Assembly (NCBI RefSeq): GCF_036030735.1
Contig: NZ_CP107928.1
Location: 3,038,001-3,102,000, forward strand
Direction: 5' to 3'
From: Streptomyces sp. NBC_00425
GTDB lineage: Bacteria > Actinomycetota > Actinomycetes > Streptomycetales > Streptomycetaceae
Length of the DNA stretch: 64,000 nt
A program made the position numbers and the translations under genes. Below the pieces are notes generated by a model that was given only the letters and a program-made list of their open reading frames with translations, searched no databases and was not told where the DNA came from. Below, in pieces: positions 1 through 64,000 of this stretch (positions are counted from its first letter, which is position 1; each line of letters starts with the position of its first letter).

Positions 1-23
1 GTCACGCAGAGTTCCCATCGGGC

Positions 24-51
24 ACGGAGAGTCTCCGTCGGCCGAAAGGCC
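24..51. terminator. Two adjacent small hairpins downstream of the first gene
   Basis: A 7-bp inverted repeat (24-30 and 32-38) is followed by a GGCC-GAAA-GGCC stem-loop at 40-51. Both lie just past the stop of the minus-strand gene ending at 57, so they could end its transcript. There is no T tract, which is usual for Streptomyces terminators. The window edge hides the neighbouring gene. Confidence 0.3.
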
Positions 52-56
52 GCTCG

Positions 57-962
57 TCAGGCGGTGGTGGGCAGCCACTCCGGGAGTGCCTCGACCTGCC
101 GCGTCCAGGCGGCCGGCGGCGTTCCCGCCTTCCCGCCGGCCAGGATTCCGCCCACGATGGCGCAGGTCGTGTCCACGTCCCCGCCGACCTGCGCGGTCGT
201 CCAGAACGCTGCCTCGAAGTCGCCGAGGGCGCGGGCGGCCGACCAGATCGCGAAGGGGACCGTGTCATGGGCCGACGTACGCCGTCCGCAGCCGAGGACG
301 GCCGCGACGGTGGCCGCGTCGGCGTAGTCGAGCATGTCCCGGGCGCGACGCAGCCCGGCGCCGACGGCGCTCTTCGGCACGAGGGCGACGACGCCGTCCA
401 GCAGCGCCTCGGCGCTGGGCGGGCCTCCGGGGGCGGCCGCCAGCGCGGCGGCCGCGGCGACGGCCATGGCCCCGACCACGGCTTCCCGGTGCTGGTGCGT
501 GGGATAGGCCGAGATCTCGGCCTGATGGGTCGCCTGCTCCGGGTCGTCCGCGTACCAGGCGCCGAGCGGGGCGACGCGCATCGCGGCGCCGTTGCCCCAG
601 GAACCCTGTCCGTTGAACAGGGCGGCCGACAGCTCACGCCAGTCCGCGCCCTCCCTGACGAGCCGCAGCAGTCGGTTGACGGCGGGGCCGTACCCGCGGT
701 CGAAGTCGTGGTGCTCCGCGAAGGAGCGGGCCAGGGCGTCCTGGTCGATGCGGTGGTGGGCCGCCAGTACGGCGGCGACGGAGCACGCCATCTCGGTGTC
801 GTCCGTCCACTGCCACGGTCCGGGCGGCGGCTCGCGGCGCTGGAGCAGTGGGAAGTTCACCGGAACGAAGAACTGCGAGCCCAGCGCGTCGCCCACGGCG
901 AGACCGCGCAGACTGGCGAGGGCCCGGTCGAGGCGCCCTGCGGGCGAGGAATCGGCTGTCAT
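57..962 (-). CDS. ADP-ribosylglycohydrolase family protein
   Basis: 301 aa, full length for the DraG/ADP-ribosylglycohydrolase family, whose members remove ADP-ribose from proteins or other acceptors in the cytoplasm using a binuclear Mg site. The family signatures are visible: GLAVGDALG near residues 20-28, the metal-binding WTDDTEMA at 52-59, GNGAAMR near 123-129, and the second metal motif GGDVDTTCAIVGG at about 260-272 (Asp262, Asp264, Thr265). The ATG at 962 overlaps the TGA of the upstream histidine phosphatase gene by 4 bp (ATGA), so the two are probably translationally coupled. The target is unknown. No ADP-ribosyltransferase partner is visible in the window. Confidence 0.85.
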   Translation of the reverse strand: MTADSSPAGRLDRALASLRGLAVGDALGSQFFVPVNFPLLQRREPPPGPWQWTDDTEMACSVAAVLAAHHRIDQDALARSFAEHHDFDRGYGPAVNRLLRLVREGADWRELSAALFNGQGSWGNGAAMRVAPLGAWYADDPEQATHQAEISAYPTHQHREAVVGAMAVAAAAALAAAPGGPPSAEALLDGVVALVPKSAVGAGLRRARDMLDYADAATVAAVLGCGRRTSAHDTVPFAIWSAARALGDFEAAFWTTAQVGGDVDTTCAIVGGILAGGKAGTPPAAWTRQVEALPEWLPTTA

Positions 963-1636
963 CTCTCTGCCACTCTATCTCCGGTGATTCCGTACGGCTC
1001 CGGCTCCCGCCAGCGGTTGAACGGCAGGTCGAGGGTGTATTTGCCGTCGTCGCCGAGAACGAGCATCCGCATCTCGGCGTTCCCGGGATTGGCGAGCGAC
1101 TCGAAGTCGGCGACCGTCCAGTGGAACCAGCGCATGCAGAACAGCCGCATCGCCAGCCCGTGGGTCACGAGGAGCACGTTCGGAGGATGATCGGGGGCCT
1201 CGAAGCTGCGGAACAGGCTCTCCAGGAAGCCCCCCACACGGTCGTAGACGTCAGCGCCGCTCTCGCCCTGCGCGAAGCGGTAGAAGAAGTGTCCGTAGGC
1301 GTCCCGGTAGGTCTTCTGCAACTGGACGTCGTCGCGGTCCTGCCAGTTCCCCCAGTCCTGCTCGCGCAGCCGGGGCTCCTCCCGTACGCGTATGAGCTCG
1401 GGGTCGAGGTGGAAGGCCCGGAGGGTCTCGTGCGTACGCCGGTAGGGGGAGACGTACACGCTGACCTGCTCGCGGCCGAACACCTCCCGCAGGTGCTTTC
1501 CGGTCTCCTCCGCCTGCCGGCGGCCCCGCTCCGTCAGGCCCAGGGCATGATCGGGTTCTCGCTCGTAGACGGTGTCATCAACATTGCCCGTCGACTCGCC
1601 GTGCCGGACAAGGACGATGCGCCGTGGTCGTGCCAT
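959..1636 (-). CDS. Histidine phosphatase (phosphoglycerate mutase-like) family protein
   Basis: 225 aa. The N-terminus carries the phosphohistidine motif LVRHGES (His12), followed by an arginine-rich region and a late THG motif (around residue 176) that supplies the second catalytic histidine. This is the branch-1 histidine phosphatase fold, soluble and cytoplasmic. Substrates in this family range from sugar phosphates to nucleotides and cannot be deduced here. It is the first gene of a two-gene unit with the ADP-ribosylglycohydrolase, sharing 4 bp. The pairing suggests processing of a phosphorylated or ADP-ribosylated small molecule, but that is inference only. Confidence 0.82.
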   Translation of the reverse strand: MARPRRIVLVRHGESTGNVDDTVYEREPDHALGLTERGRRQAEETGKHLREVFGREQVSVYVSPYRRTHETLRAFHLDPELIRVREEPRLREQDWGNWQDRDDVQLQKTYRDAYGHFFYRFAQGESGADVYDRVGGFLESLFRSFEAPDHPPNVLLVTHGLAMRLFCMRWFHWTVADFESLANPGNAEMRMLVLGDDGKYTLDLPFNRWREPEPYGITGDRVAER

Positions 1637-1785
1637 GCCAAGACCCTAGATCGACCGACGCCCGATCGAGCACTCCGACGGCCTCCATACGGCGTAGGTC
1701 ACACCGATCCCGCGCCGGAAGGCGCATGACGGCGTACGTCCCCACCCCCGTGCTGCGGGCTCAGGGCGTCCCCTGTGCTGCGGGA

Positions 1786-2391
1786 TCAGACCGTCCAGGC
1801 CGGCTCGAGTTCGACGATGTCACCGGTGAGGGAGGCGATGTCCGCCTCCGTCTGCGCACGGAGGGCGAGCCGCTCCACCCGCTCGGTGCGGTACTTGCCG
1901 TGCTCGGCCTGCGACCTCCACATCGACAGCACCAGGAACTCGTGGCCCGGCGCCTCGGCGAACATGCCCCGGATCATGCCCGGCGAGCCGGCCATGGCCG
2001 GGTTCCAGACCTTCTCCTGCATCAGCGTGAAGTGCTCGGCGCGTTCCTCGTGGACCCGGCACAGGGCCACCCGCACCACGTCGGAGTCGGTGAAGCGGGG
2101 CTCGAAGCCGGTCTTCACGTCGAAGCGGTAGTCGAACAGCCGTGCCTGTGCGTCCTTGAACGTGCCCGCCTGAGCTGTCGCCAGCCGGTCGTGGGAGCGT
2201 GCCATGAAGGAGTCGTAGAAGGCGCGGCTCTCCCAGAAGGCGAAGACATGCGCGACGGAGGGCCGTGCCCTGCTCCAGCCCCCGCCCTGCCCCCGGAACC
2301 CCGGCTCCCCCAGAAGCCCCGCCCACTTTCGCTGTCCCCGTTCGAAACCGCGGCGGTCCACCACGGTGCAGCGAATCCACTTGACCAGCAC
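1786..2391 (-). CDS. DUF4937 (YdbC-like) family protein
   Basis: 201 aa from a GTG at 2391. Two roughly 95-residue halves resemble each other in layout, as in the dimeric alpha/beta-barrel (antibiotic-biosynthesis-monooxygenase-like) fold. The first half starts VKWIRC and has an F-W-E-S-x-x-F-Y-D stretch; the second has FLVLSMWRS near residues 152-160. I recognise this as the DUF4937/YdbC group, which has no established reaction. The open frame runs upstream to 3138, but that part lies antisense to the TerD gene and is not plausible coding. No strong Shine-Dalgarno precedes 2391, so the start is uncertain. Its promoter would lie in the 159-bp divergent gap before terD. Confidence 0.6.
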   Translation of the reverse strand: MLVKWIRCTVVDRRGFERGQRKWAGLLGEPGFRGQGGGWSRARPSVAHVFAFWESRAFYDSFMARSHDRLATAQAGTFKDAQARLFDYRFDVKTGFEPRFTDSDVVRVALCRVHEERAEHFTLMQEKVWNPAMAGSPGMIRGMFAEAPGHEFLVLSMWRSQAEHGKYRTERVERLALRAQTEADIASLTGDIVELEPAWTV

Positions 2392-2550
2392 CGCGCCATG
2401 GTAAGGCCACAGGGCGTGGCGTTGGTCACTCTCCGGGAGAGAGCAGGCCTGCGACGGCGCACTGCGCGTGGCAGGATGGACAACCGGCCCTGGCGGCCGA
2501 GCAGTTCGGGGTGACGGCAGACAGACGGGGAAACGGGGAGGGGAAGTCCG

Positions 2551-3084
2551 GTGAGCGGACTCAACAAGGGCATCCGCAAGATCGAGATGTCGCTCAAGTG
2601 GGACCCGAGCCCGGCGGGCCGGCCGCCCACCGACCTGGACATCGTGGCCGCGACGTATCTGGCGGACGACCCGCAGGGCGAGCCTGCCTACGTGGTGCAC
2701 TTCGACAGCCGCTCCCCCGACGGCACGATCTATCTCAACCGGGACAGCAAGGACGGCAAGGGCTTCGGCTGGGACGAGGTCATGACGCTGGAACTCGACC
2801 GTCTGGACGCGCGGTACGCGCGCGTGGTCATCGGCGTCGTCATCCAGCAGATCCAGGAGCACCGCACGTTCGTCAGCGTGCTGAACCCTGCCTTCCGTAT
2901 AAGGGAGGGCTACACCGTCCTGGCCGAGGACGACTTCGGCGACGTCCTCGGCGCGACGGCGGCGACGGTCGCGGAGTTCGTCCGGGAGACGTCCGACAGC
3001 TGGTCGTTCCACTCCGGTGTCCAGGGCTTCGAGGACGACCCGTCGACGTTCACGCGGATCATGGGCCGGATGCGCCGCCCCTGA
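2551..3084 (+). CDS. TerD family protein
   Basis: 177 aa, a single TerD domain. The N-terminus has the family pattern G-x-N-K-G-x-x-K-x-x-x-S-L-x-W, with Asp-rich calcium-binding loops such as the D-S-R-S-x-D-G-x-I segment near residues 52-60. TerD proteins bind Ca2+ and occur in many paralogues in Streptomyces, where they have been linked to tellurite/stress resistance and to differentiation. The GTG start at 2551 is fixed by a strong purine-rich site (GGGGAGGGGAAG) ending about 4 bases upstream. There are no other ter genes nearby, so this is a stand-alone copy. Confidence 0.85.
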   Translation: MSGLNKGIRKIEMSLKWDPSPAGRPPTDLDIVAATYLADDPQGEPAYVVHFDSRSPDGTIYLNRDSKDGKGFGWDEVMTLELDRLDARYARVVIGVVIQQIQEHRTFVSVLNPAFRIREGYTVLAEDDFGDVLGATAATVAEFVRETSDSWSFHSGVQGFEDDPSTFTRIMGRMRRP

Positions 3085-3178
3085 CCGCGAGCCGGGCGCG
3101 AAGACGCCGAGGGCGGCGGAGCCGGACATCGGCTCCACCGCCCTGACGAGCTGGATCAGTTCCAGCGGACTTGCGACG

Positions 3179-6079
3179 TCAGCTGCAGCCGCTCGTGGAC
3201 CCGCAGCCCTCGCAGATGTAGCAGGAACCCGCGCGCTGCATCTTCGTGCCGCAGGAGAAGCAGAGCGGGGCGTCGGCCTGGATGCCCAGCTGCATCTCCA
3301 CCAGTTCGGCGCTGGTGTGGACCTGCTTCGGGGCGGGCTCGACGGCCTCGACCTCGGCCTTCGGCGTGGCGACGGCCTTGAGGTCCGTCTGACGCGGGGC
3401 GGACTGGGCCAGGCCCTCGACGTCCACGTTCTCCTCCTCGAAGGTCGGCTCGTACGAACCGGTCTCCAGGTGGCGCTGGCGCTCCTCGGCGGAGTGGATG
3501 CCGAGCGCGGAACGCGTCTCGAACGGCAGGAAGTCGAGCGCCAGACGCCGGAAGATGTAGTCGACGATCGACTGCGCCATCCGCACGTCCGGGTCGTCGG
3601 TCATGCCGGCCGGCTCGAAGCGCATGTTGGTGAACTTCGAGACGTAGGTCTCCAGCGGCACGCCGTACTGAAGGCCCACCGAGACCGCGATGGAGAAGGC
3701 GTCCATCATGCCGGCAAGGGTCGAGCCCTGCTTGGACATCTTCAGGAAGACCTCGCCGAGACCGTCGTCCGGGTAGGAGTTGGCGGTCATGTAGCCCTCG
3801 GCGCCGCCGACCGTGAACGAGGTCGTGATGCCGGGACGGCCCTTGGGCAGCCGCTTGCGGACCGGGCGGTACTCGATGACCTTCTCGACCGCGGCGCGGA
3901 TCGTCTCCTCGGTCTTCTCCGTGACCTCGGTCTTCTCCTTCTCCTTGGTCTTCGCGGAGAGGGGCTGGCCGACCTTGCAGTTGTCACGGTAGATCGCGAG
4001 GGCCTTGACGCCGAGCTTCCAGGCCTCGAAGTAGATCTCCTCGACCTCCTCGACGGTCGCCGTCTCCGGCATGTTGACCGTCTTGGAGATCGCGCCGGAG
4101 ATCCACGGCTGGATCGCGGCCATCATGCGGACGTGGCCCATCGGGGAGATGGCGCGCTCGCCCATGGCGCAGTCGAACACCTCGTAGTGCTCGTGCGCGA
4201 GACCGGGAGCGTCGATCACGTTGCCGTTCTCGGCGATGTGGGCGACGATCGCCTCGATCTGCTCCTCCTGGTAGCCCAGGCGGCGCAGGGCCTGCGGCAC
4301 GGTGCCGTTGACGATCTGCATCGAGCCGCCGCCGACCAGCTTCTTGAACTTGACCAGGGCGAGGTCGGGCTCGACGCCGGTGGTGTCGCAGGACATCGCC
4401 AGGCCGATGGTGCCGGTCGGGGCGAGCACGGACGCCTGAGAGTTACGGAAACCGTTCTTCTCGCCGAGGCGCAGCACGTCCTGCCAGGCCTCCGTGGCGG
4501 CGGCCCACACCGGGGTGTCCAGGTCGTCCATGCGGACGGCCGTGGCGTTGGCGTCGGAGTGCTGCTTCATGACGCGGTTGTGGGCGTCGGAGTTGCGGGC
4601 GTAGCCGTCGTACGGGCCGACGACCGCGGCCAGCTCGGAGGAGCGGCGGTAGGCCGTGCCGGTCATCAGGGACGTGATGGCGCCGGCCAGCGAGCGGCCG
4701 CCGTCGGAGTCGTACGCGTGGCCGGTCGCCATCAGCAGGGCGCCGAGGTTGGCGTAGCCGATGCCGAGCTGGCGGAACGCGCGCGTGTTCTCGCCGATCT
4801 TCTGGGTCGGGAAGTCCGCGAAGCAGATGGAGATGTCCATCGCGGTGATGACGAGCTCGACGACCTTCTGGAAGCGGTCGGCGTCGAAGGACTGGTGGCC
4901 CTTGCTGTCGTCCTTGAGGAACTTCATCAGGTTCAGCGAGGCGAGGTTGCAGGACGTGTTGTCCAGGTGCATGTACTCGCTGCACGGGTTCGACGCGGTG
5001 ATCCGGCCGGACTCGGGGCAGGTGTGCCAGTTGTTGATCACGCCGTCGTACTGGATGCCCGGGTCGGCACAGGCCCACGCGGCCTCGGCGAGCTTGCGGA
5101 ACAGCGCCTTGGCGTCGACCTTCTCGATGATCTCGCCGGTCATCCGGGCGCGCAGGCCGAACTCGGTGCCGTTCTCGACGGCCGTCATGAACTCGTCGTT
5201 CACGCGGACGCTGTTGTTGGCGTTCTGGTACTGGACGGACGTGATGTCGTCGCCGCCCAGGTCCATGTCGAAGCCCGCGTCGCGCAGGGCGCGGATCTTC
5301 TCCTCCTCCTTCACCTTGGTGGCGATGAAGTCCTCGACGTCCGGGTGGTCCACGTCGAGGACGACCATCTTGGCCGCGCGACGGGTGGCGCCGCCGGACT
5401 TGATGGTGCCGGCGGAGGCGTCGGCGCCGCGCATGAACGAGACCGGGCCGGAGGCGTTGCCGCCCGAGGAGAGGAGCTCCTTGGAGGAGCGGATGCGGGA
5501 GAGGTTCAGGCCGGCGCCGGAGCCGCCCTTGAAGATCATGCCCTCTTCCTTGTACCAGTCGAGGATCGACTCCATGGAGTCGTCGACGGCGAGGATGAAG
5601 CAGGCGGAGACCTGCTGGGGCTGCGGGGTGCCCACGTTGAACCAGACGGGGCTGTTGAAGCTGAAGATCTGGTGCAGGAGGGCGTACGCCAGCTCGTGCT
5701 CGAAGATCTCGGCGTCGGCGGGCGAGGCGAAGTAGCTGTGGTCCTCGCCGGCCTTCCGGTACGTCTTCACGATGCGGTCGATCAGCTGCCTGAGCCCGGT
5801 CTCGCGCTGCGGGGTGCCGACGGCGCCCCGGAAGTACTTGCTGGTGACGATGTTGACCGCGTTCACCGACCAGAAGTCGGGGAACTCGACGCCACGCTGC
5901 TCGAAGTTGACCGAGCCGTCGCGCCAGTTGGTCATGACGACGTCACGGCGTTCCCAGACCACCTCGTCGTACGGATGAACTCCGGGGGTGGTGTGGACAC
6001 GCTCGATACGCAGGCCCTTGGTGGTCTTGGAGCCCTTGGCTCGGGAACCTCGCGCCGGACCGCTCGCCGTCTCTGTCAT
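3179..6079 (-). CDS. nrdJ: Class II (vitamin B12-dependent) ribonucleoside-diphosphate reductase
   Basis: 966 aa from the ATG at 6079, which follows GAGGGAGG at good spacing; an upstream in-frame extension to 6172 lacks such a site. It reduces ribonucleotides to deoxyribonucleotides using adenosylcobalamin and works with or without oxygen. Visible features are the catalytic-barrel cysteine segments (SACF early and NPCSE in the middle), a GGSGAGLNLS loop, and a C-terminal Cys-rich tail with two CxxC pairs plus the terminal C-S that would shuttle reducing equivalents. It lies 164 bp downstream of nrdR on the same strand and is probably co-transcribed, under NrdR repression through the boxes upstream of nrdR. 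I saw no cobalamin riboswitch here; in Streptomyces that element is known at nrdAB instead. Confidence 0.95.
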   Translation of the reverse strand: MTETASGPARGSRAKGSKTTKGLRIERVHTTPGVHPYDEVVWERRDVVMTNWRDGSVNFEQRGVEFPDFWSVNAVNIVTSKYFRGAVGTPQRETGLRQLIDRIVKTYRKAGEDHSYFASPADAEIFEHELAYALLHQIFSFNSPVWFNVGTPQPQQVSACFILAVDDSMESILDWYKEEGMIFKGGSGAGLNLSRIRSSKELLSSGGNASGPVSFMRGADASAGTIKSGGATRRAAKMVVLDVDHPDVEDFIATKVKEEEKIRALRDAGFDMDLGGDDITSVQYQNANNSVRVNDEFMTAVENGTEFGLRARMTGEIIEKVDAKALFRKLAEAAWACADPGIQYDGVINNWHTCPESGRITASNPCSEYMHLDNTSCNLASLNLMKFLKDDSKGHQSFDADRFQKVVELVITAMDISICFADFPTQKIGENTRAFRQLGIGYANLGALLMATGHAYDSDGGRSLAGAITSLMTGTAYRRSSELAAVVGPYDGYARNSDAHNRVMKQHSDANATAVRMDDLDTPVWAAATEAWQDVLRLGEKNGFRNSQASVLAPTGTIGLAMSCDTTGVEPDLALVKFKKLVGGGSMQIVNGTVPQALRRLGYQEEQIEAIVAHIAENGNVIDAPGLAHEHYEVFDCAMGERAISPMGHVRMMAAIQPWISGAISKTVNMPETATVEEVEEIYFEAWKLGVKALAIYRDNCKVGQPLSAKTKEKEKTEVTEKTEETIRAAVEKVIEYRPVRKRLPKGRPGITTSFTVGGAEGYMTANSYPDDGLGEVFLKMSKQGSTLAGMMDAFSIAVSVGLQYGVPLETYVSKFTNMRFEPAGMTDDPDVRMAQSIVDYIFRRLALDFLPFETRSALGIHSAEERQRHLETGSYEPTFEEENVDVEGLAQSAPRQTDLKAVATPKAEVEAVEPAPKQVHTSAELVEMQLGIQADAPLCFSCGTKMQRAGSCYICEGCGSTSGCS

Positions 6080-6243
6080 GCCGCCTCCCTCTGCGGGCGA
6101 AAACGCCCTGAAATGCCACGTTGTTCCCGTGACACGTTGTTCTGTCTGGTGCTGCGGGCGTCCACGCGCCACCGCCCACAGCAGGTCTTCGTCCGCCGCC
6201 GCACCGGCCGCCCGGACTCGCGAGTCCGGTTCCGGCCCGTCGG

Positions 6244-6831
6244 TCAGTCGGTGGCGTGGGCGGGCTCGGGGACCTGTACGGCCCCCGCCGGCCCGCCGCC
6301 GTCTTCCTGGCTCCCCGCGACGGCTCCTGTGTCGTCCTCGGCCCGGGCGTCGTCCGCGCGGTCGTCGTCGTCCGCGTCGAACCCTCCCGGCCCGCGCCTG
6401 AGTTCTGCGACGGCGGCCTCGAAGTCCTCGAGCGAGTCGAACGCCCGGTAGACGGAGGCGAACCGCAGATAGGCGACGAGATCGAGTTCCTGCAGCGGAC
6501 CGAGTATGGCCAGCCCCACGTCATGGGTGGTCAACTCGGCGCTTCCGGTGGCCCGCACCGCTTCCTCGACCCGCTGGCCGAGCTGAGCGAGAGCGTCCTC
6601 GGTGACCGGCCGCCCCTGGCATGCCTTGCGCACGCCGTTGATGACCTTCGTGCGGCTGAACGGTTCGGTGACCCCGGACCGCTTGACCACCATCAGCGAG
6701 CACGTCTCCACGGTCGTGAACCGACGGGAGCAGTCAGGGCACTGACGGCGCCGACGGATCGACGTGCCGTCGTCCGTGGTCCGACTGTCGACGACACGGC
6801 TGTCGGGGTGCCTGCAGAAGGGGCAGTGCAT
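6244..6831 (-). CDS. nrdR: Transcriptional repressor NrdR
   Basis: 195 aa. NrdR senses ATP/dATP through an ATP-cone domain and represses ribonucleotide reductase genes. The N-terminal zinc ribbon is complete (Cys3, Cys6, Cys31, Cys34), followed by the RRFTTVE segment and the ATP-cone at about residues 46-136. A non-conserved acidic tail (about 150-195, Asp-rich) is longer than in most NrdR proteins (about 150 aa). The ATG at 6831 is preferred: GAGGAGGG lies 9 bases upstream, whereas the alternative TTG at 6840 would abut that site. Tandem NrdR boxes at 6940-6986 indicate autoregulation of nrdRJ. Confidence 0.95.
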
Positions 6832-6939
6832 GAACTCCAACCCTCCTCACAGCAGACTCCATGGCCTCGCCAGGCCTCACGGGCCCCTCGAAGCAGCCCC
6901 AAGCATAGGGGATCCATGAGCATCCGAAGACACCGGGGA

Positions 6940-6986
6940 CCACAACTTCTGGGCCGCTGCCGTCATCCAACCACTAGATGTAGGGA
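6940..6986 (-). promoter_or_regulatory. Tandem NrdR boxes upstream of nrdRJ
   Basis: Two 16-bp palindromic sites match the NrdR consensus acaCwAtATaTwGtgt. The stronger box is 6971-6986 (on the minus strand TCCCTACATCTAGTGG, matching the C-w-A ... T-w-G core). The weaker is 6940-6955 (GGCCCAGAAGTTGTGG). They are separated by 15 bp, so centres are 31 bp apart, about three helical turns, which is the arrangement NrdR is known to need. Both lie upstream of the nrdR start at 6831, so they would control the nrdR-nrdJ unit. Confidence 0.75.
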
Positions 6987-7445
6987 TTGGCTCATACAAC
7001 CAGGCCGTATCGCGTGTCGCGTCGACGATCTCACCGCACGCGTTCCGACGGTCACGCCGAGCACCCGGGAACGCCCACGCAGCGCCTGTCGTCCGCATGC
7101 CCGCCGGACGCACGCCCACACGCGCCCACGGCACTCACGGCCGCCGCACACGTGACGTCGCGCGCGCCCGACGCACGCACGCGCGTGCGGCCGTATCGCC
7201 GGGGTGCGTACGGCGATACCGTGAGCGCGGCAAGGAGGAGCGGTGGGACTCTCGCGCAGAGCGGGGCCCGTTCCTGATCCACGGGGGGCCGGATGGCAGA
7301 CTGGGGCCACGCCTCACAAGGTCATCGACTCCGGCGGTGAAGAGTACAACAACGGGTTCGTCGGCCGCCTCGGCCCTCCGCCGGGAAGCCGGGTCAGCCA
7401 TACACCCCGACACGTGATCAAGTCAGGCGATACGCGCTTTTTCAC

Positions 7446-7487
7446 TCGAACGTGTGTTTGGCGCAACCTTTCGAAAGCCACTACCGT
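7446..7487 (+). promoter_or_regulatory. lexA promoter with SOS (LexA) box
   Basis: The 16-mer TCGAACGTGTGTTTGG at 7446-7461 matches the actinobacterial SOS box TCGAACRNRYGTTYGA at all but the last position. Its 3' end overlaps a plausible -35 (TTGGCG, 7458-7463), followed 18 bp later by a -10 (TACCGT, 7482-7487). Transcription would start about 27 bases before the lexA GTG. LexA bound here would block its own promoter, the expected autoregulation. Confidence 0.8.
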
Positions 7488-7520
7488 TGTCCAGCAGGGA
7501 GACAACCGAGAGGGGCCGAC

Positions 7521-8300
7521 GTGACCACCACCGCAGACAGTGCCACCATCACCGCCCAGGACCGCTCCCAGGGCCGACTCGAGCCGGTGCATGCGATGAA
7601 CGAAGCCATGAATCCCGAGGGACACAAGCGTTCCCTGCCGGGCCGACCTCCAGGCATCCGCGCGGACAGTTCGGGACTCACGGACCGGCAGCGACGGGTG
7701 ATCGAGGTCATCAGGGATTCCGTCCAACGGCGCGGCTACCCGCCGTCGATGCGGGAGATCGGCCAGGCGGTCGGCTTGTCCAGCACCTCCTCGGTCGCAC
7801 ACCAGCTGATGGCACTGGAGCGCAAGGGCTTCCTGCGCCGTGACCCGCACCGCCCGCGCGCGTACGAGGTGCGGGGCTCCGACCAGGCGGCCTCCGTGCA
7901 GCCCACGGACACCGCGGGCAAGCCCGCCGCGTCGTACGTCCCGCTCGTCGGGCGTATCGCCGCCGGCGGTCCGATCCTCGCCGAGGAGTCGGTGGAGGAC
8001 GTCTTCCCGCTCCCGAGGCAGCTGGTCGGCGACGGCGAGCTGTTCGTGCTGAAGGTCGTCGGCGACTCGATGATCGAGGCCGCTATCTGCGACGGCGACT
8101 GGGTCACCGTGCGCCGCCAGCCCGTCGCGGAGAACGGCGACATCGTGGCCGCGATGCTGGACGGCGAGGCCACCGTGAAGCGCTTCAAGCGCGAGGACGG
8201 CCATGTGTGGCTGCTCCCCCACAACGCCGCCTACGAGCCGATCCCCGGCGACGACGCGACGATCCTCGGCAAGGTGGTGGCCGTACTCCGCCGCGTCTGA
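7521..8300 (+). CDS. lexA: SOS repressor LexA
   Basis: 259 aa. LexA represses the DNA-damage regulon and undergoes RecA-stimulated self-cleavage. The wHTH domain lies at about residues 52-118 (LTDRQRRV, then [19 protein letters not shown]). The cleavage site is Ala148-Gly149 (RIAAGG), and the serine-lysine dyad is Ser183 (GDSM) and Lys220 (ATVKRF). The GTG at 7521 sits behind GAGAGGGG. This gives an N-terminal extension of about 50 residues before the DNA-binding domain compared with E. coli LexA, as in other Streptomyces. recA, its co-protease, is about 34 kb away in this window. Confidence 0.95.
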
Positions 8301-8380
8301 GCACGGCGACGGACGGGCCTTCCCCGTCCCCCTGACTGGGCCCCGGGATCCCTGCGCCGGTTCCGGGGCCCTGTGCTGCG

Positions 8381-8403
8381 CCCGGGCCCGTCGCGGGCCC
8401 GGG
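8381..8403. terminator. Bidirectional terminator between lexA and dinG
   Basis: A perfect 10-bp GC stem (8381-8390 with 8394-8403) around a 3-nt loop, lying between the convergent lexA and dinG genes. A further copy of CGGGCCCGGG follows at 8411-8420 and could form alternative pairings. No U tract is present. Confidence 0.6.
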
Positions 8404-8437
8404 TCCTCGACGGGCCCGGGCCTTCACCGCCCGGGCT

Positions 8438-10420
8438 CTATTCCGTCTCTGCCTCCGCCTGCTTCGCCTTCGCGTCGATCGCCGTCAGCGACCTGCGGAC
8501 CTGCTGGGGATCCGTGGTGTACCAGAAGTCGGGCAGGGACGCCTTGAGATAGCTGCCGTAACGGGCCGTCGCCAGCCGCTGGTCCAGCACGGCGACGACG
8601 CCGCGGTCCCCCGACGCCCGGACGAGGCGGCCCGCCCCCTGCGCCATGAGCAGTGCCGCGTGCGTGGCCGCCACGGCCATGAAGCCGTTGCCTCCGGCTT
8701 CCTCCACCGCCTTCTGGCGTGCGCTCATGAGGGGGTCGTCGGGGCGCGGGAAGGGGATCTTGTCCATGACGACGAGCTGGCAGCTGGGGCCGGGGACGTC
8801 GACGCCCTGCCAGAGCGACAGCGTGCCGAAGAGACAGGTCTGCGGATCCGCCGAGAAGTTCTTGATCAGCTCGCCGAGCGTCTCCTCGCCCTGGAGGAGG
8901 ATCGGGAACTCGGGGATGCGCACGCGCAGTTCCTCGGCGGCGAGCTGCGCCGCACGCATGGAGGAGAAGAGGCCGAGAGTGCGGCCGCCGGCCGCCTGGA
9001 TCAGTTCGGTCAGCTCGTCGAGCATGTCGGCGCGGTCGCCGTCCCGCGCCGGGCGCGCGAGGTGTTTGGCGACGTACAGAATGCCCTGTTTGCGATAGTC
9101 GAAGGGCGAGCCGACGTCGATGCCCCTCCACTGCGGGACGTCCTCCCCCTGCGTGCCCTCCGGGGCCAGCCCCATCGAAGCGCCCACGCCGTTGAAGTCG
9201 CCGCCCAGCTTCAACGTCGCCGAGGCGAGGGTGACGGAGCGGTCCGTGAAGAGCTTCTCCCGCAGCAGGCCCGACACCGACATCGGGGCGACGCGCAGGG
9301 ACGCGCCGAAGCGGTCGTGCCGCTCGTACCAGACGACGTCCCACTCGGATCCGTTGGTGATCCGCTCCGCCACGTCGTGCACCGACTCGACCGAGGCCAG
9401 CGCCTGTTTGCGGACCGCGTCCTCGTCCTGGACGGACTTGTCGCGGGTCGATCCGATGGCGGAGATGACGGTCCGCGCGGCGTCGCGCAGCGCCATGAGC
9501 GCGTAGCCGAGATCCTCCGGGATCTCCTCCAGACGGCCGGGCAACGCCAGCTCCATCAGCCGCTCGAAGCCCTCGGCGGCCGTCTGCAGCTGGTCGGCGG
9601 CCTTCTCGTCGACCAGTTTCGCCGCCCGGCGTACGGCCCGGTTGACCTGGCCGGGGGTGAGCTCACCGGTCGCGACGCCGGTGACCCGGGAGACCAGTTC
9701 ATGCGCCTCGTCGACGATCAGCACCTCGTGCTGCGGGAGGACGGGGGCGCCCTCGATGGCGTCGATGGCGAGCAGGGCGTGGTTCGTGACGACGACCTCG
9801 GCCAGTTTGGCGCGCTCGCGGGCCATCTCGGCGAAGCACTCGGCGCCGTACGCGCATTTCGTCGCCCCCAGGCACTCCCGGGAGGAGACCGAGATCTGCG
9901 CCCAGGCCCGGTCGGACACACCCGGCGTCAGATCGTCGCGGTCACCGGACTCGGTCTCGTCCGACCAGTCCCGCAGTCGCAGCAGGTCCTGGCCCAGTTT
10001 GCTGGTGGGCGCGGCGGCCTCGAACTGGTCGAAGAGGCCTTCCTCCTCGTCCTGCGGGACGCCTTCGTGGAGTCGGTGCAGACACAGGTAGTTCGATCTG
10101 CCCTTGAGCATCGCGAACTCCGGGCGGCGGCGCAGCAGGGGGTGCAGCGCCTCGACCGTGCGCGGCAGGTCCCGCTCCACGAGCTGGCGCTGCAGGGCCA
10201 GCGTGGCGGTCGCCACCACGACGCGCTCCCCGTGGGCGAGCGCGGGCACGAGGTAGCCGAGCGACTTGCCGGTGCCGGTGCCGGCCTGGACCAGCAGATG
10301 GGAGCCGTCGTCGATCGCCTCGGCGACGGCTTCGGCCATGGTCACCTGGCCGGGGCGCTCCGTGCCGCCCACGGCGGCGACGGCGGCATGCAGGAGTTCG
10401 GGGAGTGAGGGCTTCGTCAT
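8438..10420 (-). CDS. dinG: DinG-family ATP-dependent DNA helicase (XPD-like, Fe-S)
   Basis: 660 aa. A superfamily 2 5'-3' helicase of the DinG/XPD group, expected to unwind D-loops, R-loops or forked DNA in repair. Walker A is AGTGTGKS at residues 46-53 and the DEAH box is at 237-240. Four cysteines between them (Cys113, Cys183, Cys189, Cys195) match the spacing of the 4Fe-4S cluster domain. The C-terminal half carries the helicase motifs, including a GRLVR box near the end. It is convergent with lexA; no SOS box is visible in the 258-bp upstream gap, so SOS control is not supported from sequence. YoaA-like is an equally good name. Confidence 0.88.
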   Translation of the reverse strand: MTKPSLPELLHAAVAAVGGTERPGQVTMAEAVAEAIDDGSHLLVQAGTGTGKSLGYLVPALAHGERVVVATATLALQRQLVERDLPRTVEALHPLLRRRPEFAMLKGRSNYLCLHRLHEGVPQDEEEGLFDQFEAAAPTSKLGQDLLRLRDWSDETESGDRDDLTPGVSDRAWAQISVSSRECLGATKCAYGAECFAEMARERAKLAEVVVTNHALLAIDAIEGAPVLPQHEVLIVDEAHELVSRVTGVATGELTPGQVNRAVRRAAKLVDEKAADQLQTAAEGFERLMELALPGRLEEIPEDLGYALMALRDAARTVISAIGSTRDKSVQDEDAVRKQALASVESVHDVAERITNGSEWDVVWYERHDRFGASLRVAPMSVSGLLREKLFTDRSVTLASATLKLGGDFNGVGASMGLAPEGTQGEDVPQWRGIDVGSPFDYRKQGILYVAKHLARPARDGDRADMLDELTELIQAAGGRTLGLFSSMRAAQLAAEELRVRIPEFPILLQGEETLGELIKNFSADPQTCLFGTLSLWQGVDVPGPSCQLVVMDKIPFPRPDDPLMSARQKAVEEAGGNGFMAVAATHAALLMAQGAGRLVRASGDRGVVAVLDQRLATARYGSYLKASLPDFWYTTDPQQVRRSLTAIDAKAKQAEAETE

Positions 10421-10613
10421 AGCGCGACCACCCTACGGCGCGGCACTGACAATCGGGCGGTCGAGGCGGACGGGAGGGAAGGGATCAAGACGGTGGCCTC
10501 TCGCTGCGGGGAGGTGAGGCGGACGAAGGTGAGCGGGTCGGGACGGGAAACGACCGGCCGACGATCAACAGGCGACCGCACCCGACCGCCGAAGAGCATC
10601 GAAGACCGATGGG

Positions 10614-10653
10614 GACAGGTGCGGGCCGGTGAGGACAGGTGCGGGACGGTGAG
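10614..10653. repeat. 20-bp direct repeat, two copies
   Basis: Two adjacent 20-bp units (10614-10633 and 10634-10653) beginning GACAGGTGCGGG differ at one base. They lie in the 258-bp gap between dinG and the acetyltransferase gene, where I see no coding sequence. A third, degraded half-copy (GCGGTGAGG) follows near 10665. Confidence 0.6.
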
Positions 10654-10678
10654 GGCGAGCGAAGAGCGGTGAGGGGGC

Positions 10679-11296
10679 TCACAGCAGATCACGCAGGCTC
10701 CGGTCCCGGACCATGAGGGCGGCCCGTTTGGCGGGAAGGTCGAGCTCGGTGCAGAACCGGAAACCGGCGCTCAGGAACGCGGCGACGGACGGATCGTTGC
10801 GCAGGTCGGGCTCGGCGACCACCCGGGCACAGGCAGGCGAGCCGGCCAGGACGAGATCGGCGACGGCGCGCAGCAGCAGGCTCCCGAGACCACGGCCCCG
10901 GTCGGCGGCACCGCCGATGAGCAGATGGATACCGGTGTCGTACGGCCGGGCCGGGTAGTGGCCGGCCAGCGGATCGAGATCGGCCCGGTAGATCTCCCAG
11001 TAGCTCATGGGCCGCCCCTCCAGCACACCGAGGCACGGGACGCTGCGCCCGCCGTCGGCGAGTTGTTCCCGCAGGTGTCGCGCGGTGACGCGGTGGGGCC
11101 CCGCCAGTTCCCAGAACGCCGCGACGGCGGGGTCGTTCATCCACCAGCCGACGAGGGACAGGTCCCGCTCGAGGCGCACCGGGACGAGGCGGAACGCACC
11201 CACGGGCGTCCGGGCGACCCCCCAGTCACCGACACCGAGCGCGGGGACGGCGGCGGGGACGGGGCGGGCTCCGGTTCCGGTCTCGACCGACCGCAC
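10679..11296 (-). CDS. GNAT N-acetyltransferase, siderophore type (IucB/RhbD-like)
   Basis: 205 aa. The layout matches the acetyltransferases that acylate hydroxylamines in hydroxamate siderophore biosynthesis: W-M-N-D near residues 52-55, a G-R-P-M-S-Y-W-E-I-Y segment mid-protein, D-x-G-I-H-L-L-I-G, and the acetyl-CoA loop R-G-R-G-L-G-S near 133-139, followed by a P-D-x-R-N-D-x-S motif. The GTG at 11296 has GAGGAG about 8 bases upstream. It lies 81 bp downstream of the NIS synthetase gene on the same strand, consistent with a two-gene siderophore unit. No lysine/ornithine N-hydroxylase or decarboxylase is present nearby. Confidence 0.8.
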   Translation of the reverse strand: MRSVETGTGARPVPAAVPALGVGDWGVARTPVGAFRLVPVRLERDLSLVGWWMNDPAVAAFWELAGPHRVTARHLREQLADGGRSVPCLGVLEGRPMSYWEIYRADLDPLAGHYPARPYDTGIHLLIGGAADRGRGLGSLLLRAVADLVLAGSPACARVVAEPDLRNDPSVAAFLSAGFRFCTELDLPAKRAALMVRDRSLRDLL

Positions 11297-11377
11297 GGCG
11301 GTCTCCTCTCAGGCGGACGCACGGCAGTGGCGGCCGCGGGCGGACGGCAGTGGCGGCGCGCGGACGGCAGGCCCCGC

Positions 11378-13258
<1,881 letters not shown>

Positions 13259-13737
13259 GGTCGCTCCTGGTGACGAAGGGGGCCGTGCGCGATGGGGCGG
13301 TGCCACGGCCCGGCCCGACGGCCCGCTCACGAACGCTCCGGGGCACCGGCTCGGCCAAGGTCTCGGTCCCTGCCGGCCCGCGGTTCGGCGGCGGGCGCCA
13401 CGGCAGCCCCTGTCGCTACAACCGCGGGCGCATCGACGGGTTACGGGTTGCCTCAAGATCCCCGCTGTGACCGAACAGTTGCCGTTCCGTCGGAAGTCCC
13501 CCACAGCGAACGCATATCGTGTGGTGGCATCGCACCCGGTCGTGAGACCCGCTTGAACTCGGCGTGGGATCACCATGAGTTCGACGGGGCGTGACCGAGT
13601 TCGTTTGTGTCAGGTCGAGTTGAACCGAGCTCGGCGGAGTACAGCTACGTCTGATCGCGTTCGACCGTGTTCCGCCGGGTTCGCTCTGCGGGACGGCCGG
13701 AGCTTCACGTTCGTTGACAGCAGGGGGAGTAACCAGC
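13259..13737. other. Divergent intergenic region, siderophore synthetase to protease
   Basis: 479 bp holding the promoters of the leftward synthetase and rightward protease. Open frames here are low-quality and I call none. The part 13575-13690 repeats GTTCG/GAGTTCG motifs about seven times. I searched by eye for the DmdR/iron-box pattern (TTAGGTTAGGCT-type) and saw no convincing match. Confidence 0.55.
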
Positions 13738-14961
13738 ATGCGATCCATACGGCCGTCGTCCACCGCTCGCCGGGGGAGGAACGCGCGTCGCAGAACCTCC
13801 CCCGTGCTGAGCGCCCTCGCCCTCGCCTCGGTGCTCGCGCTCACCGCGACCGCCTGCGACTCGGGCGACGCCGATGCGAGCGGTCAGGCGAGCGCCTCGG
13901 CGTCGGCCACGGACGACGGAAAGATCACGATCCCGGACGACATCAAGGACCGGCTCAAAGAGCACGGGATCGATCTCGACAAGTGGAAGAACGGCGCCTG
14001 GAAGAACTGGGACAGGGACGACTGGCTGCGCGAGGCGCAGGACTACGTCAACCCGATCATCAAGGGGCTGTGGGACCCGGACCGGATGCGGGAGGCCGAG
14101 GACCCGGACCGCGGCGTCGACGACAGCGACCTCTCGGGCGACCAGGGGGTGACCGACCCGACGCCGGCGGCGGTGGAGGCGAAGGCGGTGTCCCCCACGT
14201 ACCACGCCAACGCGCCCCAGGCCGGCAAGGTCTTCTTCGACTCCCCCGAGGGGACGATGGTCTGCTCGGCGACGGTCGTGCGGGACCCGGCCCACCCGGG
14301 CAAGTCCAACCTCGTCTGGACGGCTGGTCACTGCGTGCACGCCGGCAAGAAGGGCGGCTGGTACCGGAACATCGCGTTCGTCCCGTCGTACAACGACTCG
14401 GGCAAGACGGCCGCGCAGATGCAGTCGGCGACCAAGGAGGAGGCCGCTCCCTACGGCGTGTGGTGGGGCGACTGGGCGCAGACCTCCGACCAGTGGATCG
14501 CCCAGGGCGGCCAGACCGGCGGTGACGGCGCCTCCTACGACTACGCCGTCATCCATGTGACGCCGGAGGAGGGCGGTTCGGGCAAGTCCCTGGAGGAGAC
14601 GGTCGGTTCGGCGCTCCCGGTGGACTTCAAGGCCCCGGCGGTGCCGAAGGTGAGCCGTATCACCGCGACCGGTTACCCGGCGGCGGCGCCCTACGACGGG
14701 CAGAAGCTCTACCAGTGCAAGGACAAGCCGGGACGGTTCTCGCTCAGCACCGCGGACCCGACGATGTACCGCATCGGCTGCACGATGACCGGCGGCGCCT
14801 CGGGCGGCGGCTGGGTCGCCACCGGCTCGGACGGAAAGCCCGCGCTGGTGTCGAACACGTCGATCGGTCCGGTGAAGGCGGGCTGGCTCGCGGGCCCGCG
14901 GCTGAACGACGTGGCCAAGGGCGTGTACGACTCGGTGAGCAAGAAGTTCGCCGGCCGGTAG
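13738..14961 (+). CDS. Lipoprotein trypsin-like serine protease
   Basis: 407 aa. An arginine-rich n-region (RRGRNARRR) and hydrophobic stretch end in a lipobox-like L-T-A-T-A-C with Cys40, so it is probably a membrane-anchored extracellular lipoprotein. After a roughly 130-residue acidic and tryptophan-rich spacer comes a chymotrypsin-fold domain with the triad His198 (WTAGHC), Asp268 (YDYAV) and Ser355 (TGGASGGG), resembling secreted V8/glutamyl-endopeptidase-like S1 enzymes. The ATG at 13738 is chosen over 13714 because GGGGGAG lies 8 bases upstream. Substrate is unknown. The gene ends at a strong 20-bp hairpin shared with convergent hflX. Confidence 0.85.
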   Translation: MRSIRPSSTARRGRNARRRTSPVLSALALASVLALTATACDSGDADASGQASASASATDDGKITIPDDIKDRLKEHGIDLDKWKNGAWKNWDRDDWLREAQDYVNPIIKGLWDPDRMREAEDPDRGVDDSDLSGDQGVTDPTPAAVEAKAVSPTYHANAPQAGKVFFDSPEGTMVCSATVVRDPAHPGKSNLVWTAGHCVHAGKKGGWYRNIAFVPSYNDSGKTAAQMQSATKEEAAPYGVWWGDWAQTSDQWIAQGGQTGGDGASYDYAVIHVTPEEGGSGKSLEETVGSALPVDFKAPAVPKVSRITATGYPAAAPYDGQKLYQCKDKPGRFSLSTADPTMYRIGCTMTGGASGGGWVATGSDGKPALVSNTSIGPVKAGWLAGPRLNDVAKGVYDSVSKKFAGR

Positions 14962-15010
14962 CCCGCACGCACGGCCGCGGGCGTCCGGCGAGTGCCGGGC
15001 CGCACGCACA

Positions 15011-15055
15011 CGTGAAGGCCCGCCCCCTGCTTGCCGCAGGGGGCGGGCCTTCACG
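15011..15055. terminator. Strong bidirectional terminator between protease and hflX
   Basis: A perfect 20-bp inverted repeat (15011-15030 with 15036-15055) around the loop TTGCC lies between two convergent genes. It is one of the longest perfect stems in the window and serves both strands. Confidence 0.85.
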
Positions 15056-15084
15056 CGTTCAGCGGTTCAGGACGCCGGCTCGGC

Positions 15085-16578
15085 TCAGGTGGCCGGCGCC
15101 GGCACGTACGGAGCGAGTTCCGCCGCCAGCTCCTCGTGGACCCGCGCCTTGAGCAGGGTGCCCTCCGCCGTGTGCTCCGCGGAGATCACCTCGCCCTCGT
15201 CGTGGGCACGTGCGACGAGCTTGCCGTGCGTGTACGGCACGAGCGCCTCGATCTCGACGGACGGCCTCGGCAGCTCGTCGTCGATCAGTGCGAGCAGCTC
15301 TTCGATGCCCTGGCCGGTGCGGGCGGAGACAGCGATGGAGCGCTTCTCGACCCGCATGAGCCGCTGCAGCGTCAGCGGATCGGCCGCGTCCGCCTTGTTG
15401 ATGACGACGATCTCGGGCACGCCGGTGGCGCCGACGTCGCGGACCACCTCGCGTACGGCGGCCAGCTGCTCCTCCGGGTCGGGGTGCGAGCCGTCCACCA
15501 CGTGCAGGATCAGGTCGGACTCGCCGACCTCCTCCATGGTGGAGCGGAACGCCTCGACCAGGTGGTGCGGCAGGTGCCGGACGAAACCGACGGTGTCCGC
15601 CAGGGTGTACAGACGGCCGCTGGGCGTCTCGGCCCGGCGCACGGTCGGGTCCAGGGTCGCGAACAGGGCGTTCTCGACCAGGACGCCCGCGCCCGTGAGC
15701 CGGTTGAGCAGGGAGGACTTGCCCGCGTTGGTGTAGCCCGCGATGGCGACGGACGGCACCTTGTGACGCTTGCGCTCCTGGCGCTTGATCTCGCGGCCGG
15801 TCTTCATCTCCGCGATCTCCCGGCGCATCTTCGCCATCTTCTCGCGGATCCGCCGCCGGTCCGTCTCGATCTTGGTCTCACCGGGACCGCGGGTGGCGAG
15901 GCCGCCGCCCTTGCCGCCGCCCATCTGACGGGACAGCGACTGGCCCCAGCCGCGCAGCCTCGGCAGCATGTACTGCATCTGCGCGAGCGCGACCTGCGCC
16001 TTGCCCTCCCGGGACTTGGCGTGCTGGGCGAAGATGTCGAGGATCAGGGCCGTACGGTCGATGACCTTGACCTTGACGACGTCCTCGAGGTGGATGAGCT
16101 GGCCCGGGCTGAGCTCACCGTCGCAGATGACGGTGTCGGCGCCCGTCTCGAGGACGATGTCGCGCAGCTCGTTCGCCTTGCCCGAGCCGATGTAGGTGGC
16201 CGCGTCGGGCTTGTCGCGGCGCTGGACGACGCCGTCGAGCACGAGCGCGCCCGCGGTCTCCGCGAGGGCGGCCAGCTCCGCGAGGGAGTTGTCCGCGTCC
16301 CGCGCGGTCCCCGTGGTCCAGACGCCCACGAGCACGACCCGCTCCAGGCGGAGCTGGCGGTACTCGACCTCGGTGACGTCCTCGAGCTCGGTGGAGAGGC
16401 CCGCCACACGGCGCAGCGCCGCGCGCTCGGAGCGGTCGAACTGTTCGCCGTCCCGGTCTCCGTCGATCTCGTGACTCCAGGCGACGTCCTCTTCCATCAG
16501 GGCATCGGCCCGAAGACCTTCGGGGTAGGCGTGCGCCATGCGCTGGGTGTCCTGGGAAAAGGAAGAAGAGGAGGTCAT
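15085..16578 (-). CDS. hflX: GTPase HflX
   Basis: 497 aa. HflX is a ribosome-associated GTPase that splits stalled or hibernating 70S particles. The N-terminal HflX domain (about 80-240) has the glycine-rich G-G-G-K-G-G-G-L-A-T-R-G-P-G-E-T stretch at about 220-235. The G domain has G1 GYTNAGKS (281-288), G3 DTVGF (328-332) and G4 NKAD (394-397). An additional N-terminal extension of about 75 residues is present, as in other actinomycete homologues. The 137-bp upstream gap contains its promoter. The lysine/arginine-rich helix at 240-272 matches the family's linker. Confidence 0.93.
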   Translation of the reverse strand: MTSSSSFSQDTQRMAHAYPEGLRADALMEEDVAWSHEIDGDRDGEQFDRSERAALRRVAGLSTELEDVTEVEYRQLRLERVVLVGVWTTGTARDADNSLAELAALAETAGALVLDGVVQRRDKPDAATYIGSGKANELRDIVLETGADTVICDGELSPGQLIHLEDVVKVKVIDRTALILDIFAQHAKSREGKAQVALAQMQYMLPRLRGWGQSLSRQMGGGKGGGLATRGPGETKIETDRRRIREKMAKMRREIAEMKTGREIKRQERKRHKVPSVAIAGYTNAGKSSLLNRLTGAGVLVENALFATLDPTVRRAETPSGRLYTLADTVGFVRHLPHHLVEAFRSTMEEVGESDLILHVVDGSHPDPEEQLAAVREVVRDVGATGVPEIVVINKADAADPLTLQRLMRVEKRSIAVSARTGQGIEELLALIDDELPRPSVEIEALVPYTHGKLVARAHDEGEVISAEHTAEGTLLKARVHEELAAELAPYVPAPAT

Positions 16579-16715
16579 TGGGTCCTTACGTCGTTGGAGA
16601 TGCCGAGTCGCCGTCCTACATGCTGCTCAACGTCCGAGCGGGCCGGGAGATTCCCGCCTCCCGTGCCGCGGCGACCTGACGATGGTCGCACGGCACGGCC
16701 CGTCTCGTCACGGCC

Positions 16716-18227
16716 TTATTTCGCGGCGGGCGGGGCCTGCGGAGCGGGCTTCGGAGCGTTCCCGACGGGGTTCTTCAAGGCCGGGGCCGTCGCCTTCCAG
16801 TCCGGGTGGCCCGGCATCGGCGGGGTCTTCTCGCCGTAGAGCCACTCCCTGAAGAACGGGGTCAGGTCGCGTCCGGAGACGTTCTCGGCGAGGCGGGCGA
16901 AGTCGGCCGTGCTCGCCGTCGAGTCCCGGTGATTGTGCGTCCAGGCGCGCTCCAGGTGTGCGAACGCAGCCCGGCCGATCTCCTGGCGCAGCGCGTACAG
17001 GACGAGCGCGGCGCCGTCGTACACGTTGGGCCGGAAGATGCTGATCTTCTGGCCGGCCTTCGGCGCCTTGGGCAGGGCGGGCGGTCCTCCCGCGGCGCGC
17101 CAGCGGTCGGAGGCGCCGTAGGCCGCCTTCATGCGCGCCTCCAGGGTGCGGCCCGACTTCTCCTCCGCATACAGCGCCTCGTACCAGGTGGCGTGCCCCT
17201 CGTTCAGCCACAGGTCGGACCAGGTGCGCGGCGAGACGCTGTCGCCGAACCACTGGTGGGCCAGCTCGTGGACCATGATCGACTCGACGTACCACCTGGG
17301 GTAGGCGGGCTGGGTGAAGAGGTCCTTCTCGAAGAGGGACAGTGTCTGCGTCTCGAGTTCGAACCCGGTGGAGGCGTCGGCCATGAGCAGCCCGTACGTC
17401 TCGAAGGGGAAGGGGCCGACCTTGCGTTCCAGCCACGCGATCTGTTCGGGGGTCTTCTTCAGCCAGGGCTCGAGGACGGCGCGGTCCTTGGTGGGCACGA
17501 CGTCCCGCAGCGGCAGCGCGTGCGGCCCCTCCCGGTGCACGACGGTGGAGCGGCCCACGGACACCTGGGCGAGCTCGGTGGCCATGGGGTGCTGGGTGCG
17601 GTACGTCCAGGTGGTCGTCCCGCCGGACTTCTCCACGCCGGCGGGCAGCCCGCCCGCGACGGCGGTGTAGGCGTCCGGCGCGGTGACCCGGATGGTGAAC
17701 ATCGCCTTGTCGGAGGGGTGGTCGTTGCACGGGAAGACGAGGTGGGCGGCGTCCGCCTGGTTGGCCATGGCGAGACCGTCCGTGGTCCTGACCCAGCCGC
17801 CGTCGCGGTCGCCGCTCATCACGGGATCGCTGGTGTGCCGCACGGTGATGCGCATCCAGCTGCCCGGGACGAGCGTGTCCCGCGGAGTGATCACCAGGTC
17901 GTCGTCCACTCCGGTGAAGGCGGCCGGCCTGCCGTCCACCTCGACCGAGTCGACCTTGCCGTGCGCGAAGTCGAGGTTGATCCGGTCCAGGGCGGCGGTG
18001 GTCCAGGCGTTGATGACGGTGACGGCCTGGAGCGGCTTGTCGTTGGCGCCGGAGTAGGTGAAGGACAGGTCGTACGACGCGACGTCGTAGCCGGGGTTGC
18101 CCAGGTTCGGGAAGAGGCGGTCGCCGACGCCGAGCGGGGCCGCCGGCGCGCTCGCGGCGACGAGGCAGACGGAGACGGCCGAGGCGAGCAGCGCGGACTT
18201 CAGCCGGGCGCGGGGGGTGAGCAGCAT
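16716..18227 (-). CDS. Secreted M1-family metallopeptidase
   Basis: 503 aa. A Sec-type signal peptide (residues 1 to about 30, cleavage near A-P-A-A) indicates secretion. The gluzincin site is intact: HELAHQWFG with His320, Glu321 and His324, and the third ligand Glu343 in N-E-G-H-A. Upstream is the M1 beta-sandwich domain. At about 500 residues it lacks the C-terminal armadillo-like domain of full aminopeptidase N (about 850 aa), which is common for short secreted actinobacterial M1 enzymes. The C-terminus is a Pro/Ala-rich tail. It is downstream of rshA by 89 bp on the same strand, so partial co-transcription is possible. Confidence 0.88.
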   Translation of the reverse strand: MLLTPRARLKSALLASAVSVCLVAASAPAAPLGVGDRLFPNLGNPGYDVASYDLSFTYSGANDKPLQAVTVINAWTTAALDRINLDFAHGKVDSVEVDGRPAAFTGVDDDLVITPRDTLVPGSWMRITVRHTSDPVMSGDRDGGWVRTTDGLAMANQADAAHLVFPCNDHPSDKAMFTIRVTAPDAYTAVAGGLPAGVEKSGGTTTWTYRTQHPMATELAQVSVGRSTVVHREGPHALPLRDVVPTKDRAVLEPWLKKTPEQIAWLERKVGPFPFETYGLLMADASTGFELETQTLSLFEKDLFTQPAYPRWYVESIMVHELAHQWFGDSVSPRTWSDLWLNEGHATWYEALYAEEKSGRTLEARMKAAYGASDRWRAAGGPPALPKAPKAGQKISIFRPNVYDGAALVLYALRQEIGRAAFAHLERAWTHNHRDSTASTADFARLAENVSGRDLTPFFREWLYGEKTPPMPGHPDWKATAPALKNPVGNAPKPAPQAPPAAK

Positions 18228-18316
18228 GCACCACCGCTACCAGCGGGCGGGGGCGCCGCGTGGGCGACGCGCGCCCGGCCCACCCGAACGGGTGGTTCAC
18301 GCGCGCGTGGGCAGAC

Positions 18317-20497
18317 CTACCTCGTCCCGGAGGGGGCCGCCGCGTGGTGCTGCGCGCGCCCCACGTCGTACACGCCGGGCACGTTGCGCATGGCCCGCAG
18401 CAGGTCGGGCAGGTGGGCCGCGTCGGGCAGTCGGACGGTGTAGGTGTGGCGGACCCGCTGCTGGCTCGGCGGTTCGACGGTGGCGGAGACGATCTCGGCG
18501 CCCTCGAGCGCCATGGCCTCGGTGAGGTCGGCGAGCAGGTGGGGGCGTCCGAACGACTCGGCGACCAGGGTGACCCGGCATCCGGTGGTGTCGCCCCAGC
18601 GCACGGCGACCTCCTCGCGCCCCGCGTCCGCCATGCGCGCCACCGCGGCGCACTCGACGCGGTGCACGGTCACCACTCCCCCGCGCACCGCGAAGCCGGT
18701 GACCTCGTCGAGCGGCACGGGCGTACAGCACCCGGCTAGCCGGACGTGCGCGTCGGGCCGGTCGACGACGGTGATCGCTGCTCCGGGACTCGGGGCGGAG
18801 GGGTCCGCCGGCGCGGCGTCGGCCGCGGACCGGACGGACGGCGCGGTCTCGGCGACGGAGCCCGCGGCGGGTTCGGCGGCGGCGTTCTCGGCGGGCGCGG
18901 GGTGCGTCGTCAGCCAGCGCTGGATGGCGATCCGGGCGCCAGGGGTGTGGGCGTGCTCCAGCCACTCCCGGGAGGGCTCCGAGGCCGGGTCCTGGCCCAT
19001 CAGGAGCTGGACGGTGTCGCCGTCCCGCAGGACGGTGCTGAGGGTCGCCAGGCGGCCGTTCACCCGGGCGCCGATACAGGCGTGGGCGTCTTCGCCGTAC
19101 TGCGCGTAGGCGGCGTCCACGCAGGTGGCCCCCTCGGGCAGGCCGAGGGCGCCGCCGTCGGGCCGGTAGACGGTGATCTCGCGGTCCTGGGCGAGGTCCT
19201 CGCGCAGGGTCGACCAGAAGGTGTCGGGATCGGGCGCCGCCTCCTGCCAGTCCAGGAGGCGGGAGAGCCAGCCGGGACGGGTGGGGTCGACGCGCTCCTC
19301 GTCCGCGGGGGCGCCCGGGCCGGTGTGTTCCTCCGCGGAGGCCGTGTAGGGGTTGCCGAGCGCGATGACGCCGGCCTCGGCGACCTTGTGCATCTGGTGC
19401 GTGCGGATGAGGACTTCCGCGACCTGGCCGTCCTCGCGGGCCACGGCGGTGTGCAGCGACTGGTACAGGTTGAACTTGGGAACCGCGATGAAGTCCTTGA
19501 ACTCCGAGACGACCGGCGTCATACAGGTGTGCAGTTCGCCCAGCACGGCGTAGCAGTCGGCGTCCTCGTTCACCAGCACCAGCAGGCGGCCGAAGTCGCA
19601 GCCCCGCAGCCGGCCCCGTTTGCGGGAGACCCGGTGGACGGAGACGAAGTGCCGAGGCCTGATGAGGACTTCGGCCTGGATGCCGGCCTCGCGCAGCACT
19701 GCGCGCATCACGTCGGAGAACTCGGCGAGCGGGTCGGTCTCCTGCGCCTCGTTGCCGGCGATCAGCTCGCGGGTGTGCGCGTACTCCTCGGGGTGCAGGA
19801 TCGCGAAGACGAGGTCCTCCAGCTCCGTCTTGAGGGCCTGGACACCCAGGCGTTCGGCGAGCGGGATGAGGACCTCGCGGGTCACCTTGGCGATGCGCGC
19901 CTGCTTCTCGGGGCGCATCACGCCGAGGGTGCGCATGTTGTGCAGCCGGTCGGCGAGTTTGATCGACATCACGCGGACGTCGTTGCCGGTGGCGACGAGC
20001 ATCTTTCGGAACGTCTCGGGTTCGGCGGCGGCGCCGTAGTCGACCTTCTCCAACTTCGTCACGCCGTCGACGAGATAACGCACCTCGGCGCCGAACTCCT
20101 CGCCGACCTGATCGAGCGTCACATCGGTGTCCTCGACGGTGTCGTGGAGCAGCGAGGCCGTCAAGGCGGTGGTCTCCGCGCCGAGTTCGGCGAGGATCAA
20201 CGTCACCGCGAGGGGGTGGGTGATGTAGGGCTCGCCGCTCTTGCGCATCTGCCCGCGGTGCGAGGACTCGGCGAGCACATAGGCGCGGCGCAGGGGTTCG
20301 AGGTCGGCGTCGGGGTGGTGCGCGCGATGGACCTCGACGACGTGGCTGATCGCGTCGGGCAGCCGGCCGCGGGAGGCGGGGCCGAGCAGCGCGGCCCGGC
20401 CCAGACGGCGCAGGTCGATCCGGGGAAGGCTGCGCCTGCGGGGCGTGGCCGGGGTTACCGGGCCTGGGGTCGCAGGGTTCGTGGCCTCCGCACTCAT
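18317..20497 (-). CDS. rshA: RelA/SpoT homologue RshA, (p)ppGpp metabolism
   Basis: 726 aa from the ATG at 20497, which follows GGAGG; an extension to 20548 is less likely. The order is HD hydrolase domain (His118-Asp119 in S-L-L-H-D-T-V-E-D-T), synthetase-like domain (about 260-370), TGS (about 455-520), a CC-type domain (A-G-C-C-T-P-V) and C-terminal ACT (about 640-715). It corresponds to RshA, the second Rel homologue of S. coelicolor. Hydrolase residues look intact. In the synthetase region K-F-N-L-Y-Q-S-L-H-T and F-K-D-F-I-A are kept, but the R-x-K motif and the Arg of D-L-x-G-I-R-V differ from typical Rel proteins, so synthetic activity may be altered. Confidence 0.9.
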   Translation of the reverse strand: MSAEATNPATPGPVTPATPRRRSLPRIDLRRLGRAALLGPASRGRLPDAISHVVEVHRAHHPDADLEPLRRAYVLAESSHRGQMRKSGEPYITHPLAVTLILAELGAETTALTASLLHDTVEDTDVTLDQVGEEFGAEVRYLVDGVTKLEKVDYGAAAEPETFRKMLVATGNDVRVMSIKLADRLHNMRTLGVMRPEKQARIAKVTREVLIPLAERLGVQALKTELEDLVFAILHPEEYAHTRELIAGNEAQETDPLAEFSDVMRAVLREAGIQAEVLIRPRHFVSVHRVSRKRGRLRGCDFGRLLVLVNEDADCYAVLGELHTCMTPVVSEFKDFIAVPKFNLYQSLHTAVAREDGQVAEVLIRTHQMHKVAEAGVIALGNPYTASAEEHTGPGAPADEERVDPTRPGWLSRLLDWQEAAPDPDTFWSTLREDLAQDREITVYRPDGGALGLPEGATCVDAAYAQYGEDAHACIGARVNGRLATLSTVLRDGDTVQLLMGQDPASEPSREWLEHAHTPGARIAIQRWLTTHPAPAENAAAEPAAGSVAETAPSVRSAADAAPADPSAPSPGAAITVVDRPDAHVRLAGCCTPVPLDEVTGFAVRGGVVTVHRVECAAVARMADAGREEVAVRWGDTTGCRVTLVAESFGRPHLLADLTEAMALEGAEIVSATVEPPSQQRVRHTYTVRLPDAAHLPDLLRAMRNVPGVYDVGRAQHHAAAPSGTR

Positions 20498-20797
20498 GGG
20501 CACCTCCGGCTGCGTGGACCGGCGGACGGGGTGTCCCAGGGCGGACACGGCTCAGGGGACTGGTTGAACGGTCCCCCGTCCGGGCCGGTGCTTGATGCTA
20601 CCGAGCCCATCACGCGCGACTGACCGCCTCTCGCCGAGCGTGAAACGGATCACCCATTCGAGCGACGAATCCCAGGTTTACCGTTTCGAGCCACCAGAGC
20701 TGGATCCGACGGCGCATTCGAACCCCTTGGTCGGGGCAGGGATGCCCCATCGAGCCCCCAGGGCGCGCCCCGCCTCCGATACCAAGTCTCGACAGTG
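20498..20797. other. Gap between dapF end and rshA start
   Basis: 300 bp upstream of leftward rshA and downstream of leftward dapF. It presumably holds the rshA promoter. I see no gene, no long repeat and no clear hairpin beyond short GC inverted repeats. Confidence 0.5.
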
Positions 20798-21667
20798 TCA
20801 GCGAGCAGCTGTTTCCAGCCATTCGGAATCGAGCTCTCCTGTGGCGACGATCACGGCCGGCCCGGTCATCTCGATCTCGCCGTCGGGCCGCTCGGTGATC
20901 ACCAGGCGTCCGCCCGGAAGGTCGACCGTGTACGTGACGGGGGTTCCGGTGGCCGCGGGGTCGGCGCCGTCCCTGCGCGCGGCGGCCACGGCGACGGCGC
21001 ACGCGCCGGTGCCGCACGAGCGGGTCTCGCCGGATCCGCGCTCGTGCACGCGCAGTGCGACGTGCCGCGGGCCGCGGTCCACGACGAACTCGACGTTGAC
21101 CCCGTCCGGGTAGGCGGCCGCGGGGCTGAAGGGCGGCGGGGAGAGCAGGGCGCCCGCGTGCGCGAGGTCGTCCACGAAGGCGACGGCGTGCGGGTTGCCC
21201 ATGTTCACGTTGCGCGCGGGCCAGCTGCGCTCACCGACGCTCACCGTGACGTCGCCCTCGGGAAGGCGGGCCCTGCCCATGCCGACCGTGACGTCGCCGT
21301 CCTTCGCGAGGTGCACGCGCTTCACGCCCCCGCGCGTGGCGACCGAGAGATCGCCGTCGGTGACGAGTCCGGCGTACTGGAGGTAGCGCGCGAACACGCG
21401 GACGCCGTTGCCGCACATCTCGGCGACGGAGCCGTCGCCGTTGCGGTAGTCCATGAACCACTCCGCCTCGGCGGCCATGTGCACGGCCTCGGGGTGCGCC
21501 GCGGACCGCACGACGTGCAGCACCCCGTCGCCCCCGATGCCCGCGCGACGGTCGCACAGGGCGGCGACGTGGGCCGGGGAGAGGTCTACGGCGTTCTCGG
21601 GGTCCGGGACGATCACGAAGTCGTTCTCGGTCCCGTGCCCCTTGAGGAAGGCGATCCGGGTGCTCAT
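20798..21667 (-). CDS. dapF: Diaminopimelate epimerase
   Basis: 289 aa. It interconverts LL- and meso-diaminopimelate for lysine and peptidoglycan synthesis (Streptomyces uses the LL form in its wall). The two catalytic cysteines are Cys85 (E-M-C-G-N-G) and Cys218 (S-C-G-T-G), each in its family motif, and the start K-G-H-G-T-E-N-D-F is typical. The ATG at 21667 is used because it matches that N-terminus, although GAGGA directly abuts it. The open frame upstream to 21859 overlaps the next gene and is not coding. It is 32 bp after the small membrane-protein gene. Confidence 0.95.
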   Translation of the reverse strand: MSTRIAFLKGHGTENDFVIVPDPENAVDLSPAHVAALCDRRAGIGGDGVLHVVRSAAHPEAVHMAAEAEWFMDYRNGDGSVAEMCGNGVRVFARYLQYAGLVTDGDLSVATRGGVKRVHLAKDGDVTVGMGRARLPEGDVTVSVGERSWPARNVNMGNPHAVAFVDDLAHAGALLSPPPFSPAAAYPDGVNVEFVVDRGPRHVALRVHERGSGETRSCGTGACAVAVAAARRDGADPAATGTPVTYTVDLPGGRLVITERPDGEIEMTGPAVIVATGELDSEWLETAAR

Positions 21668-21699
21668 TCCTCGATCGTACGGCGTGGCGCCGGGCAGGC

Positions 21700-22209
21700 T
21701 CAGCGCAGCCTGGCGACCCGCCAGACGGCCAGCGCCACGACCGCCGCGACCATCACGACGTAGGAGAGGGCGACCCGCCAGTCGGGTCTGCGCCCGGAAC
21801 CGCGCGCGGGCAGCCCGGGCCACGTGTAACCGACCCGGCGGGCGGCCGTCATGCCCCATCCGGCCGCGCAGAAGCAGATCAGCAGCCCGAGCATGGCGAT
21901 CATGGCGCCGCTGTCGCCGAAGTCGAAGGCGAGCGGGAAGGCGAACATCAGGGAGCCGATGGCGGCCAGGGCCACGATGGGCGCGAGCTGCCAGATCCGC
22001 AGCCGGCGCTGCGGACGCAGCTCGACCTCGACCTCGGGGCCGCTCGTGAACATCTCCTCGGGCTCGGGGCCGTCGTCGGTCACGCCGCCCTGGGTGTCGT
22101 CGTCGTCCGGCCCGTCCGGGCTCAGACGGCCTTCCTCCGGCTCCGGTTCACCACGCTCGGTGGTGAGGTGTTCGGTGCCGTGTGCGGTGTCGCGAGGGCC
22201 GGCCTCCAT
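21700..22209 (-). CDS. Small membrane protein with acidic N-terminal tail
   Basis: 169 aa; function unknown. An acidic, disordered N-terminal tail (about residues 1-65, rich in Asp/Glu/Pro) is followed by three predicted membrane spans (about 76-96, 99-121 and 147-164). The ATG at 22209 is preferred over the GTG at 22239 because GGGAGGG sits 9 bases upstream of it. It lies between miaA and dapF on the same strand with short gaps (108 and 32 bp), so it is probably in their transcription unit. The position between those two genes is, as I recall, conserved in Streptomyces. Confidence 0.75.
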   Translation of the reverse strand: MEAGPRDTAHGTEHLTTERGEPEPEEGRLSPDGPDDDDTQGGVTDDGPEPEEMFTSGPEVEVELRPQRRLRIWQLAPIVALAAIGSLMFAFPLAFDFGDSGAMIAMLGLLICFCAAGWGMTAARRVGYTWPGLPARGSGRRPDWRVALSYVVMVAAVVALAVWRVARLR

Positions 22210-22317
22210 CGCCACGCGCCCTCCCAACTCGGACTCCACTTGGTCGATCGAAGCTCGATGATGGCACGGCGCAGGAGGCCTGGATGACGGCCTGGGCGTC
22301 CCGATGCAATGACGTGA

Positions 22318-23256
22318 TCAGGCTGTGACCGGTCGCTCCACGAACGCCAGTGCGGACTCCGGAAGTTCTGTGAGATCGGCCGCAGCCCCACTCAACCAGT
22401 GCACCCGCGGATCGCGCCTGAACCAGGAATCCTGACGGCGCGCGAAGCGCTTGGTGGCACGCACGGTCTCCGCGCGCGCCTCGTCCTGCGTGCACTCGCC
22501 GCTCAGGGCCGTGAGGACCTGCTGATAGCCGAGCGCGCGTGAGGCCGTGCGGCCCTCGCGCAGGCCCCGGGCCTCCAGCGCGCGGACCTCGTCCACGAGT
22601 CCCGCGTCCCACATCCGGTCGACGCGGCGGGCGATGCGCTCGTCGAGTTCCGGGCGCGCCACGTCCACGCCGATCTGGACGGTGTCGTAGACCGAGTCGT
22701 GTCCGGGCAGGTTGGCGGTGAAGGGCTTGCCGGTGATCTCGATCACCTCGAGCGCCCGGACGATACGGCGGCCGTTGCCGGGGAGGATCGCCTGCGCGGC
22801 CTCCGGGTCGGCCGCGGCCAGCCGGGCGTGCAGCGCTCCCGAACCTCGCAGCGTGAGTTCCTCCTCCAGCCGGGCACGGACCTCGGGGTCGGTGCCGGGG
22901 AACTCCAGGTTGTCGACGGCGCCGCGGACGTACAGGCCGGAGCCGCCGACCAGGATCGGCCACCTGCCCTCGGCGAGCAGGGCGTCGATGCGCTCCCGGG
23001 CCAGCCGCTGGTACTCGGCGACGGAGGCGGTGACCGTGACGTCCCAGACGTCCAGGAGGTGGTGCGGGACGCCGCCGCGCTCCTCGGCCGTCAGTTTGGC
23101 GGTGCCGATGTCCATCCCTCGGTACAGCTGCATGGAGTCGGCGTTGACGACCTCGCCGCCGAGTCGCTGGGCCAGGAAGACGCCCAGATCGGACTTTCCG
23201 GCCGCGGTCGGTCCGACGACGGCGATGACGCGGGGGGCGGGGGGTGCGCTGCTCAC
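22318..23256 (-). CDS. miaA: tRNA dimethylallyltransferase
   Basis: 312 aa. MiaA transfers the dimethylallyl group to A37 of tRNAs reading UNN codons, the step before MiaB, which is also in this window. The P-loop G-P-T-A-A-G-K-S is at residues 15-22, followed by the D-S-M-Q-x-Y-R-x-M-D-I-G-T-A-K motif near 40-54 and G-G-S-G-L-Y at 104-109. The GTG at 23256 is chosen from the family N-terminus; a GGAGG lies a little further upstream than usual. In Streptomyces miaA loss impairs translation of UUA codons by bldA tRNA, linking it to development. Confidence 0.93.
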   Translation of the reverse strand: MSSAPPAPRVIAVVGPTAAGKSDLGVFLAQRLGGEVVNADSMQLYRGMDIGTAKLTAEERGGVPHHLLDVWDVTVTASVAEYQRLARERIDALLAEGRWPILVGGSGLYVRGAVDNLEFPGTDPEVRARLEEELTLRGSGALHARLAAADPEAAQAILPGNGRRIVRALEVIEITGKPFTANLPGHDSVYDTVQIGVDVARPELDERIARRVDRMWDAGLVDEVRALEARGLREGRTASRALGYQQVLTALSGECTQDEARAETVRATKRFARRQDSWFRRDPRVHWLSGAAADLTELPESALAFVERPVTA

Positions 23257-23437
23257 GGCACCAGTCTCGCAAACCTCCACGCCCACCCTCGAACGAGTTA
23301 CGTGACGGGGCCGGAGCGGTGTCGTTCCCCGTTGCGGGATTCCCGTCGCCCCGGCGGGAGCGGCGGCCTCCGGTAACGCGAACGGACGCACCGCCCGACG
23401 CGGGATTTCGCCCGCACGAGTACCGTATGGAGTGGAT

Positions 23438-23809
23438 ATGGGCGTTTTGGAACGACTTTTCGGAAGGTCGAAGGCCTCTGAGGAGGCGGCGACAGAGGAA
23501 GCCGCGGCGGAGGAGGCGACACCGGAGACGACGACCGTCGACGAGGCGGAGCAGCCGGGCGAAGCCTCCCCGGCATCGGAGCCTGCCGGGACCGAAGCCG
23601 AGGCCGAAGCCGAGGGCACGGCCGCCGGGTCCGAACCCAGGACGGAGAACGGGTCGACGGCCGAGTCAAAAACCGGGCCGGAGCCGGAGAGCGAGACGGA
23701 GCCGGAGAGCGAGACGGAGCCGGCCGCCGGCGACGGCGTCGGAATCCCCCGGCAGCAGTCCGCCGAGGAGGCCGCCGACAGCGCGGCGGACGACGGCGCC
23801 CGCACGTGA
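23438..23809 (+). CDS. Acidic Ala/Glu-rich hypothetical protein
   Basis: 123 aa; function not recognised. A short basic-amphipathic N-terminus (M-G-V-L-E-R-L-F-G-R-S-K) precedes about 110 residues dominated by Glu, Ala, Thr, Pro and Ser, including a repeated P-E-S-E-T-E unit near residues 85-97. It is predicted to be intrinsically disordered and very acidic. The ATG at 23438 has GGAG 5 bases upstream; a GTG at 23432 overlaps that site. It ends 23 bp before the MT0933-type antitoxin gene, whose N-terminus (M-G-L-L-D-S-L) resembles its own, so the two may be a small operon. The promoter lies in the divergent gap with miaA. Confidence 0.65.
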   Translation: MGVLERLFGRSKASEEAATEEAAAEEATPETTTVDEAEQPGEASPASEPAGTEAEAEAEGTAAGSEPRTENGSTAESKTGPEPESETEPESETEPAAGDGVGIPRQQSAEEAADSAADDGART

Positions 23810-23832
23810 GGAACCCGCGAGGAAGGTGACCC

Positions 23833-24102
23833 ATGGGTCTTTTGGACAGTTTGAAGGCCAAGCTCACCCCGGCCAGAGGCAAGGTCTCGGACCTCGCGCT
23901 CCAGCACGGGGACAAGATCCAGCACGGCATCGACAAGGCCGCGCACGTCGTCGACGAGAAGACCAAGGGCAAGTACAGCGACAGGATCCACACGGGCACC
24001 GGCAAGGCCAAGGGCGCCATGGACCGGCTCGCGCACAAGGACGGGTCCGCAGGGGGCGGCGACACCTTCACGCCGCCGAACACACCCCCGCCGACCTCCT
24101 GA
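23833..24102 (+). CDS. MT0933/Rv0909-like antitoxin protein
   Basis: 89 aa. The pattern M-G-x-L-D-x-L-K-x-K, then a lysine- and histidine-rich helical middle ending G-K-Y-S-D-R-I, followed by a glycine/proline-rich tail, matches the MT0933 (Rv0909-type) antitoxin family. In M. tuberculosis Rv0909 is paired with the SRPBCC-like toxin Rv0910. Here no toxin-like gene is adjacent: upstream is the acidic 123-aa protein and downstream a convergent LigB-like gene. The ATG at 23833 follows GAGGAAGG at good spacing. It may have a role other than in a toxin-antitoxin module, as such genes are common singletons in Streptomyces. Confidence 0.7.
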   Translation: MGLLDSLKAKLTPARGKVSDLALQHGDKIQHGIDKAAHVVDEKTKGKYSDRIHTGTGKAKGAMDRLAHKDGSAGGGDTFTPPNTPPPTS

Positions 24103-24198
24103 GCAGCACCTGCGCCGACCCGGCGAACGGCGGACGGCCGCGTGGCGAACCCGCCCGCGGCCGTCCGCCGGTCTGTGCCGGGCGCCGTGGACGCGCGG

Positions 24199-24915
24199 CT
24201 ACGACCAGGTCGCGACGAAGTACCCCACGCCGTACGGCGCGTCGTCGTACAGCAGGGCGCCGGCCGGTTCCGTGCCCCCGGCGGCGCCCGCCAGCACCTG
24301 CCAGGGCGCCCGGCCCGCCGCCTTGAGCTCGTACGCCAGCTCGGCGTCCAGCGCCTCGAGGGCCTCGACGTCCGCCGTGCCGAGCGCCCGGGCGACCGCC
24401 CCGTCGAACGGCGCGGCGCGCTCGTCGAGGTAACCCGGGGCCTTCAGCGTCCGGCACGCACTGCCGTCACCCATCACCAGGAGCGCGACCCGCCCCGCCG
24501 CGCCGCCGATCTGCCGGCCGGCCTCGAAGCACCGCTCGGCCGCGAGCGACTCGCCCACGCCGAGACCCTCCACGGGGGCGCCCGACCAGCCGGCCCGTTC
24601 GAGCAGCCAGGCCGCCACGGCGAGGGACGGGGGCAGCTCGCGTCCGGCGGGCGTGTCCGCGCCGCCGCGGCCCAGCCGGACGGCGAGATCCACTCCGAAG
24701 CCCCGGAACGAACCCCGGGCCCCCTCGGGGTGCGGGCCGCGTCCCGACTGCCCGGCGGGCCCGACGACCACGAGCCGGTCCGCGCGCGCGGCCGCCAGCA
24801 CGGCCAGCGCGTCGGAGCAGGCGGTGCGCACGGGGTCCAGTTCGGGCGCGGCGCCCGCGGCGACCTCGGGCACGAGGAGCGGCGGGCAGGGGCAGACTGC
24901 GGCAGCGACAAGCAT
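24199..24915 (-). CDS. LigB-fold (class III extradiol dioxygenase subunit B-like) protein, probably not a dioxygenase
   Basis: 238 aa. Overall layout follows the LigB/MEMO superfamily: the N-terminal C-P-C-P-P-L-L-V-P-E strand-loop, L-V-V-V-G-P segment, G-V-G-E-S-L, the V-M-G-D-G-S-A motif near 147-153 and a C-terminal L-Y-D-D-A-P-Y-G-V-G-Y-F-V. Active dioxygenases bind iron with two histidines and a glutamate, but this protein contains only one histidine in total (in G-P-H-P-E), so the usual iron site cannot form. I therefore regard the enzymatic name as a fold label only. It sits 145 bp downstream of miaB on the same strand, an association I recall in other Streptomyces. Confidence 0.75.
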   Translation of the reverse strand: MLVAAAVCPCPPLLVPEVAAGAAPELDPVRTACSDALAVLAAARADRLVVVGPAGQSGRGPHPEGARGSFRGFGVDLAVRLGRGGADTPAGRELPPSLAVAAWLLERAGWSGAPVEGLGVGESLAAERCFEAGRQIGGAAGRVALLVMGDGSACRTLKAPGYLDERAAPFDGAVARALGTADVEALEALDAELAYELKAAGRAPWQVLAGAAGGTEPAGALLYDDAPYGVGYFVATWS

Positions 24916-25060
24916 GATCGGCAGCGTAACCCCGCGGGACAGCCCGGCGCCGGTCCCCGATCAGACCGTCCGCGAGGTCGACGCGGTCGATGCGGTCGAC
25001 GGCCGTGCGCGCGAGCGAAGGCCGGCTCGCGCTCGCCGCCGCCCGGTCCGGTTCGGGCTG

Positions 25061-26590
25061 TCAGTCGCAGCCGCAGCCGGTCGCCGCAGCCGCCGGCACC
25101 GGCTCCGGGGCGCCGACCTTCGGCAGACCCAGCATCACGCCCGCCGGTTTCGCAGCCTTCTCGGCGGTGCGCTTCTCCCAGGCGCCTCCCGCGCGCGTGC
25201 GGCGCACGCCGAGGACGGCGCCCTCGGCGAGGAGGTGGTGCGGGGCCGCGTAGGTGACCTCCACGGTCACGACGTCGCCGGGGCGGACCTCCTGCTCCGG
25301 CTTGGTGAAGTGCACCAGACGGTTGTCGGGGGCGCGGCCGGAGAGGCGGTGGGTGGCGCCGTCCTTACGGCCCTCGCCCTCGGCGACCATCAGCTCCAGG
25401 GTGCGGCCGACCTGCTTCTTGTTCTCCTCCCAGGAGATCTCCTCCTGGAGGGCCACGAGGCGCTCGTAGCGCGCCTGCACGACCTCCTTGGGGATCTGGT
25501 CCTCCATCGTCGCGGCCGGCGTGCCGGGGCGCTTGGAGTACTGGAAGGTGAAGGCCTGCGCGAACCGGGCCTCGCGCACCGCGTGCAGCGTCTGCTCGAA
25601 GTCCTCCTCGGTCTCGCCGGGGAAGCCCACGATGATGTCGGTGGTGATCGCGGCGTGCGGGATGGAGGCGCGCACCTTCTCGATGATCCCGAGGTAACGC
25701 TCCTGCCGGTAGGAGCGGCGCATCGCCTTCAGGACCGTGTCCGAGCCGGACTGCAGCGGCATGTGCAGCTGCGGCATCACGTTGGGCGTCTCGGCCATGG
25801 CGGCGATGACGTCGTCGGTGAAGTCACGCGGGTGCGGGGAGGTGAAGCGGACGCGCTCCAGGCCCTCGATCGCGCCGCACGCGCGCAACAGCTTGCTGAA
25901 AGCCTCGCGGTCGCCGATGTCGGAGCCGTAGGCGTTGACGTTCTGGCCGAGCAGGGTGATCTCGCTGACGCCCTCGCCGACCAGCGCCTCGATCTCGGCG
26001 AGGATGTCGCCGGTGCGCCGGTCCTTCTCCTTGCCGCGCAGCGCCGGGACGATGCAGAAGGTGCAGGTGTTGTTGCAGCCGACGGAGATGGACACCCAGG
26101 CCGCGTAGGCGCTCTCGCGTCGCGTGGGGAGCGTGGAGGGGAAGGCCTCGAGCGACTCGGCGATCTCGACCTGCGCCTCTTCCTGCACGCGTGCGCGTTC
26201 CAGCAGCACCGGGAGCTTGCCGATGTTGTGCGTGCCGAAGACGACGTCCACCCAGGGCGCCTTCTTGACGATGGTGTCGCGGTCCTTCTGCGCCAGGCAG
26301 CCGCCGACCGCGATCTGCATCCCGGGCCGGCTCGCCTTGCGCGGCGCCAGCCGGCCGAGGTTGCCGTAGAGCCGGTTGTCGGCGTTCTCACGCACCGCGC
26401 AGGTGTTGAAGACGACGACGTCCGCGTCGCCGTCCGACCCCTCGGGGGCGCGTACGTACCCGGCCTCCTCGAGCAGTCCGGACAATCGCTCGGAGTCATG
26501 GACGTTCATCTGGCACCCGTAAGTGCGGATTTCGTAGCTCTTGGGTGCGGGCGCGTCCACGGCGAGGCTCCGGTCACTGCTGCTGGTCAT
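25061..26590 (-). CDS. miaB: tRNA-2-methylthio-N6-dimethylallyladenosine synthase
   Basis: 509 aa. A radical-SAM methylthiotransferase acting on i6A37 made by MiaA. The N-terminal UPF0004 domain has Cys26, Cys64 and Cys98 (T-Y-G-C-Q-M-N, N-T-C-A-V-R, G-G-C-L-A) for the auxiliary cluster. The radical-SAM motif C-N-N-T-C-T-F-C uses Cys172, Cys176 and Cys179, and a TRAM domain follows near 385-450. The Q-M-N after Cys26 marks MiaB rather than RimO. A roughly 55-residue C-terminal tail ends in a C-G-C-D, unusual but seen in actinomycetes. Confidence 0.93.
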
Positions 26591-26657
26591 GCGTCAAGGG
26601 TAGGCGGTCGCGGAGAACGCCCGTCGCCCCCTGACGCGCGGGACGACCGGCGACGCC

Positions 26658-27368
26658 TCAGGGGTCGATGAGGCCGGCGCGGATCGCGTAGCGGGTCAGC
26701 TCCAGCCGGTCGCGCATGCCGAGCTTCTGCAGCAGGTTGGCGCGGTGCCGTTCGACCGTCTTGGCGCTGATGAACAGCAGGGCGCCGATCTCCCGGGAGG
26801 TGTGGCCCTCCGCGACGAGCTTGAGGATCTCCTCCTCGCGCTCGGTGATGGGCCGCTCGGGCAGGCCGCCCACGTCGTCGCCGCGGTGCAGCCGGTCCAG
26901 GTAGGAGCGGACGAGGGCCCGCTCCGCGCCCGGGTAGATGAACGGCTCGTCGCGCACGACCGCCCGGCACGCCTCGACCAGGTCCCGGTCGGCGACCGAC
27001 TTCAGGACGTACCCGCCGGCGCCCGCCTTGAGGGCCTCGAAGAAGTACTGCTCGTTGTCGTACATCGTGAGGATGAGGATGGGCAGGTCCGGGAGGCGCC
27101 GGGAGAGTTCGCGGGCCGCCTGCAGACCGGTCATCCGGGGCATGGCCACATCGAGGACGGCCAGGTCGACGTCCCCCGCGCGGGCCCGCTCGACCGCCTC
27201 CGCCCCGTCACCGGCCTCGGCGACCACCGTGAGATCGGGCTCACCGTCCAGGATGAGCCGTACTCCCCTGCGCACGAGAGTGTGATCGTCGGCCAGCAGC
27301 ACGCGCGTGGGCGAGGCCGCTGCGACAGGTCCGGCCGACGGGGTGGCCGGCGGGGCGTCGTCCGTCAT
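26658..27368 (-). CDS. NarL/LuxR-family response regulator
   Basis: 236 aa. The receiver domain has the acidic pair D27-D28, phospho-acceptor Asp73 (V-L-D-V-A-M-P), Thr101 and Lys123. A LuxR-type HTH covers about residues 170-235 (T-E-R-E-E-E-I-L-K-L-V-A-E-G). An extra 20-residue Ala/Pro N-terminus precedes the receiver. Its ATG overlaps the TGA of the upstream kinase gene by 4 bp, so the kinase-regulator pair is one coupled unit. Target genes are unknown. The divergent cation antiporter pair is the nearest candidate on position alone. Confidence 0.9.
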   Translation of the reverse strand: MTDDAPPATPSAGPVAAASPTRVLLADDHTLVRRGVRLILDGEPDLTVVAEAGDGAEAVERARAGDVDLAVLDVAMPRMTGLQAARELSRRLPDLPILILTMYDNEQYFFEALKAGAGGYVLKSVADRDLVEACRAVVRDEPFIYPGAERALVRSYLDRLHRGDDVGGLPERPITEREEEILKLVAEGHTSREIGALLFISAKTVERHRANLLQKLGMRDRLELTRYAIRAGLIDP

Positions 27369-28492
27369 CGGCGGCCTCCACGAGGGGCCGGGGTCTGCGC
27401 CCGGCCGACCGGCGCTGCCGGGTGTGCCGGCTCCGCCCGGTCGACGAGCACCGAAGGATCGACGGATCCCCTGCGGCCGGCGGGTTCCCCCCGGCCGGTG
27501 TCCGCCGCCGCCCGCAGCCGTACGTCCGTCCCGCCGCCCACGCCGTTCGCGCGACCGCCGCCGGCGCCGCCCGAGTCACCGCCGCAGACGCCGTTCGCCG
27601 ACGACGAGACGGTAAGGCTCGCTCCGATCAGCAGGGCCCGTTCCCGCATCCCGCGGACCCCGGCGCCCTCCCCGGCGGCCGGGCCCAGGCCCGCGCCGTT
27701 GTCCCGCACCAGGAGCTCGACGCCGCCCGGGACCGGGCGCAGGCGGAGATCGGCGCGGTCGGCGCCGGAGTGCCGCGCGGTGTTGGTGAGTGCTTCCTGC
27801 GCCACCCGGTAGAGCACCAGTTCCGTCTCCTCGGTCAGTGGGGGGAGGCCGCGGCCCAGATCGTGGCGCACCGTCAGTCCGTGCGCGGTGAACTCGCCGG
27901 CGAGTGAGCGCAGCGCGCTGAGCAGGCCGAGCTCGTCGAGGACGCCGGGCCGCAGTCGGCGGGCGATGCGGCGGATCTCGTCGAGACCGGCTCGGGTGGC
28001 CTCCTGTGCCTGGCCCAGTTCCTCGCGCAGTTCCGCCGGGGCCCGGTCGGCGACGCGCTTCAGCTGGAGCAGCACGGCAGTCAGGGTCTGGCCGACCTCG
28101 TCGTGCAGTTCCCGGGCGACGCGGTGACGCTCGCGCTCCTGGGCGGACAGAGCCCCTGCCGCACTGGCGGCGCGCTCGGCCTCCAGCCGGTCAAGCATGG
28201 CGTTGTACGTGGTGATCAGCTGGGCCGTCTCCACCGGTCCCGCGACCTCGGCACGGGCTCCGGGATGCAGCAGGTCGGCGTCGGCCATGGCACGGCCGAG
28301 CCGGGCGAGCGGGGCCAGGCCGATGCGCAGGACGACCGCGTTGACGGTCAGCAGGGCGGCCAGACCCGCGACCACGACGAGGACCTCGCCCGGGAGTATG
28401 GGCGTGGAAACGGTGACCGGACCCAGGAGCAGCGCGGCCGCCACGACCAGGGCCACCGCGTTGAGGACGAAGATCCGCCAGAACAGGGACAT
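27365..28492 (-). CDS. NarL-type sensor histidine kinase
   Basis: 375 aa from the ATG at 28492, which follows GAGGAGG. Two membrane spans (about 5-27 and 34-56) leave almost no extracellular loop, so sensing is probably within the membrane or cytoplasm. A HAMP-like linker (about 57-108) leads to the HisKA_3 dimerisation domain with His130 in R-E-L-H-D-E, then a HATPase_c domain (N box A-L-T-N-T-A-R, G box D-N-G-A-G-L). The C-terminus has an odd Gly-rich insertion and a 60-residue Pro/Arg/Ala tail that splits the usual end of the ATPase domain. The frame is open upstream to 28975 through a tandem repeat, not judged translated. Confidence 0.88.
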   Translation of the reverse strand: MSLFWRIFVLNAVALVVAAALLLGPVTVSTPILPGEVLVVVAGLAALLTVNAVVLRIGLAPLARLGRAMADADLLHPGARAEVAGPVETAQLITTYNAMLDRLEAERAASAAGALSAQERERHRVARELHDEVGQTLTAVLLQLKRVADRAPAELREELGQAQEATRAGLDEIRRIARRLRPGVLDELGLLSALRSLAGEFTAHGLTVRHDLGRGLPPLTEETELVLYRVAQEALTNTARHSGADRADLRLRPVPGGVELLVRDNGAGLGPAAGEGAGVRGMRERALLIGASLTVSSSANGVCGGDSGGAGGGRANGVGGGTDVRLRAAADTGRGEPAGRRGSVDPSVLVDRAEPAHPAAPVGRAQTPAPRGGRR

Positions 28493-28908
28493 GTGCGCGG
28501 TTCCTCCTCTGCCCGCCCGGCCGGCGCCGCCGCTGCCGGTCACGCCTCGGTCGTCACTTCGGTCGTCGCTTCGTTCGTCACTTCGGTCGTCACTTGGGTC
28601 GTCACTTGGGTCGTCACTTGGATCGATACGTCGATCGACGCGCAGACGGTCGCCTCGGTCACCGTCCCGGTCGGCTCTCCATGGCGCCGCCGTGGCCAGC
28701 CTCGCCGTGCGGCGACGGCCCTGTCCATCCGTCACGACACCCATGTCGTCACCGTACGGGGGAATGGCAGCATGGCGGCTCGGGCACCCGTGGGAGACGT
28801 CACGGACGTCACGCGAGCGCTCGGTGACGACCGGCGACGGCCTGCGCCGTCCGCCGAGCACCGGCGGTGGCTGCGGCGACCGGCAAACGACCGACAAGGG
28901 GAAGAAAC
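28493..28908. other. Divergent intergenic region with tandem repeats, sensor kinase to antiporter regulator
   Basis: 416 bp separating the leftward kinase gene and the rightward antiporter operon. It holds six 12-bp repeats (28549-28620) and presumably both promoters. A long minus-strand frame continuous with the kinase exists here, but its composition (Asp-Asp-Pro-Ser repeats, Arg-rich start) and the strong ribosome site at 28492 argue against translation. Confidence 0.6.
28549..28620. repeat. Six-copy 12-bp tandem repeat upstream of sensor kinase
   Basis: Six consecutive 12-bp units of the type GGTCGTCACTTS, with one-base variation in the second and third copies and a G/C ending switch, and a degenerate seventh at 28621-28632 (GATCGATACGTC). 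The array ends 57 bp before the kinase ATG on its upstream side. Units are multiples of 3, so they would stay in frame if the kinase frame were longer. Confidence 0.9.
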
Positions 28909-29394
28909 GTGCCTGCTCCACGCCTCCGGACGACTCCGCTGCCAGGCATCGGAGTCCAGTACGACCTCGTGACACGGGAGCAGCGGCACCTGTCGGTCGT
29001 GGCGCACCGCGACGGCGCCCGTACCGTCAACGTGTACCGGACCGACGACCCCGACTCCTGCGCCCAGTCCGTGCGGCTGACCACCTCCGAGGCAGGCTCG
29101 CTGATCGACGCGCTGATGCCGTCCCACCACAGCGCGAGCCTGCTGTACACGACGGATCTGGGGCTGGTCGCCGAGCGCGTCGAGGTGGCGGCGACCTCAC
29201 GCTGGAACGGGCGGCTGCTGGGCGACACCCGGATGCGCACCGAGACCGGCGCCTCCATCGTGGCGGTGCTGCGGCGGGCCGAGGCCATTCCGTCCCCGGC
29301 GCCCGACTTCCGTCTCGCGGGGGGCGACACGCTCATCGTCATCGGCACCCGCGAGGGTGTGGACGCGGCCGCGGCCGTCCTCGGGCGGGAGTGA
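28909..29394 (+). CDS. Cation:proton antiporter regulatory subunit with TrkA-C (RCK_C) domain
   Basis: 161 aa. The C-terminal half (about 78-160) is an RCK_C/TrkA_C domain with a R-x-E-T-G-A-S-I-V-A-V motif and a closing D-T-L-I-V-I-G-T segment. The N-terminal half resembles KhtT-type regulatory subunits. The GTG at 28909 is preceded by AAGGGGAAG. RCK_C domains bind ligands such as c-di-AMP in other Gram-positive bacteria, and a Streptomyces c-di-AMP-binding antiporter regulator (CpeA) has been described; whether this gene is that type cannot be decided from sequence. It ends 4 bp before the antiporter gene, so the two are surely one operon. Confidence 0.85.
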   Translation: MPAPRLRTTPLPGIGVQYDLVTREQRHLSVVAHRDGARTVNVYRTDDPDSCAQSVRLTTSEAGSLIDALMPSHHSASLLYTTDLGLVAERVEVAATSRWNGRLLGDTRMRTETGASIVAVLRRAEAIPSPAPDFRLAGGDTLIVIGTREGVDAAAAVLGRE

Positions 29395-29398
29395 GCGA

Positions 29399-30622
29399 GT
29401 GCACTCCGCAGTCCTGCTGATCGAGTTCGGTTCCATCATCCTCGGGCTGGGGCTGCTCGGCCGGTTCGCGGCCCGTTTCCAGTTCTCGCCGATCCCGCTC
29501 TATCTGCTGGCCGGCCTGGCCTTCGGCGAGGGCGGGCTGCTGCCGCTCGGCGCGAGCGAGGAGTTCGTCGCCACCGGCGCCGAGATCGGCGTCATCCTGT
29601 TGCTGCTGATGCTCGGCCTGGAGTACACGGCGAGCGATCTGGTCTCCAACCTCAAGGCCCACCATCCCTCCGGTCTCGTCGACTGCGCCCTCAACGCCGT
29701 GCCGGGCGCGGTCGCCGCGCTGCTGCTCGGCTGGGGGCCGGTGGCGGCCGTGGTGCTTGCGGGCGTCACCTGGATATCGTCGTCCGGAGTGATCGCCAAG
29801 GTGCTCGGCGACCTGGGCCGGGTCGGCAACCGGGAGACGCCGGTGATCCTCAGCGTGCTGGTCCTGGAGGACCTGGCCATGGCCGTCTACCTGCCCATCG
29901 TCACCGCCCTGGTGGCCGGGGTCGGGCTGGCGGCCGGCAGTGTGACGCTGGCGATCGCGCTGGGCGTCGCCGGCCTCGTGCTCTTCGCCGCGGTGCGCTA
30001 CGGGCGGGTCATCTCCCGTTTCGTGTCCAGCGACGATCCGGAGAAGCTGCTCCTGGTGGTACTGGGGCTGACGATCCTGGTCGCCGGGGTGGCGCAGCAA
30101 TTGCAGGTGTCGGCGGCGGTGGGGGCGTTCCTGGTGGGCATCGCGCTCTCGGGGGAGGTCGCCGAGGGCGCGCACACCCTGCTCAGCCCGCTGCGCGACC
30201 TGTTCGCCGCGGTCTTCTTCGTCTTCTTCGGCCTGCACACCGACCCGGCGAGCATCCCGCCCGTTCTCGCTCCGGCCCTCGCCCTGGCGGTCGTCACCGC
30301 CGCCACGAAGATCGCCACCGGCTACTGGGCGGCCCGGCGCGCCGGGATCTCGGTCAAGGGACGGTGGCGGGCGGGCGGTGCGCTGGTGGCCCGCGGGGAG
30401 TTCTCGATCGTCATCGCCGGTCTTGCGGTCACGGCGGGTATCGAGCCGTCGCTCGGCCCGCTGGCGACGGCGTACGTGCTGATCCTGGTCATCGTCGGCC
30501 CCCTCACCGCCCGCTACACGGAACCCCTGGCGACCCGCTGGTCCCGGCGCGGACGATCCGGCGCGGACAGCGCGCCGACGCACGTGCCCGAGCCGCGCCC
30601 GCAGACCCGGGTGGGTGACTGA
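29399..30622 (+). CDS. Cation:proton antiporter (KhtU/KefB-like, CPA2 family)
   Basis: 407 aa with about 12 membrane spans from residue 5 to 385. The CPA2 signature region (W-I-S-S-S-G-V-I-A-K-V-L, then V-L-E-D-L-A-M-A near 160-167) supports a Na+ or K+/H+ exchanger. The C-terminus ends shortly after the last span with no attached TrkA-N domain; regulation is instead supplied by the separate TrkA-C protein encoded just upstream, as in Bacillus KhtTU. The GTG at 29399 uses the purine-rich end of the upstream gene (GGGCGGGAG) as its ribosome site. Likely role: K+/H+ balance in the cytoplasmic membrane. Confidence 0.88.
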   Translation: MHSAVLLIEFGSIILGLGLLGRFAARFQFSPIPLYLLAGLAFGEGGLLPLGASEEFVATGAEIGVILLLLMLGLEYTASDLVSNLKAHHPSGLVDCALNAVPGAVAALLLGWGPVAAVVLAGVTWISSSGVIAKVLGDLGRVGNRETPVILSVLVLEDLAMAVYLPIVTALVAGVGLAAGSVTLAIALGVAGLVLFAAVRYGRVISRFVSSDDPEKLLLVVLGLTILVAGVAQQLQVSAAVGAFLVGIALSGEVAEGAHTLLSPLRDLFAAVFFVFFGLHTDPASIPPVLAPALALAVVTAATKIATGYWAARRAGISVKGRWRAGGALVARGEFSIVIAGLAVTAGIEPSLGPLATAYVLILVIVGPLTARYTEPLATRWSRRGRSGADSAPTHVPEPRPQTRVGD

Positions 30623-30749
30623 GGGGCCGGGTATGCAGCGCGCGGCGCGCCGACCCTCCGAGCCCCGGGCCCGCGCCCGGCCGACGACGTCCTGTCAGCC
30701 CGCGACGGCGGACAGGGAGACCCGCCACCCGGTCCCGGCCCCCGGCGCC

Positions 30750-31154
30750 TCACGCCGCGCCGTCGGTCCACCCCTGGCGGCGCAGGACCGCGGACACGTC
30801 CGGGGCCTCGTAGTGCTCGCCCTTGAGGACCTTGCCGTCGGCGCGGCGGTCGATCCTGCCGTCGGGACCCAGCTTGGTCATATTGGACCGGTGGACCTCG
30901 GCGAGCACCGCGTCGAGGTCGATCCCGTGCACCAGGGCCGTGCCGTACGCGACATAGACGACGTCGGCCAACTCGTGCGCCAGCCGGTCCAGCGGACCGC
31001 CGACCGACACCTCGGCGACCTCCGCGGCCTCCTCGGCGAGCAGATCCCGGCGCTGGGCGGCCAGCCCGGGTGACACCCGCGTCGGAGTGCCCCGGGCGTC
31101 GAGCCCGAAGGCGCGGTGGAACTCACGGACCAGGTGGGCGGGCGAGGAACTCAT
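30750..31154 (-). CDS. MazG-like nucleotide pyrophosphohydrolase
   Basis: 134 aa. The all-alpha NTP pyrophosphatase core is visible: E-E-A-A-E-V-A-E at about residues 42-49 followed by D-R-L-A-H-E-L-A-D-V-V-Y-V-A-Y near 55-69, giving the E-x-x-E and E-x-x-D metal-binding pairs. Downstream D-R-R-A-D-G-K-V-L-K-G-x-x-Y resembles phosphoribosyl-ATP pyrophosphohydrolase-like family members. It would hydrolyse NTPs or dNTPs to monophosphates; the exact substrate is open. The ATG at 31154 is chosen from the conserved N-terminus; a weaker in-frame start at 31196 has no better ribosome site. Confidence 0.8.
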   Translation of the reverse strand: MSSSPAHLVREFHRAFGLDARGTPTRVSPGLAAQRRDLLAEEAAEVAEVSVGGPLDRLAHELADVVYVAYGTALVHGIDLDAVLAEVHRSNMTKLGPDGRIDRRADGKVLKGEHYEAPDVSAVLRRQGWTDGAA

Positions 31155-31341
31155 GCCCCGACTGTATCGACGGCCACCGACACTCTCGTGCGTCACTTCC
31201 GCCCGTCACCCCGTCCGTCACTTCCTTCCATCACCCTGCGCGCCGGTTCCGTGGGTCGCTGCCGCGCATCACCCCGCCCGTCGCCTGCCCGGTGAGCCCC
31301 GGCCTGGCCAGCACCGCGTTCCGGCTGGCAGGATCGCGCTC

Positions 31342-32340
31342 ATGTCCCCGTCGTTCTCCCGCATCGGCAGGCGCCGCGCCTTGCAGGGCACGGCCGCCGG
31401 CGTCGTCGTCCTCGGGCTGCTGCTGTGGTGGCTGCTGCCACTGGGCGAGGAGCCGCCGAGCGGTTCGATCACCCTCAACACGGGCACGACGAGCGGCGTC
31501 TACTACGCGTACGGCACCCAGCTGCGCACCGCGCTCGCCAAGGACATGCCCGACCTGGACGTGAACCTGTCCACCAGCAACGGGTCGCCGGAGAACGTCG
31601 CGCGCGTGGCGGCGGGCGAGGCCGACTTCGCCATCGCCGCGGCCGACGCCGTACAGACGTACGAGACGCAGCATCCCGGCCCCGCCGCCCGGCTGCGCGG
31701 GGTGGCCCGGCTGTACGACGACTACGTCCAGCTCGTGGTGGCACGTGACTCGGACATCCGGTCGATCGCGGACCTGCGGGGCAGGACGGTGGCGACGGGT
31801 CTGCCCCGGTCCGGCGTACGGCTGATCGCCGAGCGGGTCCTCAAGGCGGCGGGCCTGGACCCGGCCAAGGACATCAAGGCGGTGGAGCGGGGCATCGACA
31901 CCGGCCCCGAGCAGCTCAAGCAGGGGAAGATCGACGCGTTCTTCTGGTCGGGAGGGGTGCCGACGGCCGGACTGGAGAAGCTGGCCGACGGGTTCACCTT
32001 CCGGTTCGTGCCGATCAGCCCCGAGCTCGTCGCCAAGATGCACGACCAGGACGACTCCACGGGCTACTACCGGGCGACGAACATGCCCGAGTCGGCCTAC
32101 CCCACCATCCAGAACGGCTCCACCGTGGCGACGATCGCCGTGTCCAACCTGCTGATCACCCGCACCGACGTCGACCCCCGGCTCACCGAGTGGGTCACCC
32201 GTACCGTCATCAGGAGCCGTGACCTCATCGGCGCGCACGTGCACTCCGCCCAACTGGTCGACCTGCGCACGGCCATCTACACCGACCCGCTCACACTGCA
32301 CACGGGCGCCCGGCGCTACTACCGCTCCGTCAAGCCGTAG
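31342..32340 (+). CDS. TAXI-family TRAP transporter solute-binding protein (orphan)
   Basis: 332 aa. An N-terminal arginine cluster and single hydrophobic span (about residues 18-34) ends without a lipobox, so the protein is either membrane-anchored or cleaved. The rest is a TAXI-type periplasmic-binding fold: T-G-T-T-S-G-V-Y-Y near 48-56, a S-T-S-N-G-S-P-E-N segment and a F-F-W-S-G-G near 200. TAXI proteins bind small carboxylates such as glutamate or 2-oxoglutarate for TRAP permeases. No TRAP membrane gene is in the window. It converges on gluK with only 10 bp between stops. Confidence 0.85.
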   Translation: MSPSFSRIGRRRALQGTAAGVVVLGLLLWWLLPLGEEPPSGSITLNTGTTSGVYYAYGTQLRTALAKDMPDLDVNLSTSNGSPENVARVAAGEADFAIAAADAVQTYETQHPGPAARLRGVARLYDDYVQLVVARDSDIRSIADLRGRTVATGLPRSGVRLIAERVLKAAGLDPAKDIKAVERGIDTGPEQLKQGKIDAFFWSGGVPTAGLEKLADGFTFRFVPISPELVAKMHDQDDSTGYYRATNMPESAYPTIQNGSTVATIAVSNLLITRTDVDPRLTEWVTRTVIRSRDLIGAHVHSAQLVDLRTAIYTDPLTLHTGARRYYRSVKP

Positions 32341-32350
32341 GGGCGCGCCG

Positions 32351-33760
32351 CTACGACGTCGGCGACCGGGGTACCGACACTGTCGCCGTCAGTCCGCTCG
32401 GCTCGTGGTGGGCGTACGACAGGGAGCCGCCGCCCGCGGCGAGCAGGGCGCGGGAGATGGACAGGCCGAGTCCCGAGCCCTTGACGTTCTGGTGGCGGCC
32501 GCTGCGCCAGAAACGGTCGCCCACACGCGTGAGTTCCTCGTCGGTCAGCCCCGGCCCGTTGTCGGTGACGACGACCGAGGAGGTCTCGCCGTCGGCGGTG
32601 ACCGTGACCTCGACGCTCTCCCCCTCGGGGGTGAACTTCACCGCGTTGTCGATCACCGCGTCGAGTGCGCTGGACAGCGTCACCGGGTCGGCCCAGGCCG
32701 TGGTGGGCGGGCAGTCGCCCACCAGCCGGACGCCCTTGGCCGTGGCGGTGGGCGCCCAGGCGGCGACCCGCTCGGCGGCCAGCGCGCCGATGTCGGTGAC
32801 CCGCAGGTCGGCCTCGGCGTGCTCGGCGAGGGCCAGGTCCAGCAGGTCGTCCAGGACCTGCGCGAGACGTCTGCCCTCGTGTTGGACGGAGGCGATCTCC
32901 TCGTTGCCCTCCGGGAGCTCGTAGCCCAGCAGTTCGATGCGCAGCAGCAGGGCGGCCAGCGGGTTGCGCAACTGGTGTGAGGCGTCGGCGACGAAGGCAC
33001 GCTGCTGCTCCAGCACGTCCTCGACGTTGTCCGCCATCTCGTTGAACGCGCCGGCCAGCCTCCTGAGTTCCGGCGGCCCGCCGGCCACCGCGACCCGCGA
33101 CTTCAGACGGCCGCTCGCGATCTCGTGCGTGGTGGCGTCCAGGACGCGCACCGGCCGCAGCACCCAGCCGGTCAGCCGCAGGGCGGCGCCGATCGCCAGC
33201 AGCATCGCTGCGGCCTCTCCGGCTCCGATCACCAGCCAGCCGTGCAGGATCCGCGACCGCATCGGCCCGGTGGGCGAGTCGGTGACGACGACCGCGACGA
33301 CGTCGCCGTCCCGGATGACCGGCGACGCGACGACGAGCCGGTTGCGCTGCCACGGCCACACCTGCCGGGGATCGTGGCTGCGACGGCTGAGCGAGGCCTC
33401 CTCGAACGCGTCCCGCACCTCGCCCGATGCGGGGAGGTACCAGTCGCGCGGGGCATGAGCCATGGGGGTGTCGGTGCTGTAGAAGACTCCGGCGCGAATG
33501 CCGTAGACGTCGTAGTAGCTGGCGAGTTCCCGGCTGAGCGTCTCGCGTCGCTCGTTCGTGGACGCCGACGTCGGGTCGTCCGCGCCCGAGGAGACGGTGA
33601 CGAACTGGGCGAGCGCCGCGAAGCGCGCGGTGTCGTCGATGCGGTCGACGACCACCCGCTGCTGCTCGGCGCCCGCCACGCTGATGGCCAGCGGCACCCC
33701 GAGGGCCAGCAGCACGGCCGCCATCAGGACGATGAGGAGCGGCAGCAGACGCGTACGCAA
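32351..33760 (-). CDS. gluK: Sensor histidine kinase GluK
   Basis: 469 aa. First span about 5-28, extracellular sensor domain about 29-170, second span about 171-196, HAMP, HisKA with His262 (A-S-H-Q-L-R-N-P), and HATPase_c with Asn372 (D-N-A-V-K-F), D-N-G-P-G-L at 400-405 and G-S-G-L-G-L further on. Position next to gluR and divergent from gluABCD matches the GluR-GluK system described in S. coelicolor, which senses extracellular glutamate and controls its uptake. The symbol rests on this synteny. It starts with TTG at 33760, 12 bp after gluR, behind GGGGAA. Confidence 0.87.
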   Translation of the reverse strand: MRTRLLPLLIVLMAAVLLALGVPLAISVAGAEQQRVVVDRIDDTARFAALAQFVTVSSGADDPTSASTNERRETLSRELASYYDVYGIRAGVFYSTDTPMAHAPRDWYLPASGEVRDAFEEASLSRRSHDPRQVWPWQRNRLVVASPVIRDGDVVAVVVTDSPTGPMRSRILHGWLVIGAGEAAAMLLAIGAALRLTGWVLRPVRVLDATTHEIASGRLKSRVAVAGGPPELRRLAGAFNEMADNVEDVLEQQRAFVADASHQLRNPLAALLLRIELLGYELPEGNEEIASVQHEGRRLAQVLDDLLDLALAEHAEADLRVTDIGALAAERVAAWAPTATAKGVRLVGDCPPTTAWADPVTLSSALDAVIDNAVKFTPEGESVEVTVTADGETSSVVVTDNGPGLTDEELTRVGDRFWRSGRHQNVKGSGLGLSISRALLAAGGGSLSYAHHEPSGLTATVSVPRSPTS

Positions 33761-33772
33761 CAGCGTTCCCCG

Positions 33773-34459
33773 CTAAGCGGCCGGGGCGACGAGCCGGTAG
33801 CCGACCCCGCGCACCGTCTCGATCAGCGCGGGCATGCGCAGCTTGGCGCGCAGCGAGGCCACGTGCACCTCGAGGGTGCGCCCGGTGCCCTCCCAGCTGG
33901 TGCGCCACACCTCGCTGATGATCTGCTCCCGCCGGAAGACCACGCCGGGTCGCTGCGCGAGCAGCGCGAGCAGGTCGAACTCCTTGCGGGTCAGCTGGAC
34001 GACCGTGCCGTCCACCGTGACGCGCCGGGTGGGCAGCTCGATCTGCACGGGGCCCAGGCGCAACGCGCTCTCCCCCTCGGCGGCCGTGTCCTCGGGGACG
34101 GTGCGGCGGCTCACGGCGTGGATACGGGCGAGCAGTTCCCCGGTGTCGTACGGCTTCACCACGTAGTCGTCGGCGCCCAGGTTGAGGCCGTGGATGCGAG
34201 AGCGCACGTCGGAGCGGGCGGTGACCATGATCACCGGTGTGGCGGTGCGCTTGCGGATCTTGCCGCACACCTCGTAGCCGTCCTGGTCCGGAAGCCCCAG
34301 GTCGAGCAGGACGACGCCGAAGCCGGGCCCCTCCGGGACGAGCGCCTGCAGCGCCTCCTCGCCGCTGCGCGCGTGGGTGACGTCGAAACCGTGCCGCTTG
34401 AGGACCGCGGACAGGGCGGCGGCGACATGGTTGTCGTCCTCGACGAGAAGCAGTCTCAT
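33773..34459 (-). CDS. gluR: OmpR-family response regulator GluR
   Basis: 228 aa. Receiver domain with the acidic pair Glu7-Asp8 (V-E-D-D), phospho-acceptor Asp53 (L-L-D-L-G-L-P), Thr80 and Lys102, followed by a winged-helix DNA-binding domain (about 130-225; L-T-R-K-E-F-D-L-L and a closing R-G-V-G-Y-R-L). It is the first gene of the gluR-gluK unit and divergent from the glutamate transporter operon. In S. coelicolor this regulator activates gluABCD in response to glutamate. The ATG at 34459 directly opens the conserved M-R-L-L-L-V-E-D-D. Confidence 0.88.
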   Translation of the reverse strand: MRLLLVEDDNHVAAALSAVLKRHGFDVTHARSGEEALQALVPEGPGFGVVLLDLGLPDQDGYEVCGKIRKRTATPVIMVTARSDVRSRIHGLNLGADDYVVKPYDTGELLARIHAVSRRTVPEDTAAEGESALRLGPVQIELPTRRVTVDGTVVQLTRKEFDLLALLAQRPGVVFRREQIISEVWRTSWEGTGRTLEVHVASLRAKLRMPALIETVRGVGYRLVAPAA

Positions 34460-34773
34460 CCCGGCCTCCTCCGGTCATCGGGCATACGGTCTGACTCACT
34501 ACGACGGGTGTTCGGTTCTCCGGCTCCGGAAAACGGCGGCACACGCGTGCGTGCATCATGGCAGTCACGCCGATGGACGAGGACGCAGTCAAGCGAGTTC
34601 CGGTTGCGCGCGACTACCGTTACTCGGCCGATACGCGCGCAGGTCGCAAGTGCTACGACATGTGTCCGATTGCTATCGGATCGTGATGCTCAGATTCCCC
34701 TCAGATGTAATGACGCTGGTCGGGGCGGGTCACTACTGTCCTCCGCAACCGAGGAGGACGGAGCCCCGAAGCG
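34460..34773. promoter_or_regulatory. gluR-gluA divergent control region
   Basis: 314 bp between the two operons. A plausible gluA promoter is -35 ATGACG (34710-34715), an 18-bp spacer and -10 TACTGT (34734-34739), which would start transcription about 27 bases before the gluA ATG. The left part is less GC-rich than surrounding DNA and would contain the gluR promoter and any GluR operator. I could not identify a clear direct-repeat operator by eye. Confidence 0.45.
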
Positions 34774-35550
34774 ATGACCGAAGTATCGGTGACCAAGGAG
34801 GACGCGGTCGCGAGCGGTGACCTGGTCGTCCTGAAGAGCGTCAACAAGCACTTCGGCGCGTTGCACGTTCTCCAGGACATCGACCTGACGATCACCCGCG
34901 GGGAGGTCGTCGTGGTCATCGGCCCCTCCGGGTCGGGCAAGTCGACGCTGTGCCGCACGATCAACCGCCTGGAGACGATCGACGACGGCGAGATCACGAT
35001 CGACGGGAAGCCGCTGCCCCAGGAGGGCAAGGCGCTGGCCCGGCTGCGCGCCGACGTCGGCATGGTGTTCCAGTCGTTCAACCTGTTCGCGCACAAGACG
35101 GTGCTCGAGAACGTGATGCTGGGCCAGATCAAGGTCCGCAAGGCCGACAAGGCGCAGGCCGTGGAGAAGGCCCGCGCCCTGCTCGACCGGGTCGGCGTGG
35201 GCACCCAGGCCGACAAGTACCCCGCGCAGCTCTCGGGCGGCCAGCAGCAGCGCGTCGCCATCGCGCGGGCTCTGGCGATGGACCCGAAGGTCATGCTCTT
35301 CGACGAGCCGACGTCGGCCCTCGACCCCGAGATGATCAACGAGGTCCTCGAAGTCATGCAGCAGCTGGCCCGGGACGGCATGACCATGATCGTCGTCACC
35401 CATGAGATGGGTTTCGCACGATCGGCTGCAAACCGCGTGGTGTTCATGGCGGACGGACGCATCGTCGAAGAGGCTGCGCCCGACCAGTTCTTCAGCAATC
35501 CGCGCAGCGACCGGGCCAAGGACTTCCTGTCGAAGATCCTGCACCACTGA
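34774..35550 (+). CDS. gluA: Glutamate ABC transporter ATP-binding protein
   Basis: 258 aa. A polar amino acid-type ABC ATPase on the inner face of the membrane. Walker [10 protein letters not shown] is at 50-58, the signature L-S-G-G-Q-Q-Q-R at about 150, Walker [11 protein letters not shown] follows and the H-loop is V-V-T-H-E-M. A 16-residue extra N-terminus precedes the conserved start of the domain. First gene of gluABCD; the next gene begins 76 bp downstream, leaving room for partial regulation between ATPase and binding protein. Confidence 0.93.
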
Positions 35551-35626
35551 CCCGCCACACCGACGGACCCCGCACCGCCCGCACCGCCCGCAGTAACTTC
35601 ACCACTCTTCTCAAAAGGAAGTCACC

Positions 35627-36493
35627 ATGAAGCTTCGCAAGGTCACCGCCGCCTCGGCCGCAGCCCTCGTCCTCGCCCTGACCGCCACCGCGTGCGGCGG
35701 CGACAGCAAGGACGACGACACGAGCAGCAGCGCCAGTGCGGGCAGCGGTGGCGGCGGCAAGATCAAGGTCGGCATCAAGTACGACCAGCCCGGCCTCGGC
35801 CTGAAGAAGCCCGACGGGTCCTTCGCCGGCTTCGACGTGGACGTCGCCACGTACGTCGCCAAGCAGCTCGGCTACCAGCCGGACCAGATCGAGTTCGTCG
35901 AGACCAAGAGCGCCGACCGCGAGAACGCCCTCGCGCGCGGTGACGTGAAGTTCATCGCGGCCACCTACTCGATCAACGACGAGCGCAAGAAGAAGGTCGA
36001 CTTCGCGGGCCCGTACCTGCTGGCCCACCAGGACCTGCTGATCAAGTCGGACTCGGACATCTCCAAGGGCACGGACCTCAACGGCAAGAAGCTGTGTTCC
36101 GTGACCGGGTCGACCTCGGCGCAGAACGTCAAGAAGACGATCGCCCCGGACGCGAAGCTCAAGCAGGTCAGTTCCTACTCCGAGTGCATCGCCGGCCTGC
36201 AGAGCGGCGCCGTGGACGCGGTCACCACCGACGACTCGATCCTCGCGGGCTTCGCGTCCCAGGACCAGTACAAGGGCAAGTTCAAGCTCGCGGGCCTGAA
36301 GCTCAGCAACGAGAACTACGGCATCGGCGTCAAGAAGGGCGACACCGCGACCGTTGACAAGATCAACAAGGCGCTGGAGCAGATGGTCAGCGACGGCGCG
36401 TGGGAGAAGGCCGTCAAGGACAACTTCGGCCCGGCGGAGTACAAGAACGAGCAGGCCCCGAAGATCGGCGTCATCGTCCCGAACGCCTCGTAA
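35627..36493 (+). CDS. gluB: Glutamate-binding lipoprotein of ABC transporter
   Basis: 288 aa. A type II signal peptide ends at L-T-A-T-A-C with Cys23, followed by an acidic/Ser-Gly linker (about 24-43) and a family 3 solute-binding domain (I-K-V-G-I-K-Y-D-Q-P near 44-53, F-D-V-D-V-A, R-E-N-A-L-A-R-G-D). It captures glutamate outside the membrane and delivers it to GluCD. AAAAGGAAG lies upstream of the ATG at 35627. Within the S. coelicolor glutamate system this is the binding component; glutamate specificity here is inferred from synteny. Confidence 0.92.
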   Translation: MKLRKVTAASAAALVLALTATACGGDSKDDDTSSSASAGSGGGGKIKVGIKYDQPGLGLKKPDGSFAGFDVDVATYVAKQLGYQPDQIEFVETKSADRENALARGDVKFIAATYSINDERKKKVDFAGPYLLAHQDLLIKSDSDISKGTDLNGKKLCSVTGSTSAQNVKKTIAPDAKLKQVSSYSECIAGLQSGAVDAVTTDDSILAGFASQDQYKGKFKLAGLKLSNENYGIGVKKGDTATVDKINKALEQMVSDGAWEKAVKDNFGPAEYKNEQAPKIGVIVPNAS

Positions 36494-36604
36494 CCACACC
36501 TCAGCCACAGCGGGGTTCCCGCGGTGTGCCGCCGCCCGTCGCGATCCCGGCGGCGGCACACCGCGCCCTTCCCATACGCCACCCAGCCGGAAGCGCGGGA
36601 GATC

Positions 36605-37270
36605 GTGTTCGACTTTCTTGATGGTTACGACGTCCTAGGGGCGTTCTGGATGACGGTGAAGCTCACCGCCGTCTCCGCCGTGGGCGCTCTGGTCTGGGGC
36701 ACCCTGCTGGCCGCGATGCGGGTGAGCCCGGTTCCGCTGATGCGCGGGTTCGGCACCGTCTACGTCAACATCGTCCGGAACATCCCCCTGACGGTCATCG
36801 TCCTTTTCAGCTCGCTCGGGCTCGCCGACATCTTCGGCATGACCATGGGAAGCGACGACTTCGACATCCAGGGCTTCCGGCTGGCCGTACTCAGCCTGGC
36901 CGGCTACACCGCGGCGTTCGTCTGCGAGTCGATCCGCTCCGGCATCAACACCGTGCCGGTCGGTCAGGCGGAGGCGGCTCGGGCCATCGGGCTGAGCTTC
37001 AGTCAGACCCTGACGCTCGTCGTCCTTCCGCAGGCCTTCCGGTCGGTCATCGGACCGCTGGCCAACGTCCTGATCGCACTGACCAAGAACACCACGGTGG
37101 CGGCCGCCATCGGCGTCGCCGAGGCCGCCCTCCTGATGAAGACGATGATCGAGAACGAGGCGCAGGTGCTGCTCATCGGCGCGGTCTTCGCGTTCGGGTT
37201 CGTGGTTCTGACCCTGCCGACCGGCCTCATCCTGGGCTGGCTCAGCAAGCGACTGGCGGTGAAGCGATGA
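36605..37270 (+). CDS. gluC: Glutamate ABC transporter permease
   Basis: 221 aa. HisM-type permease with about five spans and the EAA loop (Q-A-E-A-A-R-A-I-G-L-S near residues 122-132) that docks the ATPase. The GTG at 36605, beginning V-F-D-F-L-D-G-Y, has GGGAG upstream; the longer frame from 36524 is rejected. Its TGA overlaps the gluD ATG by 4 bp, so the two permeases are translated together and form the heterodimeric channel. Confidence 0.92.
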   Translation: MFDFLDGYDVLGAFWMTVKLTAVSAVGALVWGTLLAAMRVSPVPLMRGFGTVYVNIVRNIPLTVIVLFSSLGLADIFGMTMGSDDFDIQGFRLAVLSLAGYTAAFVCESIRSGINTVPVGQAEAARAIGLSFSQTLTLVVLPQAFRSVIGPLANVLIALTKNTTVAAAIGVAEAALLMKTMIENEAQVLLIGAVFAFGFVVLTLPTGLILGWLSKRLAVKR

Positions 37271-38199
37271 GTTCGGTCCTGTACGACACTCCCGGCCCCC
37301 GCGCCAAGCGGCGCAACATCCTCTTCTCGGTGGTGTTCGCCGTCCTGCTCGCCCTCCTCCTGTGGTGGATGTGGCAGAAGATGGACGACAAGGGCCAGCT
37401 CGACTCCGCGTTGTGGAAGCCCTTCACCACGTCGGAGGCCTGGACCACGTACCTCCTTCCCGGCCTCGCCAACACGCTGAAGGCCGCGGCGCTCGCCATG
37501 GTCATCGCCCTTCCGCTGGGCGCGGTCTTCGGCATCGCCCGCCTTTCCGACCACCGCTGGGTACGCGGCGTGGCCGGCACCGTGGTGGAGTTCTTCCGGG
37601 CGATCCCGGTACTGCTGCTGATGCTGTTCGCCAACGAGTTCTACTCCCGCTACACGGACGTCAGCAGCGAGGACCGCCCCCTCTACGCCGTCGTCACCGG
37701 TCTGGTGCTCTACAACGCCGCCGTCCTGGCCGAGGTCGTCCGAGCCGGCATCCTCTCCCTGCCCAGGGGGCAGACCGAGGCCGCGTACGCCATCGGCCTG
37801 CGCAAGGGCCAGACGATGAGCAGCATCCTGCTTCCGCAGGCGGTCACCGCGATGCTGCCGGCCATCGTCAGCCAGCTCGTGGTCATCGTGAAGGACACCG
37901 CGCTGGGCGGCGTGATGCTCAGCTTCCCCGAACTGCTCAACTCGCGTGGCACGCTCGCGGCCAACTACGCCAACGTGATCCCGAGCTTCATCGTCGTCGC
38001 CATCATGTTCATCGTGCTGAACTTCATCCTGACCAGCTTCGCGAGCTGGCTGGAGCGTTACCTGCGGCGCAGCAAGCGCAGCACGGGCGCGGTGCTCGGC
38101 GCGGAGGACATGGAGGAACTCAATCCGGCGGCGGTGGGCGGCACCTTCGGGACCGGGGGCGAAGGCGGCGGCCTCCCCGGCAGCAGGACCTACACCTGA
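37267..38199 (+). CDS. gluD: Glutamate ABC transporter permease
   Basis: 310 aa, longer than gluC because of an extra N-terminal span and a C-terminal tail. The N-terminus has basic residues, then a span (about 18-36), a loop that would lie outside, and the HisM permease core (about 60-270) with the EAA motif Q-T-E-A-A-Y-A-I-G-L-R-K near 170. The last roughly 45 residues are Gly-rich and hydrophilic. It is the last gene of the operon, which ends at the hairpin 38226-38259. Confidence 0.92.
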   Translation: MSSVLYDTPGPRAKRRNILFSVVFAVLLALLLWWMWQKMDDKGQLDSALWKPFTTSEAWTTYLLPGLANTLKAAALAMVIALPLGAVFGIARLSDHRWVRGVAGTVVEFFRAIPVLLLMLFANEFYSRYTDVSSEDRPLYAVVTGLVLYNAAVLAEVVRAGILSLPRGQTEAAYAIGLRKGQTMSSILLPQAVTAMLPAIVSQLVVIVKDTALGGVMLSFPELLNSRGTLAANYANVIPSFIVVAIMFIVLNFILTSFASWLERYLRRSKRSTGAVLGAEDMEELNPAAVGGTFGTGGEGGGLPGSRTYT

Positions 38200-38225
38200 C
38201 GAACAATCAAATAACGTGAACGGCT

Positions 38226-38259
38226 CGAAAGGCAGTGGCGTGCGCGCCACTGCCTTTCG
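38226..38259 (+). terminator. Terminator of gluABCD operon
   Basis: A perfect 15-bp stem (38226-38240 with 38245-38259) around a TGCG loop, 26 bp after the gluD stop. The lower stem is A/T-containing (CGAAAGG) and is followed by TCGCTTG, so it is closer to a classical terminator than most in this window. Confidence 0.85.
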
Positions 38260-38376
38260 TCGCTTGACGCAAACAACGACAATGGGTTGCATACGTTCTG
38301 TGATCGTGCACCCTGCTCCAACCTGTTGTTCACTCAAGCCCGCGAGGACACCGTCGAAGGCAGGGAGCGCCGCGCC

Positions 38377-40002
38377 GTGGACCCGGTGATCATCGTCGGA
38401 GCGGGGCCGGTGGGGCTCACGCTCGCCCTGGCGCTGGCGCGCCAGCAGGTGCCGTCCGTGGTCCTCGACGAGGGCCCCGGCAAGGACGAGCACCGGCTCG
38501 CGCGCACCGTGGTGCTGCGCGAGGACACCGCCGCCCTCCTGGAGCGGCTGACCGGAGTGTCCCTCGCCGACGCCGGGGTGCACTGGTCCGGATGGCGGTC
38601 GATGCGGCGCAAGCAGGTGACGCAGGAGATCGCGTTCGACGACGACGCCGAGCCCGCGCCGCTGCACATCGCCCAGCATGTGCTGACCGGGGCGCTGCGC
38701 GCGGCCCTCGCCGGCGAGCGGCTGGCGAAGATCGCGGTGGACAGCCGCCTGGACACCATCGAACAGGAGTCCACCGGGGTCACCGCCCACACTCGCGGCC
38801 CGCAGGGCACCTGGTGGCGCGGCAGCTATCTGATCGGCTGCGACGGCCCCCGCTCCACGGTCCGCAAACTCCTCGACATCCGCTTCCCGGGCCGTACGGC
38901 GGTGGAGCGACACGCCGTGGCCGCACTGCGTGCGGAACTTCCCTGGGACGGCGAGGCGTTGCTTCATCGAACCCCGCCGTGGCGAGCCTCCGGTCCCCCG
39001 GCCGCGGAGGTCACGGGCCGCCCGCTGCCGGACGGCGTCTGGCGGCTCGACTGGCTGTTGCCGCCCGGCAAGGACCTGGTCACGCCCGAGGTCCTCGTGG
39101 CGCGTGTCCGCGAGACCCTGGCGGGCTGGAGCGGCGGCTCGACGCCTCCCTACGAGCTGCTCGACACCGGCGTGCACACCGTGCACCACCGGCTGGCCCG
39201 CCGCTGGCGCGTGGGCCGGGTCTTCCTCGCGGGGGACGCCGCCCACCTGCTGGGCACGCTCGGCACCCAAGGCCTGGACGAGGGGCTTCGGGACGCCGAC
39301 AACCTCGCCTGGAAGCTGGCCCTGGCCTGGCACCACGGGACGCACGAGGCGCTGCTCGACAGTTACCAGGCCGAGCGCCGCGCGGTCGTCGCCGCCCGGC
39401 TGCGGGCCGCCGACCAGGCGCTCCCCCTGCTGCGCGGCGGCGGGGGCATCAGGGCGTACGTCCCCGGCGCGGCCCGCGGCCACGACGTGCTGCTCACCGA
39501 CGGCCACCTGGGACGCGGCCCGCTGGGCGCGCCGGGATCGTACGCCGGCTCCCCGCTCGCGCCCCGGCACCTGGAGGCGGAGACACCGGTGGACACACCC
39601 CCGGGGGCGCCCGTCGAGGACGTCCGGGTGACCGCGGAGGACGGCTCGTTCGTCCGGCTCCGGGACCGGCTCGGCCGGGGCGCTCTGCTCGTGCTGCTGA
39701 TCGCACCGGGCACCGGTGTGTGGGAGCGCCGGCACTGGGTCGGCGCCGGCATCATGCCCCGGCTGGCCGCAGCGGTGACGGCCCTGCCGTGCCCCGCCGA
39801 ACTGCTGGTGGCCGAGAGCTATCCGGGCGCGGCCGCCCATACGGTCCTGCTGATCCGTCCGGACGGGCATCTCGTCACCGCGCTCAACGGGGTGCGCGCG
39901 GCCGACCTGTACGCCGCGGCGGAGGCAGCCGTGGGCGGTCCGCCGCAGACCGCCGAGGAACCCTCAGCGGCGGGAGCGACGGCAGGCTCCGCGGCGAAGT
40001 GA
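38377..40002 (+). CDS. FAD-dependent aromatic-ring hydroxylase-like monooxygenase
   Basis: 541 aa. Rossmann FAD site V-I-I-V-G-A-G-P-V-G (residues 4-13), a mid-protein I-G-C-D-G-P-R-S-x-V-R motif (DG motif) and the second FAD motif L-A-G-D-A-A-H with L-G-T-Q-G-L-D-E-G-L-R-D-A-D-N-L-A-W-K. These define class A flavoprotein monooxygenases of the PheA/MhpA/tetracycline hydroxylase kind. The C-terminal region (about 420-515) would be the thioredoxin-like phenol hydroxylase domain. The GTG at 38377 follows GGGAG. Substrate unknown; no biosynthetic genes are adjacent, so a catabolic or detoxifying role is as likely as a biosynthetic one. Confidence 0.85.
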   Translation: MDPVIIVGAGPVGLTLALALARQQVPSVVLDEGPGKDEHRLARTVVLREDTAALLERLTGVSLADAGVHWSGWRSMRRKQVTQEIAFDDDAEPAPLHIAQHVLTGALRAALAGERLAKIAVDSRLDTIEQESTGVTAHTRGPQGTWWRGSYLIGCDGPRSTVRKLLDIRFPGRTAVERHAVAALRAELPWDGEALLHRTPPWRASGPPAAEVTGRPLPDGVWRLDWLLPPGKDLVTPEVLVARVRETLAGWSGGSTPPYELLDTGVHTVHHRLARRWRVGRVFLAGDAAHLLGTLGTQGLDEGLRDADNLAWKLALAWHHGTHEALLDSYQAERRAVVAARLRAADQALPLLRGGGGIRAYVPGAARGHDVLLTDGHLGRGPLGAPGSYAGSPLAPRHLEAETPVDTPPGAPVEDVRVTAEDGSFVRLRDRLGRGALLVLLIAPGTGVWERRHWVGAGIMPRLAAAVTALPCPAELLVAESYPGAAAHTVLLIRPDGHLVTALNGVRAADLYAAAEAAVGGPPQTAEEPSAAGATAGSAAK

Positions 40003-40047
40003 CACCGGGCTTCCGCGCGTGGAAAGGATGACGGCGGACTCGCCCCC

Positions 40048-40093
40048 GTCGTGCCTCTGTCGCGGCGCGGCCGCGCCGCGACAGAGGCACGAC
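40048..40093. terminator. 46-bp perfect palindrome, probable strong terminator
   Basis: A 23-bp arm (40048-40070) is immediately followed by its exact reverse complement (40071-40093), so there is no spacer. It lies 45 bp past the monooxygenase stop. Beyond acting as a terminator, a perfect palindrome this long can form a cruciform. Confidence 0.75.
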
Positions 40094-40446
40094 AGCGGCT
40101 ACGCGGCGGCGGCGGTTCGCGCCATGCCGTGGCCCAGCGGCGTGAGAGCCGGAGCTTCGCGGCGTGACCTCGGCCACGCGGGCGAGCTCGGGCGAGTGAC
40201 GGAGGGGACCGGGCGGCGCGGCGTCGTGCGGCTGTGGACCCTGGTGGAGAGTCGGGGCCGGGACGACGGCGGTCGTGGCGCGGAGCAGCACATCACTGCT
40301 CGGGCTGGTGCGAGGCGCGCGCCAGACCCCCGTGCCCCTGCGGCAGGCCGGGCGGCGTGACGGCCCCGCCCGCACTGTCGTCACCGTGCGGTCCACAGGG
40401 TGACGGTGAGTTGACCGCGCTGCACCGGCATGCTGTACTCCGGATC
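40094..40446. other. Non-coding stretch before the leader peptide
   Basis: 353 bp between the long palindrome and the Cys-rich leader ORF. No protein-like frame is seen. It should contain the promoter of the leader/cysteine dioxygenase/rhodanese transcript. I recognise no repeat or operator. Confidence 0.5.
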
Positions 40447-40533
40447 GTGACCGACACCGATGTGCGCCTGTGGCGGAGGGTCCATATGGACCTCGTCCGC
40501 TATGCGGGCTGCGTGTGTCGTCCGTCCTGCTGA
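40447..40533 (+). CDS. Putative regulatory leader peptide ending in Cys-rich sequence
   Basis: 28 codons from a GTG at 40447 to TGA at 40531-40533. The peptide has the pattern of actinobacterial leader peptides: an Arg-rich middle (R-L-W-R-R-V-H-M-D-L-V-R) followed by cysteines, with the last seven residues C-V-C-R-P-S-C. It lies 91 bp upstream of the cysteine dioxygenase start on the same strand. Peptides of this kind often precede sulfur-metabolism genes and are thought to gauge charged tRNA-Cys by ribosome stalling. A short stem (40575-40580 with 40583-40588) is present downstream in the leader RNA. No strong Shine-Dalgarno is visible. I am fairly confident in the pattern, less in the mechanism. 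Confidence 0.65.
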   Translation: MTDTDVRLWRRVHMDLVRYAGCVCRPSC

Positions 40534-40624
40534 ACTCGCACCCCTTCCCCACGGCGCGCGCCGCCGATGCGCCCCCGCACGTGTGCGGCCCGCGCTCCCC
40601 GCGAACGTTCCCAGGACGGTTTCC

Positions 40625-41197
40625 GTGTCTGTCTCTTCACCCCTCCCTCCTTCGGCCCCCACTCCCTCCGCCTCCGTCGCCCCCTCGTCGCCGGCTTCCG
40701 TCGCCGCGCCGACGCAGGCGGAGCTCCTCGACTTCGTCCGGCGCACCGCCGCGGACTCCGCGCTGATCGCCTCGCTCCCCCTCGATCCGGAGGGCCGCAC
40801 CTGGGCGCGTCTGGAGGGACCGGGCGGCAGCGAGGCCTGGCTGATCGGCTGGCCGCCCGGCACCGGCACCGGCTGGCACGACCACGCGGACTCGGTGGGC
40901 GCGTTCCTGACGGCTCGGGGCACACTCAAGGAGTACTCGCTCGCCGCTCGGCTGCCCACCGACGGCTGGCGGACCCTGGAACTGACCGACGACGTGGACC
41001 GGTCGCGCGCCCTGCCGGCCGGCCGGGGCCGGTCCTTCGGCCGCCACCACGTCCATGAGGTCCTCAACGAGTCCGCCGAGGAACACGCCGTCTCCGTCCA
41101 CGCCTACTACCCGCCGCTGCCCCGCATCCGCCGCTACAGCCGTACCGGCCAGGTGCTGCGGCTGGAGCAGGTCGAGCGTCCGGAGGACTGGCAGTGA
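40625..41197 (+). CDS. Cysteine dioxygenase family protein
   Basis: 190 aa. The cupin fold of type I cysteine dioxygenases, which oxidise L-cysteine to cysteine sulfinate with non-haem iron. The iron ligands are His85 and His87 (G-W-H-D-H) and His144 (H-H-V-H-E-V). The first 30 residues are Ser/Pro/Ala-rich and probably disordered. The GTG at 40625 is supported by AGGAC upstream. Its TGA overlaps the GTG of the rhodanese gene by 4 bp. A Cys-rich leader ORF upstream suggests the expression responds to cysteine supply. Other thiol dioxygenases (e.g. for 3-mercaptopropionate) share these ligands, so the substrate is likely but not certain. Confidence 0.85.
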   Translation: MSVSSPLPPSAPTPSASVAPSSPASVAAPTQAELLDFVRRTAADSALIASLPLDPEGRTWARLEGPGGSEAWLIGWPPGTGTGWHDHADSVGAFLTARGTLKEYSLAARLPTDGWRTLELTDDVDRSRALPAGRGRSFGRHHVHEVLNESAEEHAVSVHAYYPPLPRIRRYSRTGQVLRLEQVERPEDWQ

Positions 41198-41619
41198 GCG
41201 ACGCGAACATCCCGCAGCGACGGCGGGACGACGAACAGCCGACCGGCATCGACGAGTTGCTCGAGCGCGTCCGTGCCCGATACGCGCGCGTGGAGGCCCG
41301 GGAGGCGTTCGAGGCCGCCCGCGCGGGCCAGGCGCTGCTCGTCGACATCCGGTACGCGGCGCTGCGGGAGCGGGACGGGCTGATCCCCGGCGCACTGGTC
41401 GTCGAGCGCAACGAACTGGAGTGGCGTCTCGACCCTCGGGGCAGTCATCGACTCCCCGAAGCCACGAGCCATGACGTACGGGCGATCGTCATCTGCAACG
41501 AGGGGTACGCGTCGAGTCTGGCCGCCGCGTCCCTGCACCAGCTGGGACTGCACCGGGCGACCGATCTCGTCGGCGGCTTCCAGGCCTGGAAAGCGGCGGG
41601 CCTCCCCGTCACGTCGTAG
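41194..41619 (+). CDS. Rhodanese-like sulfurtransferase
   Basis: 141 aa. A single rhodanese domain: L-L-V-D-I-R near residues 48-53, I-P-G-A near 64-67, and the active-site loop starting at Cys101 (V-I-C-N-E-G-Y-A-S-S), closing with G-G-F-Q-A-W. The catalytic cysteine would carry a persulfide. Translation is coupled to the cysteine dioxygenase gene through a GTGA overlap, so the pair probably handles excess cysteine and derived sulfane sulfur together. Confidence 0.88.
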   Translation: MSDANIPQRRRDDEQPTGIDELLERVRARYARVEAREAFEAARAGQALLVDIRYAALRERDGLIPGALVVERNELEWRLDPRGSHRLPEATSHDVRAIVICNEGYASSLAAASLHQLGLHRATDLVGGFQAWKAAGLPVTS

Positions 41620-41862
41620 CCCGCACCGGAGCGGGCCGAGGGGACGCTCCCGAGCGGTGTGCGGGGCGTGCGGACGCGAGGGGTGTGCGACGAAACGGGA
41701 TGTGAAGGTGCTCGGCCCTCCGGGGACACAGGTGCCCCTGCGCTCCGCGAGGGCCGGCGTCGCCGCACACGTCAGGGCACGGGCGGACGAAGGGCAAGGA
41801 CTGCTGTCACCCCTCGGCCGTCGTCGCTGCTGCCACCGGGTGTACGCAGGTGGCGGCCGCGC

Positions 41863-42606
41863 TCAGAACTCCTCGTTCCCCAGGGACTCCGTGTCCTCGC
41901 CCTCTTCCTCCAGCGCCTGCCGCACCACCCGCAGGGCCAGGCCCTCGGGGTAGCCCTTGCGCGCGAGCATGCCGGCGAGGCGGCGCAGCCGTCTGTCGCG
42001 GTCGAGGCCGCGGGTAGCACGCAGCTTGCGGGAGACGAGTTCGCGCGCCGTCTCCTCCTCCTGTTCGGAGTCGAGCCGGCTGACGGCCTCTTCGATCAGC
42101 TCCGCGTCGACGCCCTTGGTCCGCAGCTCCTGGGCGAGCGCGCGCCGGGCCAGTCCTCTGCCGTGGTGCCGGGATTCCACCCAGGCGTCCGCGAAGGCGC
42201 CGTCGTTGATCAGCCCGACCTCCTCGAACCGCGAAAGCACCTCCTCCGCCACCTCGTCGGGGATCTCCCGCTTGTGCAGGGCGTCGGCGAGCTGTTTCCG
42301 CGTGCGCGGGGTCCCGGTGAGCAGGCGCAGGCAGATCGCCCGTGCCCGCTCAGCCGGGTCTCCCGAAGGCTGCCCCTTCTCGGCCCTCGACGAGGAAGAA
42401 GCACCTCCGTCCTCGGTGGACGGCTTCCCGGAGCCGCGGCGGCGGCGCCCACGCCCGCCACGTGGACTGCGCTCGTCACCGCCCCCGGCCCGGCCGGCGC
42501 CCGGCCGGTCGTCGCCGTCCTGGGACAGGCCGCCGTCGACCCCGTTGCCCGTCCCCCGGGGGGCGTCGGGGTGGACGTACTCGGCCCAGTCCGTTCGTCG
42601 TGTCAC
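41863..42606 (-). CDS. recX: RecA regulator RecX
   Basis: 247 aa. RecX binds RecA filaments and limits their activity. The three-helix repeats (about 85-240) are typical: R-A-x-x-L-R-L-L-x-x-x-P-R-T-R-K-Q-L, then W-V-E-S-R-H near 145 and R-R-A-L-A-Q-E-L-R-x-K-G. A basic, low-complexity N-terminal extension of about 80 residues (Gly/Arg/Ser) is usual in Streptomyces but not elsewhere. The GTG at 42606 comes 3 bp after the recA stop, so the two genes form an operon. Confidence 0.93.
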   Translation of the reverse strand: MTRRTDWAEYVHPDAPRGTGNGVDGGLSQDGDDRPGAGRAGGGDERSPRGGRGRRRRGSGKPSTEDGGASSSSRAEKGQPSGDPAERARAICLRLLTGTPRTRKQLADALHKREIPDEVAEEVLSRFEEVGLINDGAFADAWVESRHHGRGLARRALAQELRTKGVDAELIEEAVSRLDSEQEEETARELVSRKLRATRGLDRDRRLRRLAGMLARKGYPEGLALRVVRQALEEEGEDTESLGNEEF

Positions 42607-42609
42607 GGA

Positions 42610-43737
<1,128 letters not shown>

Positions 43738-44199
43738 GGGTTCCACCCGGTTTGCTTGAGTCGATCGCTTCACGTCAAAGACGCTAACGCCTGCCACTGA
43801 CAATGCGCCTCGACGCCGGTCCGGCCTGTGGATAACTCAGGCGCTTATCGGCTCTTAACGGGACACAATCCCCGCCGCGAGAGCCGCCGGAGCCTCCATG
43901 AGAATGGATGTTCGATTTTCGTGTCAAGCGCACCACGCGGCACTCCCGAGGCTACGTTCACAGGCCGCCGGAGCCGCGAACCCGGCGTCGGCGCGGCCCG
44001 TTGCGAGCACGTCCCGCCGCGTCCCGACTCCGCCCCGCCTGCGTCCCGGCTGCGCCCGGGGTCCCCCCGGGGTCCCGGCCGTCCGTCCTCTCCCGCCCGT
44101 CCTTCGACCGGCTGCGCCACCTGCTACTCCCCCGGGCGTACAACGGGTGACTTCGGCAGGACGACGACGGCGTACACCCACAACCGGGACGCTCGGCGC
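43738..44199. other. recA upstream region and gap to membrane-protein gene
   Basis: 462 bp. The half next to recA is relatively AT-rich (TTATC, TAACTC) and carries the SOS-like box at 43900-43915. The other half is GC-rich and encodes nothing I can support; it should contain the rightward promoter of the membrane protein. Confidence 0.5.
43900..43915 (-). promoter_or_regulatory. Candidate SOS box of recA
   Basis: GAGAATGGATGTTCGA (plus strand) has one perfect half-site of the SOS consensus (GTTCGA, or TCGAAC on the recA strand) and a partial second half, agreeing at about 12 of 16 positions. It is upstream of recA at a position suitable for repression. Weaker than the lexA box. Confidence 0.6.
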
Positions 44200-45090
44200 A
44201 TGGACGAGCAGAGGACCACACCGCGCCGCGACGGGACCGGGGCCTTGACCAAGGCCGAACTCGGGGCAGAGGCCGGGACCAAGAGCGGGAGCAGGGCCGG
44301 AGCCCGTGCGGCAGCCAGGGCCAGGGCCAGGACCTGGGCAAACGCCGGGGCGGGGGCCGATGCCGGGGCCGTCTACGGGGTGACCGCGCTGCTCCTGGTC
44401 GCCTCCGGTCTCGTGCACCTGGTGGTGTTCGCCGTCGACGGCGGCCCCTGGAACGGCCCCGTCTCCTGGCGCAAGCCGGTGACCTTCGGGCTCTCCTTCG
44501 GCGTGACGCTGTGGGCCGTCGTCGCGGTGACGTCGTTTCTGCGGATGAGCCCACGGGTGCGCACCGCACTGCTCGGGGTGTTCGCCGCCGACTGCGTCGT
44601 CGAGGTCGGGGGGATCACCCTCCAGGCCTGGCGGAGGGTGCCGTCGCACCTGGACATGGAGACGCCCTTCGACACGGCCGTGTCCATGACGCTCGCGGTC
44701 GGCGGCGGCGTGCTGGTCGCGCTGCTCACCGTGTTCGCCGTATCGTCCTTCCGGCACCGGCCGACAGGCCCGGCCGGGATGGCTCTCGCGGTGCGTTCCG
44801 GCTTCGCGATCCTGCTGGTCGCCCTCGTCTCGGGGGCAGCGATGATCGCGCGCGGGGTCGTGCTCACCCGCACCGGCCACCAGGAGGCGGCGTATCACTC
44901 CACGGCCCCGCTCAAGCCGCTGCACGGGGTCAGCCTGCACGCCGTTCTGGTGCTTCCCGCGCTGGCCTGGCTGATGGCGTCCCGCACGTCCTGGAGCGAG
45001 CGGGTGCGGTGGCGGGTCACCGCGGCGGCGGTGGGCTGCTACGCGGCTGCGGTCATCACGGCCGGGGTGTGGGCCGTCCTCACCTACTGA
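44200..45090 (+). CDS. Seven-span membrane protein of unknown function
   Basis: 296 aa from the ATG at 44200. The N-terminal 60 residues are charged and low complexity (Lys/Glu then Ala-Arg repeats). From about residue 62 on there are seven predicted membrane spans, the last ending at the C-terminus. I recognise no family. A conserved-looking segment is W-R-K-P-V-T-F-G-L-S-F-G near 92-103, and P-L-K-P-L-H-G-V-S-L-H-A-V near 240-252 has two histidines in a loop. The Shine-Dalgarno is weak and the frame is open back to 43828, but that part is not protein-like. It is convergent with the AI-2E permease gene. Confidence 0.7.
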   Translation: MDEQRTTPRRDGTGALTKAELGAEAGTKSGSRAGARAAARARARTWANAGAGADAGAVYGVTALLLVASGLVHLVVFAVDGGPWNGPVSWRKPVTFGLSFGVTLWAVVAVTSFLRMSPRVRTALLGVFAADCVVEVGGITLQAWRRVPSHLDMETPFDTAVSMTLAVGGGVLVALLTVFAVSSFRHRPTGPAGMALAVRSGFAILLVALVSGAAMIARGVVLTRTGHQEAAYHSTAPLKPLHGVSLHAVLVLPALAWLMASRTSWSERVRWRVTAAAVGCYAAAVITAGVWAVLTY

Positions 45091-45150
45091 AACTGCTGGA
45101 GCTGTTGGAGCTGCTGACGTGGCCTGCCCGCTGAACCCGCTGCCCCCGCG

Positions 45151-46410
45151 TCAGCCGGACCCGTCCCGTGAGCCGCCCCGGCGGTTGTGTGCCCGGGTCC
45201 ACAGCTGCTGCACGCGCGCGAGCGGCCCGGGCCCCTCGCCACGCCCCCGGTGGCCGTGCACCCGGGGGTCGTCCGTCACGGCGTACCGCTTCACGTACGC
45301 GCCCAGGAACGCCTGGAGCGTGGCCACCGCCGGGATGGAGATCAGCGCGCCTATCGCGCCCAGCAGGGCGGTGCCCGCGATGACGGAGCCGAAGGCGACG
45401 GCGGGGTGGATGTCGACGGTCTTCGAGGTCAGCTTGGGCTGCAGCATGTAGTTCTCGAACTGCTGGTACACCACGACGAAGATCAGCACCCACAGCGCGT
45501 ACAGCGGCGAGACCGTGAAGGCGATCAGCATCGGCAGGGCGCCCGCCAGATAGGTGCCGATCGTGGGGATGAACTGCGAGACCACGCCCACCCAGACGGC
45601 GAGCACGGGCGCGTACGGGATGCCGAGGGCCTGCAGCAGCACATAGTGCGCCACACCGGAGATCAGCGCCATCAGCCCACGGGAGTAGAGGTAGCCGCCG
45701 GTCTTGTCGACGGCGATCTCCCAGGCGCGCAGCACCTCGGCCTGCTTGGCCGGCGGCAGGACGGAACACAGGGCCCGGCGCAGCCGCGGTCCGTCGGCGG
45801 CGAAGTAGAACGAGAACAGGGCGATCGTCAGCAGCTGGAAAAGACCGCCGAGGACCTGCGTGGAGACGTCCAGGACGCCGGCGGCGCTGTTCTGTGCGTA
45901 CTTGCGCAGCCAGTCGGAGTGGAGCAGGCCCTCCTGGATGTCCACACGCCTGAGTTCGGTGTGGAACGTGGTGTTGATCCAGTGGATCACGGAGTCCAGG
46001 TACTCGGGGAAGCCCTCGATCATCTTGATGATCTGCCCCGCGAGCATCGAGCCGAGCAGCGTGAAGAATCCGGCGACCACGATCAGCAGGCCGAAGAAGA
46101 CCAGGAAGGTGGCGAGGCCCCTGCGCATCCCGCGGGCGGCCATCCGGCTGACCGCGGGCTCCACTGCGAGGGCCAGGAAGAACGCGATGAGCACGTTGAG
46201 CAGCAGGCCGATGAGCTGGTGGAACGCCCACGTGCCGAGTTGGAACGCCGCGACGAGGGCGAGCGCGAGCACCATGGCGCGCGGCAGCCAGCGTGGCATG
46301 CGCGCGCCCTGCGCGGCGCCGCCGTCGGCCGGGGGAGGTCCGGTGGGCGGCGTCGTGTCGTGCGGGGGCGCGTTCCGGGGCGTCTGCCCGGTCTCGTCAG
46401 TGGGTGCCAC
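45151..46410 (-). CDS. AI-2E family transporter (PerM/YdiK-like)
   Basis: 419 aa. The permease family has about eight spans in this arrangement: spans at about 43-85 and 95-125, a long extracellular region to about 205, then the C-terminal bundle with Q-F-I-P-T-I-G near 285-291 and the P-K-L-T-S-K-T-V-D-I-H-P segment near 327-338 that is the family hallmark. Despite the name, most members export substrates other than autoinducer 2. A Pro/Thr-rich N-terminal extension and a basic C-terminal tail are additions. Starts with GTG at 46410. Confidence 0.88.
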   Translation of the reverse strand: MAPTDETGQTPRNAPPHDTTPPTGPPPADGGAAQGARMPRWLPRAMVLALALVAAFQLGTWAFHQLIGLLLNVLIAFFLALAVEPAVSRMAARGMRRGLATFLVFFGLLIVVAGFFTLLGSMLAGQIIKMIEGFPEYLDSVIHWINTTFHTELRRVDIQEGLLHSDWLRKYAQNSAAGVLDVSTQVLGGLFQLLTIALFSFYFAADGPRLRRALCSVLPPAKQAEVLRAWEIAVDKTGGYLYSRGLMALISGVAHYVLLQALGIPYAPVLAVWVGVVSQFIPTIGTYLAGALPMLIAFTVSPLYALWVLIFVVVYQQFENYMLQPKLTSKTVDIHPAVAFGSVIAGTALLGAIGALISIPAVATLQAFLGAYVKRYAVTDDPRVHGHRGRGEGPGPLARVQQLWTRAHNRRGGSRDGSG

Positions 46411-46470
46411 GGACCAAGTCTCGCCTACGCCACCGACAATCGGACCGCCGCCGGTGATCTTCTCGATGTA

Positions 46471-46665
46471 TCAGCGCATCTCCTGAGGAACGTTCATCAC
46501 CGCGCAGACCACGCGCCATACGTCCTTGGCCGCCCAGCCCTCCGCCAGCGCCTCGTGCACGGTGCGTCCGCCGAGTTCCGTCATCACGTGATCGCGCGCG
46601 AAGGTCTCGGCGTACCCCCTGCCGAAGTGCTCGTCCATCCGCTGCCAGAAGACCGTCAACCGCAT
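46471..46665 (-). CDS. DUF3046 domain protein
   Basis: 64 aa. A small, wholly conserved actinobacterial protein: M-R-L-T-x-F-W-x-R-M at the start, R-D-H-V-M-T-E-L-G-G-R-T-V near 25-37, and W-R-V-V-C at 50-54 towards the end. Its function is unknown. It is found near recA/recX in many actinomycetes, as here. Confirmed start ATG at 46665; a longer frame is present but does not fit the family. Confidence 0.88.
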   Translation of the reverse strand: MRLTVFWQRMDEHFGRGYAETFARDHVMTELGGRTVHEALAEGWAAKDVWRVVCAVMNVPQEMR

Positions 46666-46744
46666 GACATCAGTATCCCGCCCTCGGGGGCGTCCCCTTG
46701 CGTGAGCGCCTGTCGAGACCGCTTTCCGCCCTACGGTCTGACGC

Positions 46745-47689
46745 ATGGCCGAAACCGGAGCATCCCCACTCCCCCCGACGCCCCCGGCGCACTCCCCGCT
46801 CTTCCGCGCCGAGCACTTCGTCTGGCTCACCGCGCGCGTGCTGGAGCAGCGCATCTTCGCGCACGACTTCCTGCACGGCGCCGCCGACCCCGTCGAGACC
46901 GCCCTCGACGCCTACCGCAACGAGGACGGCGGATACGGCCACGCGCTGGAACCCGACCTGCGCGGTCCCGTCAGCCAGCCCCTGCACACCGCGCACGCCC
47001 TGCGGGTGCTGGACTCCGTCGGGCGTCTCGGCGGCAGGCGCGCGGAGCGGACGTGCGACTACCTGACGTCCGTGTCCACCGGTGACGGCGCGCTGCCGGC
47101 GATCCTTCCCAGCCAGCGCGGCTACCCGGCCGCTCCGTTCATCCCGATCGTGGACGACCCGCCCAGCGACCTGCTGGCCACCGGGCCGGTGGTGGGTCTG
47201 CTGCACCGCAACGACGTGTGGCACGCCTGGCTGTTCCGGGCCACGGACTTCTGTTGGCAGGCGGTGGACTCCCTGGAGCGGTCGCATCCGTACGAGATCC
47301 AGGCCGCGGTGGCCTTCCTGGACGCCGTTCCCGACCGCCCGCGCGCGGAGTGGGCCGCCGACCGTCTGGGCCGCCTGGTGCGCGAACAACGGCTCGTCGT
47401 GCTGGAGCCGGACCGCGCCGACGCCTACCCGGTCCCTTCCGGCTACGCCCCCGGCGAGCACCACTTCCCGTACGACTTCGCCCGGACGCCGCACTCCCTC
47501 GCGCGCGCGTGGTTCACCGACGACGAGATGGCGCGCTCCCTGGACCACCTCGCCGGCGCGCAGGAGGAGGACGGCGGCTGGCCCGTCCGCTGGCGCCGTT
47601 GGGCGCCCGGCACCGCACTGGAGGCGCGCCCCATGGTGACGATCGAGGCGCTGCGCACCCTGCGGGCCCACGGCCGCGCCATCGGCTGA
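46745..47689 (+). CDS. Alpha/alpha-toroid (prenyltransferase/squalene-cyclase repeat-like) protein
   Basis: 314 aa. Internal repeats with G-G-Y-G-H near residue 60 and E-D-G-G-W-P-V near 278 resemble QW-type repeats of the six-hairpin toroid shared by terpene cyclases, protein prenyltransferases and some glycosidase-like proteins. It is too short for squalene-hopene cyclase and lacks the D-x-D-D acid motif, so cyclase activity is not supported. No signal peptide. The gene is an isolated plus-strand unit divergent from DUF3046; an ATG at 46745 with weak Shine-Dalgarno begins it. I would treat it as a structural homologue of unknown role. Confidence 0.65.
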   Translation: MAETGASPLPPTPPAHSPLFRAEHFVWLTARVLEQRIFAHDFLHGAADPVETALDAYRNEDGGYGHALEPDLRGPVSQPLHTAHALRVLDSVGRLGGRRAERTCDYLTSVSTGDGALPAILPSQRGYPAAPFIPIVDDPPSDLLATGPVVGLLHRNDVWHAWLFRATDFCWQAVDSLERSHPYEIQAAVAFLDAVPDRPRAEWAADRLGRLVREQRLVVLEPDRADAYPVPSGYAPGEHHFPYDFARTPHSLARAWFTDDEMARSLDHLAGAQEEDGGWPVRWRRWAPGTALEARPMVTIEALRTLRAHGRAIG

Positions 47690-47875
47690 CCGAAGGCGGC
47701 CACGGTCGGCGGCGTCCACGAGGCCAGGGCCACGCCTTCGCCCCGTCCTCCCGTGCGCCCGCCGCACGGCACGCCCGCGCCCGTCCCCGGCTGCATCCGC
47801 CCGCGTCCCCGTCCACGGCTCCTTCCGCCCGTGTCCCCCGTGTCTCTCTCGACCCGTCCGTCCGCCCCGTCTCCC

Positions 47876-48184
47876 TCAGCCGCCCAGGGCACGGACTCCC
47901 GCCGTCACCGCCACGGCTGCCGCGACGACGAGCAGGAAAGGGGCCCGCAGCACGAGGGCGACGGCGGCCGCGGCCAGCCCCGCGGCCCTGGCGTCCAGCA
48001 CGAGCGCATGCCCGTCCGCGAAGGTCTGTTGGGCCGTGAGGGCAGCCAGCAGCGCCACGGGAAGGAGCGCGGCGGAGCGCCTGACCAGCGGTCGTTCGAG
48101 CGCGCCGGCGGGGACGAGCAGTCCGGCGAGTTTGACGGCGTAGCAGCCGAGCGCCGTCGCGGCGATCGCGATCCAGGTGTTCAA
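47876..48184 (-). CDS. azlD: AzlD-like branched-chain amino acid export subunit
   Basis: 102 aa with about four spans (residues 1-20, 35-52, 62-80 and 82-100). The layout A-L-x-x-Y-x-x-K-L-x-G, then R-R-S-A-A-L-L-P-V-A-L-L-A-A-L, is typical of AzlD, the small partner of AzlC. The TTG at 48184 overlaps the AzlC stop by 4 bp (TTGA), with GGAGGAG upstream in the end of azlC. Together AzlCD form an exporter of branched-chain amino acids or analogues such as azaleucine. Confidence 0.85.
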   Translation of the reverse strand: MNTWIAIAATALGCYAVKLAGLLVPAGALERPLVRRSAALLPVALLAALTAQQTFADGHALVLDARAAGLAAAAVALVLRAPFLLVVAAAVAVTAGVRALGG

Positions 48185-48924
48185 CGCTGCTCCTCCTTCG
48201 CGTCGCCGCGGCCGGCTCCGCGCCGGCCCTCGAGGTACAGGACGACCGGCACGGCGAGCGCGGCCGTCAGAACGGGCACTCCGGCGGGCAGGACGGGCAG
48301 CAGTCCGAGCCCGAGGAGCACCGCGATCGCGGCGACGGTCCGCTCGGCCGCGGTCTGCAGCATGGGCGCGAGCAGCGCCAGGAAGACGGCCGGGCCGGCC
48401 GCGTCCAGACCCCACGCGTCGGTGTCGCCGACGGCCTCGGCGCCCAGGGCGCCCAGCAGCGTCGTGAGGTTCCACAGGACGTACAGGGTCAGCCCGGTGA
48501 CCGCGAAACCCAGGCGCGCCGGACGCCGCCCCGGCTGCGCCAGCGAGACCGCCGTCGTCTCGTCGATCACCCAGTGGGCGGCGAACGGGCGCACCGCGCG
48601 CGGGAGGGCCAGCAACTGCGACAGGCGCAGTCCGTAGAACGCGTTGCGCACCCCCAGGAAGAAGGCGCCCGCGGCTGCGGTCAGGGGGTTGCCGCCCGCC
48701 GCCAGCGCCCCGACGAGCGCGAACTGGGATGCGCCGGTGAACACCAGAAGGCTGAGCGCGCAGGTCTGCCACACCGAGAGTCCGCTGCCCGCCGAGGTCA
48801 CCCCGAAGGCGAATCCGGAGAGGCCTACGGCGATGCCGACCCCGAGGGAGTCCCGTACGACGGCGGCGTCGGACTTTCCTCCGTCGTCGGCCCGTATGTC
48901 CGTGAAAGCTGTCTGTTCTGCCAC
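48181..48924 (-). CDS. azlC: AzlC family branched-chain amino acid exporter
   Basis: 247 aa from the GTG at 48924. Multi-span protein with a long hydrophobic core after residue 30; F-x-G-A-S-Q-F-A near 58-65 and the R-N-A-F-Y-G-L-R-L segment near 93-101 are AzlC hallmarks, followed by the V-I-D-E-T-x-A-V motif near 117-124. The N-terminus overlaps the end of the upstream AraC-type regulator frame by 100 bp, which is exceptional. If AzlC really starts at 48924, the regulator's C-terminal tail must be translated from the same DNA in another frame. Later AzlC starts would remove only poorly conserved residues. Confidence 0.85.
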   Translation of the reverse strand: MAEQTAFTDIRADDGGKSDAAVVRDSLGVGIAVGLSGFAFGVTSAGSGLSVWQTCALSLLVFTGASQFALVGALAAGGNPLTAAAGAFFLGVRNAFYGLRLSQLLALPRAVRPFAAHWVIDETTAVSLAQPGRRPARLGFAVTGLTLYVLWNLTTLLGALGAEAVGDTDAWGLDAAGPAVFLALLAPMLQTAAERTVAAIAVLLGLGLLPVLPAGVPVLTAALAVPVVLYLEGRRGAGRGDAKEEQR

Positions 48925-49793
48925 GACCGTGACGGTACGAGAAGGGGTCCGGGCGGGTCTTGTACGTTCTTGCGCTCGCGCTGGTACGCCCCCGGGGGGA
49001 CGCCCACGATGCGCGCGAAATGGCGGTTGAGGTGGGGCTGGTCGGTGAATCCCACCGTGACGGCCGCCTCGGCCGGCGCCGTCCCCGCGTCCAGCAGCCG
49101 TCGCGCCCGACGCACGCGTGCGTCGGTGAGCCAGGCGTGGGGCGGCAGTCCGTACACGTCCCTGAAGGCCCGCAGCAGGGCGAACGGGCTGGTTCCCAGG
49201 TCCGCGGCCAGCTGTTCCAGCGTGGGCGGGTCCGCCAGCCGTTCCTCCAGCACACCGCGCGCGCGTGCCGCTGTCCGCGCCCCGGCGGTCCGGATCTCCC
49301 GTTGCGGCAACGGCCCGCCGTTCAGACGCAGGAGCCGCGTGACGGCAACCCGCAGCAGTGTGTCGGCGGCCAGCGCGTTGCCCTCCTCGGCGGCCCGGAG
49401 CACCTGGTGGACGAGCCCGACGGCGTACGGATCGTCGAGCACGGGGCTGACGAAGCCCGGGGCGCCGCGAAGGGTCGTCGTCTCGGCCGCGATCTCGGCC
49501 ACCAGAGCGGGGGACGGGTACACCGCCCCGTACCGCCAACCCTCGGGCACGCCGGCCCGTCCGGTGTGCGGGGTGTCGGGGTTGACCAGGGCGAGCGTTC
49601 CGGCTCCCGCGTGCTGATCGGAGCCGCTGTGCTGGAAGACCTCCACGCCGTCGGCGATGGCGGCGATCACGAAATGCTCGTGGGTGTGCCGCACGAACGT
49701 CTTGCGGACATAGCGGGCCCGCAGGAGGTCGACACCGGGCAGCTCCGGGTACTGCCAGTGCCGCGCCCGCTCCCCGGAACCCGAACTCGCCAC
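48825..49793 (-). CDS. AraC-family transcriptional regulator
   Basis: 322 aa. The N-terminal cupin (AraC_binding) domain spans about 20-110 (T-H-E-H-F-V near 39-44). Two helix-turn-helix motifs lie in about 185-285, including L-A-A-D-L-G-T-S-P-F-A-L-L-R-A-F and G-F-T-D-Q-P-H-L-N-R-H-F. After the AraC domain (ending near R-E-R-K) a tail of about 45 residues overlaps azlC. The GTG at 49793 follows GGAG at 9 bases. It probably regulates azlCD directly, as AraC-AzlCD triplets are common. Divergent from lhr with a short 137-bp gap. Confidence 0.85.
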   Translation of the reverse strand: MASSGSGERARHWQYPELPGVDLLRARYVRKTFVRHTHEHFVIAAIADGVEVFQHSGSDQHAGAGTLALVNPDTPHTGRAGVPEGWRYGAVYPSPALVAEIAAETTTLRGAPGFVSPVLDDPYAVGLVHQVLRAAEEGNALAADTLLRVAVTRLLRLNGGPLPQREIRTAGARTAARARGVLEERLADPPTLEQLAADLGTSPFALLRAFRDVYGLPPHAWLTDARVRRARRLLDAGTAPAEAAVTVGFTDQPHLNRHFARIVGVPPGAYQRERKNVQDPPGPLLVPSRSWQNRQLSRTYGPTTEESPTPPSYGTPSGSASP

Positions 49794-49930
49794 CCGACCA
49801 TTCTCCGTGACGCGCCTGCGGAACGCCGACGTGCCGGGGAACGGGGGCGGCCGCCGCTCCACACGACCGTTCACCCGGCGTGTTCTCGCAGCTCAGGGCC
49901 TTTGTCAGTGGACGGGTGCAGGATGGACGC

Positions 49931-52900
49931 ATGGTCAGCTCCGCTCATCGAGCCCTCGACGGCTTCTCCCCCGCGACCCGCGCCTGGTTCACGGGGGCGT
50001 TCTCCGCGCCCACCGCGGCCCAGGCCGGCGCGTGGCGAGCCATCGGCGAGGGCTCCGACGTGCTGGTGGTGGCCCCGACCGGTTCCGGCAAGACGCTGGC
50101 CGCCTTTCTGGCCGCCCTGGACCAGCTGGCGTCGACGCCGCCGCCCGCCGACCCGAAGAAGCGCTGCCGGGTCCTCTACGTCTCCCCGCTCAAGGCCCTC
50201 GCGGTCGACGTGGAGCGCAACCTGCGCAGTCCGCTGACCGGCATCCGTCAGGAGTCCGTGCGTCTGGGCCTGGTCGAGCCCGAGATCAAGGTCGGCATCC
50301 GTTCCGGCGACACCCCGCCCGCCGAGCGCCGCGCCTTGTCCACCCGCCCGCCGGACATCCTGATCACGACGCCGGAGTCGCTGTTCCTGATGCTCACGTC
50401 GGCCACCCGCGACGCGCTGACCGGCATCGAGTCGGTGATCCTGGACGAGGTGCACGCGGTGGCGGGGACCAAGCGCGGCGCGCACCTCGCCCTCTCCCTG
50501 GAGCGGTTGGACGAGCTGCTGCCCAGGCCCGCCCGTCGCATCGGCCTGTCGGCCACGGTCCGTCCGGTCGACGAGGTGGCCCGCTATCTCTCCCCGCACC
50601 GCAAGGTGGAGATCGTCCAGCCGAAGTCCGGCAAGGAGTTCGACCTCTCGGTCGTCGTCCCCGTGGAGGATCTGGGCGAGCTGGGCGGCTCTCCGGTGGC
50701 CGAGGGCACCGAAGGAGCCGAACGCCCCTCGATCTGGCCGCACGTCGAGGAGCGGATCACCGACCTCGTCCAGGCCCACCGCTCGACCATCGTGTTCGCC
50801 AACTCGCGCCGTCTCGCCGAGCGCCTGTGCAACCGGCTCAACGAGATCGCCTACGAGCGCGCCACCGGCGAGCCGCTGGGCGAGCATCACTCCCCCGCCC
50901 AGTTGATGGGCGGCTCCGGCGCCGCCCAGGGAGCCCCGAGCGTCATCGCGCGCGCCCACCACGGCTCGGTCTCCAAGGAGCAGCGGGCCCTGGTGGAGGA
51001 GGACCTCAAGGCGGGCCGGCTGCCGGCCGTGGTGGCGACCTCCAGTCTCGAGCTCGGCATCGACATGGGGGCGGTGGACCTCGTCGTGCAGGTGGAGTCG
51101 CCGCCCTCGGTGGCCTCCGGTCTCCAGCGTGTCGGGCGTGCCGGGCACCAGGTGGGCGCGGTGTCCACCGGCGTGGTCTTCCCGAAGTACCGGGGCGACC
51201 TCGTCCAGGCGGCCGTGGTGACCGAGCGGATGCGCACGGGCTCGATCGAGTCCCTGCGGGTGCCCGCCAACCCGTTGGACGTCCTGGCGCAGCAGCTCGT
51301 CGCGATGACGGCCCTCGACACCTGGCAGGTGGACGACCTGCTGGCCCTGGTCCGCCGCGCCGCTCCCTTCGCGGCGCTTCCGGAGTCCGCGTTCACGGCC
51401 GTCCTGGACATGCTGGCCGGCCGCTATCCGTCCGACGCGTTCGCCGAGCTGCGCCCGCGCGTGGTGTGGGACCGGGTCGCGGGGACGGTCACCGGCCGCC
51501 CGGGAGCCCAGCGCCTCGCCGTCACCTCCGGGGGCACGATCCCCGACCGGGGTCTGTTCGGCGTCTTCCTGGCGGGCTCCGACCCCAAGAAGGGCGGCGG
51601 CCGGGTCGGTGAACTCGACGAGGAGATGGTCTACGAGTCCCGCGTGGGTGACGTCTTCACCCTCGGCACCAGCTCCTGGCGCATCGAGGACATCACCCGC
51701 GACCGGGTCCTGGTCTCCCCCGCCCCCGGCGTTCCGGGTCGTCTGCCGTTCTGGAAGGGCGACCAGCTGGGCCGGCCGCTGGAGCTCGGCCGCGCGGTGG
51801 GCGCGTTCCTGCGCGAGGTCGGCTCGCTCTCCAAGGAGGACGCCCGGCTGCGCCTGCTCACGGCGGGCCTCGACGCGTGGGCGGCCGACAACGTGCTCTC
51901 CTACCTGGACGAGCAGCGCCAGGCCTGCGGCCACATCCCCGACGACCGCACGATCGTCGTCGAGCGCTTCCGCGACGAGCTGGGGGACTGGCGCGTCGTC
52001 GTCCACTCCCCGTTCGGCGCCCAGGTGCACGCCCCCTGGGCGCTCGCGCTGGGGGCGAAGCTCTCCGAGCGGTACGGCATGGACGCCCAGGTGATGCACG
52101 CCGACGACGGGATCGTGCTGCGGCTGCCCGACGCCGATCTGATGGGCCTGGACCTCCTCGACCAGGAACCGCTGAAGGCCGGCGCGGAGTACGACGCCGA
52201 ACAGGCCCCGGTCGGCGCGGCGGACGTCGTCTTCGACAAGGGCGAGGTCGATCAGATCGTCACCGACCAGGTCGGCGGCTCGGCCCTGTTCGCGGCTCGC
52301 TTCCGCGAGTGCGCCGCCCGCGCGCTGCTGCTGCCGCGCCGCAACCCGGGCAGGCGCACCCCGCTGTGGCAGCAGCGTCAGCGCGCCGCCCAGTTGCTGC
52401 AGGTGGCGAGCGAGTTCGGCTCCTTCCCGATCGTGCTGGAAGCGATCCGCGAGTGCCTCCAGGACGTGTTCGACGTCCCCGGCCTCGTGGAGCTGATGGG
52501 CGACCTGGAGTCGCGCAAGGTGCGCCTGGTCGAGGTCACCACCGCGGAGCCGTCCCCCTTCGCCCGTTCCCTGCTCTTCGGCTACGTCGCCCAGTTCCTC
52601 TACGAGGGGGACTCCCCGCTCGCCGAGCGCCGCGCCGCCGCCCTCTCCCTGGACTCACGCCTGCTGGCCGAACTGCTCGGCCAGGCGGAACTGCGCGAAC
52701 TGCTCGACGCCGACGTCCTCGCCGAACTGGAACAGGAACTCCAGTGGCTCACCGAGGACCGCCGGGCGAAGGACGCCGAGGGCGTGGCAGACCTGCTGCG
52801 CCTCCTCGGCCCGCTCACCGACGCCGAGCTGTCCGAGCGGGGCGCCGAACCGCAGTGGGCGCAAGAACTGGCCGCCGCACGCCGCGCCATCCGGGTCCGT

Positions 52901-54850
52901 ATCGCCGGAGCCGACCACTGGGCCGCGATCGAGGACGCGGGACGGCTGCGCGACGCGCTCGGCACGGCACTCCCGGTCGGCGTGCCGGAAGCCTTCACGG
53001 AACCCGTGAAGGACCCTCTCGGCGACCTCCTCGCCCGCCACGCCCGCACCCACGGCCCCTTCACGTCCGCCGGCGCCGCCGCCCGCTTCGGCCTGGGCGC
53101 GGCGGTCACCGAGGGCGCCCTCCAGCGGCTCGCGGCGGGAGGGCGCGTCGTCCAGGGCGAGTTCCACCCGGCGGGCATCGGCCAGGAGTGGTGCGACGCG
53201 ACGGTCCTGCGCCGGCTGCGCCGCCGATCCCTGGCCGCCCTGCGGCACGAACTGGAACCGGTGCCACCGCCGGCGCTCGCCCAGTTCCTGCCCCAGTGGC
53301 AGCACATCGGCAGGGGTCACTCGCTGCGCGGCGTCGACGGACTGGTGCGCGCCATCGAGCAGTTGCAGGGTGCGTCGGTGCCCGCGTCGGCCCTGGAGAA
53401 GCTCGTCCTGCCGTCCCGCGTGCGCGACTACACCCCCGCGATGCTCGACGAACTCACGGCGACGGGCGAGGTGGTCTGGGCCGGCGCGGGCGGCCTCCCC
53501 GGAAAGGACGGCTGGATCTCCCTGTACGTGGCGGACGCCGCGCCCCTGCTGCTCCCCCCACCGCACCCGCTGGAGCTGACGGCGCTGCACCAGTCCGTGC
53601 TGGACGCGCTCTCCGCGGGCTACGGCCTGTTCTTCCGTCAGATCACCGACCAGGTCCGCGCCACCACCCACCCCGACGTCACGGACCCCCAACTCGCCGA
53701 CGCCCTCTGGGATCTGGCATGGTCCGGCCGGCTCACCAACGACACGCTGACCCCGATGCGCTCCCTGCTGGGCTCGGGCCGCACGGCCGGGTCCACGGCC
53801 CACCGCGCCAAGCGCGCGGTCCCGCGCGGCCGCTACGGCTCGCTGACGGCCGCGGCCCGCCCCGCCTCCCGCGGCGGCCCCCCGACCGTCGCCGGCCGCT
53901 GGTCCCTCCTCCCCGCCCACGAGCCCGATCCCACGGTCCGCGCCCACGCACTCGCCCGTACGCTCCTCGACCGGCACGGCGTGGTGACGCGCGGAGCGGT
54001 CGCCGCCGAGGGCGTCGAGGGCGGCTTCTCCGCGACGTACCGCATCCTGTCCGTCTTCGAGGAGAGCGGTCAGGCCCGCCGTGGGTACGTCGTCGAAGGC
54101 CTCGGCGCCGCCCAGTTCGCCATGGACGGCGCCGTGGACCGCCTGCGCGCGGTGGCCAACGCCCGCGACCGCGGCGAGCCCCTGCCCGGCCCGAACCCGA
54201 CCGCGCACGCCCAGGAGGACTTCGTCTTCCCCGACGACCTCCCGGCCGACGACGCGTGGAACATCCCGGGTGACCGCGCCTCCTTCGCCTCCCCGCTCGC
54301 CCCGCGAAGCGGCCCGGCCTCCCCGGACGAGTACGTCTCGCCGCGCGATCTCGCCTCCCCCGGCCCGGGCGGACCTCGTGGCGGCGGCGCGTTCCCGAAC
54401 GGCGCGCACTTCGCCGGCAGGTCCGGCCACGGCGGCCGCGACACGTCCGCCGCCTCCCGCGCCGTCGTCCTCGCCGCCGCCGACCCCGCGAACGCGTACG
54501 GTGCCGCCCTCGGCTGGCCCGAGCCGCCGAACGGCGCCGGCCACAAACCCGGCCGCAAGGCCGGCTCCCTGGTGGTCCTCGTCGACGGAGAACTGACGCT
54601 CTACATGGAGCGCGGCGGCAAGTCCCTGCTGGCCTGGCCCTCCGCTCCGGACGGTGAGGGCGCACCCGCCGACGACCCACGGCTGCACACCGCCGCGCAG
54701 GCGCTCGCCGAGGCCGCACGCGCGGGCGCCCTGGGCACGGTCACGGTGGAGCGCGTCAACGGCGGCTCGGCCCTCACCTCGCCCATCGGCGCCCTGCTGG
54801 AAGGAGCGGGCTTCATCGCGACCCCCCGAGGCCTGCGGCTGCGCGCATGA
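49931..54850 (+). CDS. lhr: ATP-dependent helicase Lhr
   Basis: 1639 aa, the largest gene in the window. An SF2 3'-5' helicase acting on DNA and RNA:DNA hybrids in repair. The N-terminal core has Walker A A-P-T-G-S-G-K-T (48-55), Walker B DEVH (172-175), S-A-T-V-R motif III and the helicase C domain with Q-R-V-G-R-A-G-H near 398-405, then the winged helix and the Lhr-specific beta domain to about 850. The C-terminal half (about 870-1639) is the Lhr-CTD. Insertions rich in Pro/Arg/Ser lie near 1290-1330 and 1445-1515. ATG at 49931 chosen over an upstream frame start at 49880. Confidence 0.93.
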   Translation: MVSSAHRALDGFSPATRAWFTGAFSAPTAAQAGAWRAIGEGSDVLVVAPTGSGKTLAAFLAALDQLASTPPPADPKKRCRVLYVSPLKALAVDVERNLRSPLTGIRQESVRLGLVEPEIKVGIRSGDTPPAERRALSTRPPDILITTPESLFLMLTSATRDALTGIESVILDEVHAVAGTKRGAHLALSLERLDELLPRPARRIGLSATVRPVDEVARYLSPHRKVEIVQPKSGKEFDLSVVVPVEDLGELGGSPVAEGTEGAERPSIWPHVEERITDLVQAHRSTIVFANSRRLAERLCNRLNEIAYERATGEPLGEHHSPAQLMGGSGAAQGAPSVIARAHHGSVSKEQRALVEEDLKAGRLPAVVATSSLELGIDMGAVDLVVQVESPPSVASGLQRVGRAGHQVGAVSTGVVFPKYRGDLVQAAVVTERMRTGSIESLRVPANPLDVLAQQLVAMTALDTWQVDDLLALVRRAAPFAALPESAFTAVLDMLAGRYPSDAFAELRPRVVWDRVAGTVTGRPGAQRLAVTSGGTIPDRGLFGVFLAGSDPKKGGGRVGELDEEMVYESRVGDVFTLGTSSWRIEDITRDRVLVSPAPGVPGRLPFWKGDQLGRPLELGRAVGAFLREVGSLSKEDARLRLLTAGLDAWAADNVLSYLDEQRQACGHIPDDRTIVVERFRDELGDWRVVVHSPFGAQVHAPWALALGAKLSERYGMDAQVMHADDGIVLRLPDADLMGLDLLDQEPLKAGAEYDAEQAPVGAADVVFDKGEVDQIVTDQVGGSALFAARFRECAARALLLPRRNPGRRTPLWQQRQRAAQLLQVASEFGSFPIVLEAIRECLQDVFDVPGLVELMGDLESRKVRLVEVTTAEPSPFARSLLFGYVAQFLYEGDSPLAERRAAALSLDSRLLAELLGQAELRELLDADVLAELEQELQWLTEDRRAKDAEGVADLLRLLGPLTDAELSERGAEPQWAQELAAARRAIRVRIAGADHWAAIEDAGRLRDALGTALPVGVPEAFTEPVKDPLGDLLARHARTHGPFTSAGAAARFGLGAAVTEGALQRLAAGGRVVQGEFHPAGIGQEWCDATVLRRLRRRSLAALRHELEPVPPPALAQFLPQWQHIGRGHSLRGVDGLVRAIEQLQGASVPASALEKLVLPSRVRDYTPAMLDELTATGEVVWAGAGGLPGKDGWISLYVADAAPLLLPPPHPLELTALHQSVLDALSAGYGLFFRQITDQVRATTHPDVTDPQLADALWDLAWSGRLTNDTLTPMRSLLGSGRTAGSTAHRAKRAVPRGRYGSLTAAARPASRGGPPTVAGRWSLLPAHEPDPTVRAHALARTLLDRHGVVTRGAVAAEGVEGGFSATYRILSVFEESGQARRGYVVEGLGAAQFAMDGAVDRLRAVANARDRGEPLPGPNPTAHAQEDFVFPDDLPADDAWNIPGDRASFASPLAPRSGPASPDEYVSPRDLASPGPGGPRGGGAFPNGAHFAGRSGHGGRDTSAASRAVVLAAADPANAYGAALGWPEPPNGAGHKPGRKAGSLVVLVDGELTLYMERGGKSLLAWPSAPDGEGAPADDPRLHTAAQALAEAARAGALGTVTVERVNGGSALTSPIGALLEGAGFIATPRGLRLRA

Positions 54851-54907
54851 CGATCAGCGACCTGCGTCCCCCGAGCCCGCCCGTCTCCCCCGTGTCACCC
54901 TTGACGC

Positions 54908-55774
54908 ATGCCCGAAGGCGACACCGTCCTCCAGGCCGCGAGGCGACTGCACGACGCCCTCGCGGGCAAGGTGCTGACCCGCTCTGATCTGCGCGTCCCC
55001 AAGTTCGCCACCTCCGACCTCACCGGCCGCGCCGTCCTCGACGTCACCGCGCGCGGCAAGCACCTCCTCACCCGGGTGGAAGGCGGCCTGACACTCCACT
55101 CGCACCTGCGGATGGACGGCGCCTGGAAGGTGTACGCGAACGGCCAGCGGTGGACCGGCGGCCCGGAGCACCAGATCCGGGCCGTTCTCGGCACCCACGA
55201 CCGCACGGCCGTCGGCTACCGCCTGCCCGTTCTCGAACTGCTGCGCACCGGCGAGGAGCAGCGGGCCGTGGGCCACCTCGGCCCCGACCTGCTGGGCCCC
55301 GACTGGGACCCCGAGCAGGCACTCGCCAACCTCCTCGCCGACCCCGCCCGGGCCCTCGGCGAGGCCCTCCTCGACCAGCGCAATCTCGCCGGCATCGGGA
55401 ACGTCTTCAAGAGCGAGCTCTGTTTCCTCCTCGGCGCCACGCCGTGGCTCCCGGTCGGCACCCTCCCCGCCGATCGCGCCGCGAAGCTCCCCGCACTGGC
55501 GAAAAAGCTCCTGGAGGCCAACCGCGACCGTCCGAACCGCAACACGACCGGTCGCCGCGGCCAGGACCTGTTCGTCTACGGCCGTGCCTTCCGCCCCTGT
55601 CTGCGCTGCGGCGCCCCGATCCGGGTGGCCGACCAGGGCGACGGCTCCCGGGAACGCCCCACGTACTGGTGCCCTGTCTGCCAGACGGGCCCGGCCCCGG
55701 CGCCCGGCTCACCGCCGACGCGCCTGGCCCGGCCCGGCACCCGTCCCGGCTCTGGTCCCCGCACCGCGCGGTGA
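54908..55774 (+). CDS. Fpg/Nei family DNA glycosylase (endonuclease VIII-like)
   Basis: 288 aa. Excises oxidised bases and nicks the strand. The N-terminus M-P-E-G-D-T gives Pro2 (nucleophile) and Glu3; the E-G-D-T form and the later zinc finger point to the Nei2 branch. The finger is C-x2-C-x~20-C-x2-C near residues 235-264 (C-L-R-C-G then C-P-V-C-Q). The H2TH region has N-L-A-G-I-G-N-V-F-K-S-E. A C-terminal Pro/Arg tail follows the finger. It starts 57 bp after lhr on the same strand, so the two may form a repair operon. Confidence 0.92.
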   Translation: MPEGDTVLQAARRLHDALAGKVLTRSDLRVPKFATSDLTGRAVLDVTARGKHLLTRVEGGLTLHSHLRMDGAWKVYANGQRWTGGPEHQIRAVLGTHDRTAVGYRLPVLELLRTGEEQRAVGHLGPDLLGPDWDPEQALANLLADPARALGEALLDQRNLAGIGNVFKSELCFLLGATPWLPVGTLPADRAAKLPALAKKLLEANRDRPNRNTTGRRGQDLFVYGRAFRPCLRCGAPIRVADQGDGSRERPTYWCPVCQTGPAPAPGSPPTRLARPGTRPGSGPRTAR

Positions 55775-55821
55775 ACGCCGACTGATTGACGGGCCGTCAG
55801 AAATGCTCGTACCGTCCTGTC

Positions 55822-56586
55822 ATGGCCGTGAAGGCGTACGACCTCACCGGACGCATCGCATTCGTCACCGGCGCCGCCAGCGGAATCGGCCGCGCCTGTG
55901 CCGTTCTGCTGGCCCAGGCGGGCGCCACCGTCCACGGCGCGGACCGGGACGCCCAGGGTCTGCACGAGACGGCGACCCTGATCAAGGCCCAGGGCGGCGC
56001 CGCCCACACCCACCACCTCGACGTCACCGACCGGGTCCAGGTGCGGCAGGCCGTGGAGTCGTGCGAGCGCCTGGACGTCATGGCGGCGGTCGCCGGGATC
56101 ATGCACCGCAGCCCGGTCCTGGAGACCCGCGACGAGGACCTCGACCGGGTCCTGGCCGTCAACTTCAAGGGCGTGCTGTACGCGTGCCAGGAGGCGGCCC
56201 GGCTGATGCTGGCACGCGGTACGAAGGGCAGCATCGTCACCATGGCGTCCGGAGCCGTGGACACCGGCGGCCCCGGTCTGCTGTGCTACGGCGCCGCCAA
56301 GGCAGCCGTCGTCCAGCTGACGAAGACCCTGGCGACGGAGGTAGGCCGGCACGGCATCCGTGTCAACGCCGTCGCCCCGGGCTGGATCCGCACCCCGATG
56401 ACCGACCGCCACGACACCGGCGCACAGGCGCACACAGAGGCGCTCATGTCGCGGATGTCACCGCTGGGCCGGGTCGGCGAACCGGAGGACATCGCCCACG
56501 CCGTCCTCCACCTGGCCTCGGACGCGTCGGCGTTCACGACGGGCCAGATCCTCCGCCCGAACGGCGGCGTGGCCATGCCCTGGTAG
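55822..56586 (+). CDS. Short-chain dehydrogenase/reductase
   Basis: 254 aa. Classical SDR: cofactor motif T-G-A-A-S-G-I-G at 16-23, with catalytic Asn114, Ser143, Tyr156 and Lys160 (Y-G-A-A-K). The Asp41 after the second strand favours NAD(H). The ATG at 55822 lies behind a weak site. Substrate is unknown. The nearest neighbours are DNA-repair and membrane genes and give no pathway, although 3-oxoacyl-ACP reductase-like enzymes look the same. Confidence 0.88.
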   Translation: MAVKAYDLTGRIAFVTGAASGIGRACAVLLAQAGATVHGADRDAQGLHETATLIKAQGGAAHTHHLDVTDRVQVRQAVESCERLDVMAAVAGIMHRSPVLETRDEDLDRVLAVNFKGVLYACQEAARLMLARGTKGSIVTMASGAVDTGGPGLLCYGAAKAAVVQLTKTLATEVGRHGIRVNAVAPGWIRTPMTDRHDTGAQAHTEALMSRMSPLGRVGEPEDIAHAVLHLASDASAFTTGQILRPNGGVAMPW

Positions 56587-56656
56587 CCGACGGCGTCTCC
56601 CGGCCGCCGCGCGGGCCACGCCTCCCGCGGCCCGCCCGCACCACGCCCTCCTCACG

Positions 56657-57025
56657 TCACGCCCTCCCCGGTGCCTCGCCGCCCCCTCCACAGTCCCCGC
56701 CGTCCCCGCCATCGCATCCGACGCCTCCGACGCCTCCGTCACCACGGTCCTCGCGTGCCGGGCCGCCGCGTCCGTCCCCCCGCCAGGCATCACGCCACCG
56801 CCCGTCGGCGACCGCGCCCACCGCCCGCGCCTTGGCCACACAGTGCACCGGAAGCAGGCTCAGACCCCAGCCGCCGGCCGCGACCGCGCCCTCCAGCACA
56901 CCGGCGTCCGGCGCCACCGCGAGCCGCACCACAGCCCACCACCACAGGGCCCCGGCTCCCAGACCCAGGCCGACGGCGGCCACACGCACACGTCCCCGAC
57001 CGCCTCCGGCTATTCGCCTCGCCAC
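56657..57025 (-). CDS. Small membrane protein, hypothetical
   Basis: 122 aa; weakly supported. The first half has two hydrophobic spans (about 15-37 and 42-62), with L-W-W-W-A-V-V-R-L and G-G-W-G-L-S-L-L-P-V-H-C as recognisable segments. The second half is an Arg/Gly/Asp-rich low-complexity tail. GTG at 57025 is chosen because AGGAGG lies 10 bases upstream; an earlier GTG at 57058 has no such site. The coding potential is plausible from the tryptophan-rich spans, less so for the tail. Confidence 0.45.
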   Translation of the reverse strand: MARRIAGGGRGRVRVAAVGLGLGAGALWWWAVVRLAVAPDAGVLEGAVAAGGWGLSLLPVHCVAKARAVGAVADGRWRDAWRGDGRGGPAREDRGDGGVGGVGCDGGDGGDCGGGGEAPGRA

Positions 57026-57521
57026 AGCCCCGTCGCCTCCTGTCGGCCCGAGCCTCACCCGGAGCGCTCCCGCGCGCGAAACCCCTCATGACCACCGGGC
57101 CTTCCACACCCGGTCCCGCGGGCTCCGGACCCGGCGCAGCCCGTGCGAGGAGCGGGCCGTGCCCGCGACCACGCCGGTACCACGCCGCGACCACGCACCG
57201 GGACGACAGCGACGCTAAGCGCGCGTCCCCGAGTCCGGCAGGGCGCACGAATGGCACATCGGCGCACCGCACTCTCCACCGCGCCACCCACACCCCGTGG
57301 ACGAGCCGAAGCACCCTGGGCAGCAACGCCACCGGACGACCCGGACCAGCACCCCGCCGACCAGCCGGACCAGCACGCCACCGGACCACCGGACCACCCG
57401 AGCGCCCGACCGCTCGACCGCCCCAGAGGCACACACCGACCGAACCGGCCGACCGGCCCGGAACACCACACCCGCTCGGCCGGCCGAGGCCGCCGCCGTA
57501 CGGCCCGACAAGGCCGCAGCC
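57026..57521. other. Low-complexity intergenic region before dpsB
   Basis: 496 bp with no gene I can support. The DNA at 57340-57430 is a drifted repeat of CCGGACCA/GACCAGC-type units. Open frames in all directions are arginine/proline-rich shadows. Confidence 0.5.
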
Positions 57522-57992
57522 TCACGCGTTCTCGGCCTGGAACATCCAGTGATGCTTCTCGAGATCGGCGGTGATCCCGATGAAGATGTCCTGGCTCACC
57601 GGGTCCGCGTCGCCGGTGGCCGCCACCCGTTCCCGCATACGGGTGATCACCGCTCCCAGAGCGGCGACCAGCGTCCCGATCGCGTCGGAGTCCTTGACCC
57701 AGCCCGCAGCCACCGCGTCGATCCCGCTGCCGGACGCCACGGTGGCCGCGCGCCCGTCCGGCGAGACGCCCAGCGCCGAGGCGCGCTCCGCCACCGTGTC
57801 GGAGTGGGCGCGGGCGACGTCCACGACCTCGTCGAGCTGGAGGTGCACGGACCGGAAGCGCGGCCCGACGACGTTCCAGTGGACCTGTTTGGCGACGAGC
57901 GACAGGTCGACCAGATCGACGAGTGCGCCCTGGAGCGCCTGCGAGACGATCTTCAGGTCTGCATCGGACAGGGGACTCTTCACGACGTACAT
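57522..57992 (-). CDS. dpsB: Dps-family DNA-protecting ferritin
   Basis: 156 aa. Dps dodecamers oxidise and store iron and compact DNA. The ferroxidase residues at the subunit interface are present: His38 (Q-V-H-W-N) and the D-E-V-V-D-V-A-R-A-H-S-D-T-V-A-E-R helix with Asp54, Asp65 and Glu69. The N-terminal tail is short. ATG at 57992 has GGAGG 6 bases upstream. S. coelicolor has three Dps proteins; the one located next to clgR is DpsB, so the symbol is by position. Convergent with nothing; clgR lies upstream on the same strand. Confidence 0.88.
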   Translation of the reverse strand: MYVVKSPLSDADLKIVSQALQGALVDLVDLSLVAKQVHWNVVGPRFRSVHLQLDEVVDVARAHSDTVAERASALGVSPDGRAATVASGSGIDAVAAGWVKDSDAIGTLVAALGAVITRMRERVAATGDADPVSQDIFIGITADLEKHHWMFQAENA

Positions 57993-58091
57993 CCGTACCT
58001 CCGGTGGTCGGCCCCCGCGGTGCCTCTCCACGATGACCTCGACCGCCGACACCGGCAAACGGACCCGGGACGCGAAAAACCCCGACCGCAC

Positions 58092-58115
58092 CTTCTCCGG
58101 ATCTTCCCGGAGAAG
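58092..58115 (-). terminator. Terminator of clgR
   Basis: A 9-bp stem (58092-58100 with 58107-58115) around a 6-nt loop, closely followed by the self-complementary CCCCGGCCGGGG at 58116-58127. It lies in the clgR-dpsB gap, downstream of clgR on the minus strand. Confidence 0.65.
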
Positions 58116-58196
58116 CCCCGGCCGGGGCCTCACACTTGCCAGTGCACGTACCTGCGCACGTGCCCGCGTCGGCTCAGAGGCCGACGCACACGCGTC

Positions 58197-58577
58197 TCAC
58201 GCGGCGACCACGTCCACCGCCTCGGCGGGTGCCTTGATGGTCACCCGCTCCGGAGGCACACCGGTCACCGACACGGAACCCAGCATCGGACGAACCGACG
58301 TGGGCACAGGCTGGCTGGGGGTGGCCGCTGCCGACTGTGCCAGCTCCGCGAGGGCGAGCTCATCGCTCACTTCCCGCATGAGCTCGGACATCCGTACGTC
58401 CAGCGCGTCGCAGATGGCGGAGAGCAGCTCGGAGGATGCCTCCTTCTGCCCCCGCTCCACCTCGGAGAGATAGCCGAGTGAGACTCGGGCGGACGAGGAG
58501 ACTTCGCGCAGAGTACGGCCCTGGCGCTGGCGCTGCCGACGCAGCACGTCACCCAGCAGGCGACGGAGCAGAATCAT
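58197..58577 (-). CDS. clgR: XRE-family regulator ClgR
   Basis: 126 aa. ClgR activates clp protease and lon genes in actinobacteria. The HTH is at about residues 8-65 ([21 protein letters not shown]). The C-terminus ends V-V-A-A, the type of terminal Ala-Ala that makes Streptomyces ClgR a substrate of ClpP1P2, giving feedback on the protease level. ATG at 58577 follows GAGGAGGGAG. Neighbourhood with cinA and pgsA matches the clgR locus in mycobacteria and streptomycetes. Confidence 0.92.
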
Positions 58578-58686
58578 CGGTGGCTCCCTCCTCGGACCGC
58601 GTAGCCGCATCCTTCACGCCCCACCGTACCGCCTCGCGCTGCGGCCGTGCGGGGAGCGATGTCGTGTTCACTCAGGGCTGCAAACA

Positions 58687-59232
58687 TCAAAACCCCCCGT
58701 TCTGTTCCGTATCCTGTGCCCGCTCATTCCCGGTGTGTTCGCCCGCAAGCTCTGTCAGGAGCAGTGCGAGTACGCTCCGTACACTCTCTCTACGAATTTC
58801 CGCCCGGTCGCCGTTCAACCGCAGGGCCTCCACTTTTCCGCCAGCGGCAGAACCGGGATCGGGGCCGAACGGTCCGTCCACGGCCACGAAGACCGTGCCC
58901 ACGGGCTGGCCGTCCTGGGCGTCCGGGCCGGCCACGCCGGTGGTCGCCAGACCCCAGTCGGCGCCCAGCGCCTTGCGCACGCCGGCCGCCATCTGGGCCG
59001 CGACCTGCGCGTCCACCGCGCCCCGGGCCGCCAGCAGGCCGACGTCGACGCCGAGCAGCCGGTGCTTGAGCTCGGTGGCGTACGCCGTCACCGAACCGCG
59101 GAAGACCTTGGACGCTCCGGGGACCGACGTGATCTCCGCCGCGACCAGACCACCGGTCAACGACTCGGCCACGGCGAGCGTGTCACCCGTCGCTGTGAGT
59201 AGTCGCACCACGTCGGCGGCCGTGGAGTTCAC
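58687..59232 (-). CDS. cinA: CinA C-terminal-type nicotinamide-nucleotide amidase
   Basis: 181 aa. This is the C-terminal amidase domain alone (PncC-like), without the N-terminal MoCF-type domain of full CinA (about 410 aa). Motifs: A-E-S-L-T-G-G near 23-29, G-S-V-T-A-Y near 47-52 and G-V-A-G-P-D near 100-105 with P-V-G-T-V just after. It deamidates nicotinamide mononucleotide in NAD recycling. The GTG at 59232 overlaps the pgsA stop by 4 bp. The C-terminal tail is hydrophilic. Confidence 0.9.
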   Translation of the reverse strand: MNSTAADVVRLLTATGDTLAVAESLTGGLVAAEITSVPGASKVFRGSVTAYATELKHRLLGVDVGLLAARGAVDAQVAAQMAAGVRKALGADWGLATTGVAGPDAQDGQPVGTVFVAVDGPFGPDPGSAAGGKVEALRLNGDRAEIRRESVRSVLALLLTELAGEHTGNERAQDTEQNGGF

Positions 59233-60032
59233 GCCTGCGTCTCCTCCGCCGCGGCTTCGCGCTCGGCGATTCCCGCCCGGCGCAGCACGATGGCCTGTCT
59301 CACATAGTCGAGCCCGGTCACCACGGTCAGGACGACCGCCGCGGCCATCACCCACCACCTCAGGGTCGCCAGCCATCCCGTCAGCGCCAGGACGTACATC
59401 CCGACGGCGATGCCCTGGACGAGCGTCTTCAGCTTGCCGCCCCGGCTCGCCGGGATGACGCCGTAGCGGATGACCACGAAACGCATGAGGGTGATCCCGA
59501 GTTCCCTGCCGAGGATCACGATCGTCACCCACCACGGCAGGTCGCCGAGCGAGGAGAGGCAGATCAGCGCCGCTCCCATGATCGCCTTGTCGGCGATGGG
59601 GTCGGCGATCTTCCCGAAGTCGGTGACGAGGTCGTACGTGCGGGCCAGGTGCCCGTCGAACAGATCGGTGATCATGGCGACGGCGAAGGCAGCCCAGGCG
59701 AACGAGCGCCACGCCGGGTCGTATCCGCCGTCGGCCAGCATCAGCGCGACGAAGCCGGGCACCAGGATCAGCCGGAGCATCGTCAGAAGATTGGCGATGT
59801 TCCACACGCTGGCCTGGTTGACGGCGGCGGCCGCGAGCTTCGCGCCGCGCGGCGGCCGTGAGTCGCCCTCCGCCTCGGCGAGCGCGGCGACGTCGGCGGC
59901 GGTGGGGCCCAGAGCCGTCACCGTGGCCTGCTCGCCCTCCGCGGCCCGCGCGGCGGCGGACTGCGCGGCGGCGGACTGCGCGGCCGACGCGGGCGGGGAG
60001 CCGCCCGCGGCCGATGCCGGAACACCCGTCAT
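59229..60032 (-). CDS. pgsA: CDP-diacylglycerol-glycerol-3-phosphate 3-phosphatidyltransferase
   Basis: 267 aa. Makes phosphatidylglycerophosphate, the precursor of PG and cardiolipin, in the membrane. The CDP-alcohol phosphotransferase motif is complete: Asp126-Gly127, Ala130-Arg131, Gly140, Asp144 and Asp148. An Ala-rich extension of about 75 residues precedes the first span; it begins at the ATG (60032) that overlaps the rimO stop, which supports this start, but a later start near residue 70 is possible. Coupled by 4-bp overlaps to both rimO and cinA. Confidence 0.9.
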
Positions 60033-61498
60033 CTGCCCGCCTCCTCACTACACCCGAACGAGCCCTGCAGAGGCTCGGCCACCAGGTCGACGCCTTCCGT
60101 GCCGATCACCTTCGCCTCGACCATACGACCGATGCCCAGGCCCTCGCCCGACGTGAGCAGCACCTGGCCGTCCGTCTCCGGCGCCTGGTGCGCGGCCCGG
60201 CCGTGCACGCCCTCGTCGTCGATCGACTCCACGAGCACGTGGACGGTCTCACCGAGGCGTTCATCGGCGCGCTGCGAGACGAGCTCCTCGGCCAGCCGGG
60301 AGACCCGGGCGAGCCGCTCGGCCACGACGTCCACGTCGAGTTTGCCGTCGTACGTCGCGGCCTCGGTGCCGTCCTCGTCGGAGTAGCCGAAGACGCCGAT
60401 CGCGTCCAGCCGTGCGCCGTTCAGGAACCGCTCCAGCTCCGCCAGGTCGGCCTCGGACTCGCCGGGGAAGCCCACGATGAAGTTGGAGCGCACGCCCGCC
60501 TGGGGCGCCTTGCCACGGATGGTGTCCAGGAGCTCCAGGAAGCGGTCGGTGTCGCCGAAGCGGCGCATCGCGCGCAGCACGCCGGGCGCGGAGTGCTGGA
60601 AGGACAGGTCGAAATAGGGCGCGATCTTCGGCGTCGAGGTCAGCACGTCGATCAGACCGGGGCGCATCTCGGCCGGCTGGAGGTAGCTGACGCGCACCCG
60701 CTCCAGGCCGTCGACCTCGGCGAGCTCGGGCAGCAACGACTCCAGCAGGCGGATGTCGCCGAGGTCCTTGCCGTAGGAGGTGTTGTTCTCGGAGACCAGC
60801 ATGACCTCCTTGACGCCCTGCTCGGCCAGCCACCGCGTCTCGTTCAGCACGTCGCTCGGGCGGCGCGAGATGAAGGAGCCGCGGAACGACGGGATGGCGC
60901 AGAAGGAGCAGCGCCGGTCACAGCCGGAGGCGAGCTTGACGGAGGCGACCGGAGCGCCGTCCAGCCGTCGGCGCAGGGGTGCGCGGGGGCCGGACTGCGG
61001 GGCCAGGCCCTCGGGGAGGTCGGTCGGCGCGCCGTGGCCGGGCAGCGCCACATCGGTCGCCGCCTGGCGCTCGGCCGGGCTGATCGGCAGCAGCTTGCGC
61101 CGGTCACGCGGGGTGTGGGAGGCGTGGATGCCGCCGTTCAGAATGGTCTGGAGGCGGTCGGAGATGTCGGTGTAGTCGTCGAAACCGAGCACGCCGTCGG
61201 CTTCGGGAAGGGCCTCTGCGAGCTCCTTGCCGTACCGCTCGGCCATACAGCCCACGGCCACGACGGCTCGGGTTCTGCCGTGCCCCTTGAGGTCGTTGGC
61301 TTCCAGGAGGGCGTCGACGGAGTCCTTCTTGGCGGCGTCGACGAAGCCGCAGGTGTTGACGACGGCGACGTCCGCGTCCTCGGCGTCCTCCACGAGCTGC
61401 CAGCCGTCCGCCTCCAAACGGCCTGCGAGCTCCTCCGAGTCCACCTCGTTGCGGGCGCAGCCAAGAGTGACGAGTGCGACGGTACGGCGTTCAGGCAT
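60029..61498 (-). CDS. rimO: Ribosomal protein S12 methylthiotransferase RimO
   Basis: 489 aa. A radical-SAM enzyme that methylthiolates Asp of S12. The N-terminal [12 protein letters not shown] (Cys14) separates it from MiaB, which has C-Q-M-N. The radical-SAM motif is C-D-R-R-C-S-F-C, and a C-terminal TRAM domain follows near 410-475. An insert of about 60 residues between the N-terminal and radical-SAM domains (about 155-215) carries Pro/Arg-rich sequence. ATG at 61498. It is the first gene of a rimO-pgsA-cinA coupled unit. Confidence 0.92.
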
Positions 61499-61598
61499 GG
61501 GCTCAAGACTACTTTGTCCTGCCGACACCGGACGTCGACGGGGTTGACGATCTTCGCCGACCCCGTCGTACGCCCCCGTCACGCCGGGAAACGCCCGC

Positions 61599-62438
61599 TC
61601 ATCCGACCTGCGGGTCGCCCTTCGTGTACGTCAGTCGCTCCACCGCGCCCGGCTGGAAGTCATCGTTCAGCTTCTTGCCGTTGACGTAGAGATCGACGGC
61701 GCCGGCGTCGCCGAGGATCAGGTTGATCTTCTCGCTGTCCTGGAAGGTCTGGGAGGCGCCCTTCTTGAGCAGGTCGTCGAAGAGCAGGCGGCCGGTGTGG
61801 TCCTTGACGGAGACCCAGCTGCGCCCGTCGGCGGCGACGACCTTGACGGTCACCTTGTCCTGCGGCGCCGCGGCGATGGCGCTGTCGGAGGGCTCCGGCT
61901 TCTCGTCGACCGGCTTCTCGATCTTCGGCGTCGGCGAGGCGGTCTTGCCGGTCGTGGGGGTGGCGCCCTCGGCGACCTGGTCCTTGGACCCGCCGTCGTC
62001 GCCGCCCTTGAAGGCGGTGAAGCCGACGAAGCCGACGACCGCGACGATCGCGGCGACCATGGCGGCGGTCCAGTTGGGTCCGCGGCGCTCGGGGCGGATG
62101 CGCTCCGCCTCGAACAGGGGTGCCGCGGGGGTCGGCGCGGGGCGGCCGCCGTGGGTGGCGTCGTACCGGTCCATCAGGGGGGCGGGATCCAGGCGGACGG
62201 CCCTGGCCAGGGTCCGGATGTGCCCGCGCGCGTAGACGTCCCCGCCGCAGGGGGTGAAATCGTCCGCCTCGATCGCGTGGACGATGGCGATGCGCACCCG
62301 GGTGGCCGTGCTGACGTCGTCGACGGTCAGCCCGGCCGCGATGCGCGCCTGCTGCAGGGCACGGCCGATGGAGAAGGGGGCTTCCTCGGACGGGTCTTCG
62401 AACGGACGCTCGTCTTCAGGGGAGTTGCCGATGGACAC
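61599..62438 (-). CDS. RodZ-like helix-turn-helix membrane protein
   Basis: 279 aa. HTH_25 domain (about 22-95; [15 protein letters not shown], then V-Y-A-R-G-H-I-R near 68-75), a single membrane span near 124-144, a Thr/Pro/Lys linker and a DUF4115 C-terminal domain outside the membrane. This architecture matches RodZ, which links the cytoskeletal protein MreB to wall synthesis in rod-shaped cells. The GTG at 62438 is preferred because AAAGG lies upstream; a GTG at 62465 has no such site. It lies between ftsK and rimO. Confidence 0.82.
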
Positions 62439-62696
62439 GGGGGCGCCTTTCGAGCGTGTAGCCACCTGTGCTGGAGGTTCAGTCTAGGGGGGGTGCCGAA
62501 GGGAGGGGCAACCGGACGGTGGGACTTTGTACGCCATCGGTATGGCCCGGACACATCGATGACGGGCCGGTCACGGACCCCGGACGGGGAACCGCACCTG
62601 CCTCTCGCTCAACTGGACGTACGGCAAAGGGAAACGGTTGCTCAGCGTTTTCTAACGGGTGAGTCACGGCCGGCACCCGGTTCCCTCGACTGACGT

Positions 62697-64000
62697 CTAC
62701 CCCTCAGACTGCCCTCGGATCACCGCGAGGACGCCGTCCAACTCGTCCGGCTTCACCAGAACGTCACGCGCCTTGGACCCCTCGCTGGGCCCGACGATGT
62801 TCCGCGACTCCATGAGGTCCATCAGCCGGCCGGCCTTGGCGAAGCCGACCCGCAGCTTGCGCTGGAGCATGGACGTCGACCCGAACTGCGTGGAGACGAC
62901 CAGCTCGGCCGCCTGGCACAGCAGGTCCAGGTCGTCGCCGATGTCCTCGTCGATCTCCTTCTTCTGCTTCGTTCCCACGGTGACGTCGTCCCGGAAGACC
63001 GGGGCCATCTGGTCCTTGCAGTGCTGGACGACGGCCGCGACCTCGGCCTCGGTCACGAAGGCGCCCTGCATACGGGTGGGCTTGTTCGCGCCCATCGGCA
63101 GGAACAGTCCGTCGCCCTTGCCGATCAGCTTCTCGGCGCCCGGCTGGTCGAGGATGACCCGCGAGTCGGCGAGCGAGGAGGTGGCGAAAGCGAGCCGCGA
63201 GGGCACGTTCGCCTTGATCAGACCGGTGACGACGTCGACGGACGGGCGCTGTGTGGCCAGCACCAGGTGGATTCCCGCCGCGCGCGCGAGCTGCGTGATG
63301 CGCACGATGGAGTCCTCCACGTCCCGTGGCGCCACCATCATCAGGTCCGCGAGCTCGTCGACGATCACCAGCAGATAGGGGTACGGCTGGAGCTCGCGCT
63401 CGCTGCCCTCGGGCGACTTGACGTTCCCCTCGCGCACGGCGCGGTTGAAGTCGTCGATGTGCCGGTAGCCGTAGGCGGCGAGGTCGTCGTAGCGCAGGTC
63501 CATCTCGCGCACGACCCACTGGAGCGCCTCGGCCGCCCGCTTCGGGTTGGTGATGATCGGCGTGATCAGGTGCGGGATGCCTTCGTAGGCCGTCAGCTCC
63601 ACCCGCTTGGGGTCGACCAGGATCATCCGGACGTCCTCGGGGGTCGCCCGCATCATGACCGAGGTGATCAGACAGTTGATGCAGGACGACTTGCCGGAGC
63701 CGGTGGCGCCGGCGACCAGGATGTGCGGCATCTTCGCCAGCGAGTGCATGACGTAACCGCCTTCGACGTCCTTGCCGAAGGCGACCAGCATCGGGTCGTC
63801 GTCCTCGGCGGACTCGGCCAGTCGCAGCACGTCGCCGAGGTTGACCATCTCGCGGTCGGTGTTCGGGATCTCGATGCCGACCGCGGACTTGCCGGGGATG
63901 GGGCTGATGATCCGCACGTCGGGGCTGGCCACGGCGTAGGCGATGTTCTTGGCGAGGGCGGTGATCCGCTCGACCTTCACGGCGGGACCGAGCTCGACCT
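62697..64000 (-). CDS. ftsK: DNA translocase FtsK (3' part; runs off the window)
   Basis: Only the C-terminal 434 codons are visible; the 5' end is beyond the window. The motor domain has Walker [10 protein letters not shown] and the Walker B-like [11 protein letters not shown], then the gamma domain that reads oriented sequence motifs ([10 protein letters not shown], near the last 65 residues). FtsK/SpoIIIE pumps chromosomes through closing septa, important in Streptomyces during sporulation. The stop TAG is at 62697-62699, 258 bp before the RodZ-like gene. Confidence 0.95.

Follow-up and report, generated by a model that had tools for sequence, protein, structure and literature searches.

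Leader and operon at the locus

The window, by which we mean the whole 64,000-nucleotide stretch analysed, lies in a Streptomyces genome consisting of one contig of 9.8 Mb. It carries a 28-codon open reading frame (ORF) whose stop codon is separated by 91 nt from the GTG start codon (40625) of a putative cysteine dioxygenase (CDO) type I family gene, and a rhodanese-domain gene follows the latter (Table 1). A rhodanese-like active-site motif was found downstream of CDO in 70 of the 79 named loci that had enough flanking sequence. The solved chains nearest in sequence to the window dioxygenase are 8qfl-8qfr, deposited as cysteine dioxygenase. These chains may correspond to an ergothioneine dioxygenase, although a literature search gave no confirmation. 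An active-site Arg, R62 in the window, was first taken as a guide to the substrate. As this residue differs between orthologues, it gives no substrate call. That the operon destroys cysteine is an uncertain premise about a putative enzyme. Upstream of the leader, positions 38287-40002 encode a protein of the FAD-dependent monooxygenase family (FAD_binding_3; under every NCBIfam cut-off shown). Between this gene and the leader lies a perfect 46-nt palindrome (GTCGTGCCTCTGTCGCGGCGCGG and its reverse complement, 40048-40093), at which a terminator scan made no call. The same genome contains two other CDO-like genes, and the same pattern found no leader in the approximately 0.9 kb fetched for them.

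Table 1. Window coordinates of the features at the leader and the dioxygenase-rhodanese operon
Feature	Position	Strand	Remarks
-35 box TTGACC	40411..40416	+	TTGAC within upstream 50 nt in 168/176 distinct rows
Proposed -10 box TGTACT	40434..40439	+	17 nt past -35, 7 nt ahead of start codon
Leader ORF VTDTDVRLWRRVHMDLVRYAGCVCRPSC, then stop	40447..40533	+	28 codons and stop; ends C-V-C-R-P-S-C
Predicted hairpin within leader ORF	40458..40520	+	MFE; core 40473-40500, arms GCGGA/UCCGC and GGUCC/GGACC
Cys22 codon TGC	40510..40512	+	Cys in 107/112 distinct in-register leaders
Cys24 codon TGT, proposed sensor codon	40516..40518	+	TGT in 112/112 in-register CDO leaders
Anti-SD CCGTCCTG, P1 5' arm, within final leader codons	40522..40529	+	Exact in 142/173 distinct elements
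Cys28 codon TGC, less conserved	40528..40530	+	Cys in 65/71 distinct ORFs
P1b 5' arm GAACTCGC	40532..40539	+	MFE and folds of diverse elements
P2 apical hairpin	40553..40596	+	MFE; sequence variable in relatives
P1b 3' arm GCGA..GTTC	40601..40610	+	MFE and folds of diverse elements
Shine-Dalgarno region CAGGACGG, P1 3' arm	40612..40619	+	In 166/173 distinct elements
Cysteine dioxygenase type I family gene, GTG start (putative)	40625..41197	+	PF05995 (CDO_I), 162 bits
Rhodanese-domain gene	41194..41619	+	PF00581; 4-nt overlap with dioxygenase stop

In high-GC DNA, a 28-codon ORF by itself means little. Concerning the peptide, the leader scored 37.1 bits against the NCBIfam model NF042934, 'putative leader peptide' (cut-off 27), with the whole 19-position model aligning to residues 6-24. 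Against NF042933, the Ms5788A Cys-rich leader, it scored 18.3 bits, below the cut-off of 45, and its end, C-V-C-R-P-S-C, has no run of Cys codons. We collected 110 CDO loci in two sets with some genomes in both, one of 30 relatives and one comprising the best 80 of at least 450 named loci (Streptomyces in 79 of these 80). The leader was upstream of CDO in 109 of the 110. In the one exception (L063), two leader halves lie about 1.9 kb apart (around 517 and 2388), and therefore the leader there is split by an insertion. A profile made from ten leaders matched in 329 of the 391 genomes of the order. Of the 62 genomes lacking the leader, 20 were listed and examined for the gene; distant CDO relatives were all that turned up in 17, and the pieces present in the other 3 were truncated or carried stops. 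Among a further 24 genomes the orthologue was present in 16, each with the leader; in the remaining 8 there was no leader match in 7 and a weak one in G037, where it corresponds to the leader of another CDO type. Over the 27 genomes examined in this way (20 and 7), leader absence went with an absent or broken gene. The sequence-only reading had described a Cys-ended 28-codon ORF (40447-40533) with an actinobacterial leader-peptide pattern 91 bp before a CDO-rhodanese operon, and had stated that absence of the ORF from relatives would refute its proposal; position, family and conservation were all confirmed.

Some individual genomes depart from this arrangement. In G012 (L174, L235) the leader and the Shine-Dalgarno (SD) sequence are about 1.1 Mb from the CDO gene, the rearrangement being within the gene, and the CDO gene forms a fusion with a LacI-like DNA-binding sequence (identified by reading) in front of it. 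In G445 the leader and the SD appear decayed. A second match to the CDO-leader profile was seen in G101, G194, G198, G206, G356 and others.

The pN/pS ratio among 112 distinct in-register leaders was 0.27 over codons 8-24, 0.20 over codons 9-19 and 0.78 over codons 2-7. The low values in the first two segments suggest that selection acts on the leader peptide itself. As the pattern used to collect the rows demands H-x-D-[LFM]-x-[RK], the conservation of H13, D15 and R18 is in part due to row choice, while Cys24 is outside the pattern.

Upstream of the leader, promoter-like boxes follow the pattern TTGACN-17-NNTACT, and the 17-nt spacing was present in 124 of the 133 rows having both boxes. TACT was found 7 nt ahead of the aligned start in 130 of 176 distinct rows, and the aligned start codon was GTG or ATG in 166 of 176. 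A strict sigma-70 scan of 39950-40700 gave no promoter, since the proposed -10 box has no A at position 2. As the boxes end 7 nt before the start codon, this codon would stand at or next to +1, and the leader ORF is probably leaderless. Terminator-like sites, a feature of classical transcription attenuators, numbered 0 in a scan of 39950-40700, and an Rfam search of 40300-40700 returned no family at E<=1.

Predicted RNA structure and the modelled effect of a ribosome

The sequence CCGTCCTG, which lies in the final leader codons, is the exact complement of CAGGACGG, the SD region of the dioxygenase gene. We compared 173 of 189 elements, after 7 without a recognisable SD or start and 9 duplicates had been dropped. 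For single-sequence folds, 60 diverse elements were picked for dissimilarity out of 141 with spacers of 58-92 nt. In 59 of the 60 (the exception being L042) the SD was paired with the leader end, by which we mean that 5 or more of the final 8 SD bases had partners among the first 15 bases, which run from codon 25 to the stop and beyond. In these 59 elements the predicted structure masks the downstream SD and shares sequence with the Cys codons, as in leaderless Cys attenuators. The pairing of this stem (P1) is continued by P1b, between bases that follow the stop and GCGA ahead of the SD, and the structure is closed by the apical hairpin P2. The matching TGATC at the stop codon was seen in 11 of the 13 elements whose P1b 3' side is CGATC and in 2 of the remaining 47; this co-occurrence suggests that the P1b pairing has been kept through a sequence change. 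Covariation in P1 was minimal, with a full compensatory change in one row, as expected for arms that are an SD and a codon run. RNAalifold on a MAFFT alignment gave 3 pairs only and did not recover the stem, probably because P2 is not alignable by sequence, and single-sequence folds were used instead. The interior region folded better than dinucleotide shuffles (mean z -2.52, 170 distinct sequences), and the fold of the window RNA had an energy of -90.7 kcal/mol (z -3.8). A small local hairpin that includes the SD and the start codon (40612-40634) is possible in the window when the long-range stem is open.

We then considered the state of the SD with and without a ribosome on the leader. Folds were calculated for 165 of the 173 elements, those with no A before GGACGG or with a long spacer being excluded, in the free RNA and with a ribosome at 13 or 14 A-site positions. 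The footprint was assumed to cover 12 nt behind and 15 nt ahead of the first P-site base. In the free RNA, AGGA of the SD was unpaired with a mean of 0.03 and a maximum of 0.33 in the folding model, and the mean cost of opening it was 8.5 kcal/mol. With a ribosome, the mean cost was 6.75 kcal/mol at A-site codon 22, 4.2 at codon 23, 3.35 at codon 24 and 2.4-2.6 from codon 25 onward. At codon 24 the cost was below that of the free RNA in 158 of the 165 rows, and below that at codon 22 in 154. In these models the fall in opening cost thus coincides, on average, with Cys24. In the window's own RNA, a ribosome at codon 18 was enough to bring the cost to about 3.2, which means that the step at codons 23-24 is an average across relatives. 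The opened SD and the start codon still formed a weak local hairpin; with the ribosome at codon 24, AGGA was unpaired at 0.27, and above 0.5 in just 3 of the 165 rows. According to the model, a ribosome at Cys24, Cys28 or the stop codon favours an open SD and its release a closed one, so that the anatomy predicts ordinary polarity, in which cysteine shortage is the ON state.

An invariant UGU codon in related leaders

The codon of Cys24 was TGT in all 138 distinct CDO leaders when a longer key was used. We also examined the wider leader family in 81 loci, 40 of which were hand-picked, mostly one per genome outside Streptomyces, with a pattern that demands Cys at +11 and leaves its codon free. 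The Cys 11 residues past the motif H/A was encoded by TGT in 80 of the 80 family leaders examined (L001-L012, L238-L305). This count is made up of 75 of 75 in a first scan and 5 more, all TGT, on a recheck without position limit (two leaders in L242, L264, L265 and a second leader in L008). The family match in L008 has Ser (AGC) at +11, and L289 and L306 gave no match. The leaders counted include 11 of this genome's 12 matches and come from many genera of the class.

At the other positions after the H, 92 of the 112 Cys codons of the family leaders were TGC (+4, 36/39; +9, 29/36; +10, 5/5; +12, 6/10), and in the CDO leaders TGC outnumbered TGT by 126 to 7 at Cys22 and by 109 to 10 at Cys28. 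Among the Cys codons of neighbouring genes, TGT made up 23 of 139 in the window and 14 of 93 in the class loci. A simple rule of UGC elsewhere does not hold, however, as the unconserved Cys5 of the CDO leaders was TGT in 21 and TGC in 9. Other conserved residues differ synonymously (Asp, GAC/GAT 62/12; Arg at +5, at least 5 codons). As the flanking bases vary, the constraint appears to fall on the codon. Should one tRNA-Cys(GCA) read both Cys codons, UGU would be the codon decoded by wobble. Searches of the open-licence PMC literature revealed no description of an invariant UGU or of a Cys leader ahead of CDO.

Family leaders in the genome of the window precede, by Pfam, genes for a PLP-dependent synthase, a sulfite reductase, a two-domain rhodanese, NMT1-type and family-5 binding proteins, a flavin reductase, TauD and two luciferase-like monooxygenases. 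The leaders of four of these genes (PLP synthase, sulfite reductase, rhodanese and flavin reductase) displayed no comparable SD-opening step at their TGT codon, which suggests that family members may differ in output.

Five Streptomyces genomes that lack an intact orthologue (G037, G047, G123, G147 and G204; loci L181, L182, L224, L227, L228, L231-L234 and L237) have a second CDO type, about 40% identical, directly preceded by a leader of its own, an example being MPTDQRFFARHHVDLVRVASALCPCGRP in G047. These five genomes were selected because the leader had been seen. Four other genomes lacking the orthologue (G102, G215, G220 and G247) have yet another CDO type, with no leader by the same pattern. 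Sulfur-type genes (SsuA-family, taurine/sulfonate-type ABC, TauD or TauE) were near the second-type CDO in four of the five: an SsuA-family protein above its cut-off in G047, ABC genes whose best NCBIfam names, below cut-off, include taurine, sulfonate and related importers in G037, G047 and G147, and genes with a TauD and a TauE domain in G037 and G204, respectively. The CDO of G204 is followed, like that of the window, by a rhodanese-like reading frame, and it has HGH instead of HDH.

Published expression data concern SCO5772 of S. coelicolor, named a putative cysteine dioxygenase in the accessible text of one paper (PMC3087709). We presume from the general presence of the leader that SCO5772 carries it. 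According to the available part of another report (PMC4991794), SCO5772 was 8.0-fold up under H2O2, among 28 induced genes, together with ssuABC, cysNDCHI, cysA and cysM. The same portion states that the induction was at the mRNA level and that no gene was up-regulated by H2O2 in an hbpS-senS-senR mutant (PMC4991794).

Proposed attenuation model and predicted role of the operon

The leader, the promoter-like boxes, the complementarity, the conservation and the UGU codon can be read in the sequence, and the folding model points to an easier opening of the SD under a stalled ribosome. We consider it probable that the leader is a leaderless, Cys-sensing translational attenuator of ordinary polarity that controls the putative dioxygenase operon. 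We infer a leaderless start, ribosome stalling, its direction and the roles of peptide and enzyme as follows. The 5' end of the mRNA would be at or near the leader GTG. With ample Cys-tRNA, the ribosome would complete the leader and depart, codons 26-28 would pair with the SD, and translation would be off, the closed state consisting of P1 lengthened by P1b and P2. With scarce Cys-tRNA, the ribosome would pause with UGU codon 24 (or Cys28) in the A site, masking the anti-SD and leaving the SD free. The dioxygenase would then be made, and probably the rhodanese too via the 4-nt overlap. The conserved RRxHxDLxR, 6 to 14 residues before Cys24, probably aids the stall. The dioxygenase would liberate thiol sulfur for reuse.

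This leader is of a known kind, and what is unusual is its target, a CDO operon, and the invariant UGU. The fit of residues 6-24 to the whole of NF042934 is its likeness to that family, whose model description mentions neither target, SD pairing nor codon; here there are a CDO-rhodanese target and an explicit SD lock. Ms5788A-type polycysteine leaderless ORFs of mycobacteria are reportedly translational attenuators (Canestrari et al. 2020). Papers citing Canestrari et al. describe, in the passages available, mycobacterial leaders that answer cysteine availability by attenuation, one of them calling it translational. The window leader resembles this type as a short, probably leaderless ORF with Cys near its end and predicted translational attenuation, and differs in having no Cys run, in scoring below the NF042933 cut-off and in a target that is not a cysteine synthesis gene. 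Seliverstov et al. 2005 predicted Cys leaders before cys operons in Mycobacterium, P. acnes and B. longum, which are likewise short ORFs with Cys codons close to the stop and no terminator; the excerpts of that paper contain no CDO case, unlike the present locus (PMC1262725). The uORFC-8-2 leader before cysS in Rhodobacterales, as described in the accessible portion of its report (PMC8632094), shares ribosome-mediated Cys sensing, but has an intrinsic terminator and UGC-dominated Cys codons, in contrast to the SD lock and invariant UGU found here.

The RNA anatomy alone does not separate Cys-tRNA shortage from Cys-induced arrest as what holds the ribosome. Shortage is favoured on three counts: leaders of the same family and spacing stand before assimilation and organosulfur-type genes, the mycobacterial relatives are described as answering cysteine availability by attenuation, and SCO5772 is induced with cysteine-biosynthesis genes. 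For comparison, TnaC senses free Trp by nascent-chain arrest at the stop codon, and it is the leader of an amino-acid catabolic operon, as the window leader putatively is. If high cysteine stalled the ribosome in a TnaC-like manner near Cys24 to the stop, the SD would be freed and cysteine breakdown turned on. The identical RNA anatomy would suffice for such an arrest, the peptide is conserved far beyond its Cys codons, and a catabolic role would fit. We nevertheless regard this arrest as unlikely, as cysteine should not induce the assimilation genes that the motif precedes with the same Cys spacing, and as the last residue and the length of the peptide vary (Cys28 in 65/71, other ends), unlike in stop-codon arrest. 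The rise of SCO5772 with cysteine biosynthesis genes, as given in the part of the report available, also argues against it (PMC4991794).

Taking into account that the H2O2 induction was at the mRNA level and absent in the hbpS-senS-senR mutant, at least in the part of the report available (PMC4991794), control may be exerted at the promoter, for instance by the HbpS-SenS-SenR redox system, with the leader minor or constitutive. The promoter-like boxes are indeed conserved. Promoter control would, however, explain neither why UGU is invariant nor the constraint on the peptide, the anti-SD or the joint loss of leader and gene, and we judge it quite improbable as the main explanation. The strong conservation of the peptide would also agree with a functional small protein whose ORF pairs with the SD incidentally. 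This is very hard to reconcile with an anti-SD exact in 142 of 173 elements and a stem in 59 of 60 diverse elements, with a motif common to leaders of unrelated sulfur genes, and with a leader that stays directly upstream of the gene in the loci examined.

The sequence-only reading had proposed a cysteine switch with reversed logic, in which ribosome release opens the dioxygenase ribosome site. What stands of this is the probable cysteine switch as such, in the form of a conserved Cys leader of actinobacterial type that accompanies the operon and is able to hide the dioxygenase SD. The reversed logic, for which only the gene name speaks, is scarcely credible, since in the folding models the RNA is closed when free (AGGA unpaired 0.03 on average and 0.33 at most in 165 rows), at no ribosome position tried is the free state the open one, and the opening cost drops on average with the ribosome at about codon 23 to the stop, so that release would close the site. 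The alignment suggested along with it revealed conserved Cys codons (Cys22 in 107/112, Cys24 in 112/112) and a P1 almost without covariation.

We return to ordinary polarity, with expression under cysteine shortage. Since leaders of this family also stand before genes of sulfur assimilation and of organosulfur type, the operon is most likely part of a sulfur-limitation response. If the enzyme truly destroys cysteine, its synthesis under cysteine shortage would be paradoxical; we presume instead that leader-controlled CDO enzymes free sulfur from a thiol for reuse. A wider proposal, which we hold to be evenly balanced between right and wrong, is that sulfur leaders of Actinomycetes have a dedicated UGU (never UGC in the leaders examined) 11 codons past the H/A of an RRx[HA]xDLxR-type motif, and that the nascent peptide and the wobble-read codon act as a joint Cys-tRNA sensor. 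The CDO-rhodanese operon would be one output of this sensor, its thiol dioxygenase being a sulfur-starvation gene that mobilises thiol sulfur and not a means of cysteine disposal.

A supposedly catabolic enzyme family under an apparent cysteine-starvation switch predicts a sulfur-scavenging role, and makes the question of the dioxygenase substrate testable. The invariant UGU would provide a specific and cheap probe of the way in which the sensitivity of an amino-acid attenuator depends on codon choice and nascent peptide, in a large bacterial class that includes many antibiotic producers.
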